A stretch of DNA of 64,000 nt from positions 3,763,501-3,827,500 of the forward strand of contig JAFCIZ010000001.1 of assembly GCA_017871115.1 (NCBI GenBank), read 5' to 3'. Source of the DNA: Cunninghamella blakesleeana. Taxonomy: Eukaryota > Mucoromycota > Mucoromycetes > Mucorales > Cunninghamellaceae. Positions 1 to 64,000 of the stretch are shown here, piece after piece. The notes under the pieces are model-generated. The model saw nothing but the letters and a program-made list of their open reading frames with translations, had not been told where the DNA came from and ran no database searches. The position numbers and the translations under genes are program-made. Every line of letters starts with the position of its first letter. The stretch's first letter is position 1.

Positions 1-2
1 CA

Positions 3-426
3 AGAACAAATGGTAAGGTTGAACATTTGAATGGTGTCTTGGTGACTTCCATGAAGAAAGTAGTGTTAAATAGACCTGATGATTGGGATAGTGCTTTGTA
101 TGCTGTATTATACGCACATAGGACCAAAGTTAATGATAAGCTAGGTGTTTCACCTTACGAGGCTCTTTTTGGTGTTCCACCTCGTCCCTATGACGAAGAC
201 CAGTTGCGCAAGCTAGGTGCCCACTATGTCGAGGGTACTAGACAAACCGCTAGTACTGATAAGCAACTAACTGGCAAGGACCAATCTATCTTACAACAGA
301 AAGAGTGGAAGTTAGTATACGAGTTAGACGGTTTTAAAATTGGTGATATGGTTATGAAAAGATATCAAAACCATAAACATAAATTAGAACCAGCCTATAA
401 AGACCATCTTTTCCGTATACTTACTA
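3..426 (+). pseudogene. Chromovirus-type Ty3/gypsy integrase, C-terminal fragment
   Basis: The frame is open from the window edge and reads a typical integrase core end, with NGKVEHLNG carrying the probable catalytic Glu, then the AVLYAHRT and GVSPYEALFG segments seen in Ty3/gypsy integrases, and a basic GDMVMKRYQNHKHKLEPAYKDH stretch. In the family, integrase joins cDNA to host DNA in the nucleus. The coding sequence stops abruptly at position 426, where a Tc1-type terminal repeat begins after a TA. The N-terminal part lies left of the window and the C-terminus is missing. A chromodomain remnant at 4799-5134 could be from the same family, but it lies on the other strand and does not join in frame. 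This is a dead fragment. Confidence 0.85.
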
Positions 427-665
427 CAGTGGCTTCCAGAAGTGTTCGAATGTTTTCGTTTTTTTTATAAAATCAATTGTATCAATAAAACTTATTATTT
501 AACCATGCATGATTTATACATCAATCGAAAGCCCTATTGATTGGCTTTCATATGAATATATTTATATGCATTTCCATATTTGGGTTGCGGAGTAAATGGT
601 GTTTGAAAATTATTGGCACATTCGAACAGTTGTGTTGCGATACCAAAAAAATTAAAAATATAATT
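427..665 (-). mobile_element. Tc1 element M0, truncated left end (TIR only)
   Basis: The 219-bp terminal repeat of the Tc1 family also seen at 6257 and 9096 starts here, directly after a TA dinucleotide. It carries the TTCGAA version of both the outer and the inner transposase-binding site. It continues about 20 bp into the 3' untranslated side of the element and then breaks at 665 into Merlin-element sequence. No transposase remains here. The right-hand Tc1 end at 4338-4711 carries the other (ATCGAA) site version, so the two are not halves of one copy. Confidence 0.8.
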
Positions 666-694
666 GGATCAGGTGGAGTTTAGGGACCCACAGT

Positions 695-755
<61 letters not shown>

Positions 756-975
756 ATATTTATTATTATTATTATTATTATTATATTAATTTTATTATAT
801 TATTATTATTATGTATCTTTTATTTCTACTTATTCTTATTTGTTTATTTATTTATTATTTAATTTGTTTATTTCTTATATTTCATTTGTTTTATTATTTT
901 TTTTTTTTGTTATTTTATTGAAAAAAAAAAAAATTTTTTTTTATTATTAAAGTTTAAATAATAATTATATTGTTG

Positions 976-2326
976 TTAATTATCTTCATCTGGAATATAT
1001 TCTGAATGTTCACTATCACTTGCACTATCACTACTACTTTCTATCTCATTATAAGCTCTTCTGCTAGGAATAATGGTAGGAATTGTATCACTATTTGAAG
1101 CAAAAGGTACCTCGTATTCTATCTCTTCTGTATTAAAATATTCTGCATCCTCTTCCTCTTCTTCATCTTCTTCGTTTAGCCAATAAAAATTTGTATCCTT
1201 AATAGCATTCAGCATACCTTCCCAAAGATTATCTTTATTTTTTCTACGCCACATAAATTCAACAAGACGGCAAGGTAACAAGAGTCTAGTGCGTGTTCTA
1301 GGACGCAAATTTATTTTAATACCATTCCAGGTACCTATAAAATAAAGTTAAACTAATTATAGCTTTCATCTATACTCTTTTGCCTCTTTTTTTTTTTTTT
1401 TTTTTTTTACCTTCAATACTATTAGTATGACGACCACGATCATCTGGATGAACAAAATACAAGGAATGATTAATAGTATAATGTACATAATTAAAACCTG
1501 GAAGTTGTCTAATTTGACTATAAGATGCCCAACAATCTGTATAAATAATGGAACCAGGAAGTACATGTTGACGAATCAATTCACCTAAAGTTTCAGTAGT
1601 TCTATTTTCCACCGTAATTAAAAAACATTTTCTTTCTTCTGTTCTTTCAACACCTCCAAAGACCCAAACACCTTCAACACGATGCCCGCGATGATACTTT
1701 CTCTTACCAAACTTGCTTTCATCTAATTCAACGATAATACCAGGACCTCCTATTATTAAAAAATGAAATAATAAAGTAAAAATATTTTAATATAAAATTA
1801 CAATACACTAATTTTCCCTTTTTTTAATTACCAATTTGAATACTATTAATCTCCATATCAGTTTCCAACACTTTGTAGATATCCTTAATAAGTTTACCAA
1901 CAGTTTTTCTTGACATACCAAACCACGTTTCATAACCAGTCAATGGAAAACGGTGAAGAAACATATAAATAAACATCATAATCTTATTGATAGGAAAATG
2001 GTGACCAAAAAATAATGAACCAGACTTAATAGATTTCCTTTGTCGGCTCTTACGATTATTGCAATCACATTTTTCAAGACGCTCTTTACATTGCCACATA
2101 GGACCTTTATCATTAAAAAAATGAAGGCGCATTTCAGAACCACTGTCACAAGTTAAAGGAGGGTTTTGATTGAAAAAACCATTTTCTAATAGCCATCTTT
2201 AAAAAAAAAAAAAAAAAAAGTATTATTATTCATTCAATATCTACAAACTTATATATTAACTTACTTAAAACAAACCTTTTTGTCAATAAAGAGATAGCTC
2301 AACGACTCTTGTGTTGGGAGAGACAT
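976..2326 (-). CDS. Merlin transposase, four exons
   Basis: This is a DDE transposase of the Merlin/IS1595 type, which cuts and pastes its own element. I place exons at 2265-2326, 1832-2196, 1411-1749 and 976-1334. Introns are 2197-2264 (68 nt), 1750-1831 (82 nt) and 1335-1410 (76 nt), each with GT-AG ends. The spliced length is 1125 nt, an exact multiple of three, giving 374 residues without internal stops. Catalytic candidates are VELDESKFGKRK (D), IIYTDCWASY (D) and HTNSIEGTWNGIK (E), with 40 residues between the second D and E. A Cys-rich segment, CKERLEKCDCNN, precedes the core. The C-terminus is strongly acidic (Glu, Asp and Ser runs). Each splice join restores a motif across the junction, for example IEG/TWN. 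The copy looks intact. The start is the ATG opening MSLPTQES. Confidence 0.88.
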
Positions 2327-2338
2327 AAAAATCTAAAC

Positions 2339-2700
2339 ATTCATTTAATACATTTGAAATGTAAAATGTTAAATGGTGAAATGTATAAATTGTTGAAATG
2401 TAAAATGTAAAATGTTAATTGTTGAAATGTAAAATGTAAAATGTAAAATGTAAATTGTCAAATGAACGTTGAAATGTAAAATGTTGCATGTTGAAATATT
2501 AAATATCAAATTAATGTTAAATTTTAAATGTAAAATGTAAAATGTTAAATGTTAAATGTTAAATGTTAAATATTAAATGTTAAATGTTGGAATGTTGGAA
2601 TGTTGGAATGTTGGAATGTAAAAATGTTGAAATGTTAAATGTTGAAATGTTGAAATGTTAAATGATGAAAGGTAGCAAATGTAAATGACAACGTTAAATA
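2339..2700. repeat. AT-rich degenerate minisatellite, unit near AAATGTTAAATGTTG
   Basis: Short units such as AAATGTTGAAATGTAAAATG recur about thirty times directly upstream of the Merlin transposase start. Unit length drifts between 7 and 11 bp. It probably arose by slippage. No coding potential is seen. Confidence 0.7.
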
Positions 2701-2775
2701 TAAAATAATAAAAAATATTAAAATAACAATGAAAAAAGTATTAATAAAATTTAAAAAATAAATAATAGAATATAG

Positions 2776-3508
2776 TGTCGACAATGGTGATACCAATGGC
2801 GCTCCTTAAAACTAGTACTGCTTTTTGGAGTAGCTACTCCTGGAGTAGCCGCTCTTGGAGTGGCCACTCCATACGATAGTCACTTTCATCTCTTTTCCCT
2901 ACTCTCAATATACTTTGAATAATTTTTTAAATTTTTTTTTAATATAAATAGAACCAATTTTTTTCTCTTTCTTTCTCTTAAATTGTCAAATTTTTATAAT
3001 AAATTATTATCTACTAAATAATTATTGAACTTGTCCACTTTATAAAACAAACTTTATAATTTTAAATTTTTTTATTTTAACTTACTATAACATATTCAAT
3101 TATTGAACTTATCTATTTTTTATTTAACAAATTATTTTATTTTTATTTTATTTTTACTTTATAATATTTTATATTATTATATACTATCTTATTTTATAAT
3201 ATTTATTCACTTAAATATTCTATACTACTGATCTAAATCATTTAAACTCTTTACTACTTATTTTACTCGGCGGTCATTAAACTTTTGCTTTAATCCTGCT
3301 TATATTTTACTTATAATCTTTATTTTATTTTCTTTTATTTTTTTTATTTTATTTTATTTTTTTTAATTTTCTATACCTTTATATTAAGTCGTTCTACTTA
3401 TAAAACAGGAACTGGTGCTCACTGGAAACTTATTATATACTCCAAATATAACTTATAATACTCATTCCTCATTTCAAAAATAAATCTTAACCAAAAACCC
3501 ACATAACA
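2776..3508 (+). repeat. Solo LTR of a C-like Ty3/gypsy family, TSD ATAG
   Basis: The repeat starts TGTCGACAATGG and ends CACATAACA. It is flanked by ATAG at 2772-2775 and 3509-3512, a clean 4-bp target duplication. Downstream of a TATA-like AATATAAATAG it matches the C1 and C2 LTRs, including the conserved block with TGGTGCTCACTG at 3413-3424. Its first 120 bp differ: instead of the GGTGCAAAAACACC array it carries near-perfect palindromes such as GGAGTAGCTACTCC and GGAGTGGCCACTCC (about 2836-2879). The rest of the element was lost by LTR-LTR recombination. Confidence 0.88.
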
Positions 3509-4337
3509 ATAGTTAATAGGTAAACAAATAAAATAAATCCTTTCGTAATTGCAAAATGGATGGATGAATACCTACAAAAAAAAAATTATTCCTAAAAAAA
3601 AAAAAAAAATGAAAGAAAAGGAAGAAATAAACAAAAAAAATATTAAAAAAGAAAAATAAACATAACCAGTATTGAACCTTGGCCGAACAAAAAAAAACAA
3701 CAACTCGCAACTTACACTAAAAAGATACGTTTTTAAAACTAAAAATTAAAAATATCTCTATTCATAGTTTAAATTATTTTTGCTTATATTTTGCTTAATA
3801 TCACATTTCATAATAAAATTTTCGAATATATAATATGTATTTTATATTAATATAAGTATACATTTTATAGATTGTTAAATTATTAATAAAATAAAAAAAA
3901 TAAAAAATATTGAAAATAATATAGACTAATATTATACCAAATGAAGTTAATCACTTTACTTTTTTTTTTAAAAAATATATTAATTTATTAAAGATTATTT
4001 TAATATTAAAATACATACTTAATTTAATGACCTTATAATATACATATATGAAAAAAAAAGAAAGAAAATATGCAATATCAGAAGAGATATACTCATTTTA
4101 AATATATAGTAAACATATTACCATATTTAGGAATTTACTAAAATTAAAGAAATGACAGCAATAATAATAATAATAAAAAAAAAAAAAAAAAAAAAAATCA
4201 AACGATTTTAACAACATTAGATAGACAAAAAAACGTAGATAATAAAATATTATAGAATATACAATATAAAATAAATATTGAAAAAGATATTAGAATTCTA
4301 AGATAACACTGTGGGTCCCTAAACTCCACATCAACCC
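3509..4337. other. AT-rich non-coding part of the Merlin element
   Basis: About 830 bp of A/T-rich sequence with homopolymer runs and an AAT microsatellite at about 4159-4180, closing with the right Merlin terminus near 4311-4330. I see no supportable gene, RNA or known repeat in it. Confidence 0.5.
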
Positions 4338-4711
4338 GGAATACAATCACAGCTGAAGATTGTAAAAAAGTGATAGAAACAATGCCTAAACGTTGTAATG
4401 ATGTAATAAAAGCAAAGGGCTATTGGATTGATTATTAAATAAAGACTTTTTGTACCATTTATATTGTGTTTTAATTATATTTTTAATTTTTTTGGTATCG
4501 CAACACAAGTGATCGAATGTGCCAATAATTTTCAAACACCATTTACTCCGCAACCCAAATATGGAAATGCATATAAATATATTCACAAGAAAGCCAATCA
4601 ACAGGGCTTTCGATTGATATAAAAATTATGCATGGTTAAATAGTAAATTTTATTGATACAATTGATTTTATAAAAAAAACGAAAACATTCGATCACTTCT
4701 GGAAGCCACTG
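4338..4711 (+). mobile_element. Tc1 element M0', right-end fragment
   Basis: It contains the last 30 or so codons of the transposase (NTITAEDCKKVIETMPKR through the terminal YWIDY), the 3' untranslated region, and a complete right terminal repeat ending at 4711 before a TA. It is the same family as the intact copies at 6257 and 9096. The inner and outer sites are the ATCGAA version. The 5' two thirds are missing at the Merlin junction. Confidence 0.8.
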
Positions 4712-4798
4712 TAATAAACTTTTAAAAATATAGACAGTATTCTATTTTTTAAAAAAGAGGAGGCAATTGGAGAGAGAATACCATTAAAAAAAAAAGTT

Positions 4799-5134
4799 TT
4801 AAACAATGGTAATTCTTTCCATCTTCTTATATTTCTTCTCATAGTCAGCCACTGTATCCGGGTTATCGAATTGGTCAGCAGTAAGCCAACTATTGTTACT
4901 TTCATCGTAGTCTACCCATTTAACATAATACTCCCGGCGATGTTTAGGTCCACGATGAGCAGTGATAGCTTCCACTTCGTAATGTCCGCTTGGTAATTCC
5001 TCACCATCAACGCCTTCATCCTCCATGCAATCGTCTTCATCTATTCCCAATGATAAGAACTGTTGCTGTAGGGCTATCATCTCATTAGCATCATTGGATT
5101 TTTCAGCAATTGTAATATCATTCATGACACTATA
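4799..5134 (-). pseudogene. Chromodomain remnant of a chromovirus integrase
   Basis: The minus strand encodes HYEVEAITAHRG followed by YYVKWVDYDESNNSW and a DPDTVADYEKKY-like helix. This is the beta-strand plus C-terminal helix pattern of a chromodomain with its aromatic cage residues. In chromoviruses such a domain sits at the integrase C-terminus and directs insertion to marked chromatin. An acidic linker (EDDCMEDEGVDGEE) precedes it. The frame ends in a TAA at 4799. On its N-terminal side it is cut at 5134 by the Tc1 element M3, so the integrase body is absent. It could instead derive from a host chromodomain protein, but its position among retroelement debris makes that less likely. Confidence 0.72.
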
Positions 5135-6256
5135 CAGTGGGGGAAAAAACTGTTCGGACGTTTCCAAAATTTGACTTTGTTCTTTAATTACTCTATCAAT
5201 ACTTTATCAACCCTTATGAAACTTAGAATAGTAATAGAATAGCTTATTTATAAATATATTACAAAGTTTGAGTTTAAAATATTTAGATCTCCGGTTTTTA
5301 TTAAGGTTTTAAACAGCGATGTCTATTCGAACAGTTTTTTCCAATTTCTAATTAATTAACTAATATCTTGTTGGTCCGCCTTTAGCATCCAGTACAGCTT
5401 GAATACGATCAGGCATACTATCTATGTATCTTCTACATTGTTCCTGTGTAAAAGAATTCCATTCTACATCAATTCTTTCCCATAATTCGTGAACACCTTT
5501 AGCCCTGGTACTGTATTCACTAAGCTTTAACTTCAAATGGTGCCACACATGTTCAATTGGGTTTAAGTCAGGACTTTGAGCCGACCAATCTTCAAGTATT
5601 TTTATCTTTTCTTGTCGCATCCATTCAATAGTAGATGTTGCTTTATGTTTTGGGTCGTTATCCTGTTGAAAATAATACTCTGACCAGTCAAAACCATAGT
5701 ATTCCATGCTATCTCTGAATGTAGTGTTCAAAATTTCTTGGTAATCCTTAGCTTTCATAGTCCCATCGTAAACTTGACATGCATATCCTGGTCCAGAATG
5801 AGTTATACAACCCCACATCATTATATTTCCACCCCCATGCTTGACTGTTAAATCAAGATGATGAGGCTTCAATTTGTCACCTGGTCTTGACCAATAATAT
5901 TTGCAGCCATCAGACCCCCAGACGTTTATTTTGGTTTCGTCAGAGAATACTACACGTCTCCAGTCATCAATAGTCCAGTTTTTGTATCTTTTTGCAAAGT
6001 TTAAACGGTCCTGTTGATGCTTTTTTGACAAAAGTGGCTTCTTTTTTTTAATAGCAGAAAAAAAATTCATAGATTTTAAAACATTAGCCGATGTTTTGAC
6101 TGTCAATTCATATCCTAGGTTCGATAACATCCTTTGGACATCCGTGGCAGTTAGTAGTTGACCTGATAGAACCATTTTTTTGATGAGAGATTTAGTTTTG
6201 TCGGCTACAACAATAGGTCTTCCACCAAGATTACGGTTTCTATTAGGGAACCACTT

Positions 6257-7937
6257 ACAGTGGCTTCCAGAAGTGTTCGAATGTTTTCGTTTTTTTTATA
6301 AAATCAATTGTATCAATAAAACTTATTATTTAACCATGCATGATTTATACATCAATCGAAAGCCCTATTGATTGGCTTTCATATGAATATATTTATATGC
6401 ATTTCCATATTTGGGTTGCGGAGTAAATGGTGTTTGAAAATTATTGGTACATTCGAACAGTTGTGTTGCGATGCCAAAAAAATACCACAACTTGTAATAA
6501 AACAATAATAGAGTATAAAATAACCTATAAAATGTTAGAATAAACCTGTTTCGCACTTTCTTAGTTCAAATCTATAGCTAATATTCTATTTTTTATATAT
6601 TTTTTATATCAATATTGTCCATTTTTTAGTGATCTGTTATCAACATGCGTCCTATTCAAAATTCCATCAAGAACCAAGTCATTAACCTTCTCAAACAAGG
6701 TAAATCTATGCGTCAAGTAGCAAAGGATGTTGGTGTAAGTTGTACAACTGTCCACAAGTACTCTGCAGGTCTTGAACGGGAGATTCCTATGGCTGTTGGT
6801 GGTGCTGTATCCAAGCTCACTGGTAGAGACAAGTCCTTTTGTGTACATCAAGTGACCAAAGGAGGTAAAAGTAATGCTACTGAGGTGCAGAAGGCATTAA
6901 AGCAACATTTGGAAATCGATATAAGTGCTCAAACAGTCCGTAGAGCACTTAAAGAAAAAGGATTAGGGTCCTTTGTCAAGCCAAAGAAACCTCTCCTCAG
7001 TGCCAAAAATGTTAAAGCTCGTTTAGCTTGGGCAAAAGCACACAAAGATTGGACTTTGGATGACTGGAGTCGTGTCATTTGGTCAGACGAAACCAAAATT
7101 AATCGTTTTGGATCGGATGGACGCCGCTATGCTTGGAAAAGGGCCGAGGAAAAGCTTCAACCTAAACATGTCAAGCAAACAGTCAAACATGGTGGTGGAA
7201 ACATAATGATTTGGGGATGCATTTCGTACGATGGCCCGGGTTACATGACTAAAATTGATACAGTTTTAGATAAGGAACTCTACCAAGCTATTTTGGAGCA
7301 TGAATTAGTGCATACATTTGACTGGTATGGCATGGATCAAAGCAAAATGGTCTTTCAACAAGATAACGATCCAAAACACACAGCCAAAGCAGTCAAAGAA
7401 TACTTGGAAAACCAGCCTTTTTCGGTAATGGAATGGCCTGCACAGTCACCTGACTTGAATCCCATTGAGAATATATGGGCTTTGGTGAAAAACAGACTCT
7501 TTAGCAACTATACTACACCACCAAAAGGGATGTTAGACTTGTGGGACCGTACTCAGGAAGTATGGAATACAATCACGGCTGAAGATTGTAAAAAAGTGAT
7601 AGAAACAATGCCTAAACGTTGTAATGATGTAATAAAAGCAAAGGGCTATTGGATTGATTATTAAATAAAGACTTTTTGTACCATTTATATTGTGTTTTAA
7701 TTATATTTTTAATTTTTTTGGTATCGCAACACAACTGTTCGAATGTGCCAATAATTTTCAAACACCATTTACTCCGCAACCCAAATATGGAAATGCATAT
7801 AAATATATTCATATGAAAGCCAATCAATAGGGCTTTCGATTGATGTATAAATCATGCATGGTTAAATAATAAGTTTTATTGATACAATTGATTTTATAAA
7901 AAAAACGAAAACATTCGAACACTTCTGGAAGCCACTG
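6257..7937 (+). mobile_element. Tc1-family element M1 (TTCGAA-site version), intact
   Basis: A 1681-bp element flanked by TA (6255-6256 and 7938-7939). Terminal repeats are about 219 bp, starting CAGTGGCTTCCAGAAGTG. Outer and inner sites share GTTCGAATG in opposite orientation at both ends. It is inserted in the transposase of M3, so it is younger than M3. The transposase ORF is uninterrupted, so the copy could be autonomous. Confidence 0.93.
6645..7664 (+). CDS. Tc1-like transposase of M1 (DD34E)
   Basis: This 339-residue protein would bind the element's terminal repeats and carry out TA-targeted cut-and-paste transposition. The N-terminus holds a paired-like bipartite DNA-binding region. 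Its first helix-turn-helix is at about residues 8-45 (QVAKDVGVSCTTVHKYSAG) and the second at about 60-110 (SAQTVRRALKEKG). The catalytic triad is in VIWSDETKIN, VFQQDNDPKH and PDLNPIENIW, with 34 residues between the second D and E, the Tc1 spacing. A GGG-containing loop (KHGGGNIMIWG) lies between. The length is normal for the family. The product differs from that of M2 (9369-10388) at only five residues, four of them in the first recognition helix. The ATG lies about 170 bp inside the end of the left terminal repeat. Confidence 0.95.
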   Translation: MRPIQNSIKNQVINLLKQGKSMRQVAKDVGVSCTTVHKYSAGLEREIPMAVGGAVSKLTGRDKSFCVHQVTKGGKSNATEVQKALKQHLEIDISAQTVRRALKEKGLGSFVKPKKPLLSAKNVKARLAWAKAHKDWTLDDWSRVIWSDETKINRFGSDGRRYAWKRAEEKLQPKHVKQTVKHGGGNIMIWGCISYDGPGYMTKIDTVLDKELYQAILEHELVHTFDWYGMDQSKMVFQQDNDPKHTAKAVKEYLENQPFSVMEWPAQSPDLNPIENIWALVKNRLFSNYTTPPKGMLDLWDRTQEVWNTITAEDCKKVIETMPKRCNDVIKAKGYWIDY

Positions 7938-8479
7938 TATTAGAATAGGAGCTAATGGTACTTTTTGATAAGTTAAGTCTACTGGAAATGATACTGTATG
8001 GTATTTCATTGATCAACATTGCTTTTAAATCATTTTGGACATCTACAGGTAAAGCTTGAGGCATCTTGTTTAATGGATAAAGTGAATAGGTAGTTTAATT
8101 GAAGTGATAAAGAAAAGTGAAAGAAAATAAAAAAAAATAAACTGAAAAATAATGGTTTAAATAGTTTTTCGGAATGCATTTACATTAGTAATTATTATTC
8201 TATACTTTCCGAACCAATAATAGTAGGTAAAATGGGAAAACAGAACGAAAATGCTTAATATTCACATTATGGAAAAAACTGTTCGAATAGACATCGCTGT
8301 TTAAAACCTTAATAAAAACCGGAGATCTAAACATTTTAAACTCAAACTTTGTAATATATTTATAAATAAGCTATTCTATTACTATTTTAAGTTTCATAAG
8401 GATTGATAAAGTATTGATAGATTAATTAAAGAACAAAGTCAAATTTTGGAAACGTCCGAACAGTTTTTTCCCCCACTGT

Positions 8480-9095
8480 AAATCAGCTGAATTACCAATT
8501 ACATTTTTAAAAGAAACAGATAAGCCGTTAGTTACAATTAAATCAATTAATATTAAATATCAATCTGCAAACTCAACACAAGATAATACAACAAAGGATA
8601 CTAACGAAATAGATAATAATTTTGATACAACAAATAGTGATCTTGAAACAACAACAGACACTGAAACTGATGATGATTGGGAACATGATGAATACTCTGA
8701 TGAAGAAAATTATTATATGGAAGATGACGTTAGAATTAATATTGATCGTAATCAAAATGAAAATAGTTTAATTATATCTACTGGTATTCAAGGGATGACC
8801 ATACCTCCTCATACAAATTGTCAATTCTATGTAAATCCTTCTATGCATACATCTGAACCTATACTTCTTACTCAAGATGATCAAAATGCTATTGCTAATC
8901 CAAACGAATTTACATTAAATTTAATTAATAGATCTGATAATGATATTGATTTACCACCTCATCATATAATTAGTGAATATTATAATTTAATGAATAATGA
9001 ATGTGTATTAGAAGCTGATGATCTGAAAGGTTATGATATAGTTGAATCACTTGACATGAATGGATTAACAGAAGAATTATTTAATATTGATAATA
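8480..9095 (+). pseudogene. pol: C1 pol fragment (between protease and reverse transcriptase)
   Basis: The sequence is almost identical to C2 pol at about 54556-55170. It covers the segment after the protease (KSAELPITFLKETDK), the acidic linker, and the region ending TEELFNIDN. Only one substitution is obvious at the start (Gln for His). The frame is open throughout. It begins at a TA next to M3 and ends at a TA next to M2. Reverse transcriptase and RNase H are missing: the sequence right of M2 is already integrase. It is the remnant of element C1, whose integrase, ORF4 and 3' LTR lie to the right. Confidence 0.9.
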
Positions 9096-10775
9096 CAGTG
9101 GCTTCCAGAAGTGATCGAATGTTTTCGTTTTTTTTATAAAATCAATTGTATCAATAAAATTTACTATTTAACCATGCATAATTTTTATATCAATCGAAAG
9201 CTCTATTGATTGGCTTTCATATGAATATATTTATATGCATTTCCATATTTGGGTTGCGGAGTAAATGGTGTTTGAAAATTATTGGCACATTCGATCACTT
9301 GTGTTGCGATACCAAAAAAATTAAAAATATAATTAAAACACAATATAAATGGTACAAAAAGTCTTTATTTAATAATCAATCCAATAGCCCTTTGCTTTTA
9401 TTACATCATTACAACGTTTAGGCATTGTTTCTATTACTTTTTTACAATCTTCAGCCGTGATTGTATTCCATACTTCCTGAGTACGGTCCCACAAGTCTAA
9501 CATCCCTTTTGGTGGTGTAGTATAGTTGCTAAAGAGTCTGTTTTTCACCAAAGCCCATATATTCTCAATGGGATTCAAGTCAGGTGACTGTGCAGGCCAT
9601 TCCATTACCGAAAAAGGCTGGTTTTCCAAGTATTCTTTGACTGCTTTGGCTGTGTGTTTTGGATCGTTATCTTGTTGAAAGACCATTTTGCTTTGATCCA
9701 TGCCATACCAGTCAAATGTATGCACTAATTCATGCTCCAAAATAGCTTGGTAGAGTTCCTTATCTAAAACTGTATCAATTTTAGTCATGTAACCCGGGCC
9801 ATCGTACGAAATGCATCCCCAAATCATTATGTTTCCACCGCCATGTTTGACTGTTTGCTTGACATGTTTAGGTTGAAGCTTTTCCTCGGCCCTTTTCCAA
9901 GCATAGCGGCGTCCATCCGATCCAAAACGATTAATTTTGGTTTCGTCTGACCAAATGACACGACTCCAGTCATCTAAAGTCCAATCTTTGTGTGCTTTTG
10001 CCCAAGCTAAACGAGCTTTAACATTTTTGGCACTGAGGAGAGGTTTCTTTGGCTTGACAAAGGACCCTAATCCTTTTTCTTTAAGTGTTCTACGGACTGT
10101 TTGAGCACTTATATCGATTTCCAAATGTTGCTTTAATGCCTTCTGCACCTCAGTAGCATTACTTTTACCTCCTTTGGTCACTTGATGTACACAAAAGGAC
10201 TTGTCTCTACCAGTGAGCTTGGATACAGCACCACCAACAGCCATAGGAATCTCCCGTTCAAGACCTGCAGAGATATTGTGAACTGTTCCATAGCTAACAC
10301 CAACATCCTTAGCTACTTGGCGCATAGATTTACCTTGTTTGAGAAGGTTAATGACTTGGTTCTTAATGGAATTTTGAATAGGACGCATGTTGATAACAGA
10401 TCACTAAAAAATGGACAATATTGATATAAAAAATATATAAAAAATAGAATATTAGCTATAGATTTGAACTAAGAAAGTGCGAAACAGGTTTATTCTAACA
10501 TTTTATGGTTTATTTTATGGTCTATTATTGTTTTATTACAAGTTGTGGTATTTTTTTGGCATCGCAACACAAGTGATCGAATGTGCCAATAATTTTCAAA
10601 CACCATTTACTCCGCAACCCAAATATGGAAATGCATATAAATATATTCACAAGAAAGCCAATCAACAGGGCTTTCGATTGATGTATAAATCATGCATGGT
10701 TGAATAGTAAGTTTTATTGATACAATTGATTTTATAAAAAAAACGAAAACATTCGATCACTTCTGGAAGCCACTG
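9096..10775 (-). mobile_element. Tc1-family element M2 (ATCGAA-site version), intact
   Basis: A 1680-bp copy of the same family as M1, inverted, flanked by TA at 9094-9095 and 10776-10777. Outer and inner sites in both terminal repeats read GTGATCGAATG, where M1 has (G/C)TGTTCGAATG. The left flank is C1 pol and the right flank is C1 integrase. A single insertion could not give that, so the region was joined by recombination between two insertions. The transposase ORF is intact. Confidence 0.93.
9369..10388 (-). CDS. Tc1-like transposase of M2 (DD34E), variant recognition helix
   Basis: 339 residues, identical to the M1 transposase except at five positions. Four of these fall in six residues of the first helix-turn-helix, where M2 reads SYGTVHNIS and M1 reads SCTTVHKYS. 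The fifth is Thr for Ala in RRTLKEKG. The DD34E catalytic residues (VIWSDETKIN, VFQQDNDPKH, NPIENIW) are unchanged. At the DNA level the patch at 10272-10296 differs from M1 at about 10 of 25 bases, including silent ones, while the rest of the gene is nearly identical. It therefore looks like a transferred segment rather than point mutation. The family role is terminal-repeat binding and TA-targeted transposition. Confidence 0.95.
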   Translation of the reverse strand: MRPIQNSIKNQVINLLKQGKSMRQVAKDVGVSYGTVHNISAGLEREIPMAVGGAVSKLTGRDKSFCVHQVTKGGKSNATEVQKALKQHLEIDISAQTVRRTLKEKGLGSFVKPKKPLLSAKNVKARLAWAKAHKDWTLDDWSRVIWSDETKINRFGSDGRRYAWKRAEEKLQPKHVKQTVKHGGGNIMIWGCISYDGPGYMTKIDTVLDKELYQAILEHELVHTFDWYGMDQSKMVFQQDNDPKHTAKAVKEYLENQPFSVMEWPAQSPDLNPIENIWALVKNRLFSNYTTPPKGMLDLWDRTQEVWNTITAEDCKKVIETMPKRCNDVIKAKGYWIDY

Positions 10776-10848
10776 TATAAGTTTAATATTTATCACCAAA
10801 CCTTAAGACAAGTATTAAATAAACAAGAAGCCATAGAAGCACTTTATA

Positions 10849-12507
10849 CAGTAGGCAGCAAAATTGTTCACATGTTTTTGATTTTTATGAAAAATTGATT
10901 TTTTATAAAAATACTATTAATTGATGATAGCTGCTTCTTATATTGTTAGAAAGCCCTGTTTAATGTGTATCTCTCTCTATATGTTACACTTTTGTATCAC
11001 TTGTAGTTTGGCAGTAATAGGAGTTTAAAAACTGTCGCATCACTTGAACAATTTTGCTGCCGAGTTCTAAAAAATAAAAATTAGTCACAAGAGGCTTGTA
11101 AATGTTACTGAAAACCTTTTATTTTTAATTTTTTTTAAAAAAATAACTTTTCCCTTTTGTTTACTTTGTATATTTATTTATTTTTTACAAAATAATACTA
11201 TAAAATTTTAGATTTTTGTCACCATGAAGCCAATTAGCAATGAAATGGATCGTATTGTAATTATGCACCTTGGTAAAGGTCTGTCTGTTCGCCAAGTAGC
11301 TAAATTAACAAAGGTTAGTATAGGAAGAGTTCAAAAAACACGTTCAACAATGTTAAATTTTGAAAAAATTAATAATCCTGGTCGGCCATCCTTACTTACT
11401 AGCCGTGAACATCAGTATAATGTGCGTTCTATCACTAAAAATGGAAACGATAATGCTGTCCAGGTCATGAATTCATTAAAATCAGACTTGAGTATCAATG
11501 TTAGTGTTGATACTATCCGCCGCAGCTTAAAAAAATCAGGGTTAAAAGCGTTTGTTAAACCAAAAAAACCGCAGGTATCTGAAAAAAATCGTAAGTTACG
11601 ATTAGAATGGGCACAGGATCATAAGGAGTGGACTATTGATGACTGGAAACGAATTATTTGGTCAGATGAAACAAAAATAAATCGGTTTGGCTCAGATGGA
11701 AAACTGTATGCGTGGAAAAGACCACACGAAAGTCTTCAAAAACGTCATGTAAGAGAAACGGTAAAAGGTGGTGGTGGAAGTATTATGGTATGGAGCTGCA
11801 TTACATGGGAAGGTGTCGGGTATATCGTCGATGTAACGTCTCATATGAATAAAGAAATATATCTTTCTACTTTACAAGATGATTTAATCAATACAGTTGA
11901 CGATTACAATATGGATTTAAACAAAATTGAATTTATGCATGACAATGATCCAAAGCATACATCAAAAATAGTGACAGAATGGCTTGCTGAACAACCATTT
12001 AAGGTGATGAAATGGCCTCCTCAATCACCAGATTTGAATCCAATTGAAAATATGTGGGCTATACTAGAAAGAAAACTATTTAAAAACTATGAATCTCCTC
12101 CAGCTGGCATGAACGACCTCTGGGAAAGGATCTCGGAAACTTGGTATAGTATTACTAAAGAAGAGTGCATGAAATGTATCGAAACCATGCCTAAACGTTG
12201 CCAAGAAGTTATTAAAAACAAAGGGCTATGGACCAAATACTAGTTTATTATATATTTTTTACATATTTTTATAAATAAAGCATTTTTTTTAATCGGCAGC
12301 AAAATTGTTCAAGTGATGCGACAGTTTTTAAACTCCTATTACTGCCAAACTACAAGTGATACAAAAGTGTAACATATAGAGAGAGATACACATTAAACAG
12401 GGCTTTCTAACAATATAAGAAGCAGCTATCATCAATTAATAGTATTTTTATAAAAAATCAATTTTTCATAAAAATCAAAAACATGTGAACAATTTTGCTG
12501 CCTACTG
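10849..12507 (+). mobile_element. Tc1-family element M5, intact
   Basis: A 1659-bp element flanked by TA (10847-10848 and 12508-12509) inside C1 integrase. Terminal repeats are 214 bp each (10849-11062 and 12294-12507) and near-perfect. The outer site is CAGTAGGCAGCAAAATTGTTC. An inner copy of GGCAGCAAAATTGTTCA lies at the inner edge in opposite orientation. The repeats agree closely and the ORF is intact, so the insertion is probably recent. Confidence 0.93.
11224..12243 (+). CDS. Tc1-like transposase of M5 (DD34E)
   Basis: 339 residues, the same length as M1 but clearly divergent, with an N-terminus MKPISNEMDRIV and a first helix-turn-helix around VAKLTKVSIGRVQKT. A short basic hinge (NNPGRPSL) leads to a second helix-turn-helix (SVDTIRRSLKKSG). 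The catalytic core shows IIWSDETKIN, EFMHDNDPKH and PDLNPIENMW, with 34 residues between the second D and E. It would transpose M5 into TA sites. The ORF is complete, starts at the only suitable ATG after the left repeat, and ends about 50 bp before the right repeat. Confidence 0.95.
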   Translation: MKPISNEMDRIVIMHLGKGLSVRQVAKLTKVSIGRVQKTRSTMLNFEKINNPGRPSLLTSREHQYNVRSITKNGNDNAVQVMNSLKSDLSINVSVDTIRRSLKKSGLKAFVKPKKPQVSEKNRKLRLEWAQDHKEWTIDDWKRIIWSDETKINRFGSDGKLYAWKRPHESLQKRHVRETVKGGGGSIMVWSCITWEGVGYIVDVTSHMNKEIYLSTLQDDLINTVDDYNMDLNKIEFMHDNDPKHTSKIVTEWLAEQPFKVMKWPPQSPDLNPIENMWAILERKLFKNYESPPAGMNDLWERISETWYSITKEECMKCIETMPKRCQEVIKNKGLWTKY

Positions 12508-13865
12508 TATGTATCATCAACATCCTTTAGGTGGTCATATAGGTTATCACAATACTTTATATAAACTATCTATAAGATATTATTGGGATGGCATGGCAAA
12601 AGATATACAAATATATATAAAAAAATGTCCAAGATGTCAATCAACTGGTTCAAGAAAGTTAAATGAATTCTTATATCCAATACCTGTCAAGTCAAAACCT
12701 TTTGAACAATGGGGATTAGACGTTAAACATGTTCCCACATCTAAAGGCGGTTATAGATATATTATTGCAGGAATAGATTATTTAACAAAATGGGTAGAAG
12801 CGCGTGCGCTACGTTATCAAACTACATCCGAAGTTGCTTTGTTTATTTATGAAGAAATAATATGTCGGCATGGTACTCCTCATTTAATTATAACCGACAA
12901 TGGTAAACCATTTATCAGTGACCTTATAAAGAAAGTTTGCTATCAATATAATATTCATCACAACACAATCTCAGTTGGAAATTCTCAAGCCAATGGATTA
13001 ATTGAAAAATTTAATTCTACACTTGGGTCTATTATAAAAAAGGTAACTTCCACGGAAAAATCAATATGGGACCAATATCTACCATCAGTTCTATTTGCTT
13101 ATCGTTCAATCAGACAGGCATCTACTCAACAATCACCATTCTTTTTAACTTACGGATATAATGTTAAAACCCCGTTCGATCAACATGACAAACCTATAGA
13201 TTTTAATTCTTATAATTTTGATACACAATTAAAATTACGTACAAATAAGGAAATTATATCACTCAATCAGATAAGATCGACAGCTGCAAAAATGATAGAA
13301 AAATCTCAAGAAAACCAAAAACGGGCTATTGATAAAAAAGTTTTAAACAGTAATAGAGAATGGAAACCAGCATTTAGAATTGGGGATATAGTAACTTTAT
13401 ATACTGGTATAAAATCAAATTCTTGGTCTGGTAAGATTTCCGATATGTGGCAAGGAAAATATACAATACATCAATCACTTGGAAAAGGCACGTATATAAT
13501 AAAATCCTTGGATACAACAAGAACAAAATTAAGAAGAATACACGGAAACAGACTAAAAATATTGCAATTACCAGATGTATATTGGAATAATCACGTAAAT
13601 AAAACCTATGGATTGGACATATAAAAAAAAAAAAAAAGAGATAATAATGAAATATATAAATATAATTAATAATGAAATTTAAAATATTAATTCACGTGTT
13701 TACCCGAAGAAGAATTTATATAATAACTACATTAAAATAATATACATAAAAGATAAACATAAACCAAAAAAAAAAAAAAAAAAAAGGAAGAACCAAAAAG
13801 ATGATTACAAAAAAAAAAGAAGTATATTTTTCAAACTACGAAAAAAAAGAAAAAATATATATATA

Positions 13866-15521
13866 CACCTCGGTCCAAAATGCCCAAGTGTTTACATTTT
13901 TTTTTTTTTTCGAAATAATTCAAGTTAATTTCTATATTAAATATGTGTATATACTACATGAATATAATGTCCTAGTAATTGTCCTTTTATATTAAAAGCA
14001 CTATGTTTATATACATATCCAGTCCCGCGTAATATATTGCTGAAAAAAAAAATTCATTTGGGCAATTTTGAACCTTGGTGCCCAAAAAAAATTTTTTTTT
14101 GAAAAATAGGTTTTATTGGTTTATGCTTTTTATATAAAATATGGTCGTTATCGGAGAATTACTTTTTCTTCATTTCTTTCTTGAATATCTAGTTTTTTTT
14201 TTTTTTTTTTTAAATTAATTGATCTCTAATTTCGTAATTTCGACATTTCACAATGCACCCAATTAACAAAGCAAAGAAGTCAGACATAATAGTAGCTTTG
14301 CAACATTGCGAACCACACAGAGATATAGCTCGTAAATTTAAAGTTTCTAAAGGAACAGTATTAAACATTAGTAAGACTTTAAAGAACATTCCTAAAAATA
14401 ATGCTGGTCGGCCACATAGAATCTCTAAGGAATGCGAATCTCATTTGGTGACATCTTTCCAGCGAGGAAAATTAATGAATACAGTAGAAGCAGTAAAGTC
14501 CATAGGACGTAGTTATAATGTTAAAGTTAGCAAATCAACAATTCGTAGGGTACTTGTTGGGAAGGATTTGGTTGCACGAAAAAAAAAAACGGTTCCTCCA
14601 CTAACTAAGAGCACCAAACGAAAGCGCCTAGAATTTGCTAAAAGGTACAAGGATTGGGGAGAAGCGGAGTGGTCAAAGGTTATCTTCGCAGATGAAAGTA
14701 GAGTGAATCGTTTTGGTGATGACGGCAATTTATGGACTTGGGGGAAAAAGAATGTACCTCGACAAGACTTTTCTTTCTCCGAGGTGCCAAAGGGGTTTGG
14801 TGGTTCAATTTCCGTTTGGGGCTGCATCACTGCTAAAGGTGTAGGCTTTTTATCACGACTACATTCCTACATGGATACTCCATTATTTCTAGAAATAATG
14901 GATGATGAATTCATAAAGACTTTGGATTGGTATAACTTTGACAAAAGTCACGTTTTACTTTTGCAAGACAACGATCCTAAGCATAAATCTATTGCATCCC
15001 AAAAATGGTACCAGAAGCATAATGTAGAATTATTATATTGGCCAACATACTCTCCAGATTTAAACCCAATAGAGAATATGTGGTCATTACTTAAGCAACA
15101 GCTGGTGAAAAACTATGATGAACCAGCTAAATCACTAGATGAACTATGGGAACGTATTGAAGTGATTTGGGAAAGTAAATATATGAATGATATGGCAATT
15201 AAAGTCGTTAATTCAATGCCACACAGATGTCAATTAATAATAAAAAATAAAGGTGGTCGTATCCCTTATTAGTAGCTTTAGATAAGAAGAAATGTCATGT
15301 ACACTACTCTTTTTTATTTTATTTTTTTTAATAAAAAATTTAAATGTGGTATATTGAAGCCATGCAATAGTGTATTCTCACAATTGTTATTCATGGATAG
15401 ATAGAGCTTTATTAGTGCTACACAATATACATTAGCTGTTATAGATTTATTAATAAATATTTAAATGAAATACAAAAAATATTAAAAATTGCAAAACACT
15501 TGGGCATTTTGGACTGAGGTG
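13866..15521 (+). mobile_element. Tc1-family element M4, short terminal repeats
   Basis: A 1656-bp element flanked by TA (13864-13865 and 15522-15523), lying between C1 integrase and C1 ORF4. Terminal repeats are only about 28 bp (CACCTCGGTCCAAAATGCCC; the right end reads CACCTCAGTCC in complement). The left side has an inner, inverted version of the site near 14060-14085. I cannot find the matching inner site on the right. Confidence 0.88.
14253..15272 (+). CDS. Tc1-like transposase of M4 (DD34E)
   Basis: 339 residues opening MHPINKAKKSD. The first helix-turn-helix is at about residues 12-45 (DIARKFKVSKGTVLNISKT), followed by a basic GRPHRIS hinge and a second DNA-binding segment (SKSTIRRVLVGK). 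Catalytic residues are in VIFADESRVN (first D), LLLQDNDPKH (second D) and PDLNPIENMW (E), with 34 residues between the second D and E. ADESR in place of the SDETK seen in the other three families marks it as a separate lineage. It is full length with no break, and it is the transposition enzyme for M4. Confidence 0.95.
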   Translation: MHPINKAKKSDIIVALQHCEPHRDIARKFKVSKGTVLNISKTLKNIPKNNAGRPHRISKECESHLVTSFQRGKLMNTVEAVKSIGRSYNVKVSKSTIRRVLVGKDLVARKKKTVPPLTKSTKRKRLEFAKRYKDWGEAEWSKVIFADESRVNRFGDDGNLWTWGKKNVPRQDFSFSEVPKGFGGSISVWGCITAKGVGFLSRLHSYMDTPLFLEIMDDEFIKTLDWYNFDKSHVLLLQDNDPKHKSIASQKWYQKHNVELLYWPTYSPDLNPIENMWSLLKQQLVKNYDEPAKSLDELWERIEVIWESKYMNDMAIKVVNSMPHRCQLIIKNKGGRIPY

Positions 15522-15638
15522 TATATATAAAAAAAAAAAAAAGAAAAACTTTCATTCACATATTCACATTTTCTTTTGAAAATCTTTTAACAATACAAAA
15601 ACACTTATTTTAATAATACAAAAATATATTTTTATAAA

Positions 15639-16097
15639 ATGGATATGCCAATTAATACCGAACGGGTTCCTTTGGACGAAGATAATCTTTATGACGAAAC
15701 TTTACAAGCCCTCGCTGAATTTGACTCACTTAATGAAGAAGACTCATACAAGACGTTTATTAAGTTTATCTATCCTATGTATGTCAATGATTATGAAAAA
15801 ATAAAGAAGTTAAAAGTGAAGATGCAAACTACCTTCTCCAAGCAACTTAGTCCAGTTGTTGTTCGGTTTGTACATACAAAGCTCCAACCTCCTGCTACTA
15901 AAGAAGAACTCATTGCGTATAAGATGGAAAGATCAAAGCTTGTAAATTATTTGCTCTCTGGTTTAGGTAACTCTAAATTCAATAAAATATTTGCAAGAAA
16001 TGTTAATAAGAATGATCTTTGGAGCCAAGTGGGATTTAATAAAGATGGAGGTCCATCTTTTGTTGGCGTTGGGGGTGTTAGCAATAACGCTCTCTGA
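15639..16097 (+). CDS. C1 ORF4, unknown retroelement protein
   Basis: 152 residues, differing from the C2 ORF4 (57265-57723) at one obvious position (Ala for Thr in QALAEFDS). I do not recognise the family. What can be seen: an acidic N-terminus, a hydrophobic TFIKFIYPMYVNDYEK segment, a YKMERSKLVNYLLSG helix that aligns with YRRERMELLNELLSP in B and YGKRRKILEELFQG in A, then KNDLW and a Gly-rich DGGPSFVGVGG tail. There is no signal peptide, membrane span or zinc finger. It sits where env lies in some retroelements but does not resemble an envelope protein. Its last seven codons are inside the LTR. It is conserved across all families here, so it is probably a real gene. Confidence 0.75.
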   Translation: MDMPINTERVPLDEDNLYDETLQALAEFDSLNEEDSYKTFIKFIYPMYVNDYEKIKKLKVKMQTTFSKQLSPVVVRFVHTKLQPPATKEELIAYKMERSKLVNYLLSGLGNSKFNKIFARNVNKNDLWSQVGFNKDGGPSFVGVGGVSNNAL

Positions 16098-16813
16098 TTT
16101 TTCTTTCCTTTTTTGGATTGGCTTTGTGCTACTGGTGCAAAAACACCAAGGTGCAAAAACACCAAGGTGCAAAAACACCAAAGGTGCAAAAACACCAAGG
16201 TGCAAAAACACCAAAGGTACAAAAACACCAAGGTGCTTTTGTTCCTTACCCGATCCTTATAAATTTTAATTTTTTTTTTTAAATATAAATAGAACCAATT
16301 TTTCTCTCTTTCTTTCTTTTAAATTGTCAAATTTTTATAATAAATTATTATCTATTAAATAATTATTGAACTTGTCCACTTTATAAATCATATTTTATAA
16401 TTTTAAACTTATTTTACTTATAACTCATACAAATTACTGAATTTATCTATTTTTTTTTTAACAAACTATATTATTTTATTTTACATTTTTATATTTATTT
16501 ACTTAAATATATTTTTCAACAATTCAAATTTAAATTACTTTTTAAATTTTCTTATTATATTTATTTTATATTGCGGTTACTGAAATCTCTCTTTAATCCT
16601 GCAATTATATTACACCTTTTAAAATTTTTATATTTTTTATTTCTTTATTTTTACTTTATTTTATTTTATTTTTTATTCCTTTATATTAAGTCGTTCTACT
16701 TATAAAACAGGAACTGGTGCTCACTGGAATTATATTATACATATCAAATATTACTTATAATACTCATTCCTCATTTAAAAAAAAATAAATCTTAAACAAA
16801 AACCCACACAACA
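16076..16813 (+). repeat. C1 3' LTR
   Basis: It starts TGTTAGCAATAACG and ends CACACAACA. It opens with the last codons of ORF4, then six or so 15-17 bp units GGTGCAAAAACACCAA (about 16136-16235), then a TATA box (AATATAAATAG). The conserved block containing TGGTGCTCACTG lies at 16715-16726. It is followed by CTAC and the tail of an A-type LTR, so C1 is inserted in an A LTR at TATCTACTT. Confidence 0.9.
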
Positions 16814-16857
16814 CTACTTTCCAAAACTATAAAAGGAAATTCTACTTTTCAAACAAC

Positions 16858-17492
16858 TGTTATGAAGTGGATTCGTTTGGATCACTTCAAAAACGGTGTT
16901 TAAATTTTAAACCTTATTTTATACTTTTACCTTTCATGGGAAGATAAAAAGTTTATATATTACTTTTACTTTCTCTTGGAAGATAAAAAGTTCTATACTT
17001 TTACCTTCTCTCAGAAGATAAAAAGTCAAACCTTATTTCTAAAAAATAGTATAAATACTCGACATTTTTATTTTTATTTTTGAAAAATCAGTTAATTTGA
17101 AATAAAGATTTATATATATTAAATTCTCTTAACTCATCTTTTTAGCTAAAGATTATATTTACTTTATATTAATATTGTTGATTACTATCCAATATTACTT
17201 TATATTATTTTATTATAATAATCGTTGATCTTTATCCGATATTATATTTATTTTATTTTAATTTTATTACTTTGTCTATATAATTGTTGATCTTTATCCA
17301 ATTATATAATTTATTTTATTTTATTTTATTATTTTAATTTTATTTTAAATTATCAATCTAAACTAAGTTGTATCTACTTATAAAACAAGATACTGGTGCT
17401 CACTGACAACTAAACTAAACTATAAAACTATCTACTTTCCAAAACTATAAAAGGAAATTCTATTTTTCAAACAACCAAAAATTTACACAACA
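16858..17492 (+). repeat. A-type LTR lacking an internal region (solo or rearranged)
   Basis: A complete 635-bp A LTR (TGTTATGAAGTGG to ACACAACA), nearly the same as the 3' LTR of A1. It is preceded by a piece of another A LTR tail (16814-16857) and followed not by a primer-binding site but by A LTR interior (17493-17716). The flanks CAAC and CTAT do not match, so this is not a simple solo LTR. Unequal recombination among A LTRs is likely. Confidence 0.8.
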
Positions 17493-17716
17493 CTATCCAA
17501 TATTACCTTATTATTTTATTATAATAATCGTTGGTCTTTATCCAATTATATAATTTATTTTATTTTATTTTATTATTTTATTTTCAATTTAAATTTTTAA
17601 TATAAACTAAGTTGTATCTACTTGTAAAACAAGAGACTGGTGCTCACTGACGACTAAACTAAACTATAAAACTATCTACTTTCCAAAACTATAAAAGGAA
17701 ATTCTACTTTTACAAC
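17493..17716 (+). repeat. Partial A-type LTR fragment
   Basis: A 224-bp interior-to-tail segment of an A LTR, slightly divergent (TACTTGTAAAACAAGAGACTGG), with the TGGTGCTCACTG block at 17638-17649. It ends ACTTTTACAAC immediately before the A1 5' LTR. It lacks both LTR termini. Confidence 0.75.
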
Positions 17717-18351
17717 TGTTATGAAGTGGATTCGTTTGGATCACTTCAAAAACGGTGTTTAAATTTTAAACCTTATTTTATACTTTTACCTTTCATGGGA
17801 AGATAAAAAGTTTATATATTACTTTTACTTTCTCTTGGAAGATAAAAAGTTCTATACTTTTACCTTCTCTCAGAAGATAAAAAGTCAAACCTTATTTCTA
17901 AAAAATAGTATAAATACTCGACATTTTTATTTTTATTTTTGAAAAATCAGTTAATTTGAAATAAAGATTTTTATATATTAAATTCTCTTAACTCATCTTT
18001 TTAGCTAAAGATTATATTTATTTTATATTAATATTGTTGATTACTATCCAATATTATTTTATATTATATTATTATAATAATCGTTGATCTTTATCCGATA
18101 TTATATTTATTTTATTTTAATTTTATTATTTTGTCTATATAATTGTTGATCTTTATCCAATTATATAATTTATTTTATTTTATTTTATTATTTTATTTTT
18201 ATTTTAAACTATCAATCTAAACTAAGTTGTATCTACTTATAAAACAAGATACTGGTGCTCACTGACGACTAAACTAAACTACAAAACTATCTACTTTCCA
18301 AAACTATAAAAGGAAATTCTACTTTTCAAACAACCAAAAATTTACACAACA
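17717..18351 (+). repeat. A1 5' LTR
   Basis: 635 bp, TGTTATGAAG to ACACAACA. The first 46 bp equal the ORF4 3' coding end. Three imperfect hairpins, each closing ACTTTT...AAAAAGT, follow at about 17784-17885. Next come a TATA box (AGTATAAATACTCG) and the conserved block with TGGTGCTCACTG at 18253-18264. It acts as promoter and 5' end of the element RNA. Confidence 0.9.
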
Positions 18352-18356
18352 TATTT

Positions 18357-18374
18357 TGGTGCTCACTGGCGGGG
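18357..18374 (+). other. A1 primer-binding site
   Basis: TGGTGCTCACTGGCGGGG begins 5 nt after the LTR, with the TGG expected opposite a tRNA CCA end. The primer tRNA would end in AGTGAGCACCA. Neither tRNA in the window fits. Confidence 0.75.
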
Positions 18375-18526
18375 GATATACTAAAAATCCAGGGAAACAC
18401 TAATTATCAAGGAATAACTAAATCTATAAAAGAATATAATCAAGAATACTTAAATTCAAGTAAACAACTACTTTAAAAATATACAAACTTTATCATCCTA
18501 TTTCAAAAACTTATCTTTATATTCCA

Positions 18527-19663
18527 ATGGAAAATCCACAAAAATCAAGTATCGAGCAAACCGCGTTGGAAAATCATGATCATCACCATGATCCTAACCT
18601 TGCTGCTAAGCTGAAGCTTAATCTTTTAACTTTTTCAGGTTCTGATGACGAAGACTTTCGTTATTTTGAAAAGTCCTTGGAAAATTATTTTAAATTATCT
18701 AGAGTTGGTATGGATAGAAGGGCAATTATCTTGAAGGTGCAATTGTCTGGTCCTGCTGAATTCTATTTTGAACAATTAGAACAAGATCCAAATATGGCTA
18801 ATGACTATCAAAAATTGATGAATGCTTTAAGGGAAAAGTATGTCACCAAAGAATTAATATTATCATACGAAATTGCACTTGGTACTATTAAACAAGGCAA
18901 TGACGAAAGACCAAAGAACTTTTTGGCACGTATCCAAGAAATGGCAAGATTGGCACAATTAAAAGATGATCATATTATATTGATGAGATTCCGTGCTGGT
19001 TTAAAAGAAGAAATCAGAATGCACTGTATGGATCAAGGTGCTGAAACATTGAATCAATGGTATAACTATGCTGAAAATTGGTGGAAGACAAGACACATAC
19101 AATTATTACCATCTGTATGTAATCTTACCAATGCTAACAGATTTGCTGGAGGCCATAAAAAGAAGTCAAATAATAATAATTATGGTGATTATAATGGCAA
19201 TACATCATTAAATACAGCTGAACATGTTGATGGAGAATCTGCATTCATGCAAAAACTTTTAGGTCATATGGAAAAATTGATAAACACCAAATTGGAAGAC
19301 AAAAGAGGTTCGTACAATAACCAAAGAAACAACAACAATAATAATCGTAACAATCAATCATATAATGGACCTAATAATTATAACAGAAATAATAATCAAA
19401 AATACAGAAATAATCAGTATAACAATTATCGTCAATATAATAATAATAACAACAACAATAATCATAATTATAACAATCAATATTTACCTGAAGATAATTA
19501 TAATAACAGAGATTATTATCATCAAGGAAATCAAATGCAAAATAACAATAATTATAATCCACAATATAATTATCCACAACAAAATCCTTATAATAATCCA
19601 TCAAATAATAATCCACCAAATAATAATCAAAATAACACACCAGTTAATGGTTCAAAAAACTAA
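18527..19663 (+). CDS. gag: A1 Gag
   Basis: 378 residues. In the family, Gag forms the virus-like particle that packages element RNA. A helical Gag core spans about residues 35-185 (EDFRYFEKSLENYF, AEFYFEQLEQDPN, ELILSYEIALGTIKQG, FLARIQEMARLAQLKDD, WYNYAENWW). From about residue 210 the protein is dominated by Asn with Tyr, Arg and Gln (RNNNNNN, NNYNRNNNQKYRNNQYNN). There is no CCHC zinc knuckle, so RNA binding would have to rely on the Arg/Asn-rich tail. The last three codons (TCA AAA AAC) form the slippery site and are followed by the TAA stop. The start is the ATG about 150 nt after the primer-binding site. Confidence 0.93.
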   Translation: MENPQKSSIEQTALENHDHHHDPNLAAKLKLNLLTFSGSDDEDFRYFEKSLENYFKLSRVGMDRRAIILKVQLSGPAEFYFEQLEQDPNMANDYQKLMNALREKYVTKELILSYEIALGTIKQGNDERPKNFLARIQEMARLAQLKDDHIILMRFRAGLKEEIRMHCMDQGAETLNQWYNYAENWWKTRHIQLLPSVCNLTNANRFAGGHKKKSNNNNYGDYNGNTSLNTAEHVDGESAFMQKLLGHMEKLINTKLEDKRGSYNNQRNNNNNNRNNQSYNGPNNYNRNNNQKYRNNQYNNYRQYNNNNNNNNHNYNNQYLPEDNYNNRDYYHQGNQMQNNNNYNPQYNYPQQNPYNNPSNNNPPNNNQNNTPVNGSKN

Positions 19664-19702
19664 ATAGGGCAATTGTTACAGATGGTCAATTGGGAATCCC
19701 TA
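19654..19702 (+). promoter_or_regulatory. -1 ribosomal frameshift signal, A1 gag-pol
   Basis: A_AAA_AAC at 19654-19660 is in the correct phase (TCA AAA AAC) directly before the gag stop. After 4 nt a stem can form: TAGGG (19665-19669) with CCCTA (19698-19702), and CAATTG (19670-19675) with CAATTG (19687-19692), with an 11-nt loop and a 5-nt bulge. Pol lies in the -1 frame. Confidence 0.88.
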
Positions 19703-22700
19703 TTACAAAATCCATCCATCCAAATAATAATCAACTATATCAAGAAAATAATATTAATAAATATCACAACTATAATACACCAAATAATTCCAACATAAAC
19801 ACACGATATTATAATACAAATACTTACGTTCCACATAACATAATGGACAACCATAATGATTATTTATCATCACAAAATCATTATTATCTTCAAAATATAT
19901 TAGATAGTGATCAAGAAATCAATGATTGCGATTTTAATGTTGCTGTAAATCCAAAACCACCAGTTGTTGAAAAAGCAATAAGAAAACCACGTACAAGGAA
20001 GACTATAGAAAAACCAAGTACATCAGCAGCTGCTACAAAATCTATTCCACAACAAATACAACAAGATATTCGTGATCATACACATGTTCCACCACAAAAT
20101 AATCCATTTTTCCAAAACGTATTTTCACAGCATCCAAATCAAGATGTAGCTGAACCTTCTAAATCAAATAATAATGATATGATGGAAGAAGTACAAGTAA
20201 TAAATGATAAAAGGAAAAAAGTATCCATTCAAGAACCACCTGTTGATAAAAAGAAGAAGACACCAAAAAGGAAATCACAACCATTATCAATAAATTATAA
20301 TATTTCTGAAGATATATTACATCAAAAAGCTAATATTAATGTTGGTGACCTTATAACTATATCTGCTCCATTAAGAAGAGAATTGATTACAGCTTGTAGA
20401 CAATCAAGAATAAAAAGACCAATTGATAAAGGTAAAGAAAAAGATGTACAATTAAATTCTATTGATAATAGTGATGTTGTAACTACCGCTGCATATGCCG
20501 ATATAATGGTGAATGATGTAAAGGTTACTGGATTAATTGATTGTGGAGCTGCAAGAGCTTGTATGTCCAGGGCAATGATGAAATCATTAGATCTAGAAAT
20601 TGATGCACCATCTACAAGTATTTTTGTAATGGGAAATGGTACTAAACAACCTGCACTAGGTGTAATTCATGATGTTCCTATTACTGTTGGTGAAGGGTTA
20701 ACTATACCAATTGATGTTGAAGTATTACCAAAGTGTCCACAACATATAGTGTTAGGTACTAGTTGGTTGGATCATGCACAAGCAGTAATAAACTTTAAAA
20801 CAGGTACCTTAAAGGTGACTTATAAACGTCGTACACAAGAAATTCCAATTACCTATATAAAAACAAATGAACGTCCATATACATATCAACGTGTTACAAA
20901 TGTTAAATATGAATTGGAACAGCCACAAGGTGAAGAAGTAGCTGAAAATCTATCAAATACTAGTGAATCTGAAGATGATACTGATTCTAATGATGAAGAT
21001 TCGATTGATGACGAAGAATCTACTGATAGTAATGAAGAAGATGCTGTACAAGATGATGAAGACTTTTATCTAATGGATGATCATGAAAAAAGTCCAGTAA
21101 TCCAAACACGTCCAAATAAAGATGAAGGTACTATGATGATATTAAGTGGAAATACTGGTTTATCAATACCACCTTATCATATTTGTCAAATCAACTATGC
21201 TATTGATGAAAATATAATCGTTCCACATTTTAAACATCTTGATGAATTTTTGGATAAACATGAAGACTTTGATGTAATCTTGGAAATTATCAATAAAACT
21301 GAAGACATGATGGAAATACCGCCAAACAACATACTAGGTGAATTCATAAATAGAAAACAATTTCCAATACAAAAGGATCCATATGTCGAATATACTGGTT
21401 ATGATTTTGAGGACCACTATAGAGATTTACCACCTTCTCTGCTGGAAGATGATACTGAAGAAATTATTCTTGATCCAAATATAAAAGGAAAAATCCAAAT
21501 GGGTGACATACCTGAAGAATACAAAAAGAAATTTTATAAATTAATACACCACTATCAAGATATCTTTGATTGGAATAATGATAAAATGGGAAAAACTACA
21601 TTAATAGAACACGAAATAATATTAAAAGAAAATACATTACCTATCAGACACAGACCATATAGATTGGGACCAAGTGAACAAGAATATTTGAAGAATGAAT
21701 TAGACCGTCTTTGTAAATTGGGAATTATAAAACCTTCAAATTCTCCTTTTACTGCACCAATTATTTTAGTCAAAAAGAAGAATGGTGAATATCGTATGGT
21801 AGTTGACTATCGTAAACTGAATACACATACAAAAGTTGATTCATATCCACTACCACGTATTGATGATCTAATTGACGAACTTGGAAAATCAAAAATATTT
21901 TCTGCTTTGGATTTAAGATCTGGTTTCCATCAAGTTCCATTAAAAGAATCAAGTAAAGAATTAACTGGCTTTACAACTAAATTTGGTACTTATCAATATG
22001 AAATGCTGCCAATGGGATTGGTGAATAGTCCTGCTACTTTCCAAAGATTAATTGATATCTGTTATAAAGATTTGCTGCATAGTAATCTAGTCGCATTTAT
22101 TGATGATCTTAATGTACATTCCAAAAACTTGGATCAACACCTAATTGACTTGGAAAGATTATTCGAATACACTAGAAGAGGTGGATTGGTATTTAATATT
22201 GAAAAGTGTATATTCTTTAAAGATGAATTAAAATTTTTAGGCTATATAATAACTGCTGAAGGAATCAAGACTGATCCAGATAAAATTGCAAAGGTTAAAG
22301 ATTATCCAATACCAAAAACAATTAAACAAGTTAGAGGCTTTTTAGGTTTAGCTTCATATTACAGAAGATTTGTAAAAGGATTTGCTGCTACTGCTAGGCC
22401 ATTACATGATCAAACAAAAACCAAAAAGAGAATACCATGGACAGAAGATACAACAAAAGCTTTTGAAAAATTAAAGGAGAATCTAATCAATGCTCCAATA
22501 TTAAGAAGACCTGATTTTGATAAACCATTCATTGTTGTATGCGATGCTTCACAACTAGGATTAGGTTCTATATTAACACAACTAGATGACGATGGTCGTG
22601 AACATCCAATAATATTTGCTAGTAGAGGATTGAAGAATAGTGAATTAAACTATGGTGCTACTAAATTAGAATGTCTTGCCTTGGTATGGAGTTTACAAAT

Positions 22701-22899
22701 ATTCAGACCGTATTTATTGGGAAAGAAGTTTACTGTTATATCTGATCATTCGCCGTTAAGATGGTTAATTGAATCACCAAAAGTTACTGGAATTGTTGCA
22801 AGATGGATCACATATTTAGCCGATTATGAATTTGAAATCAAATATAGAGCTGGAAGAAAACAAGAAGCTGCTGATTTTCTTTCAAGGCTAGGCTACTAA
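19654..22899 (+). CDS. pol: A1 Pol: protease, reverse transcriptase, RNase H
   Basis: The frame has no ATG near its start. It is open from the slippery site, so I start it there (1081 codons after slippage). An Asn-rich and basic N-terminal third is followed by an aspartic protease whose active site reads LIDCGAARACMS (about residue 295), with Cys in place of the usual Ser or Thr, then HIVLGTSWL. An acidic linker (about residues 420-480) follows. Reverse transcriptase motifs are YRMVVDYRKLN, LDLRSGFHQVP, MGLVNSPATFQ and FIDDLNVHS (catalytic DD). RNase H has FIVVCDASQLGLG, ATKLECLALVW and VISDHSPLRW, ending ADFLSRLGY. Integrase is not fused, unlike most Ty3/gypsy Pol proteins. The product copies element RNA into DNA in the particle. 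Confidence 0.93.
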   Translation, partial: KKLNRAIVTDGQLGIPITKSIHPNNNQLYQENNINKYHNYNTPNNSNINTRYYNTNTYVPHNIMDNHNDYLSSQNHYYLQNILDSDQEINDCDFNVAVNPKPPVVEKAIRKPRTRKTIEKPSTSAAATKSIPQQIQQDIRDHTHVPPQNNPFFQNVFSQHPNQDVAEPSKSNNNDMMEEVQVINDKRKKVSIQEPPVDKKKKTPKRKSQPLSINYNISEDILHQKANINVGDLITISAPLRRELITACRQSRIKRPIDKGKEKDVQLNSIDNSDVVTTAAYADIMVNDVKVTGLIDCGAARACMSRAMMKSLDLEIDAPSTSIFVMGNGTKQPALGVIHDVPITVGEGLTIPIDVEVLPKCPQHIVLGTSWLDHAQAVINFKTGTLKVTYKRRTQEIPITYIKTNERPYTYQRVTNVKYELEQPQGEEVAENLSNTSESEDDTDSNDEDSIDDEESTDSNEEDAVQDDEDFYLMDDHEKSPVIQTRPNKDEGTMMILSGNTGLSIPPYHICQINYAIDENIIVPHFKHLDEFLDKHEDFDVILEIINKTEDMMEIPPNNILGEFINRKQFPIQKDPYVEYTGYDFEDHYRDLPPSLLEDDTEEIILDPNIKGKIQMGDIPEEYKKKFYKLIHHYQDIFDWNNDKMGKTTLIEHEIILKENTLPIRHRPYRLGPSEQEYLKNELDRLCKLGIIKPSNSPFTAPIILVKKKNGEYRMVVDYRKLNTHTKVDSYPLPRIDDLIDELGKSKIFSALDLRSGFHQVPLKESSKELTGFTTKFGTYQYEMLPMGLVNSPATFQRLIDICYKDLLHSNLVAFIDDLNVHSKNLDQHLIDLERLFEYTRRGGLVFNIEKCIFFKDELKFLGYIITAEGIKTDPDKIAKVKDYPIPKTIKQVRGFLGLASYYRRFVKGFAATARPLHDQTKTKKRIPWTEDTTKAFEKLKENLINAPILRRPDFDKPFIVVCDASQLGLGSILTQLDDDGREHPIIFASRGLKNSELNYGATKLECLALVWSLQIFRPYLLGKKFTVISDHSPLRWLIESPKVTGIVARWITYLADYEFEIKYRAGRKQEAADFLSRLGY

Positions 22900-23145
22900 A
22901 ATAACAAAATGCATAAATATAAATACATATATATATAAAAAAAAAAAACAAAAAACAAAAACAAACAAAAACAAAAAAAAAAAAATTCAATTACTTACTA
23001 CTCGACCAAGTTTTGCTGAAGTCGTAAAAAGCTGCATACCTACACTTATAATCGATCAACACTATTTATCAGTATTACTAAAATATTATTCAACAATATA
23101 TTCAAGAATCTAAATACAAGAAATTTACAACAAATATCAGTAAAA
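22900..23145 (+). promoter_or_regulatory. A1 pol-int spacer with conserved hairpin
   Basis: A 246-nt A-rich spacer. At 23003-23024 it holds a hairpin: CGAC (23003-23006) pairs with GTCG (23021-23024), CA with TG, with an unpaired AA on the 3' side. AAAAAGCTG follows. The same architecture occurs in every element here. It is a candidate signal for expressing the downstream integrase. Confidence 0.65.
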
Positions 23146-24459
23146 ATGGAACAAAACAAAATTGATTTAATAAAAAATTATTTATCAACATTAAAATTAC
23201 CTGACAACATCACCGATAAAGAAAAGAATTATTTACAAAAACATTCCCACAAATTTATCATACACAACAACGAATTGTACCGATATAATATTAACCTGCA
23301 GACGATAAGAAAAGTTTTGAATAAAGATCAAGTGTCAGAAGCATTATACATGCATCATCAACATCCATTAGGAGGACATATGGGTTACCACAACACATTA
23401 TTCAAACTTGCAAATCATTATTATTGGGAAAATATGACAAAAGATGTACAGAATTACGTCAAGAAATGCAGTAGATGTCAAACTACAGGTCCTGCTAAAC
23501 ATAACGAATTATTACACCCTATTCCAACAACATCCAAACCTTTCTTCCAATGGGCATTAGATGTCAAACATATTTCTACATCTAAAAATGGATATAGATA
23601 TATAGTTGCAGGTATTGATTATCTAACGAAATGGGTTGAAGCTCGTGCATTAAAATTCCAAACTGCAGCCGAAATAGCATTGTTTATTTATGAAGATATT
23701 ATTTGTCGACACGGTGCGCCACACATAATAATTACAGATAATGGAAAGCCATTTATAGGTGAATTAATTAAAAAAGTCTGTTTCCAATACAATATCCACC
23801 ATAAAACTATAAGTGTTGGGAATTCGCAAGCAAACGGGTTGATAGAAAAGTTTAATTCCACTTTAGGCGCTATTCTAAAAAAGTTAAACAATAAAGAAAA
23901 ACAAGTATGGGATCAATATTTACCATCCGTTCTATTTGCCTATCGTACTATCAAACAAAAATCAACAAATTATTCTCCTTTTTATTTAACTTACGGGCAT
24001 GAAGCAAAGACACCTTATGACTTATTTATGGATATACCAATAGAAGTAAATTCTGCAAGATTCCAATATCAGTTACACGTACGCGCTGCAAAAGAATTAT
24101 TGTCACTAAAACAGATAAGAAAAGACGCTGCAGAATTTATAAAGAAATCCCAAAAGAATCAAAAGAAGGCCATTGACAAGAAGATTAATAATGAAAAGAA
24201 GGAATGGAAACCGCCTTTTAGGATTGGTGATATTGTTATGATGTATATTGGAAGAAAATCAAACTCTTGGGGTGGCAAAATATCAGATAACTGGAAAGGC
24301 AAATATATTGTTCATCAAAGTTTAGGTAAAGGTACTTATCTGATAAAAGAATTCAACGTGACCAATACCAAACTAAGAAGAATACACGGCAATAAATTGA
24401 AGTTGTTGCAGATGCCTGACGTATTTTGGATTGACTTTGCTAAAAAGACAATCGTATAA
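23146..24459 (+). CDS. A1 integrase (separate ORF)
   Basis: 437 residues. It joins element cDNA to target DNA in the nucleus. The N-terminal zinc domain shows the HH pair within YMHHQHPLGGHMGYH and CSRCQ (about residues 70-115). The catalytic core has ALDVKH (D), IIITDNGKPF (D) and ANGLIEKFNS (E), with 35 residues between the second D and E. The C-terminal domain holds FRIGDIVMMYIGRKSNSWGGK, SLGKGTYLIKE and RRIHGNKLKLL, without a chromodomain. It starts at its own ATG. It happens to share the pol frame here but not in A2 or B, so independent expression is likely. The stop codon is followed at once by an oligo-A run. Confidence 0.93.
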   Translation: MEQNKIDLIKNYLSTLKLPDNITDKEKNYLQKHSHKFIIHNNELYRYNINLQTIRKVLNKDQVSEALYMHHQHPLGGHMGYHNTLFKLANHYYWENMTKDVQNYVKKCSRCQTTGPAKHNELLHPIPTTSKPFFQWALDVKHISTSKNGYRYIVAGIDYLTKWVEARALKFQTAAEIALFIYEDIICRHGAPHIIITDNGKPFIGELIKKVCFQYNIHHKTISVGNSQANGLIEKFNSTLGAILKKLNNKEKQVWDQYLPSVLFAYRTIKQKSTNYSPFYLTYGHEAKTPYDLFMDIPIEVNSARFQYQLHVRAAKELLSLKQIRKDAAEFIKKSQKNQKKAIDKKINNEKKEWKPPFRIGDIVMMYIGRKSNSWGGKISDNWKGKYIVHQSLGKGTYLIKEFNVTNTKLRRIHGNKLKLLQMPDVFWIDFAKKTIV

Positions 24460-24614
24460 AAAAAAAAAAAATTTTTATGGGAAAAAGAAAAAAAAAAAAA
24501 GAAAAACTTTATATATATATTTAAAATTCCGAAAAAAAAAAAAACTATAAATAAGGAAAATTTTGAAAAAAAAAAAAAATTATAAATAATAATAATAACT
24601 TTTATCTCTTCAAC

Positions 24615-25232
24615 ATGAACACTCTCTCAAATATCTTTGATTTAAACCTCGAAACCATGGATTGTGATTCTGGATATATGGCCGAAGCTATGGATACGAA
24701 TCAAGATTTCTTAAATGAATTTTTGAAACAAGATATTGATAATCTTCTTAATATGGAAATAAACAATAGCGATACTTCCATGCCAAATGGTGATATGCAA
24801 ATAATGAATAGCATCTTCACGCCTGAAATGATGCTATGGCTAAATAATGATTTTACGATGGAAGACCATTTAAAAATACAAATCAAGAACAATTTTAATA
24901 AGTTTGTTAACCTTTGTATCGCTGAATTGGACAACAAATGGAAAAAGGAAAATTTGTTAGACAATATTATCATTCCTGATGCCTTGCAATATATCCATGA
25001 AACGCTCAAGAAACCAAACACGCTTTCTGAAAAGAAAATTTATTATGGAAAAAGAAGAAAGATATTGGAAGAATTATTTCAAGGTCTGGGGTATCAAGAT
25101 TTTAAAAATGAAATTATCAAAAAGACGAATGCCAAAGACAAGTGGACAAGAAAAGATGGAGGTCCATCTCATTCCTGGTGGGATGATGTTATGAAGTGGA
25201 TTCGTTTGGATCACTTCAAAAACGGTGTTTAA
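24615..25232 (+). CDS. A1 ORF4, unknown protein ending in the LTR
   Basis: 205 residues, not recognised. The N-terminal 75 residues are acidic (DCDSGY, QDIDNLLNMEINNSD). The middle carries FTPEMMLWLNNDF and WKKENLLDNIIIPDALQYIH, both matched in A3 ORF4. A basic helix YYGKRRKILEELFQG and KDKW follow, then DGGPSHSWWDDVMKWIRLDHF. The last 15 codons and the stop lie inside the 3' LTR, and the likely polypurine tract (GGTGGGATGA) is coding sequence of this ORF. It has no membrane span or signal peptide. Its position suggests an accessory protein, and DNA or RNA binding is only a guess from the basic helix. It is 100% open in A1 and A2. Confidence 0.8.
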   Translation: MNTLSNIFDLNLETMDCDSGYMAEAMDTNQDFLNEFLKQDIDNLLNMEINNSDTSMPNGDMQIMNSIFTPEMMLWLNNDFTMEDHLKIQIKNNFNKFVNLCIAELDNKWKKENLLDNIIIPDALQYIHETLKKPNTLSEKKIYYGKRRKILEELFQGLGYQDFKNEIIKKTNAKDKWTRKDGGPSHSWWDDVMKWIRLDHFKNGV

Positions 25233-25820
25233 ATTTTAAACCTTATTTTATACTTTTACCTTTCATGGGAAGATAAAAAGTTTATATATTACTTTTACTT
25301 TCTCTTGGAAGATAAAAAGTTCTATACTTTTACCTTCTCTCAGAAGATAAAAAGTCAAACCTTATTTCTAAAAAATAGTATAAATACTCGACATTTTTAT
25401 TTTTATTTTGAAAAATCAGTTAATTTGAAATAAAGATTTATATATATTAAATTCTCTTAACTCATCTTTTTAGCTAAAGATTATATTTACTTTATATTAA
25501 TATTGTTGATTACTATCCAATATTACTTTATATTATTTTATTATAATAATCGTTGATCTTTATCCGATATTATATTTATTTTATTTTAATTTTATTACTT
25601 TGTCTATATAATTGTTGATCTTTATCCAATTATATAATTTATTTTATTTTATTTTATTATTTTAATTTTATTTTAAATTATCAATCTAAACTAAGTTGTA
25701 TCTACTTATAAAACAAGATACTGGTGCTCACTGACAACTAAACTAAACTATAAAACTATCTACTTTCCAAAACTATAAAAGGAAATTCTATTTTTCAAAC
25801 AACCAAAAATTTACACAACA
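25187..25820 (+). repeat. A1 3' LTR
   Basis: 634 bp, starting TGTTATGAAG inside ORF4 and ending ACACAACA. Its sequence subtype matches the A2 LTRs and the LTR at 16858, not the A1 5' LTR. It is followed by ATATAAATACAAACTC, the tail of an older B-type LTR. Confidence 0.9.
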
Positions 25821-25841
25821 ATATAAATACAAACTCTCTTA
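25821..25841 (+). repeat. Base LTR tail, piece 1 of 3
   Basis: 21 bp of the tail of an older B-type LTR. It continues, base for base against the B LTR, at 35392-35427 and then 58672-58679, once the nested elements and their target duplications are removed. Confidence 0.8.
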
Positions 25842-26521
25842 TGTCGTCCAAGCGGATGATGTTGGCGGTGATTAAATTATTTTTTTTTTTTCACAACCAA
25901 AGTTCTACAACCAAAGTTCTACAACCAAAGTTCTACAACCAAAGTTCTACAACCTAATTCCTACAACCTAATTCCTACAACCAAATTCCTACAACTTAAT
26001 TCCTACAACCAAAGTTCTACAACCAAATTCCTACAACCTTTTTCCTCTTTCTCTCCCTAAAAAATTTATTTTTTGTTTTAATATAAATAGGAAAGAATAT
26101 TTCTCTTTCTCTTTTGTTTTTTTTCTTTGTCAAATATAAACATAATATTTTTAAATAATACTTTATATAATAAATATTTTATTTGTCCAAACCAATTTTT
26201 TTATTTTATTTTAACTTTATACTAATTTCTTGATTGAAATCATTTTTATTACTATAACAAATATATTTTATTTCTTAAGTGAAATCTCTTTTTATTTATA
26301 TACAACATATATAAACTTTTATATTTTATTTTTAATTTTATTATTACTTTATTTGATTATTACTCTTTTTATATAATAATCTACTCTCTGACTTTTAAAT
26401 TCATTTGCATATACTTTTGAATTTTTTTTGAATATTTTTATTTTATATTATCTTTTTACCTTTTTACTTTTACATTATATTAAGTCGTTCTACTTGTAAA
26501 ACAAGAACTGGTGCTCACTGG
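25842..26521 (+). repeat. B' solo LTR, 5' part (interrupted by B)
   Basis: It starts TGTCGTCCAAGCGG after CTTA. The 3' part is at 35299-35387, followed by CTTA again, giving a 4-bp target duplication. Its promoter-proximal array is CTACAACCAAAGTT-like (about ten 13-14 bp units, 25895-26040), followed by a TATA box (AATATAAATAGG). The conserved TGGTGCTCACTG block (26509-26520) sits at the point where B inserted. Confidence 0.88.
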
Positions 26522-27326
26522 TGTCGCGCAGGATAATGATCCTACCGGTGTTTAAAAAAATTTTTTAACTTTTGTTTTAATTGGTCAAGCTCACATCCAC
26601 AACCGCACATCCACAGACGCACATCCACAACCGCACATCCACAGACGCACATCCACAACCGCACATCCACAGACGCACATCCACAGACGCACATCCACAG
26701 ACGCACATCCACAGATGTACATCCACAACCGCACATCCTTGACCGTATGACTTCTTTCTCTCTCTCTCTAAAATAAAATTTTGTTTTAATATAAATAGGA
26801 AAGAATATTTTTCTTTCTCTTTTGTTTTTTTTTACTTTGTCAAATATAAATGTCAAATTTTTAAGATAATATTTTATATAATAAATATTTTATTTGTCCA
26901 AACCAATTTTTATTTTTATTTTATTTTAACTTTATACTAATTTCTTAATTGAAATCATATTTATTACTATAACAGATATATTTTTATTTCTTAAGTGAAA
27001 TCTCTATTTTTATTTATATACAACATATATAAACTTTTATATTTTATTTTTTAATTTTATTATTACTTTATTTGATTATTACTCTTTTTATATAATAATC
27101 TATTCTCTGACTTTTAAATTCATTTGCATATACTTTTGAATTTTTTTTAAATATTTTTATTTTTTTTATCCTTTTATTTTTTTTTACTTTTACGTTATAT
27201 TAAGTCGTTCTACTTACAAAACAAGAACTGGTGCTCACTGGAATTATCTTATTTATAATTAATATAAATACAAACTCTCTTATTTTATTTTAACAAAAAT
27301 AACTCTTACCAAAAACACACACAACA
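26522..27326 (+). repeat. B 5' LTR
   Basis: TGTCGCGCAGG to ACACAACA, 805 bp. It begins with the ORF4 end, then about eleven 14-bp units alternating CACATCCACAACCG and CACATCCACAGACG (26592-26745). Next come a TATA box (AATATAAATAGG near 26790) and the conserved TGGTGCTCACTG block at 27229-27240. Confidence 0.93.
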
Positions 27327-27330
27327 TATT

Positions 27331-27348
27331 TGGTGCTCACTGGCGGGG
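27331..27348 (+). other. B primer-binding site
   Basis: TGGTGCTCACTGGCGGGG, 4 nt after the LTR and identical to the A elements, so B uses the same primer tRNA. Confidence 0.75.
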
Positions 27349-27471
27349 AAACTTCAAAAAACTACAGGGTAAACTTTAAAAACTACTAAGGAAAATTTCA
27401 AAACTATTACATTCTGCAAGTACACTCTTTGAAGTTTATTCATTTTAAAACTGAAGATTATCAACCATAAA

Positions 27472-28629
27472 ATGTCTTACGATTATACCGCGTTGGCTCA
27501 AGAACAACCTTTGCTCAAGCTCATTCCTAAACTCATTCCTTTTACTGGAGGTGAGCGTGAAGACTTTCGCCACTTCAGACAAATGCTGGAAACTTATTTA
27601 GAACTCACAAATACTACAAGTGACTCAAGAAAACTAGCCATATTAAGAACTCAAGTACACAAGTCTGCAAAAACTTATTTGGACTGTCTTAAGGATCAAT
27701 ACAAGGATTCTTTAACTTTTGATATTGTTATGTCGGCTTTTGAAACAAAATTCGTTACTGCTGAACTTTTAGAATCTTATAAATTAATGCTAAACGAAAT
27801 GAAACAAGGTACCGAGGAACATCCAAGGGACTTTTACTCAAGATTACAAGAAGTTGCTAGATTAGCTAAGAAAGAAGATGATGATATTATTCTTATGCGA
27901 TTCAGATATGGATTGAATCCTAATATTAGTAAACATTGCATTGCTCTTGCTTCTATAACTGCTGAACAATGGTTAAAAAATGCTGAAGCTTGGTGGTCAG
28001 CTAACAAATCAATGAATTATGGAATGATAAACAACCGTACAACTGAACATGAACAATTATTGTACTCTGGTTACGCTATGGATAGAAATACAATTGATAA
28101 TCCACATAATAATATTAATTCATTTAATGTTATGGAGTTTAGTAAAAACGAATCAGTTACAAATTTATCTTCAAACTCTGACCCAATAGTAAAACTCTTA
28201 GAACGATTGGTTCTTAATGTTGAGACTATGGAAAAGAATGTGAATGACAAAATTGAACAGATTCAGCATACTAAAAAACAAACTAAAAATAATGATAATA
28301 TGTCTAGTGATGATATAATCAAACTTGTACGTTCTGAATTAGCTAAATCTAATGGTCCAATTAATAATTCAAATAATAATAATTATAATAGACATAACAA
28401 TCAATACAACAATAAAAGATTCTATCGTCAACAACAGAAAAATCAAGATTATCATAATAATAATTATTATAATGATAAACAACCACCTCAACCTCAACAA
28501 TATAATGATTATTACAATTCAGTTCAGAACTTATCTAATTCTCAACAAGTTCCAATTCAACAATATCAACAACAGCAATCTCATCAACAATATAATCAAC
28601 AATATGATAACCAACAATCAAAAAACTAG
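27472..28629 (+). CDS. gag: B Gag
   Basis: 385 residues, homologous to A Gag. The core runs from about residue 20 to 185 (EDFRHFRQMLETYLEL, AKTYLDCLKDQ, LLESYKLMLNEMKQG, FYSRLQEVARLAKKEDDD, WLKNAEAWW). A coiled-coil-like segment (RLVLNVETMEKNVNDKIEQ) precedes a tail rich in Asn, Gln, Tyr and His. There is no zinc knuckle. The gene ends TCA AAA AAC TAG, the slippery site plus stop. It forms the particle shell. It shares the MSYDYT start with C2 Gag, so B and C are sister families. Confidence 0.93.
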   Translation: MSYDYTALAQEQPLLKLIPKLIPFTGGEREDFRHFRQMLETYLELTNTTSDSRKLAILRTQVHKSAKTYLDCLKDQYKDSLTFDIVMSAFETKFVTAELLESYKLMLNEMKQGTEEHPRDFYSRLQEVARLAKKEDDDIILMRFRYGLNPNISKHCIALASITAEQWLKNAEAWWSANKSMNYGMINNRTTEHEQLLYSGYAMDRNTIDNPHNNINSFNVMEFSKNESVTNLSSNSDPIVKLLERLVLNVETMEKNVNDKIEQIQHTKKQTKNNDNMSSDDIIKLVRSELAKSNGPINNSNNNNYNRHNNQYNNKRFYRQQQKNQDYHNNNYYNDKQPPQPQQYNDYYNSVQNLSNSQQVPIQQYQQQQSHQQYNQQYDNQQSKN

Positions 28630-28667
28630 ATAGGGCAATTGTTAATAATGGTCAATTGGCAGTCCCT
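28620..28667 (+). promoter_or_regulatory. -1 ribosomal frameshift signal, B gag-pol
   Basis: A_AAA_AAC at 28620-28626, stop TAG at 28627-28629, then AGGG (28632-28635) pairing with CCCT (28664-28667), and CAATTG (28636-28641) with CAATTG (28653-28658). The arms match element A, while loop and bulge bases differ. Confidence 0.88.
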
Positions 28668-31600
28668 GATAATAAATCCATTAATAAAAATAAACAACAA
28701 AATATAAATAACCAACAAAATATAAATAATCAACATCATATGGATACTCAACAAAAAATAAATAATACACAAAAAAATCAACAAAATACAAGTAATATGG
28801 ATAACCATCAAAACATGAATGTTTTATTAAATAATGAAGAAATAGAAGATGAATATAATTATGGACCGCATATAAATAATCATGATTTATATGCTGCAAG
28901 AATAGAAAAACCTCCTGTTGTTAAACATCATGAAACATCAGCAAAAACAAAAAGGGTTACAGAAAAATCAAGATCAGCTAAAAGAATCAGAATGGATGAT
29001 GAAATTACAGATAAAGATTTAGAAAAAGAAGAAATGATGGATGATATCGATATCGTTACACTTGATACAACAACTATTCCATCTAATCATAATAAAATAT
29101 CTGAAAATAATGATAAACCCAAAAGAAAAAGATCACCTCCTGCAACTATTGATATAGAATATGATATTATTAAAGATGTATTCAAACAAAAAGCTAACAT
29201 AGAAGTTGGAGATTTAATAAAATCATCACATCATTTAAGAAAACAACTATTAACAGCATGTAAACCTAAAAGAAGATCAGTAAAAAATAAATTGGATCAA
29301 CAAATAACAGAATCATCACACTTAAATACATTAGATAATGAAGATGTAATAACAACTGCAGCTTACACTAATTTAATTATAGAAAATAAAAAAGTCAAAG
29401 TATTAATTGATAGTGGAGCAGCTAAATCATGTATGTCAAAAGCAATGATGAAGCTATTAGGATTAGAAATAGATGCACCTTCTACTAACATATTTGTATT
29501 AGGAAATGGAACAAAACAACCAACCTTAGGTATTGTACATGATGTTAATATACAAGTAACACCTGATATAAATATACCGGTCAATATGGAAGTATTACCC
29601 AGATGTCCTGCCCATATAGTTCTTGGTAATAATTGGTTAAGTCATGTACAAGCTCTCCTTAATTTTAAAACAAGTACTCTAAAGGTTACATACAAACATA
29701 AAATAGCTGAACTACCTATTATATTTCTAAAATCAACTGATAGACCACTCATATCAATTAAATCTATTAATGGAAATTATCAACAAGACAACAAGATTGC
29801 AATTAATGAAAAAGAAACTTTAGATGAAAGTGATACTGATATAACAGACCTTGAAACAGATGAAGAAGAATGGGAACATGATGAACATTCTGACGAAGAT
29901 GAAGATGATTATTATAATATTACAACAATAGAAAATAATTTAAAAATACAACAAGATGATGATACAACAACTATTACAACAGGAAAAGATGGATTAACTG
30001 TACCACCGTATTCAATATGTCAAATACAAATCGATTCTAATAAAGATATACATACAACTACAAGCAACATATTAAATGAATCAAAAATAAAAAATAATTA
30101 TGATCACACAACAATAAATTTAATTAATAAGTCTGATAATAATATGGATCTACCACCTAATCAAATCATTAGTGAATTTTTTAATTTAGATGAAAATGGG
30201 AATAATGAAGGTATAGAAGGATACAATTTAGTAGACCAGCTTAGTCCATATAAAACATATATAGAATTTAATAATATTGAAACAGATATTAAAGAAGACA
30301 CTTTGGATGAATCTTTTAAAAATAAACTACAACTTGGAAATATACCAATGGAATACAAAATAAAATTTTGGAAATTAATACAACAATATCAGGATGTATT
30401 CGATTGGAATAATGACAAGATGGGACATACTACTCTTCTTGAACATGAAATAATACTAAAACAAGATGCAATGCCAATACGACATAGACCTTATCGTATG
30501 AGCCCTATGGAACAAGAATATTTAAAATCAGAATTGGATCGTTTATGTGAACTTGGAATAATCAAACCAGCTAACACTCCTTATACTGCTCCCATAATTT
30601 TAGTCAAAAAGAAGAATGGTGATTATAGAATGGTAGTTGATTATAGAAAGCTTAATGCTCAAACTAAAGTAGATGCATATCCTTTACCAAGAATAGATGA
30701 CTTAATTGATGAAATTGGTGTATCAAGAATATTTTCTGCTTTGGATCTTAGATCAGGGTTCCATCAAGTACCTATGAAAGAAAATAGTAAAGAATTAACT
30801 GGTTTTGTCACCAAGTTTGGAACTTATCAATATGAAATGTTACCTATGGGTTTAGTAAATAGTCCAGCTACCTTTCAACGTTTAATAGATATATGTTTTA
30901 AAACTATGATCAATAGATGCTTAGTAGCATATATTGATGATCTTAATGTACACTCGAATAATTTGGATCAACATCTATTGGATTTAGAAGAATTATTTAA
31001 ATGTGCAAGACTTGGCGGATTACTATTTAATATTGAAAAATGTGTATTCTTTAAAGATGAATTGAAGTTCCTTGGATATATAATCACTAAAGATGGAATA
31101 AAAACTGATCCTACAAAAATAGAAAAAGTAAAGAATTATCCTATACCAACTACAGTCAAGCAAATAAGAGGATTTATTGGATTAGCTTCTTATTATAGAA
31201 GATTTATACAAAACTTTGCAGCTATTGCTAGACCATTACATAATGTCACTAAAACAAAAAAGAAAATACCTTGGACTGCGGAAACAACAAAATCTTTTGA
31301 ATTATTAAAACAAAAATTAACTGAAGCACCTATATTGAAAAGGGCTGATTATAACAAACCATTTATTATCGTTTGTGATGCTTCTACTGATGGACTTGGA
31401 ACTATATTATCACAATTGGATGAAGAAGGTCTAGAACATCCTGTTATATATGCCAGTCGTGGTTTAAAAGAAAGTGAAGCAAATTATAGTGCAACTAAGT
31501 TAGAATGTTTGGCTCTTATATGGAGTTTGCAAATTTTTAGACCATATTTACTTGGGAAAAAATTTACAGTATTATCAGATCACTCTCCACTCAAATGGCT

Positions 31601-31733
31601 TATTAAATCACCAAAACCTACTGGTATGGTAGCTCGTTGGATCACTTATTTAGCAGATTATGAATTTGAAGTTATATATAGAAGTGGTAAAAAACAACAA
31701 TCGGCTGATTTTCTCTCAAGACTTGGTTATTAA
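28620..31733 (+). CDS. pol: B Pol: protease, reverse transcriptase, RNase H
   Basis: Read from the slippery site, as no ATG opens the frame. The N-terminal 200 residues are Asn/Gln-rich and basic. The protease active site is the canonical LIDSGAAKSCMS (about residue 262). An acidic linker follows. Reverse transcriptase shows YRMVVDYRKLN, LDLRSGFHQVP and YIDDLNVHS. RNase H has FIIVCDASTDGLG, ATKLECLALIW and VLSDHSPLKW, ending ADFLSRLGY. Integrase is absent from this ORF. Domain sizes are normal for Ty3/gypsy. The stop is directly followed by an oligo-A run. It reverse transcribes the element RNA. Confidence 0.93.
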   Translation, partial: KKLDRAIVNNGQLAVPDNKSINKNKQQNINNQQNINNQHHMDTQQKINNTQKNQQNTSNMDNHQNMNVLLNNEEIEDEYNYGPHINNHDLYAARIEKPPVVKHHETSAKTKRVTEKSRSAKRIRMDDEITDKDLEKEEMMDDIDIVTLDTTTIPSNHNKISENNDKPKRKRSPPATIDIEYDIIKDVFKQKANIEVGDLIKSSHHLRKQLLTACKPKRRSVKNKLDQQITESSHLNTLDNEDVITTAAYTNLIIENKKVKVLIDSGAAKSCMSKAMMKLLGLEIDAPSTNIFVLGNGTKQPTLGIVHDVNIQVTPDINIPVNMEVLPRCPAHIVLGNNWLSHVQALLNFKTSTLKVTYKHKIAELPIIFLKSTDRPLISIKSINGNYQQDNKIAINEKETLDESDTDITDLETDEEEWEHDEHSDEDEDDYYNITTIENNLKIQQDDDTTTITTGKDGLTVPPYSICQIQIDSNKDIHTTTSNILNESKIKNNYDHTTINLINKSDNNMDLPPNQIISEFFNLDENGNNEGIEGYNLVDQLSPYKTYIEFNNIETDIKEDTLDESFKNKLQLGNIPMEYKIKFWKLIQQYQDVFDWNNDKMGHTTLLEHEIILKQDAMPIRHRPYRMSPMEQEYLKSELDRLCELGIIKPANTPYTAPIILVKKKNGDYRMVVDYRKLNAQTKVDAYPLPRIDDLIDEIGVSRIFSALDLRSGFHQVPMKENSKELTGFVTKFGTYQYEMLPMGLVNSPATFQRLIDICFKTMINRCLVAYIDDLNVHSNNLDQHLLDLEELFKCARLGGLLFNIEKCVFFKDELKFLGYIITKDGIKTDPTKIEKVKNYPIPTTVKQIRGFIGLASYYRRFIQNFAAIARPLHNVTKTKKKIPWTAETTKSFELLKQKLTEAPILKRADYNKPFIIVCDASTDGLGTILSQLDEEGLEHPVIYASRGLKESEANYSATKLECLALIWSLQIFRPYLLGKKFTVLSDHSPLKWLIKSPKPTGMVARWITYLADYEFEVIYRSGKKQQSADFLSRLGY

Positions 31734-32370
31734 AAAAAAAAAAATACATATATATATATATAAAATATAAAAAAAAAAAAAAAAAAAAAGAAATAATAAA
31801 TGAATAAATATATTTTATACAACAAGCGTCCAAGACGATTGAAGACGTTAAAAGCTAATCCAACAAATTAATATCAAGATTTTTATTTTTATTATCACAA
31901 TAGTTTATTTCATACAACAAGCGTCCAAGACGATTGAAGACGTTAAAAGCTAATCTATTAACATAACATTATATTATTAACAATTATTTTACATTTATTT
32001 TTATTGGTTTTACAACAAATTTTATACAACAATATTATTCAAACAATTTTTATATAATACAACAATTATTTTTAATCAACAATATATATATAGTCAAAAA
32101 AAAAAAAACAATAACACACAACTTATAAATTATTTAATACAACAAACGTCCAAAGACGATTGAAGACGTAAAAAGCTATACTCACACCATACAATCAACA
32201 TATATATCACTTAATAACAACTTTTTACCTATCTTAATTCAACAAAATCAACAAAAAAAAAAAAAAATTATAATATCAGTTATCAAAAAAAAAAATAAGC
32301 TAGTAACACAAAAAAAAAAAATTAGTAAACAATAACATCAACACACCTATCAAAAATTTAATTACTTAGT
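31734..32370 (+). promoter_or_regulatory. B pol-int spacer with three conserved hairpins
   Basis: 637 nt, A-rich, with three hairpins at 31827-31847, 31922-31942 and 32147-32168. Each pairs CGTC with GACG and CAA with TTG, keeps an unpaired AA on the 3' side, and is followed by AAAAGCTA. Each is preceded by ACAAC or ACAA. No ORF bridges the spacer, and the integrase is in a different frame from pol. Confidence 0.72.
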
Positions 32371-33690
32371 ATGGATCAACAATTAATAGATAATATGAAG
32401 CAATATTTAGTCACTTTAAAACTACCAAACAACATTACACCAAAAGAAAAAAGATATATACAACGAAATTCACATAACTTTGTGGTACGATCAAATCAAT
32501 TATATAAATATAATATAGAACATCAAACATTAAGAAAAGTCCTAAATAAAACACAAGCTATGGAAGTTTTATTTATGTGTCACCAACATCCTTTAGGAGG
32601 TCACCTCGGTTATCATAATACTTTATATAAGGTATCAACTAGATATTATTGGAATGCTATGGCTAAAGATATACAAGAATATGTTAAAAAATGTAAAAGA
32701 TGTCAAACTACTGGACCTAAGAAATTAAACGAATTTTTATATCCTGTTCCTGTGAAATCAAAACCTTTCGAACAATGGGGAATTGATGTCAAGCATGTTC
32801 CAACGTCTAAAAGTGGATATCGTTACGTTATAGCCGCTATTGACTATCTTACTAAATGGGTGGAGGCACGAGCACTTAAATATCAATCAACTTCGGAAAT
32901 TGCTTTATTTATATATGAAGAAATTATATGTAGGCATGGTACGCCTCATCTTATTATATCGGATAATGGTACTCCTTTTATTAGTGACTTAATCAATAAA
33001 GTTTGTAGACAATATAATATTCATCATAATACTATTACTGTTGGAAATTCTCAAGCTAATGGATTAATAGAAAGATTTAATTCAACACTTGGATCAATTA
33101 TCAAAAAGATTGCAACAACAGAAAAGGGATTATGGGATCAATATTTACCATCTGTATTATTTTCCTATCGCACAATAAAACAAAATTCAACAAAACAATC
33201 TCCATTTTATTTAACATATGGTTACATTCCAAAGACTCCTTTTGATCATATAGACACAATAGTAGATTTTAACTCTTATAACTTTGAAAATCAGATAATG
33301 CTCAGAACAAAAAAGGAAATTACTGCACTAAATCTAATAAGACAACAATCAGCAGAAAAAATCAAAAAGTCGCAAGAAAACCAGAAAAAGGCAATAGATA
33401 AGAAAGTAAATAAACGAGACCGCGAATGGAAACCAGCTTTTAGAATTGGTGAAATAGTAACCTTATATACAGGAATACAATCAAACTCATGGTCAGGTAA
33501 AATATCGGATATGTGGCAAGGAAGGTATACTATACATCAATCTTTAGGAAAAGGTACCTATTTGATTAAATCTCTAGACTCTAATAACATAAGAATAAAG
33601 CGTGTACATGGAAACCGACTCAAATTATTACAAATGCCAGATGTATATTGGAATACACATGTATCTAAAACTTATGGAATTGATCTATAA
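32371..33690 (+). CDS. B integrase (separate ORF)
   Basis: 439 residues. The zinc domain has CHQHPLGGHLGYH and CKRCQ. The core has GIDVKHVPTS (D), IISDNGTPF (D) and ANGLIERFNS (E), with 35 residues between the second D and E. The C-terminal region holds FRIGEIVTLYTGIQSNSWSGK, SLGKGTYLIKS and KRVHGNRLKLL. There is no chromodomain. It starts with its own ATG after a long spacer and is in a different frame from pol (frames 1 and 0), so it needs its own initiation or a processed RNA. It differs from the D copy by one Lys/Arg change. It inserts element cDNA into target DNA, here with 4-bp target duplications. Confidence 0.93.
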   Translation: MDQQLIDNMKQYLVTLKLPNNITPKEKRYIQRNSHNFVVRSNQLYKYNIEHQTLRKVLNKTQAMEVLFMCHQHPLGGHLGYHNTLYKVSTRYYWNAMAKDIQEYVKKCKRCQTTGPKKLNEFLYPVPVKSKPFEQWGIDVKHVPTSKSGYRYVIAAIDYLTKWVEARALKYQSTSEIALFIYEEIICRHGTPHLIISDNGTPFISDLINKVCRQYNIHHNTITVGNSQANGLIERFNSTLGSIIKKIATTEKGLWDQYLPSVLFSYRTIKQNSTKQSPFYLTYGYIPKTPFDHIDTIVDFNSYNFENQIMLRTKKEITALNLIRQQSAEKIKKSQENQKKAIDKKVNKRDREWKPAFRIGEIVTLYTGIQSNSWSGKISDMWQGRYTIHQSLGKGTYLIKSLDSNNIRIKRVHGNRLKLLQMPDVYWNTHVSKTYGIDL

Positions 33691-33996
33691 AAAAAAAAAA
33701 AAAAAATTTACATATAAATAAAATAAAATAAAATAAGATAAAAGAAAATTTTTTTTAAAAAAAAAAAAAAAAACAAATACAATCAAAAAAAAAAAATAAC
33801 AGCAATAATAATAATAAATAAATAAATAAAAATAATTATAAAGATAAAGAAATATTTAGATAGATATATGATAATTACAAAAAAAACAATTTATATAAAT
33901 ATCAAAAAAAAAAAAAAAAATTATTTCAAAAAAAAAAAATATTTACAATATAAACATATCTCACTTATTTTTATACAATTCAAGCATTATACAAGA

Positions 33997-34527
33997 ATGG
34001 ATCTACCTTTTAATTTTAACAGACCTTCTGTGGATCAAGATCCCATCTATGAAGAAGTTCTTGCAGCCTTTACAGAAAATCTCTCGGAAATTGAACTTTT
34101 GAAACTCTTTATCAAGTATTCCTACCATATGTATGTAGATGATCACCATCGTGTAATTGAAATACAAAAGAGTATGCAAGAAAATTATGCCAAGCATATT
34201 TTACCTAACGTGGTCAAGCTTCTTCATACATCCTTGGGAAAACCAACCAATCTTGGTGAATTAATTAATTATCGACGTGAACGTATGGAATTACTCAATG
34301 AGTTGTTAAGTCCTTTGGCTAAACCTCGTTTTAACCAAGTTTTTTATAAAAAATTACGTAAAGAAGATCCTTGGGGAAAGGATACTATTCTCATGGAACA
34401 AGAAGAAAATGATGTGGAAGTTCCTATGACTTTTGTCGGTGTCGCTAATGACAATAATAACGATGGAGGTCCATCTTCTCCTGGTGGTGAGGGTGTCGCG
34501 CAGGATAATGATCCTACCGGTGTTTAA
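33997..34527 (+). CDS. B ORF4, unknown protein ending in the LTR
   Basis: 176 residues from MDLPFNFNRP. An in-frame upstream extension to 33868 is Lys-rich low complexity, and the D copy starts at the same ATG, so I use this start. I do not recognise the protein. It has an acidic N-terminus, LFIKYSYHMYVDD, and a basic helix YRRERMELLNELLSP with a following FNQVFYKKLRKEDPW. The tail is acidic and Gly-rich with DGGPSSPGG. The last 11 codons lie in the 3' LTR, and the purine-rich GGTGGTGAGGG just before the LTR is the likely plus-strand primer site. It is homologous to the ORF4 of A and C by the helix plus W pattern. Confidence 0.78.
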   Translation: MDLPFNFNRPSVDQDPIYEEVLAAFTENLSEIELLKLFIKYSYHMYVDDHHRVIEIQKSMQENYAKHILPNVVKLLHTSLGKPTNLGELINYRRERMELLNELLSPLAKPRFNQVFYKKLRKEDPWGKDTILMEQEENDVEVPMTFVGVANDNNNDGGPSSPGGEGVAQDNDPTGV

Positions 34528-35298
34528 AAAAATTTTTTAACTTTTGTTTTAATTGGTCAAGCTCACATCCACAACCGCACATCCACAGACGCACATCCAC
34601 AACCGCACATCCACAGACGCACATCCACAACCGCACATCCACAGACGCACATCCACAGACGCACATCCACAGACGCACATCCACAGATGTACATCCACAA
34701 CCGCACATCCTTGACCGTATGACTTCTTTCTCTCTCTCTCTAAAATAAAATTTTGTTTTAATATAAATAGGAAAGAATATTTTTCTTTCTCTTTTGTTTT
34801 TTTTTACTTTGTCAAATATAAATGTCAAATTTTTAAGATAATATTTTATATAATAAATATTTTATTTGTCCAAACCAATTTTTATTTTTATTTTATTTTA
34901 ACTTTATACTAATTTCTTAATTGAAATCATATTTATTACTATAACAGATATATTTTTATTTCTTAAGTGAAATCTCTATTTTTATTTATATACAACATAT
35001 ATAAACTTTTATATTTTATTTTTTAATTTTATTATTACTTTATTTGATTATTACTCTTTTTATATAATAATCTATTCTCTGACTTTTAAATTCATTTGCA
35101 TATACTTTTGAATTTTTTTTAAATATTTTTATTTTTTTTATCCTTTTATTTTTTTTTACTTTTACGTTATATTAAGTCGTTCTACTTACAAAACAAGAAC
35201 TGGTGCTCACTGGAATTATCTTATTTATAATTAATATAAATACAAACTCTCTTATTTTATTTTAACAAAAATAACTCTTACCAAAAACACACACAACA
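34494..35298 (+). repeat. B 3' LTR
   Basis: 805 bp. I see no difference from the 5' LTR, including the number of 14-bp units. It ends ACACAACA followed by the CTGG target duplication and the rest of the B' LTR. Confidence 0.93.
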
Positions 35299-35427
35299 CT
35301 GGAATTATCTTATTTATAATTAATATAAATACAAACTCTCTTATTTTATTTTAACAAAAATAACTCTTACCAAAAACACACACAACACTTATTTTATTTT
35401 AACAAAAATAACTCTTACCAAAAACAC
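35299..35427 (+). repeat. B' LTR tail (35299-35387) and base LTR piece 2 (35392-35427)
   Basis: The first part completes the B' LTR interrupted by B and is followed by the second CTTA copy. The rest continues the base LTR tail up to AAAACAC, where A2 inserted. ACAC (35424-35427) is the A2 target duplication. Confidence 0.85.
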
Positions 35428-36062
35428 TGTTATGAAGTGGATTCGTTTGGATCACTTCAAAAACGGTGTTTAAATTTTAAACCTTATTTTATACTTTTAC
35501 CTTTCATGGGAAGATAAAAAGTTTATATATTACTTTTACTTTCTCTTGGAAGATAAAAAGTTCTATACTTTTACCTTCTCTCAGAAGATAAAAAGTCAAA
35601 CCTTATTTCTAAAAAATAGTATAAATACTCGACATTTTTATTTTTATTTTTGAAAAATCAGTTAATTTGAAATAAAGATTTATATATATTAAATTCTCTT
35701 AACTCATCTTTTTAGCTAAAGATTATATTTACTTTATATTAATATTGTTGATTACTATCCAATATTACTTTATATTATTTTATTATAATAATCGTTGATC
35801 TTTATCCGATATTATATTTATTTTATTTTAATTTTATTACTTTGTCTATATAATTGTTGATCTTTATCCAATTATATAATTTATTTTATTTTATTTTATT
35901 ATTTTAATTTTATTTTAAATTATCAATCTAAACTAAGTTGTATCTACTTATAAAACAAGATACTGGTGCTCACTGACAACTAAACTAAACTATAAAACTA
36001 TCTACTTTCCAAAACTATAAAAGGAAATTCTATTTTTCAAACAACCAAAAATTTACACAACA
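35428..36062 (+). repeat. A2 5' LTR
   Basis: 635 bp with the ORF4 end, three ACTTTT...AAAAAGT hairpins, the TATA box AGTATAAATACTCG, and the TGGTGCTCACTG block at 35964-35975. Confidence 0.92.
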
Positions 36063-36067
36063 TATTT

Positions 36068-36085
36068 TGGTGCTCACTGGCGGGG
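36068..36085 (+). other. A2 primer-binding site
   Basis: TGGTGCTCACTGGCGGGG, 5 nt after the LTR and 104 nt after the matching block inside the LTR. Confidence 0.75.
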
Positions 36086-36237
36086 ATAATACTAAAAACC
36101 GGGGAAACACTAATTATCAAGGAATAACTAAATCTATAAAAGAATATAATCAAGAATACTTAAATTCAAGTTAAACAACTACTTTAAAAATATACAAACT
36201 TTATCATCCTATTTCAAAAACTTATCTTTATATTCCA

Positions 36238-37344
36238 ATGGAAAATCCACAAAAATCAAGTATCGAGCAAACCGCGTTGGAAAATCATGATCATCACCAT
36301 GATCCTAACCTTGCTGCTAAGCTGAAGCTTAATCTTTTAACTTTTTCAGGTTCTGATGACGAAGACTTTCGTTATTTTGAAAAGTCCTTGGAAAATTATT
36401 TTAAATTATCTAGAGTTGGTATGGATAGAAGGGCAATTATCTTGAAGGTGCAATTGTCTGGTCCTGCTGAATTCTATTTTGAACAATTAGAACAAGATCC
36501 TAATATGGCTAATGATTATCAAAAATTGATGAATGCTTTAAGGGAAAAGTATGTCACCAAAGAATTGATATTATCATACGAAATTGCACTTGGTACTATT
36601 AAACAAGGCAATGACGAAAGACCAAAGAACTTTTTGGCACGTATCCAAGAAATGGCAAGATTGGCACAATTGAAGGATGACCATATTATATTGATGAGAT
36701 TCCGTGCTGGTTTAAAAGAAGAAATCAGAATACACTGTATGGATCAAGGTGCTGAAACATTGAATCAATGGTATAACTATGCTGAAAATTGGTGGAAGAC
36801 AAGACATATACAATCATTACCATCTGTATGTAATCTTACCAATGCTAATAGATTTGCTGGAGGCCATAAAAAGAAGTCAAATAATAATTATGGTGATCAT
36901 AATGGCAATATATCATTAAATACAGCTGAACATGTTGATGGAGAATCTGCATTCATGCAAAAACTTTTAGGTCATATGGAAAAATTGATAAACACCAAAT
37001 TGGAAGACAAAAGAGGTTCGTACAATAACCAAAGAAACAACAACAATAATACTCGTAACAACCAAACATATAATGGACCTAATAATTACAACAGAAATAA
37101 TAATCAAAAATACAGAAATAATCAGTATAACAATTATCGTCAATATAATAATAATAATAACAACAACAATAATCATAATTATAACAATCAATATTTACCT
37201 GAAGATAATTATAACAACAGAGATTATTATTACCAAGGAAATCAAATGCAGAAATATAATAATTATAATCCACAACAAAATAATTATAATAATCCACCAA
37301 ATAATAATCAAAACAACACACCAGTTAATGGTTCAAAAAACTAA
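36238..37344 (+). CDS. gag: A2 Gag
   Basis: 368 residues, the particle-forming protein. The core is the same as in A1, with Ile for Met in EEIRIHCMD and Ser for Leu in RHIQSLPS. The Asn/Tyr-rich tail is 10 residues shorter than in A1 through loss of repeat units, which shows this low-complexity tail is length-tolerant. There is no zinc knuckle. It ends TCA AAA AAC TAA at the frameshift site. Confidence 0.93.
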   Translation: MENPQKSSIEQTALENHDHHHDPNLAAKLKLNLLTFSGSDDEDFRYFEKSLENYFKLSRVGMDRRAIILKVQLSGPAEFYFEQLEQDPNMANDYQKLMNALREKYVTKELILSYEIALGTIKQGNDERPKNFLARIQEMARLAQLKDDHIILMRFRAGLKEEIRIHCMDQGAETLNQWYNYAENWWKTRHIQSLPSVCNLTNANRFAGGHKKKSNNNYGDHNGNISLNTAEHVDGESAFMQKLLGHMEKLINTKLEDKRGSYNNQRNNNNNTRNNQTYNGPNNYNRNNNQKYRNNQYNNYRQYNNNNNNNNNHNYNNQYLPEDNYNNRDYYYQGNQMQKYNNYNPQQNNYNNPPNNNQNNTPVNGSKN

Positions 37345-37383
37345 ATAGGGCAATTGTAACAGATGGTCAATTGGGAATCCCTA
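37335..37383 (+). promoter_or_regulatory. -1 ribosomal frameshift signal, A2 gag-pol
   Basis: A_AAA_AAC at 37335-37341, stop TAA at 37342-37344, then the TAGGG-CAATTG / CAATTG-GGAAT-CCCTA stem as in A1. The loop differs at two bases (GTAACAG for GTTACAG), but the stem is kept. Confidence 0.88.
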
Positions 37384-40300
37384 TTACAAAATCCATCCAT
37401 CCAAATAATAATCAACTATATCAAGAAAATAATATTAATAAATATCACAACTATAATACACCAAATAACTCCAACATAAATACACGAAATTATAATACAA
37501 ATACTTACGTTCCACACAACATAATGGACAACCATAATGATTATTTATCAGCACAAAATCATTATTATCTTCAAAATATATTAGATAGTGATCAAGAAAT
37601 CAATGATTGTGATTTTAATGTTGCTGCAAATCCAAAACCACCAGTTGTTGAAAAAGCAATAAGAAAACCACGTACAAGGAAGACTATAGAAAAACCAAGT
37701 ACATCAGCAGCTGCTACAAAATCTATTCCACAACAAATACAACAGGATATTCGTGATCATACACATGTTCCACCACAAAATAATCCATTTTTCCAAAACG
37801 TATTTTCACAGCATCCAAATCAAGATGTAGCTGAACCTTCTAAATCAAATAATAATGATATGATGGAAGAAGTACAAGTAATAAATGATAAAAGGAAAAA
37901 AGTATCCATTCAAGAACCACCTGTTGATAAAAAGAAGAAGACACCAAAAAGGAAATCACAACCATTATCAATAAATTATAATATTTCTGAAGATATATTA
38001 CATCAAAAAGCTAATATTAATGTTGGTGACCTTATAACTATATCTGCTCCATTAAGAAGAGAATTGATTACAGCTTGTAGACAATCAAGAATAAAAAGAC
38101 CAATTGATAAAGGTAAAGAAAAAGATGTACAATTAAATTCTATTGATAATAGTGATGTTGTAACTACCGCTGCATATGCCGATATAATGGTGAATGATGT
38201 AAAGGTTACTGGATTAATTGATTGTGGAGCTGCAAGAGCTTGTATGTCCAGGGCAATGATGAAATCATTAGATCTAGAAATTGATGCACCATCTACAAGT
38301 ATTTTTGTAATGGGAAATGGTACTAAACAACCTGCACTAGGTGTAATTCATGATGTTCCTATTACTGTTGGTGAAGGATTAACTATACCAATTGATGTTG
38401 AAGTATTACCAAAGTGTTCACAACATATAGTGTTAGGTACTAGTTGGTTGGATCATGCACAAGCAGTAATTAACTTTAAAATAGGTACTTTAAAGGTGAC
38501 TTATAAACGTCGTACACAAGAAATTCCAATTACATATATAAAAACAAATGAACGTCCATATACATATCAACGTGTTACAAATGTTAAATATGAATTGGAA
38601 CAGCCACAAGGTGAAGAAGTAGCTGATAATCTATCAAATACTAGTGAATCTGAAGATGATACTGATTCTAATGATGAAGATTCGATTGATGACGAAGAAT
38701 CTACTGATAGTAATGAAGAAGATGCTGTACAAGATGATGAAGACTTTTATCTAATGGATGATCATGAAAAAAGTCCAGTAATCCAAACACGTCCAAATAA
38801 AGATGAAGGTACTATGATGATATTAAGTGGAAGTACTGGTTTATCAATACCACCTTATCATATTTGCCAAATCAATTATGCTATTGATGAAAATATAATT
38901 GTTCCATATTTTAAACGTCTTGACGAATTTTTGGACAAGCACGAAGACTTTGATGTAATCTTGGAAATTATAAATAAAACTGAAGACATGATGGAAATAC
39001 CGCCAAACAACATACTAGGTGAATTCATAAATAGGAAACAATTTCCAATACAAAAGGATCCATATGTCGAATATACTGGTTATGATTTTGAAGACCACTA
39101 TAGAGATTTACCACCTTCTCTGCTGGAAGATGATACTGAAGAAATTATTCTTGATCCTAATATAAAAGGAAAAATCCAAATGGGTGATATACCTGAAGAA
39201 TATAAAAAGAAGTTTTATAAATTAATACACCACTATCAAGATATCTTTGATTGGAATAATGATAAAATGGGAAAAACTACATTAATAGAACACGAAATAA
39301 TATTAAAAGAAAATACATTACCTATCAGACACAGACCATATAGATTGGGACCAAGTGAACAAGAATATTTGAAGAATGAATTAGACCGTCTTTGTGAATT
39401 GGGAATTATAAAACCTTCAAATTCTCCTTTTACTGCACCAATTATTTTAGTCAAAAAGAAGAATGGTGAATATCGTATGGTAGTTGACTATCGTAAACTG
39501 AATACACATACAAAAGTTGATTCATATCCACTACCACGTATTGATGATCTAATTGACGAACTTGGAAAATCAAAAATATTTTCTGCTTTGGATTTAAGAT
39601 CTGGTTTCCATCAAGTTCCATTAAAAGAATCAAGTAAAGAATTAACTGGCTTTACAACTAAATTTGGTACTTATCAATATGAAATGCTGCCAATGGGATT
39701 GGTGAATAGTCCTGCTACTTTCCAAAGATTAATTGATATCTGTTATAAAGATTTGCTGCATAGTAATCTAGTTGCATTTATTGATGATCTTAATGTACAT
39801 TCTAAAAACTTGGATCAACACCTAATTGACTTGGAAAGATTATTCGAATATACTAGAAGAGGTGGATTGGTGTTTAATATTGAAAAGTGTATATTCTTTA
39901 AAGATGAATTAAAATTTTTAGGCTACATAATAACTGCTGAAGGAATCAAGACTGATCCAGATAAAATTGCAAAGGTTAAAGATTATCCAATACCAAAAAC
40001 AATTAAACAAGTTAGAGGCTTCTTAGGTTTAGCTTCATATTACAGAAGATTTGTAAAAGGATTTGCTGCTACTGCTAGGCCATTACATGAGCAAACAAAA
40101 ACCAAAAAGAGAATACCATGGACAGAAGATACAACAAAAGCTTTTGAAAAATTAAAGGAAAATCTAATCAATGCTCCAATATTAAGAAGACCTGATTTTG
40201 ATAAACCATTCATTGTTGTATGCGATGCTTCACAACTAGGACTAGGTTCTATATTAACACAACTAGATGATGATGGTCGTGAACATCCTATAATATTTGC

Positions 40301-40580
40301 CAGTAGAGGATTGAAGAATAGTGAATTAAACTATGGTGCTACTAAATTAGAATGTCTTGCTTTGGTATGGAGTTTACAAATATTCAGACCGTATTTATTG
40401 GGAAAGAAGTTTACTGTTATATCTGATCATTCGCCGTTAAGATGGTTAATTGAATCACCAAAAGTTACTGGAATTGTTGCAAGATGGATCACATATTTAG
40501 CCGATTATGAATTTGAAATCAAATATAGAGCTGGAAGAAAACAAGAAGCTGCTGATTTTCTTTCAAGGCTAGGCTACTAA
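37335..40580 (+). CDS. pol: A2 Pol: protease, reverse transcriptase, RNase H
   Basis: Entered by -1 frameshift; 1069 residues follow the first in-frame TTG, plus 12 from the junction. Domains are as in A1: protease with LIDCGAARACMS, reverse transcriptase with VVDYRKLN and FIDDLNVHS, RNase H with VVCDASQLGLG, LECLALVW and ISDHSPLRW, ending ADFLSRLGY. It differs from A1 by scattered substitutions, for example Ser for Pro in LPKCSQHIV near the protease and Glu for Lys in RLCELGIIK. It is intact. Its role is cDNA synthesis and particle protein processing. Confidence 0.93.
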   Translation, partial: KKLNRAIVTDGQLGIPITKSIHPNNNQLYQENNINKYHNYNTPNNSNINTRNYNTNTYVPHNIMDNHNDYLSAQNHYYLQNILDSDQEINDCDFNVAANPKPPVVEKAIRKPRTRKTIEKPSTSAAATKSIPQQIQQDIRDHTHVPPQNNPFFQNVFSQHPNQDVAEPSKSNNNDMMEEVQVINDKRKKVSIQEPPVDKKKKTPKRKSQPLSINYNISEDILHQKANINVGDLITISAPLRRELITACRQSRIKRPIDKGKEKDVQLNSIDNSDVVTTAAYADIMVNDVKVTGLIDCGAARACMSRAMMKSLDLEIDAPSTSIFVMGNGTKQPALGVIHDVPITVGEGLTIPIDVEVLPKCSQHIVLGTSWLDHAQAVINFKIGTLKVTYKRRTQEIPITYIKTNERPYTYQRVTNVKYELEQPQGEEVADNLSNTSESEDDTDSNDEDSIDDEESTDSNEEDAVQDDEDFYLMDDHEKSPVIQTRPNKDEGTMMILSGSTGLSIPPYHICQINYAIDENIIVPYFKRLDEFLDKHEDFDVILEIINKTEDMMEIPPNNILGEFINRKQFPIQKDPYVEYTGYDFEDHYRDLPPSLLEDDTEEIILDPNIKGKIQMGDIPEEYKKKFYKLIHHYQDIFDWNNDKMGKTTLIEHEIILKENTLPIRHRPYRLGPSEQEYLKNELDRLCELGIIKPSNSPFTAPIILVKKKNGEYRMVVDYRKLNTHTKVDSYPLPRIDDLIDELGKSKIFSALDLRSGFHQVPLKESSKELTGFTTKFGTYQYEMLPMGLVNSPATFQRLIDICYKDLLHSNLVAFIDDLNVHSKNLDQHLIDLERLFEYTRRGGLVFNIEKCIFFKDELKFLGYIITAEGIKTDPDKIAKVKDYPIPKTIKQVRGFLGLASYYRRFVKGFAATARPLHEQTKTKKRIPWTEDTTKAFEKLKENLINAPILRRPDFDKPFIVVCDASQLGLGSILTQLDDDGREHPIIFASRGLKNSELNYGATKLECLALVWSLQIFRPYLLGKKFTVISDHSPLRWLIESPKVTGIVARWITYLADYEFEIKYRAGRKQEAADFLSRLGY

Positions 40581-40825
40581 AATAACAAAATGCATAAATA
40601 TAAATACATATATATAAAAAAAAAAAAAACAAAAAACAAAAACAAACAAAAACAAAAAAAAAAAATTCAATTACTTACTACTCGACCAAGTTTTGCTGAA
40701 GTCGTAAAAAGCTGCATACTTACATTGAAAATCGATCAACACTATTTATCAGTATTACTAAAATATTATTCAACAATATATTCAAGAATCTAAATACAAG
40801 AAATTTACAACAAATATCAGTAAAA
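40581..40825 (+). promoter_or_regulatory. A2 pol-int spacer with conserved hairpin
   Basis: 245 nt. The hairpin CGAC...GTCG lies at 40683-40704, followed by TAAAAAGCTG, as in A1. Poly-A lengths differ from A1, so pol and integrase are in different frames here. Confidence 0.65.
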
Positions 40826-42139
40826 ATGGAACAAAACAAAATTGATTTAATAAAAAATTATTTATCAACATTAAAATTACCTGACAACATCACCGATAAA
40901 GAAAAGAATTATTTACAAAAACATTCCCACAAATTTATCATACACAACAACGAATTGTACCGATATAATATTAACCTGCAGACGATAAGAAAAGTTTTGA
41001 ATAAAGATCAAGTGTCAGAAGCATTATATATGCATCATCAACATCCATTAGGAGGACATATGGGTTACCACAACACATTATTCAAACTTGCAAATCATTA
41101 TTATTGGGAAAATATGACAAAAGATGTACAGAATTACGTCAAGAAATGCAGTAGATGTCAAACTACAGGTCCTGCTAAACATAACGAATTATTACACCCT
41201 ATTCCAACAACATCCAAACCTTTCTTCCAATGGGCATTAGATGTCAAACATATTTCTACATCTAAAAATGGATATAGATATATAGTTGCAGGTATTGATT
41301 ATCTAACGAAATGGGTTGAAGCTCGTGCATTAAAATTCCAAACTGCAGCCGAAATAGCATTGTTTATTTATGAAGATATTATTTGTCGACACGGTGCGCC
41401 ACACATAATAATTACAGATAATGGAAAACCATTTATAGGTGGTTTAATTAAAAAGGTCTGCTTCCAATATAATATCCACCATAAAACTATAAGTGTTGGA
41501 AATTCGCAAGCAAACGGGTTGATAGAAAAGTTTAATTCCACATTAGGCGCTATTCTAAAAAAGTTAAACAATAAAGAAAAACAAGTATGGGATCAATATT
41601 TACCTTCCGTTCTATTTGCCTATCGTACTATCAAACAAAAATCAACAAATTATTCTCCTTTTTATTTAACTTACGGGCATGAAGCAAAAACACCTTATGA
41701 TTTATTTATGGATATACCAATAGAAGTAAATTCTGCAAGATTCCAATATCAGTTACACGTACGTGCTGCAAAAGAATTATTGTCACTAAAACAGATAAGA
41801 GAAGACGCTGCAGAATTTATAAAGAAATCCCAAAAGAATCAAAAGAAGGCCATTGACAAGAAGATTAATAATGAAAAGAAGGAATGGAAACCGCCTTTTA
41901 GAATTGGTGATATTGTTATGATGTATATTGGAAGAAAATCAAACTCTTGGGGTGGCAAAATATCAGATAACTGGAAAGGCAAATATATTGTTCATCAAAG
42001 TTTAGGTAAAGGTACTTATCTGATAAAAGAATTCAACGTGACCAATACCAAACTAAGAAGAATACACGGCAATAAATTGAAGTTGTTGCAGATGCCTGAC
42101 GTATTTTGGATTGACTTTGCTAAAAAGACAATCGTATAA
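40826..42139 (+). CDS. A2 integrase (separate ORF)
   Basis: 437 residues. Zinc-binding HHQHPLGGHMGYH and CSRCQ and the DDE residues (LDVKH, ITDNG, GLIEKFNS) are all present. One difference from A1 and A3 sits near the active site: FIGGLIKK instead of FIGELIKK, seven residues after the second catalytic Asp. Its effect is unknown. The C-terminal domain is complete. It has its own ATG and is not in the pol frame. The oligo-A run directly follows the stop. Confidence 0.93.
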   Translation: MEQNKIDLIKNYLSTLKLPDNITDKEKNYLQKHSHKFIIHNNELYRYNINLQTIRKVLNKDQVSEALYMHHQHPLGGHMGYHNTLFKLANHYYWENMTKDVQNYVKKCSRCQTTGPAKHNELLHPIPTTSKPFFQWALDVKHISTSKNGYRYIVAGIDYLTKWVEARALKFQTAAEIALFIYEDIICRHGAPHIIITDNGKPFIGGLIKKVCFQYNIHHKTISVGNSQANGLIEKFNSTLGAILKKLNNKEKQVWDQYLPSVLFAYRTIKQKSTNYSPFYLTYGHEAKTPYDLFMDIPIEVNSARFQYQLHVRAAKELLSLKQIREDAAEFIKKSQKNQKKAIDKKINNEKKEWKPPFRIGDIVMMYIGRKSNSWGGKISDNWKGKYIVHQSLGKGTYLIKEFNVTNTKLRRIHGNKLKLLQMPDVFWIDFAKKTIV

Positions 42140-42292
42140 AAAAAAAAAAAATTTTTATGGGAAAAAGAAAAAAAAAAAAAGAAAAACTTTATATATATAT
42201 TTAAAATTCCGAAAAAAAAAAAACTATAAATAAGGAAAATTTTGAAAAAAAAAAAAATTATAAATAATAATAATAACTTTTATCTCTTCAAC

Positions 42293-42910
42293 ATGAACAC
42301 TCTCTCAAATATCTTTGATTTAAACCTCGAAACCATGGATTGTGATTCTGGATATATGGCCGAAGCTATGGATACGAATCAAGATTTCTTAAATGAATTT
42401 TTGAAACAAGATATTGATAATCTTCTTAATATGGAAATAAACAATAGCGATACTTCCATGCCAAATGGTGATATGCAAATAATGAATAGCATCTTCACGC
42501 CTGAAATGATGCTATGGCTAAATAATGATTTTACGATGGAAGACCATTTAAAAATACAAATCAAGAACAATTTTAATAAGTTTGTTAACCTTTGTATCGC
42601 TGAATTGGACAACAAATGGAAAAAGGAAAATTTGTTAGACAATATTATCATTCCTGATGCCTTGCAATATATCCATGAAACGCTCAAGAAACCAAACACG
42701 CTTTCTGAAAAGAAAATTTATTATGGAAAAAGAAGAAAGATATTGGAAGAATTATTTCAAGGTCTGGGGTATCAAGATTTTAAAAATGAAATTATCAAAA
42801 AGACGAATGCCAAAGACAAGTGGACAAGAAAAGATGGAGGTCCATCTCATTCCTGGTGGGATGATGTTATGAAGTGGATTCGTTTGGATCACTTCAAAAA
42901 CGGTGTTTAA
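42293..42910 (+). CDS. A2 ORF4, unknown protein ending in the LTR
   Basis: 205 residues, identical to A1 ORF4 as far as I can see. I start it at MNTLSNIF, as in A1. The 17-codon upstream extension present here (KKKKIINNNNNF-like) is just the A-rich leader. Features are an acidic N-terminus, MMLWLNNDF, WKKENLLDNIIIP, the basic helix YGKRRKILEELF and a WW-containing tail. The last 15 codons plus stop overlap the 3' LTR. The function is not known. Conservation between two copies with scattered silent changes elsewhere suggests it is kept for a reason. Confidence 0.8.
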   Translation: MNTLSNIFDLNLETMDCDSGYMAEAMDTNQDFLNEFLKQDIDNLLNMEINNSDTSMPNGDMQIMNSIFTPEMMLWLNNDFTMEDHLKIQIKNNFNKFVNLCIAELDNKWKKENLLDNIIIPDALQYIHETLKKPNTLSEKKIYYGKRRKILEELFQGLGYQDFKNEIIKKTNAKDKWTRKDGGPSHSWWDDVMKWIRLDHFKNGV

Positions 42911-43497
42911 ATTTTAAACCTTATTTTATACTTTTACCTTTCATGGGAAGATAAAAAGTTTATATATTACTTTTACTTTCTCTTGGAAGATAAAAAGTTC
43001 TATACTTTTACCTTCTCTCAGAAGATAAAAAGTCAAACCTTATTTCTAAAAAATAGTATAAATACTCGACATTTTTATTTTTATTTTTGAAAAATCAGTT
43101 AATTTGAAATAAAGATTTATATATATTAAATTCTCTTAACTCATCTTTTTAGCTAAAGATTATATTTACTTTATATTAATATTGTTGATTACTATCCAAT
43201 ATTACTTTATATTATTTTATTATAATAATCGTTGATCTTTATCCGATATTATATTTATTTTATTTTAATTTTATTACTTTGTCTATATAATTGTTGATCT
43301 TTATCCAATTATATAATTTATTTTATTTTATTTTATTATTTTAATTTTATTTTAAATTATCAATCTAAACTAAGTTGTATCTACTTATAAAACAAGATAC
43401 TGGTGCTCACTGACAACTAAACTAAACTATAAAACTATCTACTTTCCAAAACTATAAAAGGAAATTCTATTTTTCAAACAACCAAAAATTTACACAA
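42865..43497 (+). repeat. A2 3' LTR (all but the last 2 bp)
   Basis: TGTTATGAAG to ACACAA. The terminal CA is displaced to 58666-58667 by the A3 insertion. The A3 target duplication ACAA is 43494-43497, repeated at 58662-58665. Confidence 0.92.
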
Positions 43498-44221
43498 TGT
43501 TATGGTATGGTTGAACTTATCATACCTAAATAATCCTAAAAATAATTTTTAAATATATTTTTAAACAAGTGTTTTTGCATATATAAATATATGCATATAT
43601 ATATATATTAACTTTATATTTTATCCAATAGTATTTCATAATTTTATATATATTTATTTATTTTATCTTTTATAACTTTATCAATTTATACTCCTCCTTG
43701 TTATAATGGTCTTTATAACTTACCTACCAATCTGGGTTTGAATTCAGATCATTTTTATATATAAAGGAGCGAAATTTTATTTTATTTGGAAAAATCAGTT
43801 AATACGAAGTTAATATTCAGTTAATTTGAAATAAAGATTTATATATATTAAATTCTCTTAACTCATCTTTTTAGCTAAAGATTATATTTACTTTATATTA
43901 ATATTGTTGATTACTATCCAATATTATTTTATATTATATTATTATAATAATCGTTGATCTTTATCCGATATTATATTTATTTTATTTTAATTTTATTATT
44001 TTGTCTATATAATTGTTGATCTTTATCCAATTATATAATTTATTTTATTTTATTTTATTATTTTATTTTTATTTTAAACTATCAATCTAAACTAAGTTGT
44101 ATCTACTTATAAAACAAGATACTGGTGCTCACTGACGACTAAACTAAACTACAAAACTATCTACTTTCCAAAACTATAAAAGGAAATTCTACTTTTCAAA
44201 CAACCCAAAATTTACACAACA
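43498..44221 (+). repeat. A3 5' LTR
   Basis: It starts TGTTATGGTATGG. The first 300 bp are unlike A1 and A2: no ACTTTT hairpins, but a GCATATATAAATATATGC palindrome near 43577-43594 and a tRNA-like segment at 43694-43769. From about 43790 on it is an A LTR, with the TGGTGCTCACTG block at 44123-44134. Confidence 0.9.
43694..43769 (+). other. tRNA-like relic in A3 U3 (repeated at 51177-51252)
   Basis: A 76-nt segment closed by CTCCTT and AAGGAG. It contains a 7-bp hairpin (GTTATAA with TTATAAC) and a second one (ATCTGG with TCAGAT) around GGTTTGAATTC, which resembles a Pol III B box. No clear anticodon arm is seen. It could be a decayed tRNA-derived sequence or chance. Confidence 0.35.
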
Positions 44222-44226
44222 TATTT

Positions 44227-44244
44227 TGGTGCTCACTGGCGGGG
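44227..44244 (+). other. A3 primer-binding site
   Basis: TGGTGCTCACTGGCGGGG, 5 nt after the LTR. Confidence 0.75.
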
Positions 44245-44397
44245 GATAATACTAAAAACCGGGGAAACACTAATTATCAAGGAATAACTAAATCTATAAA
44301 AGAATATAATCAAGAATACTTAAATTCAAGTTAAACAACTACTTTAAAAATATACAAACTTTATCATCCTATTTCAAAAACTTATCTTTATATTCCA

Positions 44398-45519
44398 ATG
44401 GAAAATCCACAAAAATCAAGTATCGAGCAAACCGCGTTGGAAAATCATGATCATCACCATGATCCTAACCTTGCTGCTAAGCTGAAGCTTAATCTTTTAA
44501 CTTTTTCAGGTTCTGATGACGAAGACTTTCGTTATTTTGAAAAGTCCTTGGAAAATTATTTTAAATTATCTAGAGTTGGTATGGATAGAAGGGCAATTAT
44601 CTTGAAGGTGCAACTGTCTGGTCCTGCTGAATTCTATTTTGAACAATTAGAACAAGATCCAAATATGGCTAATGACTATCAAAAATTGATGAATGCTTTA
44701 AGGGAAAAGTATGTCACCAAAGAATTGATATTATCATACGAAATTGCACTTGGTACCATTAAACAAGGCAATGATGAAAGACCAAAGAACTTTTTGGCAC
44801 GTATCCAAGAAATGGCAAGATTGGCACAATTAAAAGATGATCATATTATATTGATGAGATTCCGTGCTGGTTTAAAAGAAGAAATCAGAATGCACTGTAT
44901 GGATCAAGGTGCTGAAACATTGAATCAATGGTATAACTATGCTGAAAATTGGTGGAAGACAAGACACATACAATCATTACCATCTGTATGTAATCTTACT
45001 AATGCTAATAGATTTGCTGGAGGCCATAAAAAGAAGTCAAATAATAATTATGGTGATTATAATGGCAATACATCTTTAAATACTGCTGAACATGTTGATG
45101 GAGAATCTGCTTTGATGCAAAGACTTTTAGGTCACATGGAAAAATTAATAAACACCAAATTAGAAGACAAAAGAGGCTCGTACAATAACCAAAGAAACAA
45201 CAACAATAATAATCGTAACAACCAAACATATAATGGACCTAATAATTACAACAGAAATAATAATCAAAAATACAGAAATAATCAGTATAACAATTATCGT
45301 CAATATAATAATAATAATAATAACAACAATAATCATAATTATAACAATCAATATTTACCTGAAGATAATTATAACAACAGAGATTATTATTACCAAGGAA
45401 ATCAAATGCAGAATAATAATAATTATAATCCACAATATAACTATCCACAACAAAATAATTATAATAATCCACCAAATAATAATCAAAATAACACACCAGT
45501 TAATGGTTCAAAAAACTAA
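44398..45519 (+). CDS. gag: A3 Gag
   Basis: 373 residues, nearly the same core as A1 and A2 (small changes such as ALMQRLLGHMEK). The Asn/Tyr/Gln tail is intermediate in length. It lacks a CCHC motif. It ends TCA AAA AAC TAA. Like the others it should assemble the particle and be made in excess over Gag-Pol. Confidence 0.93.
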   Translation: MENPQKSSIEQTALENHDHHHDPNLAAKLKLNLLTFSGSDDEDFRYFEKSLENYFKLSRVGMDRRAIILKVQLSGPAEFYFEQLEQDPNMANDYQKLMNALREKYVTKELILSYEIALGTIKQGNDERPKNFLARIQEMARLAQLKDDHIILMRFRAGLKEEIRMHCMDQGAETLNQWYNYAENWWKTRHIQSLPSVCNLTNANRFAGGHKKKSNNNYGDYNGNTSLNTAEHVDGESALMQRLLGHMEKLINTKLEDKRGSYNNQRNNNNNNRNNQTYNGPNNYNRNNNQKYRNNQYNNYRQYNNNNNNNNNHNYNNQYLPEDNYNNRDYYYQGNQMQNNNNYNPQYNYPQQNNYNNPPNNNQNNTPVNGSKN

Positions 45520-45558
45520 ATAGGGCAATTGTTACAGATGGTCAATTGGGAATCCCTA
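45510..45558 (+). promoter_or_regulatory. -1 ribosomal frameshift signal, A3 gag-pol
   Basis: A_AAA_AAC at 45510-45516, stop at 45517-45519, then TAGGG-CAATTG (45521-45531) pairing with CAATTG (45543-45548) and CCCTA (45554-45558). Confidence 0.88.
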
Positions 45559-48500
45559 TTACAAAATCCATCCATCCAAATAATAATCAACTATATCAAG
45601 AAAATAATATTAATAAATATCACAACTATAATACACCAAATAATGACAACTTAAATACACGAAATTATAATCCCAATACTTACGTTCCACATAACATAAT
45701 GGACAACCATAATGATTATTTATCAGCACAAAATCATTATTATCTTCAAAATATATTAGATAGTGATCAAGAAATCAATGATTGTGATTTTAATGTTGCT
45801 GCAAATCCAAAACCACCAGTTGTTGAAAAAGCAATAAGAAAACCACGTACAAGGAAGACTATAGAAAAACCAAGTACATCAGCAGCTGCTACAAAATCTA
45901 TTCCACAACAAATACAACAAGATATTCGTGATCATACACATGTTCCACTACAAAATAATCCATTTTTTCAAAACGTATTTTCACAGCATCCAAATCAAGA
46001 TGTAACTGAACCTTCTAAATCAAATAATAATGATATGATGGAAGAAGTACAAGTAATAAATGATAAAAGGAAAAAAGTATCCATTCAAGAACCACCTGTT
46101 GATAAAAGGAAGAAGACACCAAAAAGGAAATCACAACCATTACCAATAAATTATAATATTTCTGAAGAGATACTACATCAAAAGGCTAATATTAATGTTG
46201 GTGATCTTATAACTATATCTGCTCCATTAAGAAGAGAATTGATTACAGCTTGTAGACAATCAAGAATAAAAAGACCAGCTGATAAAGGTAAGGAAAAAGA
46301 TGTACAACTAAATTCTATTGATAATAGTGATGTTGTAACTACCGCTGCATATGCCGATATAATGGTGAATGACGTAAAAGTTACTGGATTAATTGATTGT
46401 GGAGCTGCAAGAGCTTGTATGTCCAGAGCAATGATGAAATCATTAGATCTAGAAATTGATGCACCATCTACAAGTATTTTTGTAATGGGAAATGGTACTA
46501 AACAACCTGCACTAGGTGTAATTCATGATGTTCCTATTACTGTTAGTGAAGGATTAACTATACCAATTGATGTTGAAGTATTACCAAAGTGTCCACAACA
46601 TATAGTGTTAGGTACTAGTTGGTTGGATCATGCACAAGCAGTGATTAACTTTAAAACAGGTACTTTAAAGGTGACTTATAAACGCCGTACACAAGAAATT
46701 CCAATTACATATATAAAAACAAATGAACGTCCATATACATATCAACGTGTTACAAATGTTAAATACGAATTGGAACAGCCACAAGGTGAAGAAATAGCTG
46801 AAAATCTATCAAATACTAGTGAATCTGAAGATGATACTGATTCTAATGATGAAGATTCGATTGATGATGAAGAATCCACTGATAGTAATGAAGAAGATGC
46901 TGTACAAGATGATGAAGACTTTTATCTGATGGATGATCACGAAAAAAGTCCAGTAATCCAAACACGTCCAAATAAAGATGAAGGTACTATGATGATATTA
47001 AGTGGAAGTACTGGTTTATCAATACCACCTTATCATATTTGTCAAATCAACTATGCGATTGATGAAAATATAATTGTTCCATATTTTAAACGTCTTGACG
47101 AATTTTTGGACAAGCACGAAGACTTTGATGTAATCTTGGAAATTATAAATAAAACTGAAGACATGATGGAAATACCGCCAAACAACATACTAGGTGAATT
47201 CATAAATAGGAAACAATTTCCAATACAAAAGGATCCATATGTCGAATATACTGGTTATGATTTTGAGGACCACTATAGAGAATTACCACCTTCTCTGCTG
47301 GAAGATGATACTGAAGAAATTATTCTTGATCCTAATATAAAAGGAAAAATCCAAATGGGTGATATACCTGAAGAATATAAAAAGAAGTTTTATAAATTAA
47401 TACACCACTATCAAGATATCTTTGATTGGAATAATGATAAAATGGGAAAAACTACATTAATAGAACACGAAATAATATTAAAAGAAAATACATTACCTAT
47501 CAGACACAGACCATATAGATTGGGACCAAGTGAACAAGAATATTTGAAGAATGAATTAGACCGTCTTTGTGAAATGGGAATTATAAAACCTTCAAATTCT
47601 CCTTTTACTGCACCAATTATCTTAGTCAAAAAGAAGAATGGTGAATATCGTATGGTAGTTGACTATCGTAAACTGAATACACATACAAAAGTTGATTCAT
47701 ATCCGCTACCACGTATTGATGATTTAATTGACGAACTTGGAAAATCAAAAATATTTTCAGCTTTGGATTTAAGATCTGGTTTCCATCAAGTTCCATTAAA
47801 AGAATCAAGTAAAGAATTAACTGGCTTTACAACTAAATTTGGTACTTATCAATATGAAATGCTGCCAATGGGTTTGGTGAATAGTCCTGCTACTTTCCAA
47901 AGATTAATTGATATCTGTTATAAAGATTTGCTGCATAGTAATCTAGTTGCATTTATTGATGATCTTAATGTACATTCCAAAAACTTGGATCAACACCTAA
48001 TTGACTTGGAAAGATTATTCGAATACACTAGAAGAGGTGGATTGGTGTTTAATATTGAAAAGTGTATATTCTTTAAAGATGAATTAAAATTTTTAGGCTA
48101 CATAATAACTGCTGAAGGAATCAAGACTGATCCAGATAAAATTGCAAAGATTAAAGATTATCCAATACCAAAAACAATTAAACAAGTTAGAGGCTTCTTA
48201 GGTTTAGCTTCATATTACAGAAGATTTGTAAAAGGATTTGCTGCTACTGCTAGGCCATTACATGAGCAAACAAAAACCAAAAAGAGAATACCATGGACAG
48301 AAGATACAACAAAAGCTTTTGAAAAATTAAAGGAAAATCTAATCAATGCTCCAATATTAAGAAGACCTGATTTTGATAAACCATTCATTGTTGTATGCGA
48401 TGCTTCACAACTAGGACTAGGTTCTATATTAACACAACTAGATGATGATGGTCGTGAACATCCTATAATATTTGCCAGTAGAGGATTGAAGAATAGTGAA

Positions 48501-48755
48501 TTAAACTATGGTGCTACTAAATTAGAATGTCTTGCTTTGGTATGGAGTTTACAAATATTCAGACCGTATTTATTGGGAAAGAAGTTTACTGTTATATCTG
48601 ATCATTCGCCGTTAAGATGGTTAATTGAATCACCAAAAGTTACTGGAATTGTTGCAAGATGGATCACATATTTAGCCGATTATGAATTTGAAATCAAATA
48701 TAGAGCTGGAAGAAAACAAGAAGCTGCCGATTTTCTTTCAAGGCTAGGCTACTAA
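45510..48755 (+). CDS. pol: A3 Pol: protease, reverse transcriptase, RNase H
   Basis: Same length and domains as A1 and A2. The protease active site is again LIDCGAARACMS, so all three A copies share the Cys. Reverse transcriptase VVDYRKLN, FIDDLNVHS and RNase H VVCDAS, LECLALVW, SDHSPLRW are intact. Private substitutions include NDNLNTRNYNPN in the Asn-rich N-terminus, ITVSEGLT after the protease, and CEMGIIK at the start of reverse transcriptase. No stops or frameshifts are present. Confidence 0.93.
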   Translation, partial: KKLNRAIVTDGQLGIPITKSIHPNNNQLYQENNINKYHNYNTPNNDNLNTRNYNPNTYVPHNIMDNHNDYLSAQNHYYLQNILDSDQEINDCDFNVAANPKPPVVEKAIRKPRTRKTIEKPSTSAAATKSIPQQIQQDIRDHTHVPLQNNPFFQNVFSQHPNQDVTEPSKSNNNDMMEEVQVINDKRKKVSIQEPPVDKRKKTPKRKSQPLPINYNISEEILHQKANINVGDLITISAPLRRELITACRQSRIKRPADKGKEKDVQLNSIDNSDVVTTAAYADIMVNDVKVTGLIDCGAARACMSRAMMKSLDLEIDAPSTSIFVMGNGTKQPALGVIHDVPITVSEGLTIPIDVEVLPKCPQHIVLGTSWLDHAQAVINFKTGTLKVTYKRRTQEIPITYIKTNERPYTYQRVTNVKYELEQPQGEEIAENLSNTSESEDDTDSNDEDSIDDEESTDSNEEDAVQDDEDFYLMDDHEKSPVIQTRPNKDEGTMMILSGSTGLSIPPYHICQINYAIDENIIVPYFKRLDEFLDKHEDFDVILEIINKTEDMMEIPPNNILGEFINRKQFPIQKDPYVEYTGYDFEDHYRELPPSLLEDDTEEIILDPNIKGKIQMGDIPEEYKKKFYKLIHHYQDIFDWNNDKMGKTTLIEHEIILKENTLPIRHRPYRLGPSEQEYLKNELDRLCEMGIIKPSNSPFTAPIILVKKKNGEYRMVVDYRKLNTHTKVDSYPLPRIDDLIDELGKSKIFSALDLRSGFHQVPLKESSKELTGFTTKFGTYQYEMLPMGLVNSPATFQRLIDICYKDLLHSNLVAFIDDLNVHSKNLDQHLIDLERLFEYTRRGGLVFNIEKCIFFKDELKFLGYIITAEGIKTDPDKIAKIKDYPIPKTIKQVRGFLGLASYYRRFVKGFAATARPLHEQTKTKKRIPWTEDTTKAFEKLKENLINAPILRRPDFDKPFIVVCDASQLGLGSILTQLDDDGREHPIIFASRGLKNSELNYGATKLECLALVWSLQIFRPYLLGKKFTVISDHSPLRWLIESPKVTGIVARWITYLADYEFEIKYRAGRKQEAADFLSRLGY

Positions 48756-49002
48756 AATAACAAAATGCATAAATATAAATACATATATATAAAAAAAAAA
48801 AAAAAACAAAAACAAAAACAAACAAAAACAAAAAAAAAAAAATTCAATTACTTACTACTCGACCAAGTTTTGCTGAAGTCGTAAAAAGCTGCATACCTAC
48901 ACTTATAATCGATCAACACTATTTATCAGTATTACTAAAATATTATTCAACAATATATTCAAGAATCTAAATACAAGAAATTTACAACAAATATCAGTAA
49001 AA
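48756..49002 (+). promoter_or_regulatory. A3 pol-int spacer with conserved hairpin
   Basis: 247 nt. Hairpin CGAC...GTCG at 48860-48881, then TAAAAAGCTG, identical to A1. Confidence 0.65.
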
Positions 49003-50316
49003 ATGGAACAAAACAAAATTGATTTAATAAAAAATTATTTATCAACATTAAAATTACCTGACAACATCACCGATAAAGAAAAAAATTATTTACAAAAACA
49101 TTCCCACAAATTTATCATACACAACAACGAATTGTACCGATATAATATTAACCTGCAGACGATAAGAAAAGTTTTGAATAAAGATCAAGTGTCAGAAGCA
49201 TTATACATGCATCATCAACATCCATTAGGAGGACATATGGGTTACCACAACACATTATTCAAACTTGCAAATCATTATTATTGGGAAAATATGACAAAAG
49301 ATGTACAGAATTACGTCAAGAAATGCAGTAGATGTCAAACTACAGGTCCTGCTAAACATAACGAATTATTACACCCTATTCCAACAACATCCAAACCTTT
49401 CTTCCAATGGGCATTAGATGTCAAACATATTTCTACATCTAAAAATGGATATAGATATATAGTTGCAGGTATTGATTATCTAACGAAATGGGTTGAAGCT
49501 CGTGCATTAAAATTCCAAACTGCAGCCGAAATAGCATTGTTTATTTATGAAGATATTATTTGTCGACACGGTGCGCCACACATAATAATTACAGATAATG
49601 GAAAGCCATTTATAGGTGAATTAATAAAAAAAGTCTGTTTCCAATACAATATCCACCATAAAACTATAAGTGTTGGGAATTCGCAAGCAAACGGGTTGAT
49701 AGAAAAGTTTAATTCCACTTTAGGCGCTATTCTAAAAAAGTTAAACAATAAAGAAAAACAAGTATGGGATCAATATTTACCATCCGTTCTATTTGCCTAT
49801 CGTACTATCAAACAAAAATCAACAAATTATTCTCCTTTTTATTTAACTTACGGGCATGAAGCAAAGACACCTTATGATTTATTTATGGATATACCAATAG
49901 AAGTAAATTCTGCAAGATTCCAATATCAGTTACACGTACGCGCTGCAAAAGAATTATTGTCACTAAAACAGATAAGAGAAGACGCTGCAGAATTTATAAA
50001 GAAATCCCAAAAGAATCAAAAGAAGGCCATTGACAAGAAGATTAATAATGAAAAGAAGGAATGGAAACCGCCTTTTAGGATTGGTGATATTGTTATGATG
50101 TATATTGGAAGAAAATCAAACTCTTGGGGTGGCAAAATATCAGATAACTGGAAAGGCAAATATATTGTTCATCAAAGTTTAGGTAAAGGTACTTATCTGA
50201 TAAAAGAATTCAACGTGACCAATACCAAACTAAGAAGAATACACGGCAATAAATTGAAGTTGTTGCAGATGCCTGACGTATTTTGGATTGACTTTGCTAA
50301 AAAGACAATCGTATAA
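49003..50316 (+). CDS. A3 integrase (separate ORF)
   Basis: 437 residues, almost identical to A1 (Glu for Lys in KQIREDAAEF). Zinc-binding residues, the DDE triad with 35 residues between the second D and E, and the C-terminal SLGKGTYLIKE domain are all present. It has its own ATG. An oligo-A tract begins at the stop codon. The A3 insertion itself produced a 4-bp ACAA duplication, which fits an active enzyme of this type. Confidence 0.93.
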   Translation: MEQNKIDLIKNYLSTLKLPDNITDKEKNYLQKHSHKFIIHNNELYRYNINLQTIRKVLNKDQVSEALYMHHQHPLGGHMGYHNTLFKLANHYYWENMTKDVQNYVKKCSRCQTTGPAKHNELLHPIPTTSKPFFQWALDVKHISTSKNGYRYIVAGIDYLTKWVEARALKFQTAAEIALFIYEDIICRHGAPHIIITDNGKPFIGELIKKVCFQYNIHHKTISVGNSQANGLIEKFNSTLGAILKKLNNKEKQVWDQYLPSVLFAYRTIKQKSTNYSPFYLTYGHEAKTPYDLFMDIPIEVNSARFQYQLHVRAAKELLSLKQIREDAAEFIKKSQKNQKKAIDKKINNEKKEWKPPFRIGDIVMMYIGRKSNSWGGKISDNWKGKYIVHQSLGKGTYLIKEFNVTNTKLRRIHGNKLKLLQMPDVFWIDFAKKTIV

Positions 50317-50486
50317 AAAAAAAAAAAAAAATTTATGGGAAAAAGAAAATTTAAAAAAAAAAAAAGAAAAACTTTATATATATATTTAAAATTCCGAAAA
50401 AAAAAAAAACTATAAATAAGGAAAAATTATATTATAATTTTTCTTTATTCAAAAAAAAAAAAATAATAATATTAACGATATTAAAG

Positions 50487-51035
50487 ATGACTCCACAAGA
50501 TAACCAAACAAACAAACTACTCTCTCAAGAAGATCTTGTTGATTCCCATGAAGTTGACAACATACTCGATGAATTGGTACCTATAACCGAACCTATTGAC
50601 TTAAATTTTTTAACTCCTGAACTTCTATATTGGTTAAACACGGATATATCTACTAGTGAATGGATCAAGTTTCAAATTCAGGAAAACTATAAAAATCTAC
50701 TCGATATTTTGGTTACTGAATTAAAAGCAAGATGGGAAAAGGAAAATTTGGTAGATAATTTTATTATTCCACAAACCTTGGAATACATACATCAAAGTTG
50801 CGCTCACCCAAACAAAATAGGCTACCATAAGTATGTTAGGGCAAGAAGAGAAACACTGAAGAAGCTATTTAAAAGTGGTTCTTATGATGAACTCGACCAG
50901 GTTATGATCAAAAGGATAATAAATTTAGATACCTGGACGCATGAAAAAGATGCGGCGTCATCTAAATCGTGGTGGAGGGATGTTATGGTATGGTTGAACT
51001 TATCATACCTAAATAATCCTAAAAATAATTTTTAA
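50487..51035 (+). CDS. A3 ORF4, divergent variant
   Basis: 182 residues, only distantly similar to A1/A2 ORF4 although gag, pol and integrase are nearly identical. Shared points are LTPELLYWLNTD (versus FTPEMMLWLNND), WEKENLVDNFIIPQTLEYIH, the basic segment YVRARRETLKKLF, and SWWRDVMVWLN near the end. DGGPS is replaced by DAASS. The last 18 codons and the stop are within the 3' LTR. The function is unknown, but its homology to A ORF4 at these anchor points supports a real protein family. Confidence 0.78.
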   Translation: MTPQDNQTNKLLSQEDLVDSHEVDNILDELVPITEPIDLNFLTPELLYWLNTDISTSEWIKFQIQENYKNLLDILVTELKARWEKENLVDNFIIPQTLEYIHQSCAHPNKIGYHKYVRARRETLKKLFKSGSYDELDQVMIKRIINLDTWTHEKDAASSKSWWRDVMVWLNLSYLNNPKNNF

Positions 51036-51589
51036 ATATATTTTTAAACAAGTGTTTTTGCATATATAAATATATGCATATATATATATATTAACTTTAT
51101 ATTTTATCCAATAGTATTTCATAATTTTATATATATTTATTTATTTTATCTTTTATAACTTTATCAATTTATACTCCTCCTTGTTATAATGGTCTTTATA
51201 ACTTACCTACCAATCTGGGTTTGAATTCAGATCATTTTTATATATAAAGGAGCGAAATTTTATTTTATTTGGAAAAATCAGTTAATACGAAGTTAATATT
51301 CAGTTAATTTGAAATAAAGATTTATATATATTAAATTCTCTTAACTCATCTTTTTAGCTAAAGATTATATTTACTTTATATTAATATTGTTGATTACTAT
51401 CCAATATTATTTTATATTATATTATTATAATAATCGTTGATCTTTATCCGATATTATATTTATTTTATTTTAATTTTATTATTTTGTCTATATAATTGTT
51501 GATCTTTATCCAATTATATAATTTATTTTATTTTATTTTATTATTTTATTTTTATTTTAAACTATCAATCTAAACTAAGTTGTATCTAC
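50981..51589 (+). repeat. A3 3' LTR, 5' part
   Basis: From TGTTATGGTATGG to TATCTAC, where C2 inserted. It continues at 58440. The tRNA-like segment is at 51177-51252. Confidence 0.92.
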
Positions 51590-52323
51590 TGTTAGCAATA
51601 ACGCTCTCTGATTTTTCTTTCCTTTTTTGGATTGGCTTTGTGCTACTGGTGCAAAAACACCAAGGTGCAAAAACACCAAGGTGCAAAAACACCAAAGGTG
51701 CAAAAACACCAAAGGTGCAAAAACACCAAAGGTGCAAAAACACCAAGGTGCTTTTGTTCCTTACCCGATCCTTATAAATTTTAATTTTTTTTTTAAATAT
51801 AAATAGAACCAATTTTTCTCTCTTTCTTTCTTTTAAATTGTCAAATTTTTATAATAAATTATTATCTATTAAATAATTATTGAACTTGTCCACTTTATAA
51901 ATCATATTTTATAATTTTAACTTATTTTACTTATAACTCATTCAAGTTACTGAATTTATCTATTTTTTATAACAACCCATATTATTTTATTTTACATTTT
52001 TATATTTATTTACTTAAATATTTTTCAACCACTCAAATTTAAATTACTTTTTTTAAATTTTCTTATTATATTTATTTTATATTGCGGTTACTGAAATCTC
52101 TCTTTAATCCTGCAATTATATTACACCTTTTAAAATTTTTATTTTTTTATTTCTTTATTTTTACTTTATTTTATTTTATTTTTTTATTCCTTTATATTAA
52201 GTCGTTCTACTTATAAAACAGGAACTGGTGCTCACTGGAATTATATTATACATATCAAATATTACTTATAATACTCATTCCTCATTTCAACAAAATAAAT
52301 CTTAAACAAAAACCCACACAACA
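51590..52323 (+). repeat. C2 5' LTR
   Basis: TGTTAGCAATAACG to CACACAACA. It begins with the ORF4 end, then six 15-17 bp GGTGCAAAAACACC units (51647-51750), a TATA box (AATATAAATAG), and the TGGTGCTCACTG block at 52226-52237. Confidence 0.93.
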
Positions 52324-52327
52324 TATT

Positions 52328-52345
52328 TGGTGCTCACTGACGGGG
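52328..52345 (+). other. C2 primer-binding site
   Basis: TGGTGCTCACTGACGGGG, one base different from A and B (A for G at position 13), 4 nt after the LTR. Confidence 0.72.
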
Positions 52346-52449
52346 ATCTTTTCTACAAGCTTATACTTTCAATAACTACTGGGAAAGATATTCATTCTAT
52401 ATAAACTACTAAACAATAATCAAGCAAACTGAAAATAATTAATTATAGG

Positions 52450-53529
52450 ATGTCTTACGATTATACCGTGTTGGCTCAAAAACAACCATTCATGGACTTC
52501 AAACCTCAACTTATTCCTTTTTCTGGTGGTGAACGCGAAGACTTCCGTCACTTCAGACAAATTCTAGAAACATTCTTGGAACTCTCTAACAATACTACAG
52601 ATAGTAGAAAACTTGCTATATTGAAGATACAAGTCAGAAAATCGGCTAAAACTTATTTGGATTCGCTCAAAGATCAATTTCAAGATAGTTTAACTTTTGA
52701 TGTAGCGATGGATGCTTTAGAAGAAAAATTTGTAACTCCAGAACTACTTGAATCTTATAAGTTAATTCTTAATGATATGCGTCAAGGTACTGATGAACAT
52801 CCACGTGATTTTTATTCTAGGTTACAAGAAGTTGCGCGATTAGCAAAAAAAGATGACAAAGACATTGTATTGATGCGTTTTCGTTATGGATTATTACCTG
52901 CCATCAGTAAACATTGTATTGAACATGGTTCCATTACTGAACAACAATGGTTGAAGTATGCAGAATCATGGTGGAATGCTAATAAGACTTATGGTATTAC
53001 TCATAATTATTCTAGTACTGATGTACAATCGAACAATTATCCACTTGGAAATGTAAATTCTTTTACAATGATGGATTCTAGTCAACGTGCCATGGATTCT
53101 AAATCGTCTATTCATTCTGATCCAGTTGTAACATTATTAGAACGCTTAGTTACTAATATGGAAACCATGGAAAAGAAAATGAATGATAGAATGGAACAAT
53201 TGAATCAATCGACTAAGAAACCTCTTAAAAATGATAACCTTACCAGTGATGATATTGTTAAAATAGTACGAAATGAACTATCGAAATCTAATAGAAGTAA
53301 TAACTATAATAATTACCATGGATCTCATAATTATGGACCATATAAAAATAACTATGGATCAAGACGTTATAACAACCAACAATATAATCAAGATAATAAT
53401 TATGATAATAATAATCATAATTATTTACCTAACCAACAACAACATCAACAACAATATTCACAACAACAAAATACTCAACAATTAAATAATCAACAACAAT
53501 ATAATCAACAAACTCAATCAAAAAACTAG
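52450..53529 (+). CDS. gag: C2 Gag
   Basis: 359 residues, closest to B Gag (shared MSYDYT, GGEREDFRHFRQ, PRDFYSRLQEVARLAKK). The core ends near residue 180 (WLKYAESWW). A charged coiled-coil-like stretch (LERLVTNMETMEKKMNDRMEQ) is followed by a tail rich in Asn, Tyr and Gln. There is no zinc knuckle. It ends TCA AAA AAC TAG at the slippery site. It is intact, so this integrase-less copy could still supply particle protein. Confidence 0.93.
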   Translation: MSYDYTVLAQKQPFMDFKPQLIPFSGGEREDFRHFRQILETFLELSNNTTDSRKLAILKIQVRKSAKTYLDSLKDQFQDSLTFDVAMDALEEKFVTPELLESYKLILNDMRQGTDEHPRDFYSRLQEVARLAKKDDKDIVLMRFRYGLLPAISKHCIEHGSITEQQWLKYAESWWNANKTYGITHNYSSTDVQSNNYPLGNVNSFTMMDSSQRAMDSKSSIHSDPVVTLLERLVTNMETMEKKMNDRMEQLNQSTKKPLKNDNLTSDDIVKIVRNELSKSNRSNNYNNYHGSHNYGPYKNNYGSRRYNNQQYNQDNNYDNNNHNYLPNQQQHQQQYSQQQNTQQLNNQQQYNQQTQSKN

Positions 53530-53567
53530 ACAGGGCAATTGCATCTAATGGTCAATTGGCAGTCCCT
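53520..53567 (+). promoter_or_regulatory. -1 ribosomal frameshift signal, C2 gag-pol
   Basis: A_AAA_AAC at 53520-53526, TAG stop, then AGGG (53532-53535) with CCCT (53564-53567), and CAATTG (53536-53541) with CAATTG (53553-53558). The loop GCATCTAATGGT differs from A and B while the arms are the same. Confidence 0.88.
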
Positions 53568-56500
53568 GATAACAAATCCATTAATAACAATAATAATAAT
53601 AACAATATTAGCAATAATAATCACAATAACAACAATAACTTTTATAAAAATAATAAAAACAATACAAAAGACAATAATACAGAAAATAATCAACAAAATA
53701 TGAATGCAATATTTGATCAACATGAATTATGGGATGAAAATGAATATACACATTATGATGATGAAGATCTTTATGCAGCCAGATTAGACAAACCACCTGC
53801 AGTTATACCTTCATCTTCTAAGACTCCAAAAACAATCAACAAAGGAAAACAAAAATTAAATATAAATAATACATCTAAATTAATTGAAGATATTACTGAA
53901 CAACAGCTATCTCAACAAGACATGATTAATGATTATATTATGGATAATACTATTGAACCAGAAAATAAAACAAAACGTAAACGACAACCACCATCTCCAG
54001 TGCAAATAAACTATAACATAGTAGATGATGTTTTTAAACAAAAAGCTAATATTGATGTTGGAGATTTAATTAAATCATCACATACTTTACGACGCCAATT
54101 ATTAACTGCATGTAAACCTAAAAGAAAAGCAACAAAAATAAAAGATCAAACTGATACAACTGCAACAGACATACCATTAAATACATTAACTAACACAGAA
54201 CTTACTACAACAGCAGCTTATACAAGTTTAATTATTAATGATAAAAGAATAAGAGGATTAATTGATAGCGGTGCCTCGAAATCTTGCATGTCAAAATCAA
54301 TGATGAAATTATTAGGTTTACAAATTGATGCTCCTTCTACTAATATCTTTATTTTAGGAAATGGTACAAAACAAGCAACACTTGGAACAATACATGATGT
54401 ACAAATACAAGTAACACCTGACATTATAATACCTGTTAATATGGAAGTATTACCTAAATGTCCTGCTCACTTGGTTTTAGGCAATAATTGGTTAAGTCAT
54501 GCTCAAGCTCTTCTTAATTTTAGGACAAGTACTCTTAAAGTTTTGTATAAACATAAATCAGCTGAATTACCAATTACATTTTTAAAAGAAACAGATAAGC
54601 CGTTAGTTACAATTAAATCAATTAATATTAAATATCATTCTGCAAACTCAACACAAGATAATACAACAAAGGATACTAACGAAATAGATAATAATTTTGA
54701 TACAACAAATAGTGATCTTGAAACAACAACAGACACTGAAACTGATGATGATTGGGAACATGATGAATACTCTGATGAAGAAAATTATTATATGGAAGAT
54801 GACGTTAGAATTAATATTGATCGTAATCAAAATGAAAATAGTTTAATTATATCTACTGGTATTCAAGGGATGACCATACCTCCTCATACAAATTGTCAAT
54901 TCTATGTAAATCCTTCTATGCATACATCTGAACCTATACTTCTTACTCAAGATGATCAAAATGCTATTGCTAATCCAAACGAATTTACATTAAATTTAAT
55001 TAATAGATCTGATAATGATATTGATTTACCACCTCATCATATAATTAGTGAATATTATAATTTAATGAATAATGAATGTGTATTAGAAGCTGATGATCTG
55101 AAAGGTTATGATATAGTTGAATCACTTGACATGAATGGATTAACAGAAGAATTATTTAATATTGATAATATGGATGATGATGAAACACTGGATGAATCTC
55201 TTAAAGAAAAACTACAACTTGGAAATATACCTGAAGATTATAAAATTAAATTTTGGAAACTAATAAATCATTATCAAGATGTTTTTGACTGGAACAATGA
55301 TAGAATGGGATGTACTACTATGATTGAACATGAAATAATTTTACAAGATAATACAGTACCCATTAGACATCGACCTTATCGTATGAGTCCAATGGAACAA
55401 GAATATTTAAAAAAGGAATTGGATCGACTATGTGAATTGGGAATAATTAAGCCTGCTAATACACCTTATACTGCTCCTATTATATTAGTTAAGAAGAAAA
55501 ATGGCGATTACAGAATGGTAGTAGACTATAGAAAATTAAATGCACAAACTAAAGTAGATGCTTACCCATTACCTAGAATTGATGATCTTATTGATGAACT
55601 TGGTACTTCAAGTATATTTTCAGCTTTAGATCTTAGATCAGGATTTCACCAAGTACCTTTAAAAAATAATAGTAAAGAATTAACTGGATTCGTCACAAAA
55701 TTTGGCACCTATCAATATGAAATGCTACCAATGGGTTTAGTTAATAGTCCTGCAACATTCCAACGGTTAATAGATATATGTTTTAGATCAATGATTAATA
55801 GATGTCTAGTAGCCTATATAGATGATTTGAATGTACACTCAAAAAGTATAGAACAACACTTATTAGATTTAGAAGAATTATTCAAATGTGCTCGTAAAGG
55901 TGGACTACTTTTTAATATAGAAAAATGTGTCTTCTTTAAAAATGAATTAAAATTCCTGGGATATATAATAACGCAAGATGGAATAAAAACAGATCCAGCA
56001 AAAATAGAAAAAGTAAAAGATTTTCCTCAACCGACAACAGTTAAGCAAATCAGGGGATTTATTGGACTAGCTTCTTATTACAGACGATTCATACAAAATT
56101 TTGCAGCAATAGCAAGACCTTTACATGACGTAACAAAAACAAAAAATAAATCACCATGGACTGAAATAACAACAAAATCATTTGAACTTTTAAAACAAAA
56201 ACTAACAGAAGCACCGATTCTTAAAAGGGCTGATTTTAATAAACCATTTATAATTTTATGTGATGCATCTATGGAAGGATTAGGCTGTGTACTCACACAA
56301 TTGGATGATGACAATCAAGAACATCCAGTAGTATATGCAAGCCGAGGTTTAAAGCAAAGTGAACAAAATTATAGTGCAACTAAACTAGAATGTCTGGCTC
56401 TCATATGGAGTTTACAAACTTTTAGACCATATCTTTTAGGAAAAAAGTTTACAGTCCTTTCTGATCATTCTCCTTTACGATGGCTAATAAAAGCACCTAA

Positions 56501-56618
56501 ACCTACTGGTATGGTGGCAAGATGGATTACTTACTTGGCTGATTATGATTTTGAAATACAGTATCGTAGTGGAAAAAAACAACAGTCTGCAGATTTTCTT
56601 TCAAGACTTGGGTATTAA
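53520..56618 (+). CDS. pol: C2 Pol: protease, reverse transcriptase, RNase H
   Basis: 1020 residues after the first TTG, plus the junction. The N-terminus is Asn-rich. The protease is LIDSGASKSCMS (canonical DSG), followed by AHLVLGNNWL, then a Thr/Asp-rich linker that is also preserved in the C1 fragment. Reverse transcriptase is YRMVVDYRKLN, LDLRSGFHQVP, YIDDLNVHS. RNase H is FIILCDASMEGLG, ATKLECLALIW, VLSDHSPLRW, ADFLSRLGY. All catalytic Asp/Glu positions are present. The stop is followed directly by an oligo-A run. Confidence 0.93.
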   Translation, partial: KKLDRAIASNGQLAVPDNKSINNNNNNNNISNNNHNNNNNFYKNNKNNTKDNNTENNQQNMNAIFDQHELWDENEYTHYDDEDLYAARLDKPPAVIPSSSKTPKTINKGKQKLNINNTSKLIEDITEQQLSQQDMINDYIMDNTIEPENKTKRKRQPPSPVQINYNIVDDVFKQKANIDVGDLIKSSHTLRRQLLTACKPKRKATKIKDQTDTTATDIPLNTLTNTELTTTAAYTSLIINDKRIRGLIDSGASKSCMSKSMMKLLGLQIDAPSTNIFILGNGTKQATLGTIHDVQIQVTPDIIIPVNMEVLPKCPAHLVLGNNWLSHAQALLNFRTSTLKVLYKHKSAELPITFLKETDKPLVTIKSINIKYHSANSTQDNTTKDTNEIDNNFDTTNSDLETTTDTETDDDWEHDEYSDEENYYMEDDVRINIDRNQNENSLIISTGIQGMTIPPHTNCQFYVNPSMHTSEPILLTQDDQNAIANPNEFTLNLINRSDNDIDLPPHHIISEYYNLMNNECVLEADDLKGYDIVESLDMNGLTEELFNIDNMDDDETLDESLKEKLQLGNIPEDYKIKFWKLINHYQDVFDWNNDRMGCTTMIEHEIILQDNTVPIRHRPYRMSPMEQEYLKKELDRLCELGIIKPANTPYTAPIILVKKKNGDYRMVVDYRKLNAQTKVDAYPLPRIDDLIDELGTSSIFSALDLRSGFHQVPLKNNSKELTGFVTKFGTYQYEMLPMGLVNSPATFQRLIDICFRSMINRCLVAYIDDLNVHSKSIEQHLLDLEELFKCARKGGLLFNIEKCVFFKNELKFLGYIITQDGIKTDPAKIEKVKDFPQPTTVKQIRGFIGLASYYRRFIQNFAAIARPLHDVTKTKNKSPWTEITTKSFELLKQKLTEAPILKRADFNKPFIILCDASMEGLGCVLTQLDDDNQEHPVVYASRGLKQSEQNYSATKLECLALIWSLQTFRPYLLGKKFTVLSDHSPLRWLIKAPKPTGMVARWITYLADYDFEIQYRSGKKQQSADFLSRLGY

Positions 56619-57264
56619 AAAAAAAAAAAAATATTTTAAAAAAAAAAAAAAAAGAATTATTATAAAAAATATTATTATTATACGTCCAAGGGAAATTGAA
56701 GACGATAAAAGCTAGACAAATATTAACATAACAATTTATTATATTACAATTATTATACAAAAGACAACATTCTACAACAATTATTATTATTTCAACAACA
56801 CATACAACAAAAAATTATATTTTACAATAGTTATTTTATTTATTTACAACATATATTTCATTTATTTACAACAATTATTTATATTACAACAAATCTTTTA
56901 TAACAGTTATTTAACAAACAATTATTTCAACAACATCAATTTAAAAAAAAAAAAACAGCACAAAAAAAAAAAAAAATATATTTGTCCAAAGGTGATTGAA
57001 GACATTAAAAGCTATATCCAAACTAACAAAATACATAATTATTACAACATAAATAACACTTACTAAATTATATTATTAAAATAACTTACAACAAAGCCTA
57101 AACAACAAATCTAACAACAATAATAAAAACAACAAATTTATATAATTATATATAAAAAAAAAAAAAAAGAAAAACTTTCATTCACATATTCACATTTTCT
57201 TTTGAAAATCTTTTAACAATACAAAAACACTTATTTTAATAATACAAAAATATATTTTTATAAA
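56619..57264 (+). promoter_or_regulatory. C2 pol-ORF4 spacer with two conserved hairpins; integrase missing
   Basis: 646 nt. Hairpin 1 at 56683-56704 (CGTC/GACG, loop GGGAAA). Hairpin 2 at 56983-57004 (TGTC/GACA, loop AGGTGA), a compensated pair change. Both are followed by TAAAAGCTA. Where B has integrase next, C2 goes straight to the ORF4 leader (AAAGAAAAACTTTC). No integrase residue remains. Confidence 0.75.
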
Positions 57265-57723
57265 ATGGATATGCCAATTAATACCGAACGGGTTCCTTTG
57301 GACGAAGATAATCTTTATGACGAAACTTTACAAGCCCTCACGGAATTTGACTCACTTAATGAAGAAGACTCATACAAGACGTTTATTAAGTTTATCTATC
57401 CTATGTATGTCAATGATTATGAAAAAATAAAGAAGTTAAAAGTGAAGATGCAAACTACCTTCTCCAAGCAACTTAGTCCAGTTGTTGTTCGGTTTGTACA
57501 TACAAAGCTCCAACCTCCTGCTACTAAAGAAGAACTCATTGCGTATAAGATGGAAAGATCAAAGCTTGTAAATTATTTGCTCTCTGGTTTAGGTAACTCT
57601 AAATTCAATAAAATATTTGCAAGAAATGTTAATAAGAATGATCTTTGGAGCCAAGTGGGATTTAATAAAGATGGAGGTCCATCTTTTGTTGGCGTTGGGG
57701 GTGTTAGCAATAACGCTCTCTGA
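57265..57723 (+). CDS. C2 ORF4, unknown protein ending in the LTR
   Basis: 152 residues, the same as C1 ORF4 except Thr for Ala in QALTEFDS. Not recognised. It has an acidic start, TFIKFIYPMYVNDYEK, the basic helix YKMERSKLVNYLLSG, KNDLW, and the Gly-rich DGGPSFVGVGGV tail. The final seven codons lie in the 3' LTR, and GGCGTTGGGGG before the LTR is the likely plus-strand primer tract. It is retained intact although integrase was lost, which suggests that it is either needed in cis or that the deletion is very young. Confidence 0.78.
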   Translation: MDMPINTERVPLDEDNLYDETLQALTEFDSLNEEDSYKTFIKFIYPMYVNDYEKIKKLKVKMQTTFSKQLSPVVVRFVHTKLQPPATKEELIAYKMERSKLVNYLLSGLGNSKFNKIFARNVNKNDLWSQVGFNKDGGPSFVGVGGVSNNAL

Positions 57724-58435
57724 TTTTTCTTTCCTTTTTTGGATTGGCTTTGTGCTACTGGTGCAAAAACACCAAGGTGCAAAAACACCAAGGTGCAAAA
57801 ACACCAAAGGTGCAAAAACACCAAAGGTGCAAAAACACCAAAGGTGCAAAAACACCAAGGTGCTTTTGTTCCTTACCCGATCCTTATAAATTTTAATTTT
57901 TTTTTTAAATATAAATAGAACCAATTTTTCTCTCTTTCTTTCTTTTAAATTGTCAAATTTTTATAATAAATTATTATCTATTAAATAATTATTGAACTTG
58001 TCCACTTTATAAATCATATTTTATAATTTTAACTTATTTTACTTATAACTCATTCAAGTTACTGAATTTATCTATTTTTTATAACAACCCATATTATTTT
58101 ATTTTACATTTTTATATTTATTTACTTAAATATTTTTCAACCACTCAAATTTAAATTACTTTTTTTAAATTTTCTTATTATATTTATTTTATATTGCGGT
58201 TACTGAAATCTCTCTTTAATCCTGCAATTATATTACACCTTTTAAAATTTTTATTTTTTTATTTCTTTATTTTTACTTTATTTTATTTTATTTTTTTATT
58301 CCTTTAAATTAAGTCGTTCTACTTATAAAACAGGAACTGGTGCTCACTGGAATTATATTATACATATCAAATATTACTTATAATACTCATTCCTCATTTC
58401 AACAAAATAAATCTTAAACAAAAACCCACACAACA
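57702..58435 (+). repeat. C2 3' LTR
   Basis: 734 bp, one base different from the 5' LTR by eye. It is followed by the CTAC duplication and the rest of the A3 LTR. Confidence 0.93.
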
Positions 58436-58439
58436 CTAC

Positions 58440-58661
58440 TTATAAAACAAGATACTGGTGCTCACTGACGACTAAACTAAACTACAAAACTATCTACTTT
58501 CCAAAACTATAAAAGGAAATTCTACTTTTCAAACAACCCAAAATTTACACAACACAAGATACTGGTGCTCACTGACGACTAAACTAAACTACAAAACTAT
58601 CTACTTTCCAAAACTATAAAAGGAAATTCTACTTTTCAAACAACCCAAAATTTACACAACA
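58440..58661 (+). repeat. A3 3' LTR, 3' part, with a 107-bp tandem duplication
   Basis: Two consecutive copies of a 107-bp unit (58448-58554 and 58555-58661), each running from CAAGATACTGGTGCTC to ACACAACA. The A3 5' LTR has one copy. The repeat therefore carries the TGGTGCTCACTG block twice. Confidence 0.9.
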
Positions 58662-58679
58662 ACAACAACACACACAACA
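58662..58679 (+). repeat. Stacked insertion scars and base LTR terminus
   Basis: These 18 bp read as ACAA (A3 target duplication), CA (end of the A2 LTR), ACAC (A2 target duplication) and ACACAACA (end of the base LTR, piece 3). Confidence 0.85.
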
Positions 58680-58698
58680 GAGGTCAAAAAAATAAGTT

Positions 58699-58770
58699 GG
58701 GCTTCTCCGGGAATCGAACCCGGGACCTCTCGCACCCTAAGCGAGAATTATACCACTAAACCAAGAAGCC
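58699..58770 (-). tRNA. tRNA-Pro(AGG): tRNA-Pro (AGG)
   Basis: On the minus strand a 72-nt cloverleaf starts GGCTTCTTGGTTTAGTGG (A box) and has anticodon stem CTCGC/GCGAG with loop TTAGGGT, giving AGG. The T arm contains GGTTCGATTCC (B box) and the acceptor closes with AGAAGCC plus C. There is no intron. A run of seven T follows on the minus strand 9 nt downstream, a Pol III terminator. The retroelement stack ends 19 bp beyond its 3' end. Confidence 0.95.
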
Positions 58771-59300
58771 AACTGTTGATGGCTGAATCAATTAGTACAT
58801 CTCAGCCAGGAGCAGATTTATAGAACTAAACTATCTTTTTTTTTATTATTTACAAGCTTATTTTATAGATCAGCATTTACTGTAGAAGATAGATTGTTGA
58901 TAAGTTATTATTATTATTATTAATATTGAAGGTAATTACTTCGCAAATACATTGTTTATATTGGAGGAGGGGTTTTTTTATTTTTTTTCACTATCGTTAT
59001 TTTTCTACTCATTATTATTATTATTATAATAATAATAATAATAATAATAATATTTTTATATATACGATTTAAAAAATAAGAATAAAAACGAAAAAAAAAT
59101 TCAAAATAATTTCAAATTCCGCTTTTTTCTTTTAAAAAAGTAATTATAGCTGCTACTTTTTATTAATATAACATAATAAAAAAATAGAATAAAGATATAC
59201 TACATTTTGTATGTAGCTAGTCTAATTAAATGGTCATTTTATTTCTTCGTTTGTGATTATAGGATTGTATAATTCTGCTTGCGCCCCACCAATCATATGA
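58771..59300. other. Unique AT-rich spacer between two tRNA genes
   Basis: About 530 bp with TTA/AAT microsatellites (58908-58921 and 59010-59051). I see no ORF, transposon or other RNA. It is the only stretch in the window that is not evidently transposon-derived or tRNA. Confidence 0.6.
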
Positions 59301-59384
59301 GCAGATGTGGCCGAGTGGTCTAAGGCGACAGGTTTAAGTTCTGTTGTGCGACAGCACGCGTGGGTTCGAACCCCACCGTCTGCA
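59301..59384 (+). tRNA. tRNA-Leu(UAA): tRNA-Leu (UAA)
   Basis: An 84-nt class II tRNA: acceptor GCAGATG with CGTCTGC (one G-U), A box TGGCCGAGTGG, anticodon loop TTTAAGT giving TAA, a long variable arm (TGTGCGACAGCACGC), B box GGTTCGAACCC and discriminator A. There is no intron. The genomic bases after the discriminator are CCA, followed by TCTTTTT, a Pol III terminator. Element D's LTR debris begins 25 bp downstream. Confidence 0.95.
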
Positions 59385-59409
59385 CCATCTTTTTAATATT
59401 TTAACGTAG

Positions 59410-59484
59410 TGTTGTGTGTGTTTTTGGTAAAAGTTATTTTTGTTAAAATAAAAAGTGAGAATTTGTATTTGAATTAATTATAAT
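59410..59484 (-). repeat. Older B-type LTR tail next to tRNA-Leu
   Basis: The complement reads as a diverged last 75 bp of a B LTR ending CACACACAACA. Element D is inserted into it, leaving TAAT at the join. Confidence 0.8.
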
Positions 59485-60222
59485 TGTTGTGTGTGTTTTT
59501 GGTAAGAGTTATTTTTGTTAAAATAAAATAAGAGAGTTTGTATTTATATTAACTATAAATAAGATAATTCCAGTGAGCACCAGTTCTTGTTTTATAAGTA
59601 GAACGACTTAATATAATATAAAAGTAAAAAAAAAATAAAAAGATAAAATAAAATAAAATATTTAAAAAAATTCAAAAGTATATGCAAATGAATTTAAAAG
59701 TCAGAGAGTAGATTATTATATAAAAAGGGTAATAATCAAATAAAGTAATAATAAAATAATATATAAAAGTTTATATATGTTGTATATAAATAAAAAGAGA
59801 TTTCACTTAAGAAATAAAATATACTTGTTATAGTAATAAAAATGATTTCAATTAAGAAATTAATATAAAATTAAAATAAAATAAAAATAAAAATTAGTTT
59901 GGACAAATAAAATATTTATTATATAAAATATTATTTAAAAATTTGACATTTATATTTGACAAAGAAAAAAAAAAAACAAAAGAGAAAGAGAAATATTCTT
60001 TCCTATTTATATTAAAACAAAATTTATTTTTGAGAGAGAGAGAAAGAAGTCATACGGTCAAGGATGTGCGGTTGTGGATGTACATCTGTGGATGTGCGTC
60101 TGTGGATGTGCGTCTGTGGATGTGCGTCTGTGGATGTGCGGTTGTGGATGTGAGCTTGACCAATTAAAACAAAAGTTAAAAAATTTTTTTAAACACCGGT
60201 AGGATCATTATCCTGCGCGACA
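59485..60222 (-). repeat. D 3' LTR
   Basis: 738 bp, 67 bp shorter than the B LTRs. The difference is mainly fewer 14-bp CACATCCACA units (about 7 versus 11; 60057-60156) plus small indels. The TGGTGCTCACTG block is at 59571-59582 in complement. Confidence 0.92.
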
Positions 60223-60719
60223 CCCTCACCACCAGGAGAAGATGGACCTCCATCGTTATTATTGTCATTAGCGACACCGACAAAAGTCATAGGAACTTCC
60301 ACATCATTTTCTTCTTGTTCCATGAGAATAGTATCCTTTCCCCAAGGATCTTCTTTACGTAATTTTTTATAAAAAACTTGGTTAAAACGAGGTTTAGCCA
60401 AAGGACTTAACAACTCATTGAGTAATTCCATACGTTCACGTCGATAATTAATTAATTCACCAAGATTGGTTGGTTTTCCCAAGGATGTATGAAGAAGCTT
60501 GACCACGTTAGGTAAAATATGCTTGGCATAATTTTCTTGCATACTCTTTTGTATTTCAATTACACGATGGTGATCATCTACATACATATGGTAGGAATAC
60601 TTGATAAAGAGTTTCAAAAGTTCAATTTCCGAGAGATTTTCTGTAAAGGCTGCAAGAACTTCTTCATAGATGGGATCTTGATCCACAGAAGGTCTGTTAA
60701 AATTAAAAGGTAGATTCAT
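60189..60719 (-). CDS. D ORF4, unknown protein ending in the LTR
   Basis: 176 residues, identical to B ORF4 apart from Asn for Asp at residue 2 (MNLPFNF). This supports the MDLP/MNLP start, as the upstream Lys-rich extension of B is not open here. The basic helix YRRERMELLNELLSP, KEDPW and DGGPSSPGG are kept. Its 3' end overlaps the LTR by about 34 bp. The function is unknown. Confidence 0.8.
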   Translation of the reverse strand: MNLPFNFNRPSVDQDPIYEEVLAAFTENLSEIELLKLFIKYSYHMYVDDHHRVIEIQKSMQENYAKHILPNVVKLLHTSLGKPTNLGELINYRRERMELLNELLSPLAKPRFNQVFYKKLRKEDPWGKDTILMEQEENDVEVPMTFVGVANDNNNDGGPSSPGGEGVAQDNDPTGV

Positions 60720-61021
60720 TCTTGTATAATGCTTGAATTGTATAAAAATAAGTGAGATATGTTTATATTGTAAATATTTTTTTTTTTTGAAATAAAATTT
60801 TTTTTTTTTTGATATTTATATAAATTTTTTTTTGTAATTATCATATATATCTATCTAAATATTTCTTTATCTTTATAATTATTTTTATTTATTTATTTAT
60901 TATTATTATTGCTGTTATTTTTTTTTTTTTGATTGTATTTGTTTTTTTTTTTTTTTAAAAAAAAATTTTCTTTTATCTTATTTTATTTTATTTTATTTAT
61001 ATGTAAATTTTTTTTTTTTTT

Positions 61022-62341
61022 TTATAGATCAATTCCATAAGTTTTAGATACATGTGTATTCCAATATACATCTGGCATTTGTAATAATTTGAGTCGGTTT
61101 CCATGTACACGCTTTATTCTTATGTTATTAGAGTCTAGAGATTTAATCAAATAGGTACCTTTTCCTAAAGATTGATGTATAGTATACCTTCCTTGCCACA
61201 TATCCGATATTTTACCTGACCATGAGTTTGATTGTATTCCTGTATATAAGGTTACTATTTCACCAATTCTAAAAGCTGGTTTCCATTCGCGGTCTCGTTT
61301 ATTTACTTTCTTATCTATTGCCTTTTTCTGGTTTTCTTGCGACCTTTTGATTTTTTCTGCTGATTGTTGTCTTATTAGATTTAGTGCAGTAATTTCCTTT
61401 TTTGTTCTGAGCATTATCTGATTTTCAAAGTTATAAGAGTTAAAATCTACTATTGTGTCTATATGATCAAAAGGAGTCTTTGGAATGTAACCATATGTTA
61501 AATAAAATGGAGATTGTTTTGTTGAATTTTGTTTTATTGTGCGATAGGAAAATAATACAGATGGTAAATATTGATCCCATAATCCCTTTTCTGTTGTTGC
61601 AATCTTTTTGATAATTGATCCAAGTGTTGAATTAAATCTTTCTATTAATCCATTAGCTTGAGAATTTCCAACAGTAATAGTATTATGATGAATATTATAT
61701 TGTCTACAAACTTTATTGATTAAGTCACTAATAAAAGGAGTACCATTATCCGATATAATAAGATGAGGCGTACCATGCCTACATATAATTTCTTCATATA
61801 TAAATAAAGCAATTTCCGAAGTTGATTGATACTTAAGTGCTCGTGCCTCCACCCATTTAGTAAGATAGTCAATAGCGGCTATAACGTAACGATATCCACT
61901 TTTAGACGTTGGAACATGCTTGACATCAATTCCCCATTGTTCGAAAGGTTTTGATTTCACAGGAACAGGATATAAAAATTCGTTTAATTTCTTAGGTCCA
62001 GTAGTTTGACATCTTTTACATTTTTTAACATATTCTTGTATATCTTTAGCCATAGCATTCCAATAATATCTAGTTGATACCTTATATAAAGTATTATGAT
62101 AACCGAGGTGACCTCCTAAAGGATGTTGGTGACACATAAATAAAACTTCCATAGCTTGTGTTTTATTTAGGACTTTTCTTAATGTTTGATGTTCTATATT
62201 ATATTTATATAATTGATTTGATCGTACCACAAAGTTATGTGAATTTCGTTGTATATATCTTTTTTCTTTTGGTGTAATGTTGTTTGGTAGTTTTAAAGTG
62301 ACTAAATATTGCTTCATATTATCTATTAATTGTTGATCCAT
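61022..62341 (-). CDS. D integrase (separate ORF)
   Basis: 439 residues with a single visible difference from B (Arg for Lys in EKIKRSQENQ). The zinc-binding and DDE residues are intact. It starts at its own ATG after a 643-nt spacer. The sequence following the stop (in complement) is an oligo-A run, as in B. It would insert element cDNA, and it could also serve the integrase-less C2. Confidence 0.93.
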   Translation of the reverse strand: MDQQLIDNMKQYLVTLKLPNNITPKEKRYIQRNSHNFVVRSNQLYKYNIEHQTLRKVLNKTQAMEVLFMCHQHPLGGHLGYHNTLYKVSTRYYWNAMAKDIQEYVKKCKRCQTTGPKKLNEFLYPVPVKSKPFEQWGIDVKHVPTSKSGYRYVIAAIDYLTKWVEARALKYQSTSEIALFIYEEIICRHGTPHLIISDNGTPFISDLINKVCRQYNIHHNTITVGNSQANGLIERFNSTLGSIIKKIATTEKGLWDQYLPSVLFSYRTIKQNSTKQSPFYLTYGYIPKTPFDHIDTIVDFNSYNFENQIMLRTKKEITALNLIRQQSAEKIKRSQENQKKAIDKKVNKRDREWKPAFRIGEIVTLYTGIQSNSWSGKISDMWQGRYTIHQSLGKGTYLIKSLDSNNIRIKRVHGNRLKLLQMPDVYWNTHVSKTYGIDL

Positions 62342-62984
62342 ACTAAGTAATTAAATTTTTGATAGGTGTGTTGATGTTATTGTTTACTAATTTTTTTTTT
62401 TTGTGTTACTAGCTTATTTTTTTTTTTTTTTTTTTGATAACTGATATTATAATTTTTTTTTTTTGTTGATTTTGTTGAATTAAGATAGGTAAAAAGTTGT
62501 TATTAAGTGATATATATGTTGATTGTATGGTGTGAGTATAGCTTTTTACGTCTTCAATCGTCTTTGGACGTTTGTTGTATTAAATAATTTTATAAGTTGT
62601 GTGTTATTGTTTTTTTTTTTTTGACTATATATATATTGTTGATTAAAAATAATTGTTGTATTATATAAAAAATGTTTGAATAATATTGTTGTATAAAATT
62701 TGTTGTAAAACTAATAAAAATAAATGTAAAATAATTGTTAATAATATAATGTTATGTTAATAGATTAGCTTTTAACGTCTTCAATCGTCTTGGACGCTTG
62801 TTGTATGAAATAAACTATTGTGATAATAAAAATAAAAATCTTGATATTAATTTGTTGGATTAGCTTTTAACGTCTTCAATCGTCTTGGACGCTTGTTGTA
62901 TAAAATATATTTATTCATTTATTATTTCTTTTTTTTTTTTTTTTTTTTATATTTTATATATATATATATGTATTTTTTTTTTTT
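62342..62984 (-). promoter_or_regulatory. D pol-int spacer with three conserved hairpins
   Basis: Hairpins on the minus strand at 62871-62891, 62776-62796 and 62549-62570, each CGTC-CAA/TTG-AA-GACG followed by AAAAGCTA. Position and order match B, with small differences between them. Confidence 0.72.
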
Positions 62985-64000
62985 TTAATAACCAAGTCTT
63001 GAGAGAAAATCAGCCGATTGTTGTTTTTTACCACTTCTATATATAACTTCAAATTCATAATCTGCTAAATAAGTGATCCAACGAGCTACCATACCAGTAG
63101 GTTTTGGTGATTTAATAAGCCATTTGAGTGGAGAGTGATCTGATAATACTGTAAATTTTTTCCCAAGTAAATATGGTCTAAAAATTTGCAAACTCCATAT
63201 AAGAGCCAAACATTCTAACTTAGTTGCACTATAATTTGCTTCACTTTCTTTTAAACCACGACTGGCATATATAACAGGATGTTCTAGACCTTCTTCATCC
63301 AATTGTGATAATATAGTTCCAAGTCCATCAGTAGAAGCATCACAAACGATAATAAATGGTTTGTTATAATCAGCCCTTTTCAATATAGGTGCTTCAGTTA
63401 ATTTTTGTTTTAATAATTCAAAAGATTTTGTTGTTTCCGCAGTCCAAGGTATTTTCTTTTTTGTTTTAGTGACATTATGTAATGGTCTAGCAATAGCTGC
63501 AAAGTTTTGTATAAATCTTCTATAATAAGAAGCTAATCCAATAAATCCTCTTATTTGCTTGACTGTAGTTGGTATAGGATAATTCTTTACTTTTTCTATT
63601 TTTGTAGGATCAGTTTTTATTCCATCTTTAGTGATTATATATCCAAGGAACTTCAATTCATCTTTAAAGAATACACATTTTTCAATATTAAATAGTAATC
63701 CGCCAAGTCTTGCACATTTAAATAATTCTTCTAAATCCAATAGATGTTGATCCAAATTATTCGAGTGTACATTAAGATCATCAATATATGCTACTAAGCA
63801 TCTATTGATCATAGTTTTAAAACATATATCTATTAAACGTTGAAAGGTAGCTGGACTATTTACTAAACCCATAGGTAACATTTCATATTGATAAGTTCCA
63901 AACTTGGTGACAAAACCAGTTAATTCTTTACTATTTTCTTTCATAGGTACTTGATGGAACCCTGATCTAAGATCCAAAGCAGAAAATATTCTTGATACAC
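62985..64000 (-). CDS. pol: D Pol, C-terminal part (cut by window edge)
   Basis: The open frame enters from the right edge within reverse transcriptase (RIFSALDLRSGFHQVP) and runs through YIDDLNVHS. It then passes through the connection and RNase H (FIIVCDASTDGLG, ATKLECLALIW, VLSDHSPLKW) to ADFLSRLGY and the stop. I see no difference from B in this part. The N-terminal portion, gag and the 5' LTR lie beyond 64000. An oligo-A run follows the stop in complement. Confidence 0.93.
   Translation of the reverse strand, partial: VSRIFSALDLRSGFHQVPMKENSKELTGFVTKFGTYQYEMLPMGLVNSPATFQRLIDICFKTMINRCLVAYIDDLNVHSNNLDQHLLDLEELFKCARLGGLLFNIEKCVFFKDELKFLGYIITKDGIKTDPTKIEKVKNYPIPTTVKQIRGFIGLASYYRRFIQNFAAIARPLHNVTKTKKKIPWTAETTKSFELLKQKLTEAPILKRADYNKPFIIVCDASTDGLGTILSQLDEEGLEHPVIYASRGLKESEANYSATKLECLALIWSLQIFRPYLLGKKFTVLSDHSPLKWLIKSPKPTGMVARWITYLADYEFEVIYRSGKKQQSADFLSRLGY

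Follow-up and report, generated by a model that had tools for sequence, protein, structure and literature searches.

The window, the whole stretch of 64,000 nucleotides of Cunninghamella blakesleeana DNA that was analysed, contains two closely similar transposons, M1 and M2, each 1680 bp long as measured between the TA duplications (Table 1). M1 is inserted in a third element, M0, which belongs to a second family. By their domains, DD34E motif, TA duplication and terminal inverted repeats (TIRs), M1 and M2 are Tc1-like (Tc1/mariner) elements. PF13358 (DDE_3) and PF01498 (Tc3-type HTH) score above cut-off in both; in 60 aligned sequences D240 and E275, with 34 residues between them, are invariant and D148 is nearly so; and TA flanks both ends in all 42 complete copies of their family (family M). 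The TIRs of M1 and M2 are about 250 bp long and carry a repeated site, outer and inner, at either end. In a predicted structure model the third helix of HTH1, the putative site-specific binding domain of both transposases, comprises residues 33-42. Tc1-like (DD34E) elements with outer and inner repeats of the Sleeping Beauty type resemble M1 and M2 in DDE_3, HTH_Tnp_Tc3_2, the TA duplication and long TIRs with two sites each. Docked models of the Sleeping Beauty PAI place its third helix in the major groove, with R36, S37, Q40, T41, R44 and K45 (PMC11754664).

Table 1. Positions in the window of the elements M1, M2 and M0 and of their features.
Feature	Coordinates	Strand	Remarks
M1, complete Tc1-like element	6258..7937	+	helix version H1 (SCTTVHKYS), four sites TGTTCGAATG
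M1 transposase gene, 339 aa	6645..7664	+	HTH1, HTH_Tnp_Tc3_2, DDE_3
M1 putative recognition-helix patch, codons 31-39	6737..6760	+	
M1 outer site, gene-start end	6274..6283	+	TGTTCGAATG
M1 inner site, gene-start end	6450..6459	-	
M1 inner site, gene-stop end	7736..7745	+	
M1 outer site, gene-stop end	7912..7921	-	
M2, complete Tc1-like element	9096..10775	-	helix version H2 (SYGTVHNIS), four sites TGATCGAATG
M2 transposase gene, 339 aa	9369..10388	-	
M2 putative recognition-helix patch	10273..10296	-	
M2 outer site, gene-start end	10750..10759	-	TGATCGAATG
M2 inner site, gene-start end	10574..10583	+	
M2 inner site, gene-stop end	9288..9297	-	
M2 outer site, gene-stop end	9112..9121	+	
M0, second-family (N) element split by M1	5135..8478	-	N1-type sites
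M0 putative recognition-helix codons 31-40	7945..7974	-	NLSKSTISSY

In the initial annotation the two transposases were said to differ at five residues, four of them in one helix of HTH1. Comparison of the genes (1020 bp each) confirmed both statements: there are 17 base differences, and the residue changes from M1 to M2 are C33Y, T34G, K38N and Y39I in the helix, and A101T. Ten of the 17 base differences fall within coding positions 93-116 (24 bp) and four of these ten are silent, which agrees with the dense patch described earlier. With the 24-bp window fixed beforehand, such clustering has a probability of about 1e-13; correction for some 1000 windows raises it to about 1e-10. A101T was found with all three helix versions of the family, so it is not specific to M2 and was rejected as a component of the switch. 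The ends had been reported to change in step with the helix. This holds for the variable base of the site, which is T in M1 and A in M2 at both outer and both inner sites, but the inner sites differ at two bases instead of one (CTGTTCG versus GTGATCG). The TIRs of the pair are 91-92% identical with differences also beyond the sites, and the claim that almost only helix and sites differ could not be upheld for M1 and M2.

Across the genomic copies of family M the helix version is tied to the site version. Genome-wide, 55 helix copies in three versions were found. H1 (SCTTVHKYS, 42 copies) goes with TGTTCGAATG; H2 (SYGTVHNIS, eight copies, one of which reads SYRTVHNIS) and H3 (GYGTVQKYS, five copies) both go with TGATCGAATG. 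The 5' outer site has T in 39 of 40 H1 copies and A in all 11 H2/H3 copies (Fisher 2.5e-10, calculated over copies that are not independent), and the 3' outer site has T in 35/38 and A in 6/7, respectively. These counts support the proposed coupling of the helix to its binding site, and the second family agrees with them. Mismatched copies, which would have spoken against this coupling if numerous, were scarce when the helix copies were typed: among the 55 there is one complete mismatch (C3:217333, H1 with four A sites) and there are three copies with one foreign end (C8:2655, H1 with T/A ends; C10:653322, H1 with an A right end; C10:858879, H3 with A/T ends).

The fixed differences between the H1/T and H2/A classes are confined to the ends and the helix. 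Between 34 complete H1/T copies and four complete H2/A copies (complete A-type haplotypes are few, four H2 and two H3) 26 differences are fixed: six in the left TIR, 11 in codons 26-39 and nine in the right TIR. None was found at element positions 504-1428, a body of 925 bp whose polymorphisms are common to both main classes; the body alleles Q87E, W136*, D148E, A249T and A101T are each combined with at least two of the helix versions. Among 25 distinct haplotypes r2 with the outer sites is at most 0.21 at 21 body sites and 0.48-0.81 at 11 helix sites. The body sits between the helix and the right end, and linkage disequilibrium, low in the body, is regained at the far end. H3 departs from H1 in codons 7-26 and in the 5' UTR as well. 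Between the two complete H3 copies and the four H2 copies there are differences at four body sites. The completely mismatched copy C3:217333 is H1 at 11/11 diagnostic positions between 447 and 498 and H3-like at 16/22 diagnostic positions elsewhere. The mosaics are single copies. Immobility was considered on this ground and dropped, since all six complete H2/H3 haplotypes are likewise single.

In family N, which is 43-46% identical to family M, helix and site have likewise changed together. Its 31 helix copies comprise 16 SKSTISSYS (N1), paired with TGTTCGG, and 15 SKGVISNYS (N2), paired with TGTTCAT; its 59 outer sites have GG or AT and nothing else. Candidate sites of the two classes include TGTTCGGACG and TGTTCATACG, and M0 carries TGTTCGGACG as outer and TGTTCGAATA as inner sites. 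Helix and site match, at the exact distance, in 26/27 typed 5' ends and 21/21 3' ends (Fisher 7e-7 and 3e-6), and the sole copy that breaks the match is N1 with one AT end (C3:331874). The stretch C3:331380-334717 is a mosaic of this family. When three N2 copies were compared with seven N1 copies, all 10 fixed TIR differences lay within the binding sites, and of 12 differences fixed in the coding sequence 10 fell in codons 31-40. In the control family O all helices (19/19) and all outer sites found (38/38) are invariant. Family-O sequence sits inside one N1 copy. A copy of family Q (C3:324085) has the same helix with different first residues.

We consider it likely that M1 and M2 represent one recombining Tc1-type family made up of specificity classes in which helix and sites match. 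The third helix of HTH1 would read a site of about 10 bp that is present four times per element, outer and inner at both ends. Helix and sites would mostly be inherited together as a co-adapted set, with selection for matched sets. The transposase body is swapped among the classes; gene conversion, or template switching when excision gaps are repaired, is the probable route. Separation of the helix from its sites is seen in a few copies only. The helix changes would alter the binding preference. Judged from the aligned versions, residues 33-34 most likely set the choice between T and A, because H2 and H3 share Y33 and G34 versus C33 and T34 in H1. Residues R36, S37, Q40 and T41 of the PAI presumably fit positions 33, 34, 37 and 38 here. 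Position 34, at which S/T contrasts with G in both families, would make a natural switch. Hypervariability of the helix was considered and rejected: in the 106 relatives whose N-terminus could be read, from the 120 matches listed of 7022 found, positions 33, 34, 38 and 39 rank 40th to 128th of 339 in entropy, which is nothing special at that depth.

The linkage could also be leftover ancestry that owes nothing to selection for matching, if old subfamilies had diverged throughout and gene conversion had then made the bodies uniform, its tracts stopping where divergence was greatest, at the helix patch and the TIRs. Exchange between classes is evident, silent changes are clustered in the helix patch, and 9/15 of the fixed TIR differences of family M fall outside the sites, which speaks for this origin. 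However, none of the 10 in the N copies compared does so, which indicates that divergence is not general in that family. Moreover, in two families the differences coincide with the residues expected to contact DNA and with the binding sites, and family O is constant in both helix and site. We therefore regard such an origin as unlikely. Coincidence, with helix changes that are neutral or related to stability and site changes that reflect copy history only, could be entertained for either family alone, in which independent lineages are few. It is very improbable given two families, changes at helix positions expected to contact DNA and the change of all four sites.

The initial annotation had favoured a transferred helix: an M1-like gene would have acquired the M2 patch from a different element, with matching changes at the ends. 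The density of changes in the patch speaks for a transfer. Its silent substitutions are compatible with one, and just as compatible with old alleles that were left while the remainder was homogenised. As C3:217333 demonstrates, tracts that span the helix are able to move. Direct support for a transfer was not obtained, as the search for a donor family with the M2 patch gave none. Genome-wide, the M2 24-mer with up to three mismatches was found at eight places, all of them H2 copies of family M. Among proteins, a search for M2 residues 15-56 (nine candidates scored) yielded only P0001, which bears the M1 helix. HKYS is common to H1 and the 71% relative P0002. The helix of family O (SKGVISKYA) is close to that of N2 in residues but is encoded by different codons, and a recent DNA transfer from family O to N2 was rejected on this ground. 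Taken together, a transfer appears rather doubtful. Of the suggestion that M2 is splitting from a parent family, the matched classes agree with the division itself, but a parent and a direction are without support. Three helix versions exist, two of them have a site type in common, and recombination affects the bodies.

In a wider model, Tc1 elements of this genome would split repeatedly with gene flow: the helix and the four end sites, a small co-adapted set, would switch as a unit that defines separate types, and the catalytic body would be a shared recombining pool. We hold the chances of this wider model to be even. How recognised ends change, transposase and four sites together, is an open question that is usually viewed across long divergence. 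The classes found here, in two families, are closely similar: they differ at roughly four to six residues of the helix and at one to three bases in each site, and natural recombinants serve as controls. This closeness makes the recognition switch directly testable and could yield a small recognition code for the Tc1 helix, and the matched classes offer candidate separate transposase/end pairs. In contrast to Tc1-like DD34E elements as known, several helix/site versions coexist in one otherwise shared family. Mariner divergence was ascribed to lost recognition between transposase and ends, and a TIR difference of at least 16% may preclude binding (Lampe et al., 2001, cited in PMC4161770). There, likewise, end recognition separates lineages that live in one genome, whereas here the elements are near-identical, few helix residues and few bases per site differ and the bodies still recombine. 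Tc1-MP1 of Mucor piriformis, a fungal Tc1 (DD34E) with relatives in Rhizopodaceae/Mucoraceae, is by its description of similar length (1,688 bp) but encodes a protein of 434 aa, and helix/site classes do not figure in the portion of that description compared here (PMC9977792). Among the open-licence PMC papers listed, judged by title and abstract opening, none described a Tc1 family with helix and site versions that are coupled. The body allele W136* is present in eight H1 copies and one H2 copy of 42; since several copies carry it, the transposase may act in trans, and selection on each copy would then be weaker.

By their domains and structure, M1 and M2, the two Tc1-type elements of family M in the window, belong with the ordinary Tc1 elements; both encode a transposase of 339 aa with HTH_Tnp_Tc3_2 and DDE_3 domains. 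There are 17 base differences between their genes, and 10 of these (four silent) fall within a 24-bp stretch of codons 31-39. The initial annotation was right that the differences are concentrated in a helix of the first helix-turn-helix (HTH1), and this clustering is not due to chance (about 1e-10, window choice allowed for). From M1 to M2 the residue changes are C33Y, T34G, K38N, Y39I and A101T. In the predicted transposase structure (mean pLDDT 85, pTM 0.61) the HTH1 helices are found at residues 6-17, 22-29 and 33-42, which would place the patch at the beginning of the third (recognition) helix.

Coordinates of Tc1-type elements and other repeats, in the window or by contig (C1, C2, C3)
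Feature	Location	Strand	Description
M1	window 6258-7937	+	complete 1680-bp element, TA on both flanks
M2	window 9096-10775	-	complete 1680-bp element, TA on both flanks
M3	window 10846-12510		Tc1-like, another family, helix SIGRVQKTR
M5	window 13858-15529		Tc1-like, another family, helix SKGTVLNIS
LTR-type frames	window 18500-62400		retroelement frames (~370 aa, 1069 aa, 437 aa), repeated
M with tandem units	C2:1424441-1428142		complete M element, then the right part (codon 85 to end) as two tandem units of 1016 bp
Nested M	C1:1209846-1213197		M inside another M
Nested M	C3:168015-171366		M inside another M
M1-type series	C2:20064-37607		four identical elements ~4.5 kb apart, family O helices and ends interleaved

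The initial annotation had proposed typing all copies for helix and end site. The source assembly (31.9 Mb, 12 contigs, eukaryotic to judge by its content) was scanned by pattern searches allowing up to three mismatches, which revealed 55 copies of the helix patch: 42 of version H1 (SCTTVHKYS), eight of H2 (SYGTVHNIS; one with G34R) and five of H3 (GYGTVQKYS). The outer end site matched 118 times at up to two mismatches, its variable base being T or A in the 100 matches listed. Sites were read at fixed distances, where none was readable in 4/55 copies at the 5' end and 10/55 at the 3' end. Helix and site proved to be linked: the 5' outer site was T in 39/40 H1 copies and A in 11/11 H2/H3 copies, and the 3' outer site was T in 35/38 and A in 6/7, respectively. 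Among 42 complete copies, 32 combined H1 with four T sites (outer and inner at each end), two were H1 with one unreadable inner site, four combined H2 and one H3 with four A sites, and three were exceptions.

Mosaic copies, with mixed helix and end classes, were also found (named by contig and position). C8:2655 carries H1 and, at its right end, a terminal inverted repeat (TIR) with exactly the sequence found in H2 copies; C10:858879 has H3 on the left and on the right the exact TIR sequence of H1 copies. C3:217333 shows A-type ends, an H3-like 5' UTR and the H3 state at 16/22 diagnostic positions outside the helix tract; within the tract (447 to 498) it is H1 at 11/11 diagnostic positions. 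In the partial copy C10:653322, H1 is combined with a right end of type A. Each of the three complete mosaics occurs once, and seven H1/T haplotypes recur; as the six H2/H3 haplotypes are likewise single, copy number says nothing on mosaic mobility.

Comparison of 34 H1/T with four H2/A complete copies gave 26 fixed differences: the left TIR holds six, codons 26-39 hold 11 and the right TIR nine, and element positions 504-1428 hold none. Of the 15 TIR differences, six fall within the four sites or on an adjacent base. H3 does not fit this confinement as neatly: the only complete H3 copy whose four sites are all A differs from H1/T at 37 fixed positions, including the 5' UTR and codons 7-26, though the stretch from 499 to 1477 is again free of them, and four positions in the body distinguish the two complete H3 copies from the four H2 copies. 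In their 5' UTR and gene start (element positions 357-450), H3 copies are distinct from both H1 and H2.

The body alleles Q87E, W136*, D148E, A249T and A101T recur with different helices. Among 25 distinct haplotypes, the helix had a mean r2 of 0.53 with the left TIR (354 bp away), 0.50 with the right TIR (1085 bp) and 0.05 with the body (460 bp). With either outer site, r2 never exceeded 0.21 for body sites and never fell below 0.48 for helix sites; for seven upstream sites between left TIR and helix (374-411) the maximum was 0.35 with the left outer site and 0.10 with the right one. Because r2 is low in the body and high again at the far end, linkage falls and then returns across the element, as expected if the body recombines while helix and ends are kept together, and not from distance alone. 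The TAG stop at codon 136 (W136*) is common to eight H1 copies and one H2 copy of the 42 complete ones, which suggests that after its origin the stop was spread by movement in trans or by conversion.

The account with the best support is that of matched helix/site classes within families that recombine. Gene conversion and excision-gap repair from another copy are established behaviour of cut-and-paste elements, and either could exchange sequence between classes, while selection would keep helix and sites matched. The initial annotation had read the M2 helix as transferred, and this part found no direct support: no donor was found in the genome (24-mer, up to three mismatches) or in a protein search with M2 residues 15-56 (nine candidates scored). 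The main neutral rival is that conversion simply stops at diverged stretches; family N, 43-46% identical to M, argues against it.

The family N member M0 is split by the M1 insertion; other copies have a 350-aa open frame. Version N1 combines helix SKSTISSYS with outer site TGTTCGGACG and inner site TGTTCGAATA, and N2 combines SKGVISNYS with TGTTCATACG and TGTTCATATG. The whole genome has 16 N1 helices, 15 N2 helices and 59 outer sites, of which 30 are GG and 29 AT, with no other letter pair. The 5' site matches the helix in 26/27 copies in which it is readable (exception C3:331874), and the 3' site in 21/21 that have one at the exact distance. Among the 10/31 without it is C3:200316 (N2); the 3' site closest to it is GG, but this one sits at the terminus of an N1 copy next to it. 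In three N2 and seven N1 copies (four to seven N1 copies per position) 29 fixed differences were found. All 10 in the TIRs fall inside the putative binding sites, with none in the TIR outside them in this sample, which makes family N a cleaner case than M. Coding differences number 10 in codons 31-40 and two elsewhere (codons 263 and 267, read in four N1 copies). Six of the seven in the 5' UTR form a block at 231-256, just inside the left TIR and outside the recognised sites, which is possibly regulatory.

As a control, the third family, O (helix SKGVISKYA, site TGTTCACGTG), was uniform, with 19/19 helices and 38/38 outer sites found identical, by patterns that allow three mismatches and could miss a very different version. 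In helix and site O resembles N2 more than N1, suggesting that N1 is the changed version.

H2 and H3 differ at residues 32, 37, 38 and 39; both have Y33, G34 and an A-type site, which makes residues 33-34 the best candidates for setting the T/A choice. An S/T-versus-G change occurs in both families, at position 34 in M or its equivalent in N (35). In docked models of the Sleeping Beauty PAI domain (PMC11754664), R36, S37, Q40, T41, R44 and K45 of the third helix are placed in the major groove. In a weak profile alignment (60 relatives, E 0.039), residues 2-49 pair with 7-54 of PAI chain 2m8e. The first four PAI contacts presumably correspond to residues 33, 34, 37 and 38 of the M transposase. 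That loss of end recognition separates mariner lineages is a published idea (cited in PMC4161770), and titles and abstract openings of open-licence PMC papers gave no example of a single family with coupled helix/site versions.

Among the other repeats, each of the two nested M elements sits at roughly the same position in its host, which resumes at codon 85. This gives the same 1016-bp step as in the tandem units; the position may be a repeated insertion point and a source of these units. The LTR-type frames occupy much of the remaining window, and the one set tested has protease/RT/RNaseH and integrase domains.
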